Origin: Thermodesulfobacteriota bacterium
Lineage (GTDB): Bacteria > Thermosulfidibacterota > Thermosulfidibacteria > Thermosulfidibacterales > B14-G1
Direction of reading: 5' to 3'
Length of the DNA: 36,916 nucleotides
Assembly: GCA_024274915.1 (NCBI GenBank)
Contig: JAJSAC010000014.1
Span: 1-36,916, forward strand
The notes beneath the pieces were generated by a model. It was not told the origin of the DNA, did not search any database, and saw nothing but the letters and a program-made list of their open reading frames with translations. Numbering within the stretch: position 1 is the stretch's first letter; the number at the start of each line of letters is the position of its first letter. Made by a program: the position numbers and the translations under genes. Of the stretch, positions 1 through 36,916 are shown piece after piece.

Positions 1-2
1 GG

Positions 3-125
3 AAGTATTGTTATGGCAAGACACCCATGCAAACATTTTTAGACTCGATTCACATTGCCAAAGAGAAGATGGTGGGGTATGATCTTACAGACAGTGATGC
101 TCAAGAGATGACCAGTGTCAGATGA
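3..125 (+). pseudogene. C-terminal remnant of an IS481/IS3-type transposase (DDE integrase)
   Basis: An open frame enters from the left edge and stops with TGA at 123-125. It encodes GKTPMQTFLDSIHIAKEK followed by a short acidic tail. The G(K/R)TPMQTFLD motif is typical of the extreme C-terminus of rve-type transposases, notably IS481-like elements. Only about 40 codons are visible, so whether the full gene is intact to the left is unknown. It is followed at once by a second, unrelated transposase fragment, which points to a degraded insertion site. Confidence 0.6.
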
Positions 126-149
126 AGTCTCGTCTAGTACACTTCAGGA

Positions 150-272
150 GAACTCGTAAAGGGGTCGCAGGAAGAGGCCCACCGGGGGTTCAAGACAAAG
201 GTAGCCCTGGAGGCCATCAAGGGAGATGGACCATCCGCCGTTTCTTATGATCGGTGTCACTCTGGCTGCTAA
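150..272 (+). pseudogene. Remnant of an IS3-family OrfA (HTH_Tnp) start region
   Basis: The frame around 180-242 reads HRGFKTKVALEAIKGDGPSAV. This closely resembles the conserved start of IS3-family OrfA proteins (FKAKVALEAIKGE followed by a helix-turn-helix). The frame lacks a normal Met-Lys-Arg start and reaches TAA at 270-272, before the HTH would be complete. I read it as a decayed fragment, not a working gene. Confidence 0.5.
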
Positions 273-383
273 CAGATTGCTAACAAAACCGGGCCCGTTC
301 TCCCCCAGGAGTTCCCCCAAAATTTCTTCCCTGGTTAATCCACCTCCCTCAAAATCCTGGTTTTTTGCTTATGGGCAAGTGAT

Positions 384-518
384 AGGGCTGGGCATTCCTC
401 TCTTGCCCATGGCTGATAGCTGATGGCTCATGGCTCATGGCTGATAGCAACTGTGAGCTATGAACCATGAACTACGAGCTATGAGCTATTCATCTCTGCG
501 CTCGGAACGCCTCGCCCT
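384..518 (-). repeat. Heptamer-repeat element with inverted arms, copy A
   Basis: Arms agggctgggcattcc (384-398) and ggaacgcctcgccct (504-518) are imperfect inverted repeats. The interior consists of degenerate 7-bp units of the type atagctc / atagttc / atggctc. Read on the minus strand, it aligns almost end to end with 32768-32887 on the plus strand. Copy A differs mainly by a 21-bp (three-heptamer) insertion and one missing heptamer. Weaker similarity continues outside both arms, including aaaaaaccagg at about 353-366. It is non-coding and occupies an intergenic position in both places. Confidence 0.8.
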
Positions 519-562
519 GCCCCATAAGAGCAAAAATGGGGGAAGTCCTGGATTTCGCTACC

Positions 563-591
563 TTGACAGATTTCATCCAAAGGCATATAAA
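563..591 (+). promoter_or_regulatory. Sigma70-type promoter of tRNA-Leu
   Basis: TTGACA (563-568), a 17-bp spacer and TATAAA (586-591) lie 29 bp before the tRNA. This is a near-consensus housekeeping promoter in the right place for a stable RNA. It may also drive queF downstream, since no terminator is evident between them. Confidence 0.75.
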
Positions 592-620
592 CCCGCTTGA
601 GCTCTATGTTTTTTGCATTT

Positions 621-708
621 GCCGGAGTGGCGGAACTGGGAGACGCAGGGGACTCAAAATCCCCCGGGTTCTGTGCCCGTGTGGGTTCGAATCCCACCTC
701 CGGCACCA
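621..708 (+). tRNA. tRNA-Leu(CAA)
   Basis: This is a class II tRNA. The acceptor arms GCCGGAG and CTCCGGC pair. The anticodon stem GGGGA/TCCCC encloses loop CTCAAAA, with CAA at 655-657. A long variable arm (CGGG...CCCG) is followed by the T arm GTGGGTTCGAATCCCAC. The discriminator is A, and CCA is encoded at 706-708. It reads UUG codons. Confidence 0.96.
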
Positions 709-770
709 TTGAGGTTAAAAGAGTCGAGTCCTGATGTTTTCATTTAATCTCCGAAAGAGGATGGTCGGGG

Positions 771-1166
771 ATGAAGTACGGCGAGGAGGAGATTGCCAAG
801 GCCAGGCTGGAGCCGTGGGAAAATCCCTATCCAGAGCGGGATTATACCATTGACATCACCTTTCCCGAGTTCACCTGCCTGTGCCCCCGCTCGGGCTATC
901 CCGATTTCGCCATCATGCGTATCTCTTACATTCCCGATAGATGGGTGGTGGAGCTGAAGTCCCTAAAGCTCTATCTAAACCAGTACAGGAATCGCTATAT
1001 CTCCCATGAGGAGGCCACCAACCGGATTTATGAAGATCTCTACGACCTCCTTCAGCCCCGGTATCTCAAGGTGGTGGGTGACTTTCATCCCCGGGGCAAT
1101 GTTCACACGATTATCACCGTGGAGGGGGGGGAGAAGGCCTCCAGTCCAGGTGGGGGAGATGGGTAG
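771..1166 (+). CDS. queF: NADPH-dependent 7-cyano-7-deazaguanine (preQ0) reductase, QueF
   Basis: It reduces the nitrile of preQ0 to the aminomethyl group of preQ1 in queuosine biosynthesis. The 131 residues fit the short, single-domain (YkvM-type) QueF of the T-fold superfamily. The thioimide-forming Cys lies in [13 protein letters not shown] (about residues 34-46). The NADPH-binding family motif is seen as [16 protein letters not shown] (about 60-75). The last 8 bases overlap the next gene, suggesting translational coupling. The queuosine insertion enzyme tgt lies about 9 kb away in the same window. The C-terminal ten residues are a Gly/Ser-rich tail beyond the usual family end. Confidence 0.95.
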
Positions 1167-2067
1167 AACCCCGAAAGACTATCTGGGTCCCATGAGGGTC
1201 CCTTTCCTGCTGTTGCCCCCCGTCTGCGTCTTTTTGGGAGTGGCTACGGTCTACTGGGAGACGGGGCGGGTGCACTCGGGATACGCCTTTCTGGCCCTTC
1301 TGGGGGCTCTGTCATCCCATGTTAGTGTCAACGCCTTCAACGAGTACCTGGACTTCAAGAGCGGCCTGGATGCCAGGACTCAGAGGACTCCCTTCAGTGG
1401 TGGCAGCGGCACCTTGCAGGCCCATCCCGAGTTGGTGGGATGGACCCTCTTTGTTGCCTGTTTCTCCCTGGCCATTCCCGTGGTCATCGGTTTTTACTTT
1501 CTCAAGGTATGGGGATGGGGCATCGTGCCTCTGGGTCTGGTAGGCCTTTTCCTGGTGGTGGTCTATACAGGTTGGATCACCCGTCGGCCCCTGCTGTGCC
1601 TCATGGCTCCAGGGCTGGGATTCGGTGTCCTGTGGGTCATGGGTACCCATTTTGTTCTGACGGGGTGTTATTCCTTGGCTTCTTTCTTTGCCTCTCTGGT
1701 GCCCTTCTTTTTGGTGAGCGACCTTTTGCTCTTGAACCAGTTTCCCGATGCTCGGGCCGACGAGACCGTGGGACGGCGCCACCTGGTCATCGTAAAGGGT
1801 GAGAGGTACAGCGCCCGGGTCTATGGGGCCTTTCTGGCTCTGGCCTACCTCTCTCTGTTGGTGGGCGTGGCCTTGGGAGTTTTGCCCAAGGGTGCCCTTC
1901 TGGGGCTGGTAACCTTGGTCATGGCCGTGCCCACGGCTGCCAGGGTCCTGAGATACGCCCGGGACCTGGAAGGGATTATGCCTGCCCTGGGCAGGAACGT
2001 GTTGATCAATCTGCTCACTCCCCTTTTTACGGGGGTGGGGTTGTTCATGGCCAAGTGGATGGGCTGA
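1159..2067 (+). CDS. UbiA-family prenyltransferase, MenA-like
   Basis: This is an integral membrane prenyltransferase of about 302 residues with many hydrophobic segments. The first Asp-rich motif is seen as [11 protein letters not shown] (N61, D65, D71). The second is [18 protein letters not shown] (about residues 194-211). Both resemble 1,4-dihydroxy-2-naphthoate octaprenyltransferases, so a role in menaquinone synthesis is likely, but other UbiA substrates cannot be excluded. I chose the ATG at 1159, which has gtggggga just upstream and overlaps the end of queF. A longer in-frame opening back to 1006 lies inside queF and is not expected to be coding. The gene ends 4 bp from the tail of the converging UPF0182 gene. 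Confidence 0.83.
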
Positions 2068-2071
2068 TGCC

Positions 2072-4819
2072 TCACTTCTTCTGCCCTTTCTGGGCCATGT
2101 CTTCCAGGATCTGCTTCATCTCCTGGAGTTCCTCTCCGTATCCAGCCCAATTTCCCTCTTTCAGGTATTTCATGGCCCGGTTGTAGTGGTATAGGGCCCT
2201 TTTGGCTTGCTCCGGTAGATTGCCTGGTGTCAGACCCTTGAGGGCCCTATTGGTGGCCTGGGCTGGTACATTCTGGGCGGAGAATATGGCCCTTAGTGCC
2301 TTATCGAGGGTCTTTCTCATCTCCAGTTTGTTGCCGAAGGCGGCTACCACCCGCTTGAGTTCCGGCATCTGGCTCTGCTCGGACTGGAGGTAAACGGGCT
2401 CCACGTAGATGAAGGATCTTGCTATGGGTATGACCAGTAGGTTGCCCCGAATGACCCGGGATCCCTTTTGACCCCAGAGGGTGAATTCGGAGGAGATGTC
2501 GGGCTTCTGATTTATCCTGGCCTCAATCTGCATGGGTCCATAGATGAGCTTCTCTTTTGGGAGCTTGTAAACGATGAGCTTCCCGTAGTTGGGGGTGTCA
2601 CAACGGGCGCACAGCCAGGCGATCATGTTGTTCTTTTTGGAGGGTGTCAAGGGAAGCATGAGGATGAATTCTTCCGACTTCTCCTGGGGCAGCTTCATGA
2701 TGATGTAGTAAGGGAACATGGGCTGTTCCGTGTCGCTGTAGATCTCCGTGGGGATGTTCCAGTAGTCTTCCTGGTTGTAGAAGACCTGGGGGTCCGTCAT
2801 GTGGTAGACATTGTAGATCCGGGCCTGGATGAGGAACAGGTCTGTGGGATAGCGGAAGTGTCTTTTCAGGAAAGGGGGCATTTGATCCATGGATTTGAAG
2901 AGACCGGGGAAGATCTTCTGGTAGGTCTGGATGATGGGATCCTTGGGATCAACCACGTAGTAATTTACGTCCCCATTATAAGCGTTGATGACCACCTTGA
3001 CGGAGTTGCGGATATAGTTGAGATCAGGCCCCTTCATGATTTGGGAGATGGGCTCTGAGTATGGGAACATGTTGGTCTTTGTGTATGCGTCGTGGACCCA
3101 GTACAGCCCGCCGTCATCGCCTACCACGATGTAGGGATCCGAATCGTAGGCCAGGAAAGGGGCGATGGTCCCGTCTCGATCTGTAATGATCCTGTGGTAC
3201 ATGATGCGGCTCTTGTTGGTGATGTAGTCGGTGAGGAGGATCTTGATGTCTGAGAAATACCATGCGTAGATCAGCCTCCTGAATATGCCTGAGATCTCTA
3301 CCCCTCCCTTGCCCTGGTAGGTGGTGTAGACGTTTTGGTCCCCTTTGGGATAGTCGAACTCCTTGGTCTTGGTTCTGACTATGGCATACTCGTCCGTCTC
3401 CTCTCCATAGTAGATCTCCGGCCTGGTGATCTTGATGGGTACGTCCGAGCGGGGCGGGATGTCCTTCACAATGAAGTTGGGCATGCCTTCCGGGGTGACC
3501 TGGTTTACGGGGTTCATGACCAGTCCATAGCCGTGGGTGTACTTCAGATGTATGTTTACCCAGGTCCTGGCCCTCAAGGGGATCTGGGAGGGGGGTAGCT
3601 CTCGGGCGGCCAGGGCCACTTGCATGTATTTTCCGAAGTGATAGCGATCCACGTCCACGCTTTTGAAGTCGTAGTATAAGCGAATCTCCTGGAGCTGCTT
3701 GTAGGTTTGGATCAGGGGCCTTCGGTCCCACAAGCGGATGTTCTCCACGGTGGAGCGGTTCCTCTGGATGTCTTTGTAGGTGATACTCTCCTGTACCGGG
3801 AAGTCTTTTTCGTCTATTTTATTCAGGCCGTAGGCCAGGCGGGTGAATTATATGTTGTTTTTGATGTAAGGGGCTTCCTTGGTCACCTCATTGGGCTTAA
3901 CCACGTACTGTTCCAGGGCGTTGGGATAGATCCAGATAAGGGCCACGAAAGCCAGGAGGTATAGTCCCACGACGTAGGCCAGAAGCCTCCATTTATGGAG
4001 GGCAGGGGCCAAAAATAATGCCAGGGCCAGGACCAGGGCCAGGATGAGTAGCCCCCAATAAGCCGGAATGAGGGCGTGGACGTCTGTATAGCTTGCCCCG
4101 TAGGCTACGCCTCGGGTGGAGTATAGGGTCTCGTATAGTTTCAGGCGATAAGTCCAGGCGACTGCCAGGAATAGGAGTCCCCCCAGGATGGACAGATGGT
4201 ATCGGGCTTTGGGGAGGATGCGAAACCGATTGTCCTGGACAACTACGGTGACGGATTGGTCAAAGTAGTAGGAGAGACCTACTATTACAAGGACCAGAGA
4301 GACGGAATAGATGCACCAGCTCTGAAGAAACTTATAAAAGGGAAGCTTGAAGACATAGAAGCCTACATCCTTTGAGAAAATGGGATCGGTGATACCGAAG
4401 GGGGAACTGTGGAGGAATCTCAGGATAGTCTCCCATGAGTTGACGGTGCCCAGTCCCATGATGAGGGCGAGGAAGAGAATGATGGCTCCCCAGACAACTC
4501 CTGATCCTTTGTCTCGGAAGAGGGAGCTGATGGTGGATGCGGGCTGGTCAGAGTTGACCAAGATTATGGAGCGGGTGTGCCTGCCTGTTTTCCTGGCAAT
4601 GGTGATGTTGATCCATGCGAAAGCGCCGAAGAGGATGGAAAAGGTAAGAAAGGCCAGGACCTTGGTGCCGATCATAGTGGTGAATACATTGGGGTACCCC
4701 ATGTTACGGAACCACAGCCAGTCGGCGTAGTATTTTAAAGAGAGGGTCAAAGAGATGAATCCTGCTGCGGCTACTGCTCCCAGGATGGCTAGGGTCTTTC
4801 TGGTTTTCACGGTTTTCAT
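2072..4819 (-). pseudogene. UPF0182 (COG1615) family membrane protein, interrupted by one in-frame TAA
   Basis: Two minus-strand frames, 4819-3848 and 3850-2072, lie in the same phase and are separated by a single TAA at 3848-3850 (codon 324 of 915). The N-terminal part has about seven membrane segments and ends YVVKPNEVTKEAPYIKNNI. After the stop the frame resumes with FTRLAYGLNKIDEKDF, which continues the family consensus (PYI..NI.FTR.AYGL). It then carries the large extracytoplasmic domain to a normal end. Total length matches intact UPF0182 proteins, and no frameshift is needed. The start at 4819 follows a strong AGGAGG; an upstream extension to 4981 has no support. The gene could be a recent pseudogene, a sequencing error or a readthrough case. 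Family function is unknown. Confidence 0.85.
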
Positions 4820-5071
4820 GTTGACCTCCTGGAATGGGTGGTACTGTAATTCCGGCGAAAAGACAAATGGCCGCCCGTTGATGCATAGGTGAAGGTGTGG
4901 GTTTGTTCCAGATACACTCCCCATGGGGCACCGTTTCTGGGCTTTTGCCAGGTGCATTGGGTATGCTATTGGGGAGGGCATGGCTGGAGCGAGGGATTGT
5001 GAGTGGGAGGATTTACTTGCAAGGGAGGCCCATTTTGGTGGAGTCGGGAATGGTTCTGTTGAGGTGAGGAG

Positions 5072-6010
5072 ATGAGGGTAAGGAGGGTGTTTTCAATTTT
5101 CCTTCTATTGCCTATTTTGGCTGGTTGCACCCTGGTGGAGGTGAATCTCTTTCCCCGGGAGGTCCCCCTCAAGGAGACCACCCTCATGGGAGAGGGGAGG
5201 GCCAAGGTGGTTCTGGTGGATGTGTCGGGTTTTCTCTCCACTGGTCGTAGACCCGCCCTTCTGGGTGTGCGCAGTAGACCCTCCATCGTGGAACGGGTGC
5301 GGCGGGTGCTGGATAGGGCCGCCGAGGACCCTCTTGTGAAGGGAATCCTTCTGCGCATCAATAGTCCTGGAGGAACGGTGACGGCGGCGGACATTCTGTA
5401 TCACGAGGTTTCCACCGCCGCCGAGAGGCACCACTGGCCCGTGGTGGCCTGTCTCATGGAGGTGGCGGCCTCGGGAGGTTATTATGTGGCCCTATCGGCC
5501 GACAGGATAGTGGCCCATCCCACAACGGTGACGGGGGCCGTGGGGGTTATCGCTTTGAAGCTGGACATTCAGGGGCTCCTCAGGAAGGTGGGGGTGAGGG
5601 TGGAGGTCTACAAGTCCGGGGCGGAGAAGGATACGTGGTTCCCTTTCAGGCCTTCAACGCCTGGGGAGCAAAGGCACATTCAGGAGATGATTCAGGCCTT
5701 CAGTCAACGTTTCTTCCACCTGGTGAAGGAGAGGAGGCGCCTCTCTGGGGAGGCCATGGACCAGGTGGAGACGGGGCGGGTCTTTCCCGCTTCCCTGGCC
5801 CTTAAGCTGGGTCTTGTGGACCGGGAGGGGTATCTGGAGGATGCCTTCAACCTGGTGAAGGAGCTGGCGGGAGTAGAAAGGGCCAGGCTGGTGGCTTATC
5901 TACCGCCGGATGAGGCCGAGGCCAACGTCTATTCTGGGCCGTTGCCAGATGTCAAGGGCTGGCTTGCTCTCCTCACTACGGGAGAAGCCGCCTATTTATG
6001 GGTGCCGTGA
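5072..6010 (+). CDS. sppA: Signal peptide peptidase SppA, S49 family, predicted lipoprotein
   Basis: This membrane-bound Ser/Lys protease would degrade cleaved signal peptides. The 312-residue length matches the short, single-domain bacterial form that works as an oligomer. A lipoprotein signal ends LAGC (Cys19), unlike the usual uncleaved N-terminal helix. The S49 core includes GILLRINSPGGTVTAADILY (about residues 90-109) and the nucleophile region MEVAASGGYYVALSADRI (Ser near residue 134). The expected general base is the Lys in YKSGAEKD (near residue 185). The start follows gaggtgagg. The gene is divergent from the UPF0182 gene and convergent with the flavodiiron gene. The 250-bp gap upstream shows no clear promoter box. 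Confidence 0.9.
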   Translation: MRVRRVFSIFLLLPILAGCTLVEVNLFPREVPLKETTLMGEGRAKVVLVDVSGFLSTGRRPALLGVRSRPSIVERVRRVLDRAAEDPLVKGILLRINSPGGTVTAADILYHEVSTAAERHHWPVVACLMEVAASGGYYVALSADRIVAHPTTVTGAVGVIALKLDIQGLLRKVGVRVEVYKSGAEKDTWFPFRPSTPGEQRHIQEMIQAFSQRFFHLVKERRRLSGEAMDQVETGRVFPASLALKLGLVDREGYLEDAFNLVKELAGVERARLVAYLPPDEAEANVYSGPLPDVKGWLALLTTGEAAYLWVP

Positions 6011-6072
6011 AGGGGGTTCGTGACCTCTCGGTTTGAGACCGCCCACCGCATTATTCCAGGGGACGCCAGGGA

Positions 6073-7251
6073 TCATTTGAAGCCGTGCTCTTTGTGTTTA
6101 GCGGCGACGGTCTCTGCCAAATTCTCAAGGGCTTCAAAGTCGGCTTCTCCCGGGGCGCCTATGGTTAGGACGGGTTCGATAATCTCCACTTTCAGGTTGG
6201 GGACCATTCCTGCCAGGATTTCTACGGTCCTTCCCCCCCATCCGTAAGAGCCAATGATGGATAGAAACCTGGCTTTGGGGCGAAGTGCGTTGGCCAGGAA
6301 AGCGGCATAGACGGCGTTGGGGTGGGGGCCTGCGAGGACCGTCGGGGTGCCTATGATTATGGTCCCGGCGTCAACAAGGGCCATGGCCAGTTTCCCTATG
6401 TCTGTGACCGTTAAGTCGAAAAGTTCTACATCGATCCCCTTCTCCACGAGGGAGGAAACCAGAAAGTCCACCATCAGTTTTGTGCTGTTGTGCATAGATA
6501 CGTAGGGTAGAACCACGAGGTTCTTGGGAGGACCATCTATCCACTCAAGATGGGCATTTACGATGAAGGCTGGACGTGGGTGGATGGGTCCATGACTGGG
6601 GGCTATGATGGCTATATCGTAAGGGGCGAGCTTTTCCAGGTTCTTCTTGATCACGTTTCGGAAGGGCATCATGATCTCGGCATAGTAACGCTTTGCTGCT
6701 TCATAAACCCGTCTTTCGTCAGAAGCGTAGAGATCGGTAGTTGCAATGTGGGAACCAAATAAGTCGCAGCTGAACAGGATTTTGTCTTCTTCCAAGTATG
6801 CCACCATCGTTTCGGGCCAATGAACCCATGGGGTATGAATGAATTTCAAGGTTTTGTCACCTAGAGAGATTGAGTCACCGTCGTTAACAGTGATGAAATA
6901 CTCTTCTGATATATGTAGAAGGTTTATGAGTATCTCTTTTGCTTTAGGAGTAGAAACCAGTTTCGCATTGGGATATCTGGATAGTATATGGGGAATGCTA
7001 CCTGAATGGTCTTGTTCCGAATGAAGCGACACTACGTAATCTAGCTTAGATATCCCCTCTAATTGGTTTAGTAGTTCATCGACCATGGACGGATCTACTG
7101 TATCAATCAGAGCGATCTTATCAATGCCTTCGATGAGGTATGCGTTGTAGCTTGTTCCATCTGGAAGGGGAATTAAAGAGTCGAAGAGACGTCTGCTCCA
7201 GTCCACAGATCCCATCCAGTAAATGTTGTCTTTGATTTTTCTCGGTTTCAT
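6073..7251 (-). CDS. Flavodiiron protein (FprA-type A flavoprotein)
   Basis: This is a cytoplasmic O2 and/or NO reductase that protects anaerobes. An N-terminal metallo-beta-lactamase domain carries the complete diiron ligand set: His77, Glu79, Asp81 and His82 in HSEQDHSG, then His144, Asp163 and His220. A flavodoxin-like FMN domain follows from about residue 250. The total of 392 residues is the simple class A size, with no fused rubredoxin. The start has an AGGAG ribosome site. The first 150 codons are visibly more AT-rich than the rest of the gene and than most neighbours. Whether it prefers O2 or NO cannot be read from sequence. Confidence 0.93.
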   Translation of the reverse strand: MKPRKIKDNIYWMGSVDWSRRLFDSLIPLPDGTSYNAYLIEGIDKIALIDTVDPSMVDELLNQLEGISKLDYVVSLHSEQDHSGSIPHILSRYPNAKLVSTPKAKEILINLLHISEEYFITVNDGDSISLGDKTLKFIHTPWVHWPETMVAYLEEDKILFSCDLFGSHIATTDLYASDERRVYEAAKRYYAEIMMPFRNVIKKNLEKLAPYDIAIIAPSHGPIHPRPAFIVNAHLEWIDGPPKNLVVLPYVSMHNSTKLMVDFLVSSLVEKGIDVELFDLTVTDIGKLAMALVDAGTIIIGTPTVLAGPHPNAVYAAFLANALRPKARFLSIIGSYGWGGRTVEILAGMVPNLKVEIIEPVLTIGAPGEADFEALENLAETVAAKHKEHGFK

Positions 7252-7281
7252 GGCATCTCCTTTTTATCTTTTTCGCGTTTT

Positions 7282-7311
7282 ACTCTATCACGTTTCTGCA
7301 TTAAGTTTCAA
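7282..7311 (-). promoter_or_regulatory. Possible promoter of the flavodiiron gene
   Basis: On the minus strand, TTGAAA (7311-7306), an 18-bp spacer and TAGAGT (7287-7282) sit about 30 bp before the ATG. The -35 is good and the -10 is weak. It is the best candidate in the gap. Confidence 0.3.
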
Positions 7312-7430
7312 TTAAAGTAACGCCATGCCATAGTTGGTCTTTTCTTGCCACAACCCTTCTCTACCCCGATGGTGTGGCTGAGTCCCATTTACTGGATGGT
7401 GAAGGAGATGGGTTTGCTGTTGAGGTATAT

Positions 7431-7472
7431 AAAAGGGGGCAGATGTATGACTCATCACATCTGCCCCCTTTT
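7431..7472 (-). terminator. Rho-independent terminator downstream of the acetate transporter
   Basis: A 16-bp stem AAAAGGGGGCAGATGT / ACATCTGCCCCCTTTT surrounds a 10-base loop and ends in a U-rich tract on either strand. It lies 24 bp after the minus-strand transporter stop, so that is its likely gene. Confidence 0.85.
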
Positions 7473-7495
7473 CGAGAGCGTTGGTGCCTTGGTTA

Positions 7496-8074
7496 TTAGA
7501 TCCACGGCCCTCCTATGGGTAATTTGATGCCAGCCTCGGCGTATACCACATGGGCCATCAGGTACCAAGCCAACAGGGCGCAGGCAACGAGATCCCATGC
7601 GGCGAAGGTGCCAATGGCCTTGATTCCTGTGAACTCCTTGATGGTGAGACCGGCAAATCCAATCAACAGAGTGAGGAAGATGAGGATCAGGGCTGTGTGG
7701 TGTTTAAGGGATGCGATGAACAGGATGAAGGTGAAGAAGGTCCACACCAAGAGGAACCAGGCAAGGCCAGGAGCGGTTAGCTTCAGCACAGGGTACGCTT
7801 TTACCAGCTCGGCGTTGGTCCCAAAGATTACAAAGAAGCATAGGGAGATCCAGAAGGCCCCGTATCCAGAGAAGGCGCAGAATCCAAAGTTGTTCCCTGT
7901 TCTGAACTCCAACAGTCCGGCAATGAGCTGGGCTGTTCCTCCAAACAATAGGCCCAACCAGAGGACGGGGGTGATGGGGCACCAGCCCAGGTTATGGAAT
8001 TGGAGTATCAGGGTGGTCATACCAAAGCCTCCCAGGCCTACGACTGCCGGGTTGCCCAATTTTACCTCATTCAT
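7496..8074 (-). CDS. Acetate uptake transporter, GPR1/FUN34/YaaH (SatP) family
   Basis: A 192-residue membrane protein with six predicted helices. The family signature NPAVVGLGGFGMTTLILQFHN is near the N-terminus (residues 8-28), with conserved GYGAFWISLCF further on. Members move acetate or succinate with protons and form hexameric channels. The start is well set by AGGAGG eight bases upstream. A terminator follows the gene. It fits an organism that excretes or takes up acetate. A small open frame ends 25 bp before it and may be cotranscribed. Confidence 0.92.
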   Translation of the reverse strand: MNEVKLGNPAVVGLGGFGMTTLILQFHNLGWCPITPVLWLGLLFGGTAQLIAGLLEFRTGNNFGFCAFSGYGAFWISLCFFVIFGTNAELVKAYPVLKLTAPGLAWFLLVWTFFTFILFIASLKHHTALILIFLTLLIGFAGLTIKEFTGIKAIGTFAAWDLVACALLAWYLMAHVVYAEAGIKLPIGGPWI

Positions 8075-8099
8075 TTTATTTCCTCCTTTATGGTATAAT

Positions 8100-8276
8100 T
8101 TAATTATAAAGATGTTTTAGTATTTCTATACCATGTAACATAAATTCTAATCCATTAATTAAGTCAAAGTGTCCCATTATTTCTCCTAGTTGTAGGTTAT
8201 CATATTGGTTGTTTGTGTAATAGTGTGGCTCTCTGGTAGATTTTGATTTTGGCCTGTATGCTGTCGGGGCTTGCAT
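8100..8276 (-). CDS. Possible 58-codon small protein ahead of the acetate transporter
   Basis: An ATG at 8276 opens 58 codons ending with TAA at 8102-8100. The product begins MQAPTAYRPKSKSTREPHYY and ends in a hydrophobic, helix-prone tail with the core INGLEFMLHGIEILKHL. It has no family I recognise. It is AT-rich, has a modest ribosome site (agaagg, four bases before ATG) and lies in the same orientation as the transporter. A stronger AGGAGGT at 8314-8308 would instead serve a TTG at 8296 that opens a different short frame. It could be a real small membrane-associated protein, a leader peptide or chance. Confidence 0.3.
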   Translation of the reverse strand: MQAPTAYRPKSKSTREPHYYTNNQYDNLQLGEIMGHFDLINGLEFMLHGIEILKHLYN

Positions 8277-8667
8277 ATAACCTTCTGTTTTTTCAATGTA
8301 TTATATCACCTCCTTTCCGACTGGATTTGGCTAGCCCTTGCGTTGATCCCACCTCCTTTCTGTAGCGAGATTGGAATATATTATGCTCATAAGACTATTA
8401 TATATGTCAAGTGTTGGTGTTATATGCTCAATTTACTGCGTTTTTATGCAAGTTTTGGTTTGTTTGTTTTCAAATGCTCCTGATGCTAATTATACTACTG
8501 TTTTGTAAATTTGTGACCTTTGGTATTGGGATTCCATATTCGGATTGATTCTGGAGGGAAGGGTGACAGCCGCCTTTGTTGAGGTGAGAGGTTCGGTGGC
8601 TTGCTTCTGAGGACCACTGGAGTCAGAAGATGGTATGGGCCTTCAACAGTGCAGGGGTATTGCTCTA
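8277..8667. other. AT-rich intergenic stretch
   Basis: About 390 bases, much richer in A+T than the surroundings up to about 8530. On the minus strand it holds TTGACA (8410-8405) with CATAAT 19 bp later (8385-8380), a possible promoter for the small frame and transporter. There are also two copies of gaaaggaggtg (at about 8360-8350 and 8318-8308) that look like ribosome sites but have no good start codon. I see no RNA gene. Confidence 0.4.
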
Positions 8668-10723
<2,056 letters not shown>

Positions 10724-10825
10724 TTATCCCTTTTCCCCTCTGGAAGCAACGGTGGAGAGGGTGGCGGGGGTTGCAGAATGAAAATCCAGGTCTATAGTTA
10801 GGGGCACGGTTTGGTTAAGAGGCGA

Positions 10826-10847
10826 ACCGGAGCCAGCTGGCTCCGGT
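10826..10847. promoter_or_regulatory. Perfect 22-bp palindrome between divergent genes
   Basis: accggagccag followed by its exact reverse complement ctggctccggt. It lies between tgt (minus) and the small gene at 10911 (plus). It could be an operator or a cruciform/hairpin. On the plus strand the following ggtttgtatttt is only weakly terminator-like. Confidence 0.5.
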
Positions 10848-10857
10848 GGTTTGTATT

Positions 10858-10882
10858 TTGTGAGGCAATATATTTGTCACAA
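10858..10882. promoter_or_regulatory. Inverted repeat TTGTGA-N13-TCACAA
   Basis: Six-base half sites separated by 13 bp, about 30 bp before the plus-strand gene at 10911. The half sites resemble those of CRP/FNR-type regulators, but the spacing is much longer than the usual N6. It is a possible regulator site only. Confidence 0.25.
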
Positions 10883-10910
10883 GAGGATGTTAGGGGGGTG
10901 AAAATTATCT

Positions 10911-11216
10911 ATGAAGAGGTACAAGAGGCTGGCGGAGGCCATCTTGGAGAGGGCTATTATAGACTTGCTGAAACCCGTTGCTGAGGAGAAGAAGAGGACC
11001 CTGGACTGGGTGACAGCTTACCATTGGATCTTCAACTCTGATTGGCCTAGTATCCTCAGGTTTGAGTCCTGCTGCGACGCTCTGGACATCAATCCTGATG
11101 AGATGAGGAGGATGTTGAGAAAGGCCTGTGAAGATAGGGCCCTAGCCATGGAGATCCTTTACAGAAGCAAGAAGATGGATGACTCTAGAAATCAGGGTTC
11201 CTTGGGGAACGATTAG
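10911..11216 (+). CDS. Small conserved hypothetical protein with a FxxCCxALxIDPxxxR-type motif
   Basis: The product has 101 residues and is rich in charged helices. The centre reads WIFNSDWPSILRFESCCDAL and is followed by DINPDEMRRMLRKA. This resembles a short domain, common in phage and environmental-genome hypothetical proteins, with the pattern FSF..ICEALGLDP..(I/L)R. A nucleic-acid role is often suspected, but I know of no proven function. The start follows ggggggtg at a slightly long distance. A terminator lies just past the stop. It is the only plus-strand gene in this housekeeping stretch and is divergent from tgt. Confidence 0.7.
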   Translation: MKRYKRLAEAILERAIIDLLKPVAEEKKRTLDWVTAYHWIFNSDWPSILRFESCCDALDINPDEMRRMLRKACEDRALAMEILYRSKKMDDSRNQGSLGND

Positions 11217-11243
11217 TACAATATCGACAGGGTTTTCCAAAGG

Positions 11244-12020
11244 TTACGCCCTTTTGGGGCGGTTTTTCTCATAGATGATACGCAGACCTTCCAAAGTGAG
11301 GAGGGGGTCCACAATTTCTATTTCTTTGCTGGTTTCGGCGATTATGGAGGCCAGTCCCCCCGTGGCTATGATCCGGCAGTCGCCTCCCAGTTGGTTTCTG
11401 AAGGCTCTGGACATGCCGTCTACCAAGGAGACGTAGCCGTAATAAATGCCTGATTGGATGGACTCAACCGTGTTTTTGCCTATGATGCGGTTGGGTTTTT
11501 TCATTTCCACTCTGGGGAGTTGAGCCGTCTCTTTGAAGAGGGCTTCCATAGAGATCACTATGCCCGGAGCGATGGCTCCTCCTAGGTATTCCCCTTGGCT
11601 GGAGACGGCGTCGAAAGTGGTGGCTGTTCCAAAGTCTACGATCACCAAAGGTCCACCGTATTTGTTGTAAGCGGCCACGGCGTTGACCACTCTGTCGGTG
11701 CCCACTTCCCGAGGGTTGTCCACCAGGACGGAGATACCGGTCTTGGTCCCGGGCCCCACCACCAGGGGTTTGAGCCCTAAGAGGGTCTGGAGAGTTTTGG
11801 AGAGGACCGGGGTGAGATTGGGCACCACGCTGGAGATGATGGCCCCTTCTATGTGATTGGTGGGCAACCCTTCCAGGCTGAAAAGTTCTTTTATGAGGAC
11901 GGCGTACTCATGATGGGTCTTTTCTCTGTTGGTGCTTAACCTCCAGTGGGCGATGAGTTCTTCTCCTCGGAAGATACCTATCACCGTATTGGTGTTGCCT
12001 ATATCAACTACCAGCAACAT
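11244..12020 (-). CDS. coaX: Type III pantothenate kinase
   Basis: It phosphorylates pantothenate in the first step of coenzyme A synthesis. The 258 residues belong to the ASKHA fold. The phosphate loop is [12 protein letters not shown] (about residues 4-15). [13 protein letters not shown] (about 107-119) holds the pantothenate-site motif. [21 protein letters not shown] (about 129-149) carries the second phosphate motif. The last part of its coding DNA also forms the terminator of the converging small gene. It overlaps the end of ruvX by 17 bases. Confidence 0.96.
11247..11267 (+). terminator. Terminator of the 10911 gene, lying inside the 3' end of coaX
   Basis: Stem CGCCC (11247-11251) / GGGCG (11257-11261) with a five-base loop, then GTTTTT on the plus strand, 31 bp after the plus-strand stop. 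It overlaps the last codons of coaX. Confidence 0.65.
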
Positions 12021-12423
12021 TTCTCTGTCTCTCCAGGTAACGTTGTAGGATGATGGTGGCAGCCACTTTGTCAGCCAATTTGCTTCTCTTTCTTCTGTTG
12101 AGTCCTGCTTCTTTCATGATACTGTGGGCCTCCCAGCTGGAGAGCCTTTCGTCCATGGTGTCTACAGGCAGCCCTGTGACTTTTTGGAGGCTGGACGCAA
12201 ATTCTCTCGTCTCCCGGACCATTTCTCCCTCTTTTCCATCCATGTTGAGGGGGAGTCCAATCACAATCTTTCCCACCTGATAAGAGAGAACGAGCTTTTT
12301 GATTTCCTCCATCACCCCTGGTCCGTTGTTCAGGATGGTGAGGGGCTGGGCCAAACTCCCAGTGGGGTCTGAGATAGCCAAGCCTATCCTAGCCCTGCCA
12401 TAGTCTATGCCTAGATGTCTCAT
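12004..12423 (-). CDS. ruvX: RuvX/YqgF family Holliday junction resolvase-like nuclease
   Basis: With the start at 12423 the protein has 139 residues, the normal family size. It begins [20 protein letters not shown], the RNase H-like first strand with the metal-binding Asp. [16 protein letters not shown] and the C-terminal [15 protein letters not shown] / [17 protein letters not shown] supply the other acidic residues. The family includes proteins tied to pre-16S rRNA 5'-end processing, which is why it is usually essential. A longer opening to 12522 crosses a terminator and is unlikely. The Shine-Dalgarno ggggg lies in a hairpin arm. Confidence 0.92.
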
Positions 12424-12429
12424 ACTCTG

Positions 12430-12460
12430 AACCCCCAGATAGTCTCGAGACTTTGGGGTT
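12430..12460 (-). promoter_or_regulatory. Leader hairpin that hides the ruvX ribosome site
   Basis: On the minus strand AACCCC pairs with GGGGTT around a perfect 12-bp palindrome AGTCTCGAGACT (12441-12452). The GGGGGTT arm is also the only Shine-Dalgarno-like stretch before the ATG at 12423. The structure could lower translation, or the inner palindrome could be a DNA operator. Confidence 0.35.
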
Positions 12461-12469
12461 TCTTTTAAA

Positions 12470-12490
12470 AAGGGCCAGGACCTGGCCCTT
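12470..12490 (-). terminator. Rho-independent terminator after fmdB
   Basis: aagggccagg / cctggccctt form a 10-bp near-perfect palindrome with one central base. A minus-strand TTTTTAAAA follows. It sits 14 bp after the fmdB stop and separates trx-fmdB from ruvX-coaX. Confidence 0.75.
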
Positions 12491-12503
12491 CTTTTTAAAT
12501 TCT

Positions 12504-12692
12504 TCACCCTGAAGGTGCGCATCCACTTGATGGTTGGGGTCCAGAGCTTGAGCTTGCAAAGGACGAAAAGAGCTTTTTCAGTTCCCTACTGCCACACTTG
12601 GGACATTTCACTTCTTCCCACTGGGAAGGGGGCAACACCAGCTGCACAAAACGGTGGCCACATGATTTGCATTGAAACTCGTATAATGGCAT
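12504..12692 (-). CDS. FmdB-family zinc ribbon protein
   Basis: A 62-residue protein beginning MPLYEFQCKSCGHRF, with Cys pairs CxxC at 8-11 and 30-33 that form one zinc ribbon. A Ser/Gly/Pro-rich disordered tail follows. The family is named after FmdB, a putative regulator of formamide and acetamide use, but its role in most bacteria is unknown. It lies between trx and a terminator and is probably cotranscribed with trx. Confidence 0.88.
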   Translation of the reverse strand: MPLYEFQCKSCGHRFVQLVLPPSQWEEVKCPKCGSRELKKLFSSFASSSSGPQPSSGCAPSG

Positions 12693-12712
12693 GGCCTTTT
12701 CCCTGGTTCGGA

Positions 12713-13045
12713 CTACTGAAGGTATTTGTCGACAAGGGCCTTGATGGCTTCTTTGGGCTGTACCCCTATCATCTGCTCCACCACCTTGCCGTCTTTGAAG
12801 ATCAACAGGGTTGGGATGGCTCTGATGCCGTAACGCACGGCCAACTGGGAGTTTTCGTCCACGTTTACCTTGCCCACCTTCACTTTGCCCTCGTACTCCT
12901 GGGCGATGGCTTCAACGATGGGGGCGATCATGGAGCAAGGGGCGCACCACACAGCCCAAAAATCTACCAATACAGGTTTATCGGATTGAAGCACTTCCTG
13001 GTCAAAGTTGCTTTCTGTCAGGGTTAAAACGCTCTTACTGGCCAT
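12713..13045 (-). CDS. trxA: Thioredoxin
   Basis: This cytoplasmic disulfide reductase has 110 residues from the ATG at 13045, placed by AGGAGG seven bases upstream. The active site is [10 protein letters not shown], so the motif is WCAPC rather than the usual [18 protein letters not shown] holds the cis-Pro. The Gly-to-Ala change in CxxC may shift the redox potential slightly. An upstream in-frame ATG at 13078 would add an unneeded tail. It lies 37 bp downstream of tRNA-Phe and may share its promoter. Confidence 0.95.
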
Positions 13046-13082
13046 GTAATTTCCTCCTGTGCTTTTGAGAAGGTTCAACCAA

Positions 13083-13158
13083 TGGTGCCGGGGCCCAGAA
13101 TTGAACTGGGGACACGTGGATTTTCAGTCCACTGCTCTACCAACTGAGCTACCCCGGC
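13083..13158 (-). tRNA. tRNA-Phe(GAA)
   Basis: A 76-base minus-strand tRNA with acceptor GCCGGGG/CCCCGGC, anticodon stem GTGGA/TCCAC, loop CTGAAAA with anticodon GAA, T loop TTCAATT, discriminator A and an encoded CCA at the 3' end. Confidence 0.97.
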
Positions 13159-13170
13159 CGAGCCAGGAGC

Positions 13171-13222
13171 AATCTAATTCAGCCCCTTCTCCTTGTCAAG
13201 GGCTGGAGTTCCTTGGTATAAG
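13171..13222. promoter_or_regulatory. Overlapping divergent promoters for tRNA-Phe and the envelope operon
   Basis: Minus strand: TTGACA (13199-13194), 17 bp, TAGATT (13176-13171), 12 bp before tRNA-Phe. Plus strand: TTGTCA (13193-13198), 18 bp, TATAAG (13217-13222), 27 bp before the ATG at 13250. The two -35 boxes share five of their six base pairs, so the promoters probably compete. Confidence 0.6.
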
Positions 13223-13249
13223 GCTGGGGCCAAATGGGAGGGTGAAAGG

Positions 13250-13975
13250 ATGCTGGATAAATGGAGGAGCTTTTTTAAGAAGGGTGAGTGGGACAGGGGG
13301 TTTCCCCTGGGCAAGAAGAAAATGAAGGAGCTTCTGGAGCGGGTAAAGAAGGGTAAAGAGGAGGGTGTAAACTTAGAGGCCTTGGAGGTTTTGGAATTTT
13401 ACGGCCTTCCCTTGGCCCGCTACAGGGTGGTGAGGTCTCGAGAGGAGATTTACCAGGTGGCCGAGGAGTTGGGATATCCTTTGGTGCTTAAGACCATTGC
13501 CTCTAAAGTGATCCACAAAGGAGATGCTGGGGCCGTGGCCCTGGAGGTTTATCGTGAAGATGTGGCAGAGGCCTATCCAGCCATCTTGGGGGAGGTTGCC
13601 ACTCGTATGCCTTGGCTCACCCTTATGGGTGTCCTGGTCCAGGAGATGGTTGAAGGGGAGGAGCGGAGAGAGGTGAAGCTGGAAAGGGAACAGAAGAAGC
13701 CTTTCCCCTTCCGATGGATTACCAGGTTTTTTAAGAAGGGGGAGGAGGAGCCCATGGAAAGGGCCGAAGAGGTGGAGGGTGAGGAACAGCTCTCTTCCCT
13801 TATGTCCCATGGGGATTGGGAGGATGTCTACAAAGGAATGTGGGCCCTGTGGCTTCAGTACCCCCAGGTGAAGAGGATGGAACTGGAGTTCATTTACACT
13901 CCGGAAGGATTTGAATCTTCTCAGCCTTCCCCTCCAAAATTGATTGACGCTAAGCTTTTTTTCTTTGAGCTCTAG
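13250..13975 (+). CDS. Degenerate ATP-grasp (acyl-CoA synthetase beta-like) protein
   Basis: About 241 residues from the ATG at 13250, preceded by ggtgaaagg. The N-terminal half resembles ATP-grasp_5 domains of ADP-forming acyl-CoA synthetases: LEFYGLPLARYRVV, ELGYPLVLKTIASKVIHKGD, then VLVQEMVEGEE. The family's next block, with the Dx.FGP and GGxxxE metal and ATP residues, is absent. In its place is a Lys/Glu-rich linker (about residues 145-190). A family-like end, PKLIDAKLFFFEL, follows. It is probably non-catalytic. It is the first gene of the lpxI-lpxB-msbA operon (9-bp gap), so a link to lipid or acyl supply is possible but unproven. Confidence 0.7.
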   Translation: MLDKWRSFFKKGEWDRGFPLGKKKMKELLERVKKGKEEGVNLEALEVLEFYGLPLARYRVVRSREEIYQVAEELGYPLVLKTIASKVIHKGDAGAVALEVYREDVAEAYPAILGEVATRMPWLTLMGVLVQEMVEGEERREVKLEREQKKPFPFRWITRFFKKGEEEPMERAEEVEGEEQLSSLMSHGDWEDVYKGMWALWLQYPQVKRMELEFIYTPEGFESSQPSPPKLIDAKLFFFEL

Positions 13976-13984
13976 CCGTTTTCC

Positions 13985-14815
13985 ATGGGTAGACTGGGCA
14001 TCATCGCGGGTCGGGGTGAAATTGTGGATCTGGCCCTGGAGTCGCTCCGGGGACAGGGAGAGAGCCCTTTTGTGGTGGATGTCACCGGTGGGGAGGTCTT
14101 GGAGCGCATGTCCTGGGTTGAAGGTGTTACCCTTGGTGTGGGACAGGTGGGAGGAATAATCAAGGCCCTGAAAGATCAGCAAGTGGACCGGGTCCTTTTC
14201 GTGGGCAAGGTGGACAAGAGACTTATTTACAAAAGGAAGAGGCTGGATCTCAGGGCTGCCAAGGTTCTCCTTTCCCTCAGAGATTTCAGTGATGATTCCA
14301 TTCTCAATGCGGTGATAAAGGAGCTGGCCAGGGAGGGTATGGAGGTGGTGGGACAGAAAGAAGTGCTGGCCGATATGGTGCCTGGACCTGGAGTGCTGGG
14401 GGGGACTCCAGTGGATGATAGGGTCATGTCCGATGTGGCCTTCGGGTTTCACATGGCCCGGCAGGTGGGGGATTTGGGTATTGGCCAGACGGTGGTGGTG
14501 AAGGACAGGTGTGTGGTGGCCGTGGAAGCAGTGGAGGGCACCGATGAGACTATAAAAAGGGGTGGGGCGCTGGCGGGTCCCGGGGTGGTGGTGGTTAAAG
14601 TGAAGAGACCTTCCCAATCGCCTCTATTGGATGTCCCCACGGTGGGGCTTAAGACCCTTGAGGTCATGGAAGGGGTGGGGGGGCGGGCCCTAGCCGTGGA
14701 AGCGGGGGAGACTCTGGTATTGGGGCTGGAGAAGGTGGCCAGAAGGGCCGATGAGGTGGGCATATCCCTTCTGGCTGTGAATGAAGAGTTCCTCAAAGAA
14801 TGGCTCGAATCCTGA
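13985..14815 (+). CDS. lpxI: UDP-2,3-diacylglucosamine pyrophosphatase LpxI (DUF1009)
   Basis: It hydrolyses UDP-2,3-diacylglucosamine to lipid X and UMP in lipid A synthesis, replacing LpxH. The 276 residues show the N-terminal GRLGIIAGRGEIVDLALE and the conserved LRDFSDDSILNAVIKE. A substrate-site segment reads VVAVEAVEGTDETIKRGG. The family motif near the catalytic Asp is VVKVKRPSQSPLLDVPTVG (about residues 202-220). The motif is somewhat divergent (usual form KP.QD.RFD.P). It overlaps lpxB by 16 bases. The ribosome site is weak. Confidence 0.93.
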   Translation: MGRLGIIAGRGEIVDLALESLRGQGESPFVVDVTGGEVLERMSWVEGVTLGVGQVGGIIKALKDQQVDRVLFVGKVDKRLIYKRKRLDLRAAKVLLSLRDFSDDSILNAVIKELAREGMEVVGQKEVLADMVPGPGVLGGTPVDDRVMSDVAFGFHMARQVGDLGIGQTVVVKDRCVVAVEAVEGTDETIKRGGALAGPGVVVVKVKRPSQSPLLDVPTVGLKTLEVMEGVGGRALAVEAGETLVLGLEKVARRADEVGISLLAVNEEFLKEWLES

Positions 14816-15945
14816 TTGTGGCAGGGGAGGCCTCGGGGGACCGCCTGGGTGGTCTGTTACTCCAAGAGCTCAAGAAAGAGGCTCCACACCACTCCTTTGT
14901 CGGTGTGGGTGACAAGGAACTTGAGGCTCAGGGTGTGGAGATCCTTGTCCGTTCCCACGAGTTGGACGTGGTGGGGGGACTGGAGGCTGTGTCACGTCTT
15001 CCCCGCCTTTACTATGCCTACACCATGCTCAAAGACCTAATCACCTCCAAGGAGGTGGATGCCCTTCTCCTGATAGACTACCCAGGGATGAACCTGAGAC
15101 TGGCCCAATTGGCCCGGTCGGTGGGGCTGCCTGTCATCTACTACGTGTCTCCCCAGATATGGGCTTGGAGGCCGGGGCGCATAAAGAAGATAAAGCGGTC
15201 CGTGAGCTTTATGATGGTTATTCTACCCTTCGAAGAAGAGATCTACAGGAAGGCAGGGGTTCCGGTGACCTATGTGGGCCATCCCCTCATTGACATTGTG
15301 AAGCCCCAAACGGATGGGAGGAACTTCAGAAAAGGGTACGGTTTGCCTTTGGACAGGGAATTGGTTGCCCTTCTCCCCGGGAGTCGGAAGCAGGAATTGG
15401 ACTACCTCTTGGAGGAGATGGTAGAGACTGCGGCCATCCTTGCACGAGAGAGGGGTACAGCCTTTGTTTTGCCTGTGGCTCCTACCCTTTCCCTGGAAGA
15501 CGTTGGGGAACGTTGGTCTAGACTTGTGAAGGGCAGGGACATAAATTGTGTCATCATGCAGGGAGATACTTACAGCGCTGTGGCGGCTGCTGACGCGGCT
15601 CTGGTGGCTTCTGGTACGGCCACCCTGGAGACGGCCCTGTTGGGCACACCCCAGGTATTGGTTTATAGGGTGAATCCCATAACCTATGCCGTCGGGAAGC
15701 GCCTGGTGAGGGTGAAGTGGCTCTCTTTGGTGAACATTATCCTCGACGCCCAGGTGATCCCTGAGCTGATTCAGTCCAGGGCCAAGGTCTCCCTCATGGT
15801 GGAGAGGGTGGAAAGGCTCCTGGAGGGCGAGGGACGGGAGTTGAGGGATAGAATGGCCAGGCTGAGGGATATTCTGGGTCCCCCCGGGGCTTCTAACCGG
15901 GCCGCTGCGGAGGTGGCCAGGTTTTTGGAGGAGAAGGGGCTATGA
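14800..15945 (+). CDS. lpxB: Lipid-A-disaccharide synthase
   Basis: This GT-B glycosyltransferase (GT19) joins lipid X to UDP-2,3-diacylglucosamine at the inner membrane. It has 381 residues. Family segments include ILIVAGEASGDRLGGLLL (4-21), LLIDYPGMNLRLA, YYVSPQIWAWRPGRIKKIK, YVGHPLID, LLPGSRKQELDYLL and the donor site ALVASGTATLETALLGTP. It sits between lpxI and msbA with overlaps on both sides, as expected for a translationally coupled lipid A set. Confidence 0.97.
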   Translation: MARILIVAGEASGDRLGGLLLQELKKEAPHHSFVGVGDKELEAQGVEILVRSHELDVVGGLEAVSRLPRLYYAYTMLKDLITSKEVDALLLIDYPGMNLRLAQLARSVGLPVIYYVSPQIWAWRPGRIKKIKRSVSFMMVILPFEEEIYRKAGVPVTYVGHPLIDIVKPQTDGRNFRKGYGLPLDRELVALLPGSRKQELDYLLEEMVETAAILARERGTAFVLPVAPTLSLEDVGERWSRLVKGRDINCVIMQGDTYSAVAAADAALVASGTATLETALLGTPQVLVYRVNPITYAVGKRLVRVKWLSLVNIILDAQVIPELIQSRAKVSLMVERVERLLEGEGRELRDRMARLRDILGPPGASNRAAAEVARFLEEKGL

Positions 15946-17705
15946 AAGCCTATTTCAGGATTCTTGCTTACGCCAAGCGGTATTGGTTCAGGATCACCAT
16001 AGCCCTCATTGTAGCCCAGATTGTGGCTGCCACTGACGGGGCTCTGGCCTGGTTGGTGAAGCCCATAATGGACCGGATTTTCATAGAGAAGAACGCCCAG
16101 ATGCTCAAGATCATCCCTTTTGCCATTGTGGGCCTTTATGTGGTGAAGGGAGTGGGCAGATACGTCCAGAACTATTTCATGCGTTATGCCAACCTGCGCA
16201 TGGTCATGGACCTCAGGACCGACCTTTTCAGGAAGATTCAGGGCATGAGCCTTGCCTTCCACAAGAGCAGGTCTACAGGTGAGCTCATATCTAGGGTGAT
16301 GAGTGACGTATCCGTGGTGAGAAACGCCAATGTGGATGTGATAAAAAATCTCGTCCGGCAGGTTTTCACTTTGCTGGCCCTGTTGGTGGTGCTCTTCAAG
16401 AGGGACTGGCAGTTGGCTGCAATGGCCTGTTTAACTGTACCCTTTGCTGGGGTTCTCATAGACAGGCTGGGTCGCAAGATCAAAGAGATCACCAAGGCCT
16501 CCCAGGAGAAGCGGGCGGATCTTTCCTCTCTCATGGTGGATTCTTTCTCTGGTGTGCGCATAGTGAAGGCTTTCAATATGGAGGAGCAGGAGACCAAGCG
16601 CTTCAGGAAGCACTTGCATAAACTCTATTCCTTGAGCATGAGGAAGGTTAAGGCCTCGGAACTGGTTTCTCCCCTTATTGAGTTTTTGGGTTCCTTGGGA
16701 GCGGCGGCTGTCATCTATGTGGGAGGTATGCGGGTCATTTCTGGTAGGCTCACCCCTGGGGACTTCTTCTCTTTTATGGCAGCCCTCATGATGATGTACG
16801 GCCCCATCAGGAAGCTGACCAAGGTGAATAGCACTATCCAGGCTGCCATAGCCGCGGCTGAGAGGGTGCTGGAAGTGCTGGATATGGAACCCGACATAAA
16901 AGATGCCCCAGATGCCGTGGAGGTCACGAATTTTAAGGAGTCTATTCGTTTTGACCATGTATGGTTTGCCTACCCCGACGACCCAGACACGTGGATTCTC
17001 AGAGATATCAACCTTGAGGTAAATAAAGGTGAAATCCTGGCCCTCGTGGGAGAGAGCGGGGCGGGGAAGACCACCTTGGCAGACCTTGTTCCACGGTTTT
17101 ACGACCCTACCAAAGGGGGGGTCTATCTGGACGGTCTGGACTTGAGGAAGATCAAACAGATCTCTCTTAGGACCCTGGTAGGCATAGTCACCCAGGATGT
17201 GATCCTTTTTAATGACACCATCTTGAACAACATCCTCTATGGTCGGCCCAAGGCCTCGTTTGAGGAGGTGGTGGAGGCTGCCAAGGTGGCCCATGCCCAT
17301 GAATTTATCCAGCAGCTTTCCAATGGATACGACACAGTGGTGGGGGAGAGGGGAGTTCGTCTCTCTGGAGGGCAGAAACAGAGGATAGCCATTGCCCGGG
17401 CTGTGTTGAAGAATCCCCCCATCCTCATTCTGGACGAGGCCACCTCTGCCCTGGACACCCAGTCGGAACGTATAGTTCAAGATGCCATGGATCGTTTGAT
17501 GGAGGGGAGGACGGTTTTTGTGATTGCCCACCGCTTGTCCACCATCCAAAAGGCCCACAGGATTGTGGTCTTGGATAAAGGTAGGATTGTAGAGATGGGA
17601 ACCCACAGGGAGCTCTTGGACAGAGGGGGTCTTTATAGCCATCTTTACAGGCTCCAGTTTTTGGGAGATCATGAGAGTACCCATATATCCGCACATCACG
17701 GCTAG
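15942..17705 (+). CDS. msbA: Lipid A export ABC transporter, ATP-binding/permease (MsbA)
   Basis: This half-transporter flips lipid A-core across the inner membrane. It has 587 residues. Six membrane helices lie in the first 310. The nucleotide-binding domain has Walker A GESGAGKTT (about 370), Q-loop VTQD, signature LSGGQ (about 474), Walker B ILILDEATSA (about 492) and the switch His in IAHRLST. The ATGA overlap with lpxB (15942-15945) is a classical coupling. Other lipid exporters of the family look alike, but the position next to lpxB favours MsbA. Confidence 0.95.
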   Translation: MKAYFRILAYAKRYWFRITIALIVAQIVAATDGALAWLVKPIMDRIFIEKNAQMLKIIPFAIVGLYVVKGVGRYVQNYFMRYANLRMVMDLRTDLFRKIQGMSLAFHKSRSTGELISRVMSDVSVVRNANVDVIKNLVRQVFTLLALLVVLFKRDWQLAAMACLTVPFAGVLIDRLGRKIKEITKASQEKRADLSSLMVDSFSGVRIVKAFNMEEQETKRFRKHLHKLYSLSMRKVKASELVSPLIEFLGSLGAAAVIYVGGMRVISGRLTPGDFFSFMAALMMMYGPIRKLTKVNSTIQAAIAAAERVLEVLDMEPDIKDAPDAVEVTNFKESIRFDHVWFAYPDDPDTWILRDINLEVNKGEILALVGESGAGKTTLADLVPRFYDPTKGGVYLDGLDLRKIKQISLRTLVGIVTQDVILFNDTILNNILYGRPKASFEEVVEAAKVAHAHEFIQQLSNGYDTVVGERGVRLSGGQKQRIAIARAVLKNPPILILDEATSALDTQSERIVQDAMDRLMEGRTVFVIAHRLSTIQKAHRIVVLDKGRIVEMGTHRELLDRGGLYSHLYRLQFLGDHESTHISAHHG

Positions 17706-18348
17706 GCTCCTGGGCGGTTTGCTGGGGCCCTGGGATTCCACCTATCGGATGAGGGTTTGGAATAGGGAGGTGGAGGAGGGTCTCAAGAGGGGCGGAGGGG
17801 GGATTATTTACGTTTTTTGGCACAACAGGCTGCTGCCCCTCATAACCTACTACCGTCGTGCCTACATCTCCCGGTTTCCCGGGGATGGAGTGGATGTTTT
17901 GGTGAGCAGAAGCAAGGCAGGGGAACTCATGTCTCGCGTCCTTCACCGTTATCACTTCGGAACTGTCAGGGGCTCCAGTTCTCGAGGGGGCAGGGAGGCT
18001 ATGCTGGAGATGGCCAGGAGGTTGAGGGGTGGTAGGGACGTGGCAATCATCCCTGATGGGCCCAGGGGACCCCGTTATGTGGCCAAGATGGGGGCTGTGG
18101 CATTGGCCCGGGTTTCGGCTGTTCCCATCTTGCCTGTGGGGGTTTCTGCCAGACCTGCAGTGAGATTCAATAGTTGGGATCGATTCATGTTGCCCATTCC
18201 CTTTGCCCGGGTTGGAATCCTTTTCGGGGAGCCTTTTTACGTCTCTAAAGGCGACGATCTGGAGGAGGCCAGGCTACGGTTGGAGAAGGACCTCATGGAA
18301 GTGACAAGGCGGGTGGATGAGAAATTGGGAGTGAGGATAGACTATTGA
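17671..18348 (+). CDS. DUF374 lysophospholipid acyltransferase-like protein
   Basis: The product has 225 residues. The acyltransferase His lies in IIYVFWHNRLLPL (about residues 45-57; the family uses HN where LpxL has HxxxxD). DUF374 markers follow: VLVSRSKAGELMSRVL, VRGSSSRGGREAML and AIIPDGPRGPRYVAKMGAV. DUF374 proteins often sit beside lipid A genes and are thought to add a late acyl chain, though the substrate here is unproven. It overlaps msbA by 35 bases, and its TGA overlaps the TTG start of the next gene. Confidence 0.9.
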   Translation: MRVPIYPHITARLLGGLLGPWDSTYRMRVWNREVEEGLKRGGGGIIYVFWHNRLLPLITYYRRAYISRFPGDGVDVLVSRSKAGELMSRVLHRYHFGTVRGSSSRGGREAMLEMARRLRGGRDVAIIPDGPRGPRYVAKMGAVALARVSAVPILPVGVSARPAVRFNSWDRFMLPIPFARVGILFGEPFYVSKGDDLEEARLRLEKDLMEVTRRVDEKLGVRIDY

Positions 18349-19031
18349 AGTTTCCGCCTCTCCTTCCCGGTCGTTTCGTAGAGAGGAAGAACCGTTTCCT
18401 GGCCTTGGTAGAAGTGGACGGGGAGGGTGCTTTTCCCACTTTTATCCCTAACTCTGGACGCATGGAAGAGCTCCTGGTGACTGGTGCCAGGGTCTTACTT
18501 AAGGACAGAAGGAGGTTACCGGGTAAGACCCATTACGAGTTGGTTTTGGTGGAGAAAGAGGGTGTCTTGGTGGGTGTAGATTCTCGATTGCCTCCTGGGA
18601 TTTTGGAGGAAGCCATATGGGAGGGAAGGACTTTCCAGGGTTATAGGCCCTTGTGTCGAGAGCCATCTCTAGGTGGCGGTAGGGCTGATCTCCTCTTGGA
18701 GGGTGGGCGGGGCGAGCCTGTTTGGGTGGAAACTAAGTCGGTGAATCTGGTGAAAGAAGGACTGGCCTTGTTCCCAGACGCTCCCACCACCCGGGGGGGC
18801 CGTCATCTCCAAAATCTCCAGGCTCTGGTGAGGGACGGAAAGGAGGCCCATGTGGTTTTCATTGTCCAGCGTCCCGACGTCATGGCCTTTGCCCCCTTTG
18901 ATGAGAGGGATCCGGATTTTGCCCAGGTCTTGAGAGGGGCCCGGGATGCGGGGGTTGGGGTTTCGGCCTTTCGCTGCGAGGTCTCTCTGAAAGAAATAGT
19001 GTTGACGGGAGAGATCCCCGTCATTCTGTAA
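18345..19031 (+). CDS. sfsA: SfsA family protein (sugar fermentation stimulation homologue)
   Basis: The product has 228 residues and starts with TTG at 18345, which overlaps the previous stop. An N-terminal OB-like part (FVERKNRFLALVEVDG, IPNSGRMEELL) is followed by a PD-(D/E)XK-like nuclease core: GRADLLLE, then VWVETKSVNLV, FPDAPTTRGGRHL and VFIVQRPDV. SfsA of E. coli was described as a DNA-binding stimulator of maltose genes. The nuclease-like active site suggests an enzyme, but the real role is open. Its place inside an envelope operon is probably incidental. Confidence 0.93.
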   Translation: MKFPPLLPGRFVERKNRFLALVEVDGEGAFPTFIPNSGRMEELLVTGARVLLKDRRRLPGKTHYELVLVEKEGVLVGVDSRLPPGILEEAIWEGRTFQGYRPLCREPSLGGGRADLLLEGGRGEPVWVETKSVNLVKEGLALFPDAPTTRGGRHLQNLQALVRDGKEAHVVFIVQRPDVMAFAPFDERDPDFAQVLRGARDAGVGVSAFRCEVSLKEIVLTGEIPVIL

Positions 19032-19035
19032 AGGG

Positions 19036-21768
19036 TTGGGCAGAACCTTGAAAAAGCTCTTGGCTGCTCTGGTTCTGTTGTTGTTTGTGGCAGCCATGGG
19101 GTTGTTGGTTTTCAGGGATTCCCTGATGTCCAGAGTGGTCCCTGCTGTGGCTTCCCGGTTCCACATCTCCCTTCAGCTTCAGGGCCTTCATCTGGGGCTA
19201 AACCCGCTGGTTCTACGTTTGGGAAGGGTGGATGCCCGGTGGGAGGGAGGAGAGGCCCATCTCCTGGGTGTAAGGCTTCATTTGTCCCTTTTCCCCCTTT
19301 CCCTCAGGGAACTCCATCTGAACAGGGGAGAGGTGAGGATAGTTGGGGGAGGGGGGAGCAAAGGTTTCGTTCTGCCCCACAAGTTGGAAAAGGTGGACCT
19401 GGAGGATCTTTCCCTGGAAGTGGAAGCGTCCTGGGGGAGGCTGGATCTGGAGGGTGTCAAGGTTTTTCTGGGCCCTGATGGATTCTCCTTGAAGGGATTG
19501 GTGAGTTATCTGGGGGGTTGGGGGGAGTTTCGGGGCCGTTTTTCCTTCGCTGGAGAGGGAGACTCTTTAGTTCAAGCCCAGCCTAAGGGGAGTGGATGGT
19601 TGGAAGGGAGGTTGATTGTGGGTGACAGGAGCCTCCAAGGATCCCTCCACCTTCCCTCTGTAATCTTGCTGCCTAAAGTCCCCAAGGTGGAGGTGAAGGA
19701 TGCCGCCCTTGTTATTCCTACCCTTTTTGAGGCTCATGGGGACCTTTTGTTTGTGGGCGGTGGGTGGAGGCTTAGAGGTGAAGGACGGGTCTTGTCCCTC
19801 CATTTATTGAGGCCCTTTTTGCCTTCTTTGCCCGAGGGGATGGAAGGGATCCTCCGTTTTTCTGGAGAGGCGGCCTGGGACGGGGAGCTTGCTTACTCGG
19901 TGGAGGTGGAAGGAGGTCGCTTGAGAGGGGAGGGGTTGGGAGGCCTCAAGAGGGTGGAGGTCTCTTTTGGGGGGCATCTGGAAGGGGAGGGGGGCAGAGG
20001 CCAGGCCGTGCTCAGGCCTCTGGTCTTGACCAAGCTGGTACTGCCGTGGGGGAAAGAGGAGGGCTGGTGTGGAGAGGGGAAGCTGGCCTGGAAGGATTGG
20101 GGCAGGAAAGGGGTGGAGGGTGGTGTGTGGCTTCACAGGGGGACGAGAGGAGTGGAGGTCACCATCTCCTTTCCAAGCTTGGGGCTGAGGGGGGCATGGA
20201 TGAGGCTGAAGGCTGAAGGTTTCCCTGTAACCGATCTCAAAAAGTGGAGGGCGTCGGTGCCTCCTATTTTGGGTGATGTGGCTTTGAAGGGATCCATAAA
20301 GGGAGAGGTGGACGTCTCCTATGGAGGAGGGAAGTGGAGGGCCCGGGGCTGGTGCCAGGGCGAAGGATTGGCCTTCTCCACGCCAGAAGGGAACGGAGGA
20401 GAGGGCTTAGAGATCAGGATGGATTTTTCATCTTCCCAAGATGCGGTGAAGGGTCCTTGGCACCTGTCCCTGTCTTTGCTCAAAGGGCAAGTCTTGGCTT
20501 CTTACTGGTTCCTCGACTTTTCCCGGGGGCCTTGGACTCTTTCCCTGGACGTGGCCAGGGAAAGGGGGAGGATCTGTGTCCGGCAGGCCAAGTACCGGGG
20601 GTTGGCCCAGGTCGACTTTAGTGGGGACTTCTGCCTTCCGGGAGGGGGGAAGGGTGTTGTGGTTTTCAGCGGCGACGTGGGTAACCTCTACACCCAGTTG
20701 GTGGCCGAACCCTTGGGCGAGAATGAGCCCTTACTGAAGGAGCTTACCCCCCAGGGCGATGTCAGAGGCTCCTTTTCCTTTGGGTGGAGGGGGGGCCTAA
20801 GGGTGAAAGGCGAGGTACGTTGGAAGGGTCTGGTGAGGGCCAGGGCTTTCTTTTTGAAGGGGGGGATTCTTCTACCATTGATATATACATCAGAGGGGAG
20901 GGGGAAGGGGGAGTTGCAGGTGGAGGCCCTCACTCTGGGCCCCGTGGATCTGGAGGGATGGAATACTCCTTTGGAAGGTCTCCCTTACCTTCTCCGGGGA
21001 TTGAAGGGATACCGCTTGTCCCTGTGGGGTGGGGAGGTGGATTGGGGCCCTTTTTCCCTTTCTTACAGGGACCTTAAGGATCCCAAGTTTGAGATAGATG
21101 GGCTGGAGGTTAAGGGACTTCGCCCACCTCAGAGCCCCCTTCCCGTGGTGGTGGAGGGGAGATTCCCCAGGGTGAGGGGTGGAAGGGAGGGTATCTTCCT
21201 GGATGGCGGGGCAGAAGTGAGGGTGGCCAAGGGAGTGGTTCGTATCACCAAATTGAGGGTTCTTCATCCTTTCACCCCCCTCATGAAGATCGGTTGTGAT
21301 GTGGAGTTTTCCCATCTAGACCTGGAAGAGCTTACCAAAGTCACCCCTTTTGGCAGGGTCACGGGTTATATCAAGGGCTATGTGAAGGATCTGGTCATCA
21401 GCCATGGCCAACCCGAATCCTTCCAGTTGAGGGTAGAGACCCAAGAGGTGAAAGGGGTGAAAAAACGCATAAGCTTGAAGGCGATCAACTCTATCTCTAT
21501 TCTGGGGGGTGGAGGGCCGGTTTCCATGTTTCTGCCTTTCTTCAAAGAGTTTGGCTATAGTTATCTGGGTTTTTCCTGTAGCTTAAGGAACGATGTTTTT
21601 ACACTCCATGGGCTTAAAAGAAAGGGGGGGATGGAGTACATTGTGAAAAGGGGTGGTTTGACGGGGGTGGACGTGATAAACAGGAATCCCAATAATAGGA
21701 TCAGTTTTAGTGACATGATGGAAAGGTTGGAAAGGATCAGGAGGGGAGGCCATGAAAAGGATTTGTAG
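19036..21768 (+). CDS. AsmA/YdbH-like giant intermembrane protein
   Basis: This product has 910 residues. One N-terminal membrane helix (LLAALVLLLFVAAMGLLVF, about 9-27) anchors a long periplasmic body of repeated beta-strands rich in Gly, Leu and Val. That is the pattern of AsmA-like lipid-transfer proteins that bridge inner and outer membranes. The C-terminal 100 residues (LKAINSISILGGGGPVSM, then NPNNRISFSDMMERL) match AsmA/DUF748-type ends. A DUF1318 lipoprotein follows with a 17-base overlap, mirroring E. coli ydbH-ynbE-ydbL. The start is TTG at 19036; TTG at 19048 is an alternative, and neither has a clear ribosome site. The likely job is phospholipid traffic to the outer membrane. Confidence 0.85.
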   Translation: MGRTLKKLLAALVLLLFVAAMGLLVFRDSLMSRVVPAVASRFHISLQLQGLHLGLNPLVLRLGRVDARWEGGEAHLLGVRLHLSLFPLSLRELHLNRGEVRIVGGGGSKGFVLPHKLEKVDLEDLSLEVEASWGRLDLEGVKVFLGPDGFSLKGLVSYLGGWGEFRGRFSFAGEGDSLVQAQPKGSGWLEGRLIVGDRSLQGSLHLPSVILLPKVPKVEVKDAALVIPTLFEAHGDLLFVGGGWRLRGEGRVLSLHLLRPFLPSLPEGMEGILRFSGEAAWDGELAYSVEVEGGRLRGEGLGGLKRVEVSFGGHLEGEGGRGQAVLRPLVLTKLVLPWGKEEGWCGEGKLAWKDWGRKGVEGGVWLHRGTRGVEVTISFPSLGLRGAWMRLKAEGFPVTDLKKWRASVPPILGDVALKGSIKGEVDVSYGGGKWRARGWCQGEGLAFSTPEGNGGEGLEIRMDFSSSQDAVKGPWHLSLSLLKGQVLASYWFLDFSRGPWTLSLDVARERGRICVRQAKYRGLAQVDFSGDFCLPGGGKGVVVFSGDVGNLYTQLVAEPLGENEPLLKELTPQGDVRGSFSFGWRGGLRVKGEVRWKGLVRARAFFLKGGILLPLIYTSEGRGKGELQVEALTLGPVDLEGWNTPLEGLPYLLRGLKGYRLSLWGGEVDWGPFSLSYRDLKDPKFEIDGLEVKGLRPPQSPLPVVVEGRFPRVRGGREGIFLDGGAEVRVAKGVVRITKLRVLHPFTPLMKIGCDVEFSHLDLEELTKVTPFGRVTGYIKGYVKDLVISHGQPESFQLRVETQEVKGVKKRISLKAINSISILGGGGPVSMFLPFFKEFGYSYLGFSCSLRNDVFTLHGLKRKGGMEYIVKRGGLTGVDVINRNPNNRISFSDMMERLERIRRGGHEKDL

Positions 21769-22315
21769 ACCTTTGTATCTTGGGCTTGCCGTTTTCTTTG
21801 TCTTGTCCTGTGTCACGGTGAACATCTACTTCCCCGCCGCCGAGGCTCAGAAGACGGCCAAGGAGATCGTGGAGGAGGTGCGGGGAGTGAACGTGGCACC
21901 TGGGAAGAAGGGAGAGGAACCCCAGTCCTTCTTCTGGGTGGGGGTGGCCCATGCTGGGGAAAGGGCTTTAGAGGTTTCTAACGCCACCATCAGGGCCCTA
22001 AAGGCTTCTATGAAGGAGCGTTATCCCAAGCTGGAGTCTTATCTCGCTTCGGGTGTTCTGGGTGAGTCTTTGGACGGCTTTCTGGTATTGAGGAGCGCCC
22101 AGGGATTAGGCCTTAAGGAGAGGGCCGTGGTGAAGCGCCTCATGAAAGCGGAAAATGGCGATCGCAGGTCCCTTTATGAAGCAGTGGCCCAGGCATTGGG
22201 TATTGACGAGTCCCAGATGTCCCGTCTGAGAAGTATCTTTGCCAAAGAATGGCAGAAAACTGCTCCTCCCGGTACTTGGATAGAGGTGAAGCCTGGGGAG
22301 TGGAAGAGAAAGTGA
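21752..22315 (+). CDS. DUF1318 (YdbL-like) lipoprotein with a YnbE-like N-terminus
   Basis: The product has 187 residues. A lipoprotein signal ends VLSC (Cys20). The mature N-terminus begins CVTVNIYFPAAEAQKTAKEI, a short beta-strand-like stretch comparable to the lipoprotein YnbE. The C-terminal DUF1318/YdbL domain carries NATIRALKASMKERYPKLES, then ASGVLGESLDGFL. In E. coli, YdbH, YnbE and YdbL are separate products of one operon. Here the lipoprotein part and the YdbL part appear to be a single protein placed directly after the AsmA-like gene. The YnbE resemblance is inferred from a short segment. Confidence 0.82.
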   Translation: MKRICRPLYLGLAVFFVLSCVTVNIYFPAAEAQKTAKEIVEEVRGVNVAPGKKGEEPQSFFWVGVAHAGERALEVSNATIRALKASMKERYPKLESYLASGVLGESLDGFLVLRSAQGLGLKERAVVKRLMKAENGDRRSLYEAVAQALGIDESQMSRLRSIFAKEWQKTAPPGTWIEVKPGEWKRK

Positions 22316-22316
22316 C

Positions 22317-22649
22317 ATGCCCATTCTCTTCAAAGGATTGGTTTCAGCCGCTATCATAGTGGCCCTCAGTGAGCTGGCCAGGAGACACGCGGTCCTTTCT
22401 GGCCTTCTGGCCGCAATGCCCCTCACCACTCTCTTGGTCATCCTCTGGGTGTATGTGGATACCAAGGATGTGGCCAAAATAGAGGTTTTCTCCCGGTCCG
22501 TGCTTTGGGCCTTACTGCCCACAGCTCTCTTCTTTGTGGCCTTGGTCCTAACCCTGAGAAGGGGCTTCTCCTTCTGGCCTGCCTTGGGACTGTCCATGGG
22601 TGTGTGGATGGTGGGGGCCTTTATTCATTTATGGTTGTTGGGTGGCTAG
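22317..22649 (+). CDS. DUF3147 family small membrane protein
   Basis: The product has 110 residues with four predicted membrane helices. The conserved features are a SELARRHAVLSGLLAAMPLT segment, then ILWVYVDTKD, a pattern typical of DUF3147. The function is unknown. It starts one base after the previous stop and is the last gene of the envelope operon. The next gene converges from the minus strand. Confidence 0.78.
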   Translation: MPILFKGLVSAAIIVALSELARRHAVLSGLLAAMPLTTLLVILWVYVDTKDVAKIEVFSRSVLWALLPTALFFVALVLTLRRGFSFWPALGLSMGVWMVGAFIHLWLLGG

Positions 22650-22677
22650 GCAGGCATCTCCTCCGAGATAAAAAAGT

Positions 22678-22703
22678 GGGGGTGACCCCTGGGGGCCACC
22701 CCC
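22678..22703 (-). terminator. Terminator of the catabolic operon
   Basis: GGGGGTG / CACCCCC arms surround an inner CCCC/GGGG stem. On the minus strand the hairpin is followed by acTTTTTTatc (22676-22668). It lies 40 bp past the phenylacetate-CoA-ligase-like stop and may also stop the plus-strand operon from the other side. Confidence 0.8.
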
Positions 22704-22742
22704 TAACTGAAAACAGGCAAGGGGGTGACGCTCACTTGTTGG

Positions 22743-24131
22743 TCAGTCGGCCCAGACCTGTCCTCTCTTGTCGATGACCCTCTTGGCCTTGTGGGTGGCC
22801 CTGGGGATCTCTCCTTCCCTCAGGACTAAGACCCTTCTGGGGGCCACACCTACCCGGACCTTGATGGCTTCTCTCACCTCTTTGGCCAGGAGCTCTTCGT
22901 CTGTGTCCACGGTGTCCAGCTTTTCCACTTCCACGTCGAAGCGGTCTAGATGCTCTTCCCGATAGACAACCATGCGGTACTCACCAGTGAGGCGCTTATC
23001 CTGGCGCACCACGTACTCAATATCGCTGGGGAAGACGTTGACACCGGTGATGATGAGCATGTCGTCCAGCCTGCCGTGGACCCCCATGATCCTGGGATGG
23101 GTCCTGCCGCAGTCGCACTTCTCCCAGGTGACGGTGACAATGTCTCCCGTGCGGAACCGGATCATGGGCCTGGCCATCTTCCTTATGGTGGTGAGGACCA
23201 ACTCTCCCCTCTCCATGTCGCCCACAGGTTCGAAGGTATCGGGGTCCAGCACTTCCACAATGTGATGATCTTCGTAGATGTGGAGTCCTTCCTGGACTTC
23301 ACACATGCCTGCATTGGCGCCGAAGAGATCAGACAGCCCGTAGAAGTCGTAGAGATCTACGCCCCATAGGTCCTGGATGGCCTTTCTGGTGGCAGGAATG
23401 GATCCGCCGGGTTCTCCGGCCACAACCAGCTTCTTCAGATTGAAGTCTTTTTTGGGATCTAGGCCCTCTTTCATGGCCGTTTCACCCAGATACCAGGCAT
23501 AGGAGGGTGTGGTCCAGGTGATGGTGGCCTTGAAGTTGCGGAGGATGAAGAGGAGCCTTTCCGAGGGGATGGTGCCTGCCCAAATGCCCATGGCCCCTGT
23601 CCTCATGGCACCGATGACGTCGGGTCCACCCACGAAGAGGGTGAAGTTGAGGGCGTGGACGTAGCGGTCCTGGGGCCTCATCCCGATGCCCCAGAAGAGA
23701 CGGGCCTGATAGTCCTGGAACTCGTCGAAGTCCCGGGCGGTGAAGGGAGAGATGGTGGGCACACCCGTGGAACCGGAGGAAGCGGAAATGTAAACAATCT
23801 CATCTTCGGGCACACATATCATGTCTCCCAAATCAGGCACGGCTTCTTGCCTTTCCCTTTCGATCTGCTTGTTGGTAAAGGGGAGATACTTCACGTCTTC
23901 CAGAGTTTTAATCTTGTCGGGGGATACACCTGCCTCGTCAAAGGCCATCTTGTAGTAGGGGGAGTTCTCATAGCAGAACCTGACCATGTACTTGAGTTGC
24001 TCCAGTTGCATCTCCTGGATCTTCTCGGGGGCCATGGTTTCGATTTCAGGGTCCCAGTACTTCTCCTTGGGGTTAGGTCTTGAATAGACCTCTACCCCGA
24101 TACCGCCCTGCATCTTCTGCAGCTCCTTCAT
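22743..24131 (-). CDS. Phenylacetate--CoA ligase-like adenylate-forming enzyme
   Basis: The product has about 462 residues from the ATG at 24131, placed by AGGAGG. An upstream extension to 24362 overlaps the preceding gene and is unlikely. Adenylation signatures are VYISASSGSTGVPTISPFTA (about 112-131) and YDFYGLSDLFGANAGMCE. The C-terminal subdomain has the GRLDDMLIITGVNVFPSDIE hinge and a catalytic Lys near the end. This is the compact PaaK architecture. It activates an acid, probably aromatic, with CoA and ATP. It is the last gene of a seven-gene operon with a flavoprotein, permease, EtfAB and acyl-CoA dehydrogenase, so it probably primes that pathway's substrate. The exact acid cannot be read from sequence. 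Confidence 0.88.
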   Translation of the reverse strand: MKELQKMQGGIGVEVYSRPNPKEKYWDPEIETMAPEKIQEMQLEQLKYMVRFCYENSPYYKMAFDEAGVSPDKIKTLEDVKYLPFTNKQIERERQEAVPDLGDMICVPEDEIVYISASSGSTGVPTISPFTARDFDEFQDYQARLFWGIGMRPQDRYVHALNFTLFVGGPDVIGAMRTGAMGIWAGTIPSERLLFILRNFKATITWTTPSYAWYLGETAMKEGLDPKKDFNLKKLVVAGEPGGSIPATRKAIQDLWGVDLYDFYGLSDLFGANAGMCEVQEGLHIYEDHHIVEVLDPDTFEPVGDMERGELVLTTIRKMARPMIRFRTGDIVTVTWEKCDCGRTHPRIMGVHGRLDDMLIITGVNVFPSDIEYVVRQDKRLTGEYRMVVYREEHLDRFDVEVEKLDTVDTDEELLAKEVREAIKVRVGVAPRRVLVLREGEIPRATHKAKRVIDKRGQVWAD

Positions 24132-24154
24132 GAAACCCTCCTTTTTGGGTGGTA

Positions 24155-25621
24155 TTATTTCTTCGGTTTGGGTGGCTCGGGCACGTCTGCTTTGATGCCA
24201 CCGATCCTCTTGGCCAGCTCCACCCACTTCTCCCAGGGTGTGGAGACCCTGACCATAAGCCTGGCAGCGTCGGGGGAGCCTCCCCCGTGCATGCATCCAG
24301 GCACTCCGGGACCCAAGGTGAGCCACTCCACCAGTCTGGCGCCTCTGGCCCTGGTCTCCCAATCCAGACCGGCTGTGAGATATTTCTTGATGAGGTCTCC
24401 GTATCTGGGGTCCGTAATATCCTCGTAAGAGGGGAAGCAGCCTGTCTCTCCGATGCCACCGGCAATCTCTTGGGCCAGTCTGTTGGTCTCATAGGGTAGG
24501 GTGGCAACGTGAACTTTGTTGGCATTGGCCAGAAGGGGATCGCATAGCCAACACCCTGATGGATGCTTTTTGCCCAGGGTAGATGCGGCCACGCCCACGC
24601 CGAAGGTGGTTTCGTTGTTGACCTGCATCCTGATAAGTTTGTCGTAGAAGGTACGGATGGAGAGACCATTGGCCCTGGCCATAATGATGGCTGCTCCTAC
24701 CTTGATATCTCCCTGGCCCGCCACGCAACCGCCTATGGCCGCCCGGTAGGTGGAGGTGAAGTATTGGATCACCTTGAGACAGTACTGGTACTCACCGCAC
24801 ATAAAGACTCTCTCTTTGGGAACGAAGACATTATTGAAGAGGAGGTAGGCCTGGGTGATGCCGCCGATCTCGTTGGGGATGTCGAAACCTTCTTCAAATT
24901 CCCTCTTGTCGCTGGGTCTTCTGGTCTCCACGATGGTGAGACCTTCGATATCCCTGGGTACTACGAAAGCTACGGCGTACTCTTTGTCTGCCTCTTTGTA
25001 GGCCCCGCCGGGGAGGCAGAAGATTTCGTTGGAGGCAGCCACGCCGCAGATCATGCACTTGGCGCCCCTCACCACAATACCGTCGTCCCTCACCTCCACC
25101 ACTCTCAGGTTGAGATCAGGGTCTTTCTGCATACTGGGGGGTAGGGCCCTGTTGCCCTTGGCGTCGGTGAGGGCACCGGCACAGGTGATGTCCTGGGACT
25201 GGGCATAGAGAACCCAGTTCTTAAGCCTCTTGTGGTACTCGGTGCCCAGTTCCTGGTCCATCTCCCAGGTGGTGGCCCACAGGGCGTTTAGGGAGGTCCA
25301 TCCTACGCACCGCCCACCTGTGCATGTGCCTGTGAGGTGGTAAGCCTCTCTCTTTATCTTGCAGTTGTACACGGCGTCTTCGGGGGTCTGTACGACGGAG
25401 AGGTACCTGGAGATCTTCTCCCCTGTTAGGTGGGAGGTGGTGGTGAAGATCTTGCCCAGTTCAGGATCGTTGTAGGCTTCGAAGAGCTGGGCGTGGCCGT
25501 TGATGGTTCTCCTGGTGGCAGGATGAGTGGTGACGTCTTCAATGAGCTCCCCGAACTTGTAGATGTTGGGCCTCATCTTCCTGAGACTTTCTCTGTATTC
25601 CTCTGGTGTCCTTAATGCCAT
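24155..25621 (-). CDS. 4-hydroxybutyryl-CoA dehydratase / HpaB superfamily flavoprotein with altered active site
   Basis: The 488 residues align along their whole length with 4-hydroxybutyryl-CoA dehydratase. Examples are EEYRESLRKMRPNIYKFGE at the start, PPSMQKDPDLNLRVVEVRDD with DGIVVRGAK in the FAD domain, and CMHGGGSPDAARLM near the end. Against the Clostridium enzyme as I remember it, the first Fe-S pair is CX4C (Cys100, Cys105) instead of CX3C. The iron-ligand His is Tyr in TYRAAIGGC, and the catalytic Tyr and Lys beside that Cys are Ile and Val. The Glu before MHG..SP is Gly. Many extra Cys residues are present. It is therefore unlikely to dehydrate 4-hydroxybutyryl-CoA. It lies 23 bp before the CoA ligase. 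Confidence 0.8.
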   Translation of the reverse strand: MALRTPEEYRESLRKMRPNIYKFGELIEDVTTHPATRRTINGHAQLFEAYNDPELGKIFTTTSHLTGEKISRYLSVVQTPEDAVYNCKIKREAYHLTGTCTGGRCVGWTSLNALWATTWEMDQELGTEYHKRLKNWVLYAQSQDITCAGALTDAKGNRALPPSMQKDPDLNLRVVEVRDDGIVVRGAKCMICGVAASNEIFCLPGGAYKEADKEYAVAFVVPRDIEGLTIVETRRPSDKREFEEGFDIPNEIGGITQAYLLFNNVFVPKERVFMCGEYQYCLKVIQYFTSTYRAAIGGCVAGQGDIKVGAAIIMARANGLSIRTFYDKLIRMQVNNETTFGVGVAASTLGKKHPSGCWLCDPLLANANKVHVATLPYETNRLAQEIAGGIGETGCFPSYEDITDPRYGDLIKKYLTAGLDWETRARGARLVEWLTLGPGVPGCMHGGGSPDAARLMVRVSTPWEKWVELAKRIGGIKADVPEPPKPKK

Positions 25622-25654
25622 GTTATGCCTCCTTATTATTGTTTAATTTTGGTA

Positions 25655-27076
25655 CTAGTGTTCACCCTCTGTTCCTTTGCCAGACTCTTTTTTGGGTGAT
25701 GTTGCCTTGTTGTTGGTCAGTTTGTCTTTAATGGGGTTGGCCCCGTTTTTCATGAACTCTATGGCCAGGTACATAACTGCTCCCGATGCCAATCCTAGGG
25801 CCGATCCAGGTTTAGCGGCGATAATAGAGCCCATCACTCCGGAGATACCTCTCTGGACGTTGTCTTCCAGCATCTCCATAGCCAAATAACAGCAAAGCCA
25901 GCCCTGAATGGCAAGGGTCAGGGCAAACCCCACTTTTAAGGCGGGCTTGCAGATGGTGACCACAATGGCTAGGCAGAGGGCGATGCTCATGCCCCAAAAG
26001 AGGGAAGTGGCTCCGCCCCAGTAGGTGGGCTCTTCTTCGGGGGTGCTGTGGATATATCTGTTGACCACGAGGGCTTGGCCGCCTGTCCACTGGGGGCCTG
26101 CCAGGGAGATGAAGGGAAGAAATACGGCTTCACCGATGTTTCTGATGGCGGTGATGATGTGGTTTCTGTTGGCGGAGAAGATCACCTTCTCGTCGGGCCT
26201 TTCTCTGTTGCATACGTCGATGAGGGATTCCAGGATGAGAACATCACCGAAGGCCAGAATGTAGGCCATGATGGCCAGGGGGATACCTTTGATCATGAGA
26301 TCTACACTGGGAAAGCCTAATCCTAAGGCAGATACTTTGGTGATCATGCCCGAAAGGTCCCAGTGGACCAGTCCCCATTTGATGACAGGAGGTTTCACTT
26401 CCTTCACGATGACGCCTACAATATAACCCACGACGAAGGCGGGTGCTATACCGTACTGGGCTATCCATCGGAAGATTCCGTACTCTTGGCGAAGCTTAAG
26501 GGCCCTTCTCGAGAAGAGCATGAAGAAGGAGAAGAGTATGGAGATGGAGAGGGTGATGGGCATCTCGCTGAAAAAGGACCCGGGCTTGAAGATCCTGATA
26601 ATGGAGGCCAGACCTGCTCCCAGTAGGATCCCTGACTTGATGGAGGCTGGCACGATGGAGACCGCCTTTTTGGCGATCCCGAAGCCTCCCAGGATGAGAA
26701 AGATGGCCCCTACTACCAGTTGGAAAGCTATTAGGGCCTTGAGCCTTTCAGGTCCCAAGGGAAACTGCACTAGGTAGCCGATGTACAGGGGAATACCAGC
26801 GGTGATCCACCCAGCTACAGCCGGATCACCAAAAGATGTGTGTAGCAGATAAAGAAAATTATTGATAATGACCATGGTGATGGCAATCTCGAAAGGGATT
26901 CCTAGGTATTTGGTCATGGCGGCTATAATGCCCATGGGGACCACCGCTAAAATGGCGCCCTGGATGAAGTCCGCCCATTCAACAGGGTAGTGGATAAAGG
27001 GGAGTCTGAGCTTTAAAGGCCCTCCCCAGTAGGGTTGTTCTGTACCGTACTCTCTTTTGTACAGGTAGAATTTCAT
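25655..27076 (-). CDS. Permease of the NCS2/SulP-like (APC-fold) type
   Basis: The product has 473 residues with about 12-14 hydrophobic helices. The first half contains GAILAVVPMGIIAAMTKYLG and then INNFLYLLHTSFGDPAVAGW. The second half carries a central YILAFGDVLILESLIDVCNR segment and a cytoplasmic Lys/Glu-rich tail. The layout recalls xanthine/uracil and sulfate-type permeases, but I cannot assign a substrate. AGGAGGTG sets the start. Its place between a universal stress protein and two CoA-pathway enzymes suggests that it imports the acid which the operon breaks down. Confidence 0.72.
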   Translation of the reverse strand: MKFYLYKREYGTEQPYWGGPLKLRLPFIHYPVEWADFIQGAILAVVPMGIIAAMTKYLGIPFEIAITMVIINNFLYLLHTSFGDPAVAGWITAGIPLYIGYLVQFPLGPERLKALIAFQLVVGAIFLILGGFGIAKKAVSIVPASIKSGILLGAGLASIIRIFKPGSFFSEMPITLSISILFSFFMLFSRRALKLRQEYGIFRWIAQYGIAPAFVVGYIVGVIVKEVKPPVIKWGLVHWDLSGMITKVSALGLGFPSVDLMIKGIPLAIMAYILAFGDVLILESLIDVCNRERPDEKVIFSANRNHIITAIRNIGEAVFLPFISLAGPQWTGGQALVVNRYIHSTPEEEPTYWGGATSLFWGMSIALCLAIVVTICKPALKVGFALTLAIQGWLCCYLAMEMLEDNVQRGISGVMGSIIAAKPGSALGLASGAVMYLAIEFMKNGANPIKDKLTNNKATSPKKESGKGTEGEH

Positions 27077-27114
27077 GGGAACACCTCCTTTGAAAATGGG
27101 ATGAAGGTCGCCTA

Positions 27115-27552
27115 TTATTTAACCACGAGGACAGGACAGGGCACCCGTTCTACCATCTTGTCCACTAGCCCGGCACCTGTTCTTCTGTGGCACCCAACCA
27201 AGACCAGGTCTATTCCCAGTTTTTCCACTGCCTTAGCCACTTCTTTAGGGGGCATCCCCACTCCCACTGTAGTTTCATAAGGGAAGTGGGAGCCCATGAC
27301 CCGGGAGGCAAATTCTTTGAGGTTTTCTTCAGCTTTGGTCTTCATGGCCAGTTCCAGTTCTTCTGTCTTCTTTCCCAGCTGTAACTCCACCACGTCCGCT
27401 TCCGTAAAGAACAGGGGGGCCACATGCATCAACACAATTTGACTCCCCAGCTTATTGGCCAGGGCCTTCCCGTATTCCACAGTTTTTTGTGAGTGCTCGG
27501 TTAAGTCCACAGAAATCAAAATCTTTTTGGGTAGTTTCCAAGTGGGCTCCAT
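27115..27552 (-). CDS. Universal stress protein (UspA family)
   Basis: The product has 145 residues, a single Usp domain. It begins ILISVDLTEHSQKTVEYG, and the nucleotide-binding end reads LVLVGCHRRTGAGLVDKMVE followed by RVPCPVLVV. The phosphate-loop pattern GxxxxTG...G is close to ATP-binding members. It is embedded in the catabolic operon 38 bp before the permease, as is common for transporter-linked Usp proteins. A strong hairpin separates it from etfA. Confidence 0.9.
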   Translation of the reverse strand: MEPTWKLPKKILISVDLTEHSQKTVEYGKALANKLGSQIVLMHVAPLFFTEADVVELQLGKKTEELELAMKTKAEENLKEFASRVMGSHFPYETTVGVGMPPKEVAKAVEKLGIDLVLVGCHRRTGAGLVDKMVERVPCPVLVVK

Positions 27553-27592
27553 CCTTTCACCTCTCCTTGTGAAGTCTCAGGTGCTAAAGTGG

Positions 27593-27616
27593 GGGGGAAG
27601 GACGAGTCCTTCCCCC
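27593..27616 (-). terminator. Perfect intra-operon hairpin between etfA and usp
   Basis: An 11-bp perfect stem gggggaaggac / gtccttccccc with a two-base centre. On the minus strand only ccacttt follows, a poor U-tract. It may end part of the transcripts or protect the upstream mRNA, giving more dehydrogenase and Etf than permease and ligase. Confidence 0.55.
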
Positions 27617-27628
27617 TATTGAAAAGAT

Positions 27629-28627
27629 CTAATCTACCTGTAGTCTCTCCTTTAGCTTCTCAATGAGGGCTGGCAAGACTTGGGTGGCGTCGCCCACCAC
27701 TCCAAAGTCGCAGACCTCAAAGAATGGAGCATTGGGGTCTTTGTTGATAACCACAATGATCTCCGAGTCCTGGACACCCACCACGTGGTGCATGACCCCA
27801 GATATGCCTGCTCCAATGTAGAGTTTGGGATGGACAATCTTGCCGCTTTGGCCGATCATCACCTCTTCAGGGGCCCAGCCCTCATCAACAGCGGGTCGGG
27901 TGGCTCCTACAGCGCCACCTAGGAGTTTGGCCATCTCTTCAAGAAGTTGCCAGTTTTCTTTGCTGCCCATACCGTAGCCCCCGCAGATGACCACGCTGGC
28001 GCCTTCCAGGGCCACGGTTTTCTGCTCCTTGGCCTTGAACTCCACGACCTTGGGCTTGAGGTCTGCCTCTTCCAGTGCCACCTCCATGGGAACCACTTCT
28101 CCCTGGCGCTCCTGGGGTTCCAATTTGGGGAAGACACCGGGCATCACGGTGGCCATTTGGGGGCGTTTCTCAGGGCAAACGATGACGGCCATCATGGCAC
28201 CGCCAAAGCCTGGGACGATCTGTTCCAGGACACCGTCTTCGCCCAGCCTGAGATCTACGCAGTGGGCTGACAGTCCCGTCTCCAGTCGGGCCGCCACTCT
28301 GGGGGCTAGGTCGGCGCCCAGGGGGGTGGCTCCCATGAAGAGGGCCTCAGGTTTCTCGGCTTTTACTGCCTGGCAGATGAGCTTGGTGTAGGCAAGGGAG
28401 TGGTAGATCTGCAAGTGGGGGTGGGAGAAGAGAAAGACCTTGTCGGCTCCATAACCGAATAGTTCTTTGGCCTTGTCTTCCGCAAAGTCGCCCAGGAGCA
28501 GGGCACCTACGTAGGTGTTGGTGGCGTCGGCCAGCTCTCTGGCCTTGGCCAGCAATTCCAGACCTACGTCGGAGATACGCCCCTGAAGCTGCTCTATGAA
28601 AACCCAGAATCCCTTGTAGCCTTCCAT
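27629..28627 (-). CDS. etfA: Electron transfer flavoprotein alpha subunit
   Basis: The product has about 332 residues from the ATG at 28627, preceded by GGGAGGG. A GTG at 28642 that overlaps the etfB stop is the longer alternative. The N-terminal domain begins MEGYKGFWVFIEQLQG. The C-terminal FAD domain has GGAVGATRPAVDEGWAP, IGQSGKIVHPKLYIGAGISG and IVVINKDPNAPFF. With EtfB it accepts electrons from acyl-CoA dehydrogenase. Whether the pair is of the bifurcating type is not clear from sequence. Confidence 0.95.
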   Translation of the reverse strand: MEGYKGFWVFIEQLQGRISDVGLELLAKARELADATNTYVGALLLGDFAEDKAKELFGYGADKVFLFSHPHLQIYHSLAYTKLICQAVKAEKPEALFMGATPLGADLAPRVAARLETGLSAHCVDLRLGEDGVLEQIVPGFGGAMMAVIVCPEKRPQMATVMPGVFPKLEPQERQGEVVPMEVALEEADLKPKVVEFKAKEQKTVALEGASVVICGGYGMGSKENWQLLEEMAKLLGGAVGATRPAVDEGWAPEEVMIGQSGKIVHPKLYIGAGISGVMHHVVGVQDSEIIVVINKDPNAPFFEVCDFGVVGDATQVLPALIEKLKERLQVD

Positions 28628-28638
28628 AGCACCCTCCC

Positions 28639-29439
28639 TCACAGCATCCCCACTTGGTGGAGACGGTTGACCAGTTCCTCGGCCACCTCTTCGGGTTCGC
28701 CTTTGAGGATCTCCCTTCTACGTTTGATTTCAGGCATGAAGAGGTTGCGAACCCGGGTGGGGGATCCTTCCTGTCCAACCTTGGAGGGATCCAGGTCCAA
28801 GTCGCTGGCGGACAACACTTCCAGGGGCTTTTTCTCGGCGGCGAGGATACCCATAATGTTCACCAGGCGGGGGAGGTTCACTTCCTTGGTAACAGCCAAG
28901 ACCATGGGACCCTGTCCTTCAAGGACCAGTTGGGCTAGCTTCAGATCCATGGTTACCTGGAAGGTGGAGCCGTCCTGGGTTTGCACTTTGCTCACGTGGG
29001 TGATGTGGGGTACTCCAAGGTAGTGGGCGATCTGGGGGGCCACCTGGGAGGTGGAACCGTCCAGACTCATGTTCCCGCAGAGGACCAGCTGGAAGTGGGG
29101 TGCTTTCTTCTTGATGAGGCCTGCCAAGGTGTAGGCTGTAGCCAAGGTATCCGCCCCTGCCAGCTGGCGATCGCTGGCCAGGAAGGCCCGGTCGGCTCCC
29201 ATGGCCAGGGCTTCCCTCAAGGTCTGGGTTGTCTCGGGAGGCGCCATGCTCACCACTGTCGCGTCCCAACCGAAGTTGTCTTTGAGTTGGAGGGCAATCT
29301 CCAGGGCGTGTTTATCCAGAGGATTGATGACAGTGGGGATCCCTTCCCTCCTCAGGACCCCGGTTTTAGGGTCCAGGGAGAGGCGATCCCAGTGTTTGGG
29401 ATCGGGGATGGGCTTAACGCAAACCACCGCCTCCGGCAT
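28639..29439 (-). CDS. etfB: Electron transfer flavoprotein beta subunit
   Basis: The product has 266 residues. It starts EAVVCVKPIPDPKHWDRLSL and continues with INPLDKHALEIALQLKD, then ALAMGADRAFLASD and LVLCGNMSLDGSTSQVAPQI. This is the normal EtfB fold with the nucleotide-binding loop. It lies 16 bp after the acyl-CoA dehydrogenase and directly before etfA. That supports one electron-transfer unit for the dehydrogenase. Confidence 0.95.
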   Translation of the reverse strand: MPEAVVCVKPIPDPKHWDRLSLDPKTGVLRREGIPTVINPLDKHALEIALQLKDNFGWDATVVSMAPPETTQTLREALAMGADRAFLASDRQLAGADTLATAYTLAGLIKKKAPHFQLVLCGNMSLDGSTSQVAPQIAHYLGVPHITHVSKVQTQDGSTFQVTMDLKLAQLVLEGQGPMVLAVTKEVNLPRLVNIMGILAAEKKPLEVLSASDLDLDPSKVGQEGSPTRVRNLFMPEIKRRREILKGEPEEVAEELVNRLHQVGML

Positions 29440-29455
29440 GGTTTTAACGGCCTCC

Positions 29456-30604
29456 TTAGAAGTTCTTCACTACATGGCGGCCCAGTACCACTTTGGCCAC
29501 CTGGGAGGTTCCGCCGGAAGGAATGGAGACCCAAGCGTCTCTCAGGAACCTTTGGACGGGGTACTCCAGGATGCAGGAGTATCCGCCGTGGATGTCACAG
29601 GCCATTCTGGCACATTGGAAGGCGTTCTCTGTGGCTACGTATTTGGCCAGGGTCATTTCCGTGTCACAGGGCAGACCCTGATCCATCATCCAGTTGGCCC
29701 GGTAGTTGAGGATTCGGGCTGCTTCGGCCAAGGCGTATATGTCGGCCAGGAGGAACTGGATGGCCTGGAGGTTGGAGATGGGCTTCCCATAGAGGACCCT
29801 CTCCTTGGCGAATTTGGAGGCCTCTTCCAGGGAGGCGTAGCAGAGACCTACGCCTATGGAGGCCATTCCTGGCCTTCCCACCCTGTTCACCGTGGCCAGT
29901 CCGATCTTGAGGCCTTCGCCGAGCTTGCCCAGGAGGTTTTCCTTAGGCACCTTGCAGTCCTGGAAGACCAGCTCGCCGCTGAAGGCTCCTCTGAAGCCCA
30001 TCTTGTTCTCTTCGTGTCCCAGGGAGAAGCCTTCGTAGGAAGGCTCCACGATGAAGGCGCTGAAGGCGGGCCTACCTTTGGCGTCCTCGCCTGTTCTGGC
30101 CACGATGACCATAATGTCTGAGACGTGGGAGTTGGTGGCGAAGCACTTTCTACCGTTGATCACCCAGTGGTCGCCCTCATCCCTGGCCGTTGTCTGCATT
30201 CCGAAGACGTCGGAACCACCGCTGGGCTCGGTGATGGAACAAACGCCCAGGGTGTCTCCCTTGGTCAGGGGGGGGAGGTACTTCTTCTTTTGCTCTTCCG
30301 TGCCCCAGGTCTCTATGGGCCAGCAGGCCATGTGGTGGACCTGGAGGGCGATACCCACGGCGGCTGAGACCTTGGAAATCTCTTCAACGGCTATGGCCCT
30401 GGCCAGAAAACCCATGCCATTGCCGCCATACTCTGGGGAGGTGACAAGGCCGAGGAGACCAATGTCCCCCATCTTTTTGATAAGGGGGCGGGGAAACTCT
30501 CCCGTCTTCTCCATCTCTTCCACCAGGGGAGCAATCTCTCTCTGGGCAAACTCGGCAACTGATTTTCTCAGGAGTTCTTCCCTTTCGCTCAGCTTAAAGT
30601 CCAT
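29456..30604 (-). CDS. Acyl-CoA dehydrogenase family protein lacking the usual catalytic Glu
   Basis: The product has 382 residues with the full acyl-CoA dehydrogenase fold. Visible segments are ISKVSAAVGIALQVHH, GVCSITEPSGGSDVFGMQTT (FAD and substrate loop), FATNSHVSD, GFRGAFSGELVFQDCKVP and the C-terminal HGGYSCILEYPVQRFLRDA. The stretch that normally reads IYEGTxQ is IPSGGTSQ, so the common catalytic Glu is Gly. At the alternative isovaleryl-CoA-dehydrogenase position (GLATVNRVGRPG region) there is also no Glu. It may use another base or catalyse a different reaction. It is the first gene of the operon, with GGAGGTG before the ATG and etfB next. Confidence 0.9.
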   Translation of the reverse strand: MDFKLSEREELLRKSVAEFAQREIAPLVEEMEKTGEFPRPLIKKMGDIGLLGLVTSPEYGGNGMGFLARAIAVEEISKVSAAVGIALQVHHMACWPIETWGTEEQKKKYLPPLTKGDTLGVCSITEPSGGSDVFGMQTTARDEGDHWVINGRKCFATNSHVSDIMVIVARTGEDAKGRPAFSAFIVEPSYEGFSLGHEENKMGFRGAFSGELVFQDCKVPKENLLGKLGEGLKIGLATVNRVGRPGMASIGVGLCYASLEEASKFAKERVLYGKPISNLQAIQFLLADIYALAEAARILNYRANWMMDQGLPCDTEMTLAKYVATENAFQCARMACDIHGGYSCILEYPVQRFLRDAWVSIPSGGTSQVAKVVLGRHVVKNF

Positions 30605-30650
30605 TTTTCACCTCCACGGTTTGTTTTTGGATTATAAAGGCCTGAAGTTG

Positions 30651-30679
30651 GATTTACCCCTTTAAAAAGGTGATGTCAA
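30651..30679 (-). promoter_or_regulatory. Promoter of the catabolic operon
   Basis: On the minus strand TTGACA (30679-30674), 17 bp, TAAATC (30656-30651). The -35 is consensus and the -10 is weak. A TATAAT at 30636-30631 has no matching -35. Confidence 0.5.
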
Positions 30680-30697
30680 TATTTAAAATTTTAAATA
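30680..30697. promoter_or_regulatory. 18-bp perfect palindrome abutting the -35 box
   Basis: TATTTAAAA followed by its reverse complement TTTTAAATA, immediately upstream of TTGACA. Its position and symmetry suit an activator or repressor site. The nearby ArsR-type protein is the obvious candidate. Confidence 0.5.
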
Positions 30698-30841
30698 ACT
30701 AAGGACAATGGCTATAAGATAGAAACGGTTTTAAATTATTGATGGGCGTTATTGGCAAGGGCGGATCCAGGGACGGTTATGCAGACCAGTGCCCTTCTCC
30801 GTTGCCATTTTCCCTTGAGGAGCGGGATTTTTGTGGTCCTT

Positions 30842-31165
30842 TCAAGATATACCCATCATGTCCATAAATCGGTCTAGAATGGAGCGTAGGTAGTCTTTGT
30901 TCACCTCGTAGAAGACCAGAGAGCCTTCCTTTTTATGGACAATGACCTTGGATCTCCTGAGTTCTTTGAGGTGGTGGGAGATGGCCGGTTGGCTTAAGTG
31001 AAGCTTGTTCACTATATCTGAGCAAAAGAGCCCCTGGTTCTCAACGAGCATCTTCACAATCTCCAGGCGGATCTCATTGCCCAAGGCATTGAACACTTCC
31101 ACCAGGGCCAGATCTTCCTCATTTATCTTTACAAAAACCTCGGCCGCCTTGCACTGTTCAGTCAT
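30842..31165 (-). CDS. ArsR-family winged-helix transcriptional regulator
   Basis: The product has 107 residues. The helix-turn-helix is FCSDIVNKLHLSQPAISHHL (about residues 47-66) and the wing is VIVHKKEGSLVFYEV. The classic ArsR/SmtB metal-binding ELCVCDL is replaced by GLFCSDIV, leaving one Cys in that helix. The acidic or His sites of the alpha-5 helix are not evident either. It is therefore probably not a metal sensor. It lies 237 bp upstream of the catabolic operon on the same strand, with palindromes before both. Local control of that operon and of itself is a reasonable inference. Confidence 0.88.
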   Translation of the reverse strand: MTEQCKAAEVFVKINEEDLALVEVFNALGNEIRLEIVKMLVENQGLFCSDIVNKLHLSQPAISHHLKELRRSKVIVHKKEGSLVFYEVNKDYLRSILDRFMDMMGIS

Positions 31166-31193
31166 GGATTGTCACTCCATCTCTTTGTGTCGA

Positions 31194-31210
31194 TATGATC
31201 AAATATCATA
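31194..31210. promoter_or_regulatory. Inverted repeat TATGAT-N5-ATCATA upstream of the ArsR gene
   Basis: It lies 28 bp before the ArsR start, within the 76-bp gap to gltX. Its AT-rich dyad form suits an ArsR-type operator, so autoregulation is likely if it is real. Confidence 0.4.
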
Positions 31211-31241
31211 ACTGTCTTTTAAAAATCAACGGAAAAGTGCC

Positions 31242-32660
31242 TCAGGCTTCCGGTTTGGCCTTTATGTGCTTTATGGCCTTATCGAGCCTGGATATAGCGG
31301 CCTCTTTCCCCATGACAGATACGATCTCAAATATGCCTGGGCTCACGGTCTTTCCTGTGAGGGCGACCCTGCAAGGTTGGGCCAGGTGTTTCAGCTTTAT
31401 GCCGAATCTTTCCAACACCCTATTGAAGGTCCTTTCTATTTCCTCTTCAGAGAAGTCATCCAGTTTCTCCAGTTCTTGGACCAGGGCTTCCAGATAAGGA
31501 AGGACCTGGGGCTTCAAAAATTTACGGTCTCCTTTAGGATCATATTCCCTGGGCTCCCTAAAGTAAAATGCGGCCATCTGGGCCATCTCCTTAAGGGTTT
31601 TGGAGCGTTCCTTCAGGGTGTCCACCACTCGACAGAGCCACCCCATGTCTGTTTCTGCTCCCTCCCTTATAAGACCTTCCCTTGCCAGGAAAGGCACCAG
31701 GAGCTTGGCCAGCCGCTCGGTTTCCCCTGTCTTGATGTAGTGGGCGTTGAGCCACAGGAGCTTGTCAGGATTATAGACGGCAGGGGACTTGCCCACGTTT
31801 TCCAGAGAGAAGTACCGGATGAGCTCTTCTTTGGAGAAGATCTCCTGGTCTCCGTGGGACCAACCCAGCCTCACCAGGAAGTTAAAGAGGGCTTCTGGGA
31901 GGTAGCCTTCTTCCCGATATGCCAGTACCGACGTAGCGCCGTGGCGCTTGCTCAGCCTGGCCCTGTCGGGTCCCAGGATCATGGGTACATGGGCGAATTG
32001 GGGGGGCTCGTACCCCAGAGCCCTGTAGAGTTGGATCTGCTTGGGGGTGTTGTTCAGGTGGTCGTCTCCTCGTATGACGTGGGTGATGCCCATGAGGGCG
32101 TCGTCCACCACCACTACAAAGTTGTATGTGGGGGTGCCGTCAGAGCGCACCAGAATAAAGTCGTCCAGTTGGGAGTTAGGATAAACCACTTCTCCCTTGA
32201 TGAGGTCGTGAATAACCGTTTCCCCTTCTTGATCCACTTTGAGGCGGATGACGGGATTTATCCCTTCCCTGGCCCCCGTTTTCCCGCGGCATCTGCCGTC
32301 GTATTGGGGCATTCGACCTCCTTCCAGGGCCTTTTTACGCCTTTCCTCCAGCTCTTGGGGAGTGCAGTAGCAGTAGTAGGCCTTTTTTTCTTCCAGGAGC
32401 CTTTGGGCCTCCTTTTTATAGATCTCCATGCGTTCCGTCTGGCGATAAGGGCCTTCATCCCAATTCAAGCCCAGCCATACCAGTGCTTCCAGGATCTCCT
32501 GGATGGAGTCCTCTGTGGACCTGCTTCTGTCGGTGTCCTCTATCCTGAGGATGAACCTGCCCTTGTTATGTCGGGCGAAGAGCCAATTGAATATGGCCGT
32601 CCGGGCTCCCCCCAGGTGGAGGTATCCCGTGGGACTAGGGGCGAATCTCACTTTTACCAT
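31242..32660 (-). CDS. gltX: Glutamyl-tRNA synthetase
   Basis: This class I synthetase has 472 residues. Its HIGH-type motif is [14 protein letters not shown] (residues 9-22). Its KMSKS-type motif is ARLSKRHGA (about 239-247). A CxC...YxxxC zinc-type site is seen in CYC (about 96-98) and YDGRC, followed by the conserved [26 protein letters not shown] sets the start. Whether it is discriminating or also charges tRNA-Gln cannot be told here. It lies upstream of the ArsR gene on the same strand. Confidence 0.97.
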
Positions 32661-32767
32661 GGGTGGCTCCTTTTCCCGTTTTCACAGAGAAGGGACATTA
32701 ACACAGGGTGGGGACTGGAGCCAAGGGGTAGTGGACAGGACTTCCCCCAGTTTTACCCTTAGGGATA

Positions 32768-32887
32768 AGGGCGGGGCGTTCCGACGGCAGAGATGATAGC
32801 TCATAGTTCATAGCTCGTAGTTCATGGTTCATAGCTCATAGTTGCTATCAGCCATGAGCCATGGGCAGGGGAGGAATGCCCCGCCCT
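32768..32887 (+). repeat. Heptamer-repeat element with inverted arms, copy B
   Basis: Arms AGGGCGGGGCGTTCC (32768-32782) and GGAATGCCCCGCCCT (32873-32887) are inverted repeats with one mismatch. Between them are tandem 7-bp units atagctc, atagttc, atagctc, gtagttc, atggttc, atagctc, atagttg. It is the inverted counterpart of 384-518. Shared sequence continues to about 32965 (aaaaaatccaggatt, ttttgggggaagtcctgg). Confidence 0.82.
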
Positions 32888-33144
32888 TTCACTTGTTGGA
32901 AAGAAAAAATCCAGGATTCTGAACATGATGCCTTCACCAAGAAGGGATTTTTGGGGGAAGTCCTGGTAGTGGAGGAACTGGCTTTCCTTTATAGAGGGCC
33001 CTCGCCATTGGTGGGCTTTTGGGGCCTTAAGCTCAGATCCTCCGGCTCAAAAATTGTGCTAGGATATAGTTGGTAAAATTTGACATTTGGCCATTAATGT
33101 TTCTTGACTTTTGGGATGAATAGGTATTTTTAGAGATAAAAAAC
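32888..33144. other. Non-coding gap before the PAS/HD-GYP genes
   Basis: It includes the tail of the heptamer element. It also holds two -35-like boxes on the plus strand, TTGACA near 33079-33084 and TTGACT near 33104-33109, the latter with TATTTT 15 bp on. I find no supported gene here. A 71-codon frame at 32861-33076 overlaps the repeat and looks fortuitous. Confidence 0.4.
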
Positions 33145-33164
33145 GGGGGAAGGTCCCCCTTTTA
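33145..33164 (+). terminator. Orphan terminator-like hairpin or attenuator in a leader
   Basis: GGGGGA / TCCCCC with a three-base loop, preceded by A-rich and followed by TTTTATTT on the plus strand. No plus-strand gene ends upstream. It may be an attenuator before the PAS/HD-GYP gene, or a leftover of a lost gene. Confidence 0.6.
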
Positions 33165-33219
33165 TTTACCTCTAAATATCTAGTACTCCGATAGAACTTT
33201 GGGGTACGAGAGGTGGGCA

Positions 33220-35100
33220 GTGGTTGAGGGTAGAGCGGGTGGATTGTTCAAGTTCATAGCGGACCATTCCCCTGTGGGTATATATTTCTTTGCGGACCAC
33301 AGGTTTCTCTACGTCAATCCCGCCCTGGCTCGGATCTTTGGTTACACTCCCGAGGAGATTGTGGGCAAATTGGGTCCCTTGGACCTCACCCATCCCGATG
33401 ACCGCCCCCTGGTCAAGTTGAAGATACAGCAGCGGATCAGGGGGGAAACTGAGCATGTCCACTATGAGTTTCGGGGGCTGCGCAAGGACGGAGAGGTCAT
33501 CTTCTGCGAGGCCTTGGGCAGTAGGGTGGAGCACGAGGGAAAGGCGGCTATTGTCGGGACCCTGCTGGACGTGACAGGGCGTAGAAAAATGGAGGAGAAA
33601 CTCTGGTGGGAGTTGGGGGTGAAGTCGGCCATCTCCGAGATTTCCCGGACCATGGTGGCCCTCTCTTCCACCATTGAGGAGATTGCCAAGGTGGTACTGG
33701 ATAAGGCCATGGCCCTGACCGGTAGTCCCCATGGCTTTGCCTCGGTGATAGATCCTTCTACCGGAAAGGACATGAGGCTGGTGATCACCGGGGGTATGAA
33801 GGGGTGTTCCCTCTCAGTGGAGGGAAAGATGGTGGCCTTCTCCAAGGGGAAGGACGGGCGTTATCCTGGCCTGTGGGGTTATGCACTGAACACGGGGGTC
33901 TCCTTTTATACTAACCTTCCAGAGGCCCATGAGGCTTTCAAGGGGGTTCCCCGGGGCCACGTGCCCATAAGGTGTTTTTTGGCGGTGCCTGCTGTGTTGG
34001 GGGATAGGGTTCTGGGACAGGTAGCCCTGGCCAATGCCCCCCAGGGATATTCCCCCCAGGATCTGGACAGTGTGGAGAGACTGGTGGACCTGTACGCCTT
34101 GGCCATAGACCGGGAGAGGGGTGTTCAGGCCCTGATGGAGTCGGAGGAGAAGTACAGGGTACTGGCTGAGGCGTCTCTCACGGGGATCTTCATCCAGCAA
34201 GAAGGTAGATACGTCTTTGCCAATGAACGCTTTGCCAGGATGCACGGGTACAAGTTGGAGGAGGTTCTGGGTCGTAATTATCTGGAGCTTATCTATCCCC
34301 AGGATCGGGAGAGGGTGGCCCAAATTGTGGCCAGAAGACTGGGGGGGAAGGGGGCGCCCCAGGAGTATGAGGTGAGAAGGCTCACCAAGGATGGAGAGAT
34401 CCTCTGGTGCAGGATGATGGCGGTGAGGATCCAGTATAGGGGAAAGCCCGCCATCATGGGAAACATCATAGATATCAGTGATCTGAAGAGGCTGGAGGTG
34501 GAGCTCAGGGGCAGTTTGGAAAAACTGGAGAGGACCTTAGAGGGTGCCATAAAGGCTTTTGCTTCCGCTGTTGAGAAGAGGGATCCTTACACAGCAGGGC
34601 ATCAGAAGAGGGTGGCTCTCCTGGCCCGGGCCATAGGCCAGGAGATGGGTTTACCTGAGAGCCAGGTGGAGGGCATCCACCTGGCGGGTTTGGTCCACGA
34701 TGTGGGAAAGATCTCCATTCCCTCAGAGATTCTCAGTAGGCCAGGCCGGTTGAATCCCACGGAGTTCGGGATAATAAAGGCCCACCCCCAGGTGGGCTAT
34801 GAGATACTGAAGGAGATAGAGTTTCCCTGGCCTGTGGCCGAGATAGTTCTGCAGCATCACGAGAGGCTGGATGGGTCGGGATATCCCCAAGGGCTTTCCG
34901 ACGGGGAGATCCTTCTGGAGGCCAGGATAATAGCGGTGGCCGACGTGGTGGAGGCCATGGCTTCCCATCGTCCCTACCGTCCGGCCTTGGGCATAGACAA
35001 GGCGCTGGAGGAGATCCAGCGGGGTAAAGGAACCCTCTACGATCCCCCAGTGGTGGATGTCTGTGTGGAGCTCTTCAAGGTGAGGGGATTTGGGTTTTAG
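33220..35100 (+). CDS. PAS-GAF-PAS sensor with HD-GYP domain (predicted c-di-GMP phosphodiesterase)
   Basis: The product has about 626 residues. Order: PAS (about 8-115, FKFIADHSPVGIYFFADHRF to GTLLDVTGR), GAF (about 135-300), PAS (about 308-425, EASLTGIFIQQEGRYVFANE to NIIDISDLK), a short coiled linker, then HD-GYP (about 445-620). All HD-GYP hallmarks are present: HD in LVHDVGKISIP, KAHPQVGYEIL, HHERLDGSGYPQGL and VADVVEAMASHRPYRP. It should hydrolyse c-di-GMP under control of the sensor domains. No membrane helix is seen, so it is cytoplasmic. The start is uncertain: GTG at 33220 follows gagagg, TTG at 33199 is the longer option. A paralogue follows after 100 bp. Confidence 0.9.
   Translation: MVEGRAGGLFKFIADHSPVGIYFFADHRFLYVNPALARIFGYTPEEIVGKLGPLDLTHPDDRPLVKLKIQQRIRGETEHVHYEFRGLRKDGEVIFCEALGSRVEHEGKAAIVGTLLDVTGRRKMEEKLWWELGVKSAISEISRTMVALSSTIEEIAKVVLDKAMALTGSPHGFASVIDPSTGKDMRLVITGGMKGCSLSVEGKMVAFSKGKDGRYPGLWGYALNTGVSFYTNLPEAHEAFKGVPRGHVPIRCFLAVPAVLGDRVLGQVALANAPQGYSPQDLDSVERLVDLYALAIDRERGVQALMESEEKYRVLAEASLTGIFIQQEGRYVFANERFARMHGYKLEEVLGRNYLELIYPQDRERVAQIVARRLGGKGAPQEYEVRRLTKDGEILWCRMMAVRIQYRGKPAIMGNIIDISDLKRLEVELRGSLEKLERTLEGAIKAFASAVEKRDPYTAGHQKRVALLARAIGQEMGLPESQVEGIHLAGLVHDVGKISIPSEILSRPGRLNPTEFGIIKAHPQVGYEILKEIEFPWPVAEIVLQHHERLDGSGYPQGLSDGEILLEARIIAVADVVEAMASHRPYRPALGIDKALEEIQRGKGTLYDPPVVDVCVELFKVRGFGF
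34762..35046 (+). repeat. Near-identical HD-GYP coding block, copy 1
   Basis: These 285 bases differ from 36632-36916 at three positions only, all silent (GTT/GTC, CAA/CAG, TTG/CTG). A further conserved block lies at about 34574-34708. The intervening 50 bases and the sensor regions are much more diverged. Confidence 0.9.
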
Positions 35101-35165
35101 GGGGTAAGGCACCCGAGGGTAGGGTTGGCCGAGCTTGGGTTTTCTTGGAGCTTGTTTCATTCTTT

Positions 35166-35181
35166 CCCCCTTTTAAGGGGG
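35166..35181 (+). terminator. Weak hairpin between the two HD-GYP genes
   Basis: CCCCC TTTTAA GGGGG followed by CTTTG on the plus strand. The U-tract is poor, so it may only reduce readthrough. Confidence 0.35.
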
Positions 35182-35200
35182 CTTTGAGATCGCTTGGGAG

Positions 35201-36916
35201 ATGGGGGAAGGGATGAAGGACGCAATGGAAGGTTTTTTCCAGGTGTTGGCAGACAGTACCTTGGTGGGGGTTTACCTCTTTAAAGGGTGCAAGTTTCGGT
35301 ACGTCAATGCTGCTTTGGCCAAGATCTTTGGTTACACTCCCGAGGAGATTGTGGGCAAATTGGGCCCCTTGGACCTCACCTATCCCGATGACCGAGAATT
35401 GGTTAGCGGTCATATAAGGCGTCGCCTCAGGGGTGAGGTGGGGTACATGCGTTACACCTTTCGGGGACTGCGAAAGGATGGGGGAGTGGTGTACTGCGAG
35501 TCTTTTGGCAGGTATACTGAATACGAAGGGGGTCCGGCCATCGTTGGCACCCTCGTGGATATCACTGAGAGGAAGCGGGTGGAAGAGGCGCTGCATAAAA
35601 GTAGGAAGGTGTGTCACACTTTACTGAATGACGTGTTGGACAGCACCAACGTGGGTCTCTTTATTCTCGGCCCGGATTTCAGAGTTGTGTGGGTTAACAA
35701 GGCTCTGGAGCGTTTCTTGGGCCTCAGGAGGGAAGAGATCATAGGGAAGGACAAAAGACAGCTCATAAGGGAAGTGTTAAAGTATATTTTCGAGGACCCC
35801 CATGGGTTTGAGGAGAGGGTTTTGGCTACTTATGATGCCAATACCTACATCGAGAGCTTCGAGTGTCATGTGCTGCCCGGGCCGGGGAGAGAAGAGAGGT
35901 GGCTGGAGCATTGGAGTCGGCCTATCAAGTCCGGGCTCTATGCTGGGGGCCGGATCGAGCACTACTACGATATCACTGAACGGAAGAGGGCCGAGGAAGC
36001 CCTGAAGGAGTCGGAGGAGAAGTACAGGGTGCTCACGGAGAGCTCCCTTACCGGTGTGTTTATCCAGCAGGATGGGAAATACGTCTTTGTCAATGAGCCC
36101 TTTGCCAGGATGCATGGCTATGAGGTGGGAGAGTTAGTGGGACGGGATTACCTGGACCTGGTTCATCCCCAGGACAAGAGTATGGCCCAGCACATTGTTT
36201 CTATGGAGCTGGGAGGAGGGATGGCCGCCAAGGAGTACGAGATCAGAAGGCTCACCAAAGACGGGAGGGTCATCTGGTGCAGGATGATGGCGGTGCGGAT
36301 AAAGTACAGGGGCAGGCCCGCCATTATGGGAAACGTGATCGATATCACCGACCGAAGGGAGCTGGAGGGGCAGCTTCGGCGGAGCGTAGGGAGGCTGAGG
36401 AGAATTCTGGAGGGCGCCGTCCATGCCTTTGCCTCGGCCATAGAAAAGAGGGATCCTTACACAGCAGGGCATCAGAAGAGGGTGGCCCAGCTGGCCCGGG
36501 CCATGGGCCAGGAGATGGGTTTACCTGAGAGCCAGGTGGAGGGCATCCACCTGGCGGGTTTGGTCCACGATATCGGGAAGATATCTGTACCCGCTGAGAT
36601 TCTGAGCAAGCCCGGGCCCCTCAATGAGGCCGAGTTCGGGATAATAAAGGCCCACCCCCAGGTGGGCTATGAGATACTGAAGGAGATAGAGTTTCCCTGG
36701 CCTGTGGCCGAGATAGTCCTGCAGCATCACGAGAGGCTGGATGGGTCGGGATATCCCCAGGGGCTTTCCGACGGGGAGATCCTTCTGGAGGCCAGGATAA
36801 TAGCGGTGGCCGACGTGGTGGAGGCCATGGCTTCCCATCGTCCCTACCGTCCGGCCCTGGGCATAGACAAGGCGCTGGAGGAGATCCAGCGGGGTAAAGG
36901 AACCCTCTACGATCCC
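35201..36916 (+). CDS. PAS-PAS-PAS-HD-GYP signalling protein (partial, runs off the right edge)
   Basis: An uninterrupted frame runs from the ATG at 35201 (ATGs at 35213 and 35225 are alternatives; 35225 has the best ribosome site) to the end of the window, 572 codons. PAS1 (LADSTLVGVYLFKGCKF to TLVDITERK) is close to PAS1 of the gene before it. PAS2 (LDSTNVGLFILGPDFRVVW to YYDITERKR) replaces that gene's GAF domain. PAS3 (SSLTGVFIQQDGKYVFVNE to NVIDITDRR) matches its second PAS. The HD-GYP part has LVHDIGKISVP and HHERLDGSGYPQG, so it is predicted active. It is a tandem paralogue with swapped sensor content. About 18 residues plus any tail are missing. Confidence 0.9.
   Translation, partial: MGEGMKDAMEGFFQVLADSTLVGVYLFKGCKFRYVNAALAKIFGYTPEEIVGKLGPLDLTYPDDRELVSGHIRRRLRGEVGYMRYTFRGLRKDGGVVYCESFGRYTEYEGGPAIVGTLVDITERKRVEEALHKSRKVCHTLLNDVLDSTNVGLFILGPDFRVVWVNKALERFLGLRREEIIGKDKRQLIREVLKYIFEDPHGFEERVLATYDANTYIESFECHVLPGPGREERWLEHWSRPIKSGLYAGGRIEHYYDITERKRAEEALKESEEKYRVLTESSLTGVFIQQDGKYVFVNEPFARMHGYEVGELVGRDYLDLVHPQDKSMAQHIVSMELGGGMAAKEYEIRRLTKDGRVIWCRMMAVRIKYRGRPAIMGNVIDITDRRELEGQLRRSVGRLRRILEGAVHAFASAIEKRDPYTAGHQKRVAQLARAMGQEMGLPESQVEGIHLAGLVHDIGKISVPAEILSKPGPLNEAEFGIIKAHPQVGYEILKEIEFPWPVAEIVLQHHERLDGSGYPQGLSDGEILLEARIIAVADVVEAMASHRPYRPALGIDKALEEIQRGKGTLYDP
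36632..36916 (+). repeat. Near-identical HD-GYP coding block, copy 2
   Basis: Counterpart of 34762-35046 with three silent differences, cut by the window edge. The identity may continue beyond it. Confidence 0.9.

Follow-up and report, generated by a model that had tools for sequence, protein, structure and literature searches.

A clade of the HpaB/4-hydroxybutyryl-CoA dehydratase superfamily with a jointly replaced active site in anaerobic bacteria and archaea

Introduction

What reaction is left to an enzyme that retains the fold of 4-hydroxybutyryl-CoA dehydratase (4HBCD) but hardly any of its catalytic residues? 4HBCD has to let hydroxide depart from an unactivated carbon. In the Clostridium aminobutyricum enzyme, the H292-ligated iron, Y296, K300, E455, E257 and T190 are credited with binding and activation of the hydroxyl group; C99, C103, H292 and C299 of its structure 1u8v are the known ligands of the [4Fe-4S] cluster. 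The window studied here, a stretch of 36,916 nucleotides, carries an open reading frame of 488 amino acids with an ATG start on the minus strand (24155..25621), which encodes a protein of the HpaB/4HBCD superfamily with a deviating set of these residues. We use the label HPAB for this protein and its orthologues, which together form the CX4C/Tyr clade. A preliminary description had treated it as one odd protein. Instead, it belongs to a widespread family with a recurrent module of ETF and acyl-CoA dehydrogenase (ACD) genes, which points to a function.

Results

HPAB is a member of the HpaB/4HBCD superfamily according to both domain scores and predicted fold. The Pfam domains HpaB_N (PF11794) and HpaB (PF03241) span its whole length with 272.7 and 119.8 bits, both above the gathering score. 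The nearest solved structures in a phmmer search were 1u8v (8e-102, ~40% identity) and 6vjr (1e-97, 37-39% identity), both matched end to end as the preliminary description had proposed for 4HBCD. An AlphaFold2 model with a mean pLDDT of 93.7 superimposed on 1u8v with a TM score of 0.94 at 1.6 Å and on 6vjr with a Z score of 52.9; both 4HBCDs fell in the range of Z 51-53. These two were the first structural matches, followed by HpaB and then by acyl-CoA dehydrogenases. The 4-hydroxyphenylacetate 3-monooxygenase HpaB shares the Pfam domains and the overall fold (TM ~0.83) with HPAB, whereas it is O2-dependent, has no cluster cysteines and is ~22% identical. With the NCBIfam models of the monooxygenase (TIGR02309/TIGR02310), HPAB scored 128.7 and 69, where the cutoffs are 480.2 and 885.2, respectively.

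The 1u8v numbering was verified via the ligand positions C99, C103, H292 and C299. In the alignment, one extra residue converts the CX3C spacing of C99/C103 into the CX4C of C100/C105, C299 is retained, and the remaining positions read T190C, E257Q, H292Y, Y296I and K300V. E455 is lost within a 4-residue deletion. The positions, with their conservation in the clade alignment described below, are as follows.

25322..25324 (-), Cys100, equivalent to cluster ligand C99 of 1u8v, invariant in 114/114
25307..25309 (-), Cys105, equivalent to C103 of 1u8v, CX4C spacing in 114/114
25046..25048 (-), Cys192 in place of Thr190, with Cys found in 108/114 and Ala in 6/114
24851..24853 (-), Gln257 at the Glu257 position, invariant
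24746..24748 (-), Tyr292 at the position of cluster ligand His292, invariant
24734..24736 (-), Ile296 at the Tyr296 position, invariant
24725..24727 (-), Cys299, equivalent to cluster ligand C299, invariant
24722..24724 (-), Val300 at the Lys300 position, invariant
24437..24448 (-), Glu392-Thr-Gly-Cys395 (GETGC), a clade-specific insertion, E392 and C395 invariant
24293..24295 (-), Cys443 directly before MHGGGSP and beside the deletion that removes E455, invariant, candidate fourth cluster ligand

The CX4C spacing and the exchanges of the histidine ligand for Tyr and of the catalytic Tyr and Lys for Ile and Val had been recognized previously and were confirmed by the alignment. The glutamate preceding the MHG motif is indeed changed, but not to glycine as had been assumed; since E455 lies inside the deletion, 'deleted' is the better term. 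Several changes had been overlooked, namely T190C, E257Q, the cysteine before MHG and the E392/C395 insertion. The many extra cysteines reported earlier fall into two groups. C395 and C443 are, like C100, C105 and C299, invariant throughout the clade and C192 is nearly so, whereas C189, C275, C282, C357 and C360 are lineage-specific. With AbfD, the C. aminobutyricum enzyme, HPAB thus has in common the full-length homology, the predicted fold, the three cluster cysteines, the MHG motif and a place in the pathway after CoA activation and before ACD/ETF. It differs in the substitutions and the deletion listed above, in the new residues C443, E392 and C395, and in forming a clade of its own.

HPAB orthologues with 82-92% identity and all substitutions are present in 6/8 genomes of the same order. 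Scanning public genomes with peptide patterns yielded ~72 HPAB loci (48-92% identity) in Zixibacteria, Thermoplasmatota, Bathyarchaeota, Baldrarchaeota, Methanomassiliicoccales, Desulfobacterota, Syntrophaceae, Spirochaetes, Negativicutes and Clostridia. Pattern-independent searches recovered the same group, separated by a clear gap: clade members were 54-67% identical, and nothing else in the superfamily exceeded 45%. By this approach, HPAB was found in 46 of 243 sampled Thermoplasmatota genomes, in 13/297 genomes of the phylum of Desulfopila, in 1/250 of the phylum of the Bathyarchaeota genome and in 1/148 of the Anaerosolibacter class. The resulting clade alignment comprises 114 rows, about 96 of them distinct (below 99.5% identity), with 48-92% identity. 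CX4C, Q257, Y292, I296, C299, V300, C443, E392 and C395 occur in HPAB and all 114 rows; of 95 sequences from elsewhere in the superfamily, not one has the set as a whole. The same residue set in every row rules out chance or sequencing error. A local oddity, a frameshift or a MAG error was rejected as an explanation on account of the same-order genomes and the ~96 distinct sequences.

In a tree calculated by a quick method with midpoint root, the HPAB clade formed one branch (SH-aLRT 100, stem 0.81) apart from the group of 1u8v and 6vjr, and the HpaB-like rows were located on a far branch. The Nitrosopumilus maritimus 4HBCD 6vjr, deposited as vinylacetyl-CoA delta-isomerase, has the canonical CX3C/His/Tyr/Lys/Glu set and groups with 1u8v, not with the HPAB clade. 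Judged by its defining residues and its place in the tree, HPAB is not a 4HBCD. A position among the characterised dehydratases, named beforehand as an outcome that would speak against the preliminary reading, was not seen in the tree. The clade is distinct, and part of it adjoins CoA ligase genes. Of 14 genomes searched in full, at least 8 encode, besides HPAB, a second protein of the superfamily that has the canonical residues; HPAB is therefore not simply their replacement dehydratase. Literature searches of open-access papers retrieved no published description of the clade, which is distinct, widespread across anaerobic bacteria and archaea and apparently uncharacterised.

The HPAB gene is located in an operon on the minus strand, listed here from 30604 downwards, in which neighbouring genes are spaced by -4 to 76 bases.

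29456..30604 (-), acyl-CoA dehydrogenase, best matched among NCBIfam models by acryloyl-CoA reductase with a score under the cutoff
28639..29439 (-), ETF beta, most similar to the bifurcating ETFs CarD, C. difficile Bcd-Etf and LctB
27629..28642 (-), ETF alpha
27115..27552 (-), universal stress protein (Usp)
25655..27076 (-), permease whose homologues show weak similarity to Xan_ur_permease/MFS_MOT1
24155..25621 (-), HPAB
22743..24131 (-), PaaK-like AMP-forming acid-CoA ligase, inherited together with HPAB, its start at 24131 being set by comparison with homologues
22678..22703 (-), terminator-like hairpin just past the ligase gene, 11 bp stem with 9 GC, T-run

The strong hairpin behind the ligase gene makes it likely that the operon ends there. 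Permease and CoA ligase had already been named as neighbours, correctly; the permease matched no Pfam family over cutoff in a Pfam search. The ACD is closest to butyryl-CoA dehydrogenases. ETF beta matched CarD with 3e-53, Bcd-Etf with 9e-51 and LctB with 3e-48, in contrast to 6e-17 for the classical 1efv. Elsewhere in the window (2072-4981, minus strand), a UPF0182 protein (PF03699) is split into two open reading frames by an in-frame TAA. Both halves match the profile in order, indicating a pseudogene or an assembly error.

Among 72 loci, EtfA/B genes were found within six genes of HPAB in 29 and an ACD gene in 23, many loci ending at contig ends. The order ACD-EtfB-EtfA-HPAB is repeated in Desulfobacterota, Clostridia and others, and Thermoplasmatota have ACD-ligase-EtfB-EtfA-DUF6125-HPAB. 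The DUF6125 protein (PF19620) immediately precedes HPAB in ~17 archaeal loci, including L049 and other Thermoplasmatota. Several HPAB loci have no ETF or ACD gene nearby. At L084 and L074 an ACD gene at first seemed absent and was then found further upstream. It would thus be wrong to take these loci as showing a direct link between ETF and HPAB.

The CoA-forming partner varies between a PaaK-like ligase, an MbcS-like ligase, a CoA-transferase of the butyryl-CoA:acetate or SCOT type and a 2-oxoacid:ferredoxin oxidoreductase, leaving an acyl-CoA as the common element. The window's ligase shares 56-65% identity with HPAB-adjacent PaaKs from other phyla, whereas the eight PaaK-like paralogues in its own genome reach at most 42%; the ligase thus is a real partner of HPAB. 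One locus (L264 in G878) contains ACD-EtfB-EtfA-HPAB-PaaK-permease, i.e. the gene set of the window minus Usp.

The HPAB-PaaK pair is repeated in Desulfobacterota, and three of the genomes have it amid genes of sulfur assimilation. At L267 (G808) and L276 (G1060) it follows MetQ-MetN-MetI, with rhodanese and NMT1/ABC genes present at both and MetY (O-acetylhomoserine sulfhydrylase) and CysK (cysteine synthase) at the former. At L266 (G737) the order is CysK-HPAB-PaaK-NMT1/ABC-MetY-ThiF. The sulfur operon is rare, given that a search in the family of G808 found the gene in just one further genome (n=76). At L276, positions 1655-2530, which lie a few genes upstream of MetQNI-HPAB-PaaK, encode a NifH-like protein (TIGR01287, 382 bits, cutoff 394) that might belong to a nitrogenase-like system for scavenging sulfur. 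Genes for MttB-type methyltransferases, corrinoid proteins or BCCT/betaine-type transporters lie near HPAB at seven loci (L068, L070, L073, L077, L078, L088 and L103). In genome G066, a homologue of the window's permease adjoins a canonical 4HBCD in the order permease-4HBCD-CoA-transferase, which puts HPAB and 4HBCD in parallel pathway positions. Despite its residues and tree placement, HPAB may still resemble 4HBCD in its pathway position.

Other gene orders were noted in two groups. In Zixibacteria/FCB (L041, L042, L044, L061, L063 and L065), a GAF-SpoIIE phosphatase and an EB_dh (ethylbenzene-dehydrogenase domain) protein precede HPAB. In Desulfobacterota L256 and L258-L261, it adjoins AOR-like (aldehyde ferredoxin oxidoreductase), HypE-like and molybdopterin oxidoreductase-like open reading frames, all labelled by eye except AOR and HPAB, and some of these loci have a second superfamily member in tandem with HPAB.

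Discussion

The catalytic machinery of the radical flavin/Fe-S fold was replaced once, as a package, and then spread across archaea and bacteria. As nearly all catalytic residues of 4HBCD are swapped alike across the group, a different reaction on CoA-bound acids is probable. The fold and the operon support the earlier view of a flavin enzyme in an acyl-CoA setting whose active site would be unable to work like that of the characterised dehydratase.

The same description had also considered a loss of the cluster, a view that the present data do not support. Three cluster cysteines without exception in 114 sequences make a clusterless protein unlikely and, together with the conserved C443, a rearranged cluster likelier than none. 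C443 is the best candidate for a predicted replacement of the histidine ligand; its loop is the least confident part of the model (pLDDT ~73). In the simplest reading, the cluster would be held by C100, C105 and C299 plus either C443 or Tyr292. The perfect co-occurrence of Y292 and C443 follows from their single origin and is hence not independent evidence for the cluster.

We tentatively favour a function of HPAB as an acyl-CoA lyase with FAD and a rearranged [4Fe-4S] cluster, in which C443 or Tyr292 would take the place of His292. An imported acid would be converted to its CoA thioester by the PaaK-like ligase. HPAB would then eject not hydroxide but a substituent that needs no protonation (thiol/sulfide, sulfite or amine), and the resulting enoyl-CoA would be reduced by ACD and the bifurcating-type ETF, which in reverse could oxidise the acyl-CoA. 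In favour of this pathway, the hydroxyl-handling residues have jointly been exchanged or lost in 114/114 with the three cluster cysteines retained, and ACD and EtfA/B accompany HPAB in both domains of life. Retention of the flavin fold and the cysteines along with loss of the acid/base and Lewis-acid parts fits a better leaving group, and the sulfur and methylamine-type neighbour genes suggest the groups named above. On the other hand, contexts differ between subclades, with sulfur-assimilation genes at three loci and amine-type genes in ~7 genomes. Moreover, crotonases can carry out simple beta-eliminations of thiols, and the need for a radical FAD/Fe-S enzyme is therefore not obvious.

A precedent for amine-eliminating flavin chemistry on acyl-CoA is the gamma-butyrobetainyl-CoA TMA-lyase BbuA (PMC8364193). 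It belongs to the acyl-CoA dehydrogenase family with ~10% identity to 4HBCD (PMC8364193) and is thus a functional analogue from another family. The papers on gamma-butyrobetaine and DMSP offered analogies and no HPAB homologue, and the benzene-activation cluster only a mechanistic comparison with 4HBCD.

It is possible, if doubtful, that HPAB represents a new class of FAD/[4Fe-4S] acyl-CoA lyases with an all-Cys or Tyr-containing cluster, which cleave C-S or C-N bonds in CoA-activated acids. Organosulfur or betaine-like compounds would thereby supply anaerobes with sulfur, amines and carbon, and the enoyl-CoA produced would feed electron bifurcation.

The ETF genes next to HPAB in bacteria and archaea, the ACD-like fold and the 2-oxoacid:ferredoxin oxidoreductase neighbours in Clostridia would also suit a redox enzyme that oxidises or reduces acyl-CoA and uses an all-Cys [4Fe-4S] cluster for electron exchange with ETF or ferredoxin, or else a double-bond isomerase; such a cluster would have no site-differentiated iron. 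This we consider somewhat unlikely, as a separate ACD goes with the ETF, at L084 and L074 from further upstream, and no isomerase-specific partner was seen among the HPAB neighbours.

It is unlikely that HPAB is still a dehydratase, acting on another hydroxyacyl-CoA whose hydroxyl would be activated by Tyr292, Glu392, Cys443 and Gln257. The succession of permease, CoA activation, enzyme and ACD/ETF mirrors 4-hydroxybutyrate fermentation, E392 is an invariant new acid, and L084 and L074 contain crotonase and 3-hydroxyacyl-CoA dehydrogenase genes. However, all known residues for water loss are gone in the entire clade, another dehydratase of the same type seems redundant beside the canonical second member, and the sulfur and amine contexts are left unexplained.

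Loss of all known catalytic residues and linkage with ACD-ETF might as well indicate a dead or structural subunit of an ACD-ETF complex. This is very improbable, given replacements that are themselves invariant over ~96 distinct sequences of 48-92% identity and HPAB-PaaK pairs without ACD/ETF at L266, L267 and L276. An O2-dependent HpaB-type monooxygenase, suggested by the Pfam domains, can practically be dismissed in view of NCBIfam scores far under the cutoffs, the far branch of HpaB-like rows, the retained cluster cysteines and the anaerobic lineages of most HPAB genomes.

Automated annotation is likely to label HPAB proteins as 4-hydroxybutyryl-CoA dehydratase or as 4-hydroxyphenylacetate hydroxylase. 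Metabolic reconstructions of microbes from sediments and vents would then contain spurious 4-hydroxybutyrate steps. If HPAB is a lyase as favoured here, it would add an anaerobic route for C-S or C-N cleavage and provide a natural test to separate the 4HBCD residues required for hydroxyl loss from those for radical formation.

Further deviating proteins exist in the superfamily. The order of the window genome also has a second HpaB-superfamily protein (L024/L002, G000:C29:20327-21775; orthologues L015, L021, L022, L023, L025 and L026), in which the active site is altered in another way: CX3C and His are kept, T190S, E257T and Y296C are exchanged, an extra residue precedes C299 (CGGTCK) and E455 is lost (TWHGAGP/TYHGAGP). 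It is conserved in seven genomes and stands in no obvious operon in G000. In a proteobacterial branch (L107, L108, L109 and L111), C103 is replaced by Tyr and C299 by Ala while H292 is kept. Another branch (L016, L018, L027, L030 and L112) has none of the three cluster cysteines and retains E257, H292 and K300 with Thr/Ser at position 190, judging from which it is possibly a cluster-free acyl-CoA flavoenzyme.
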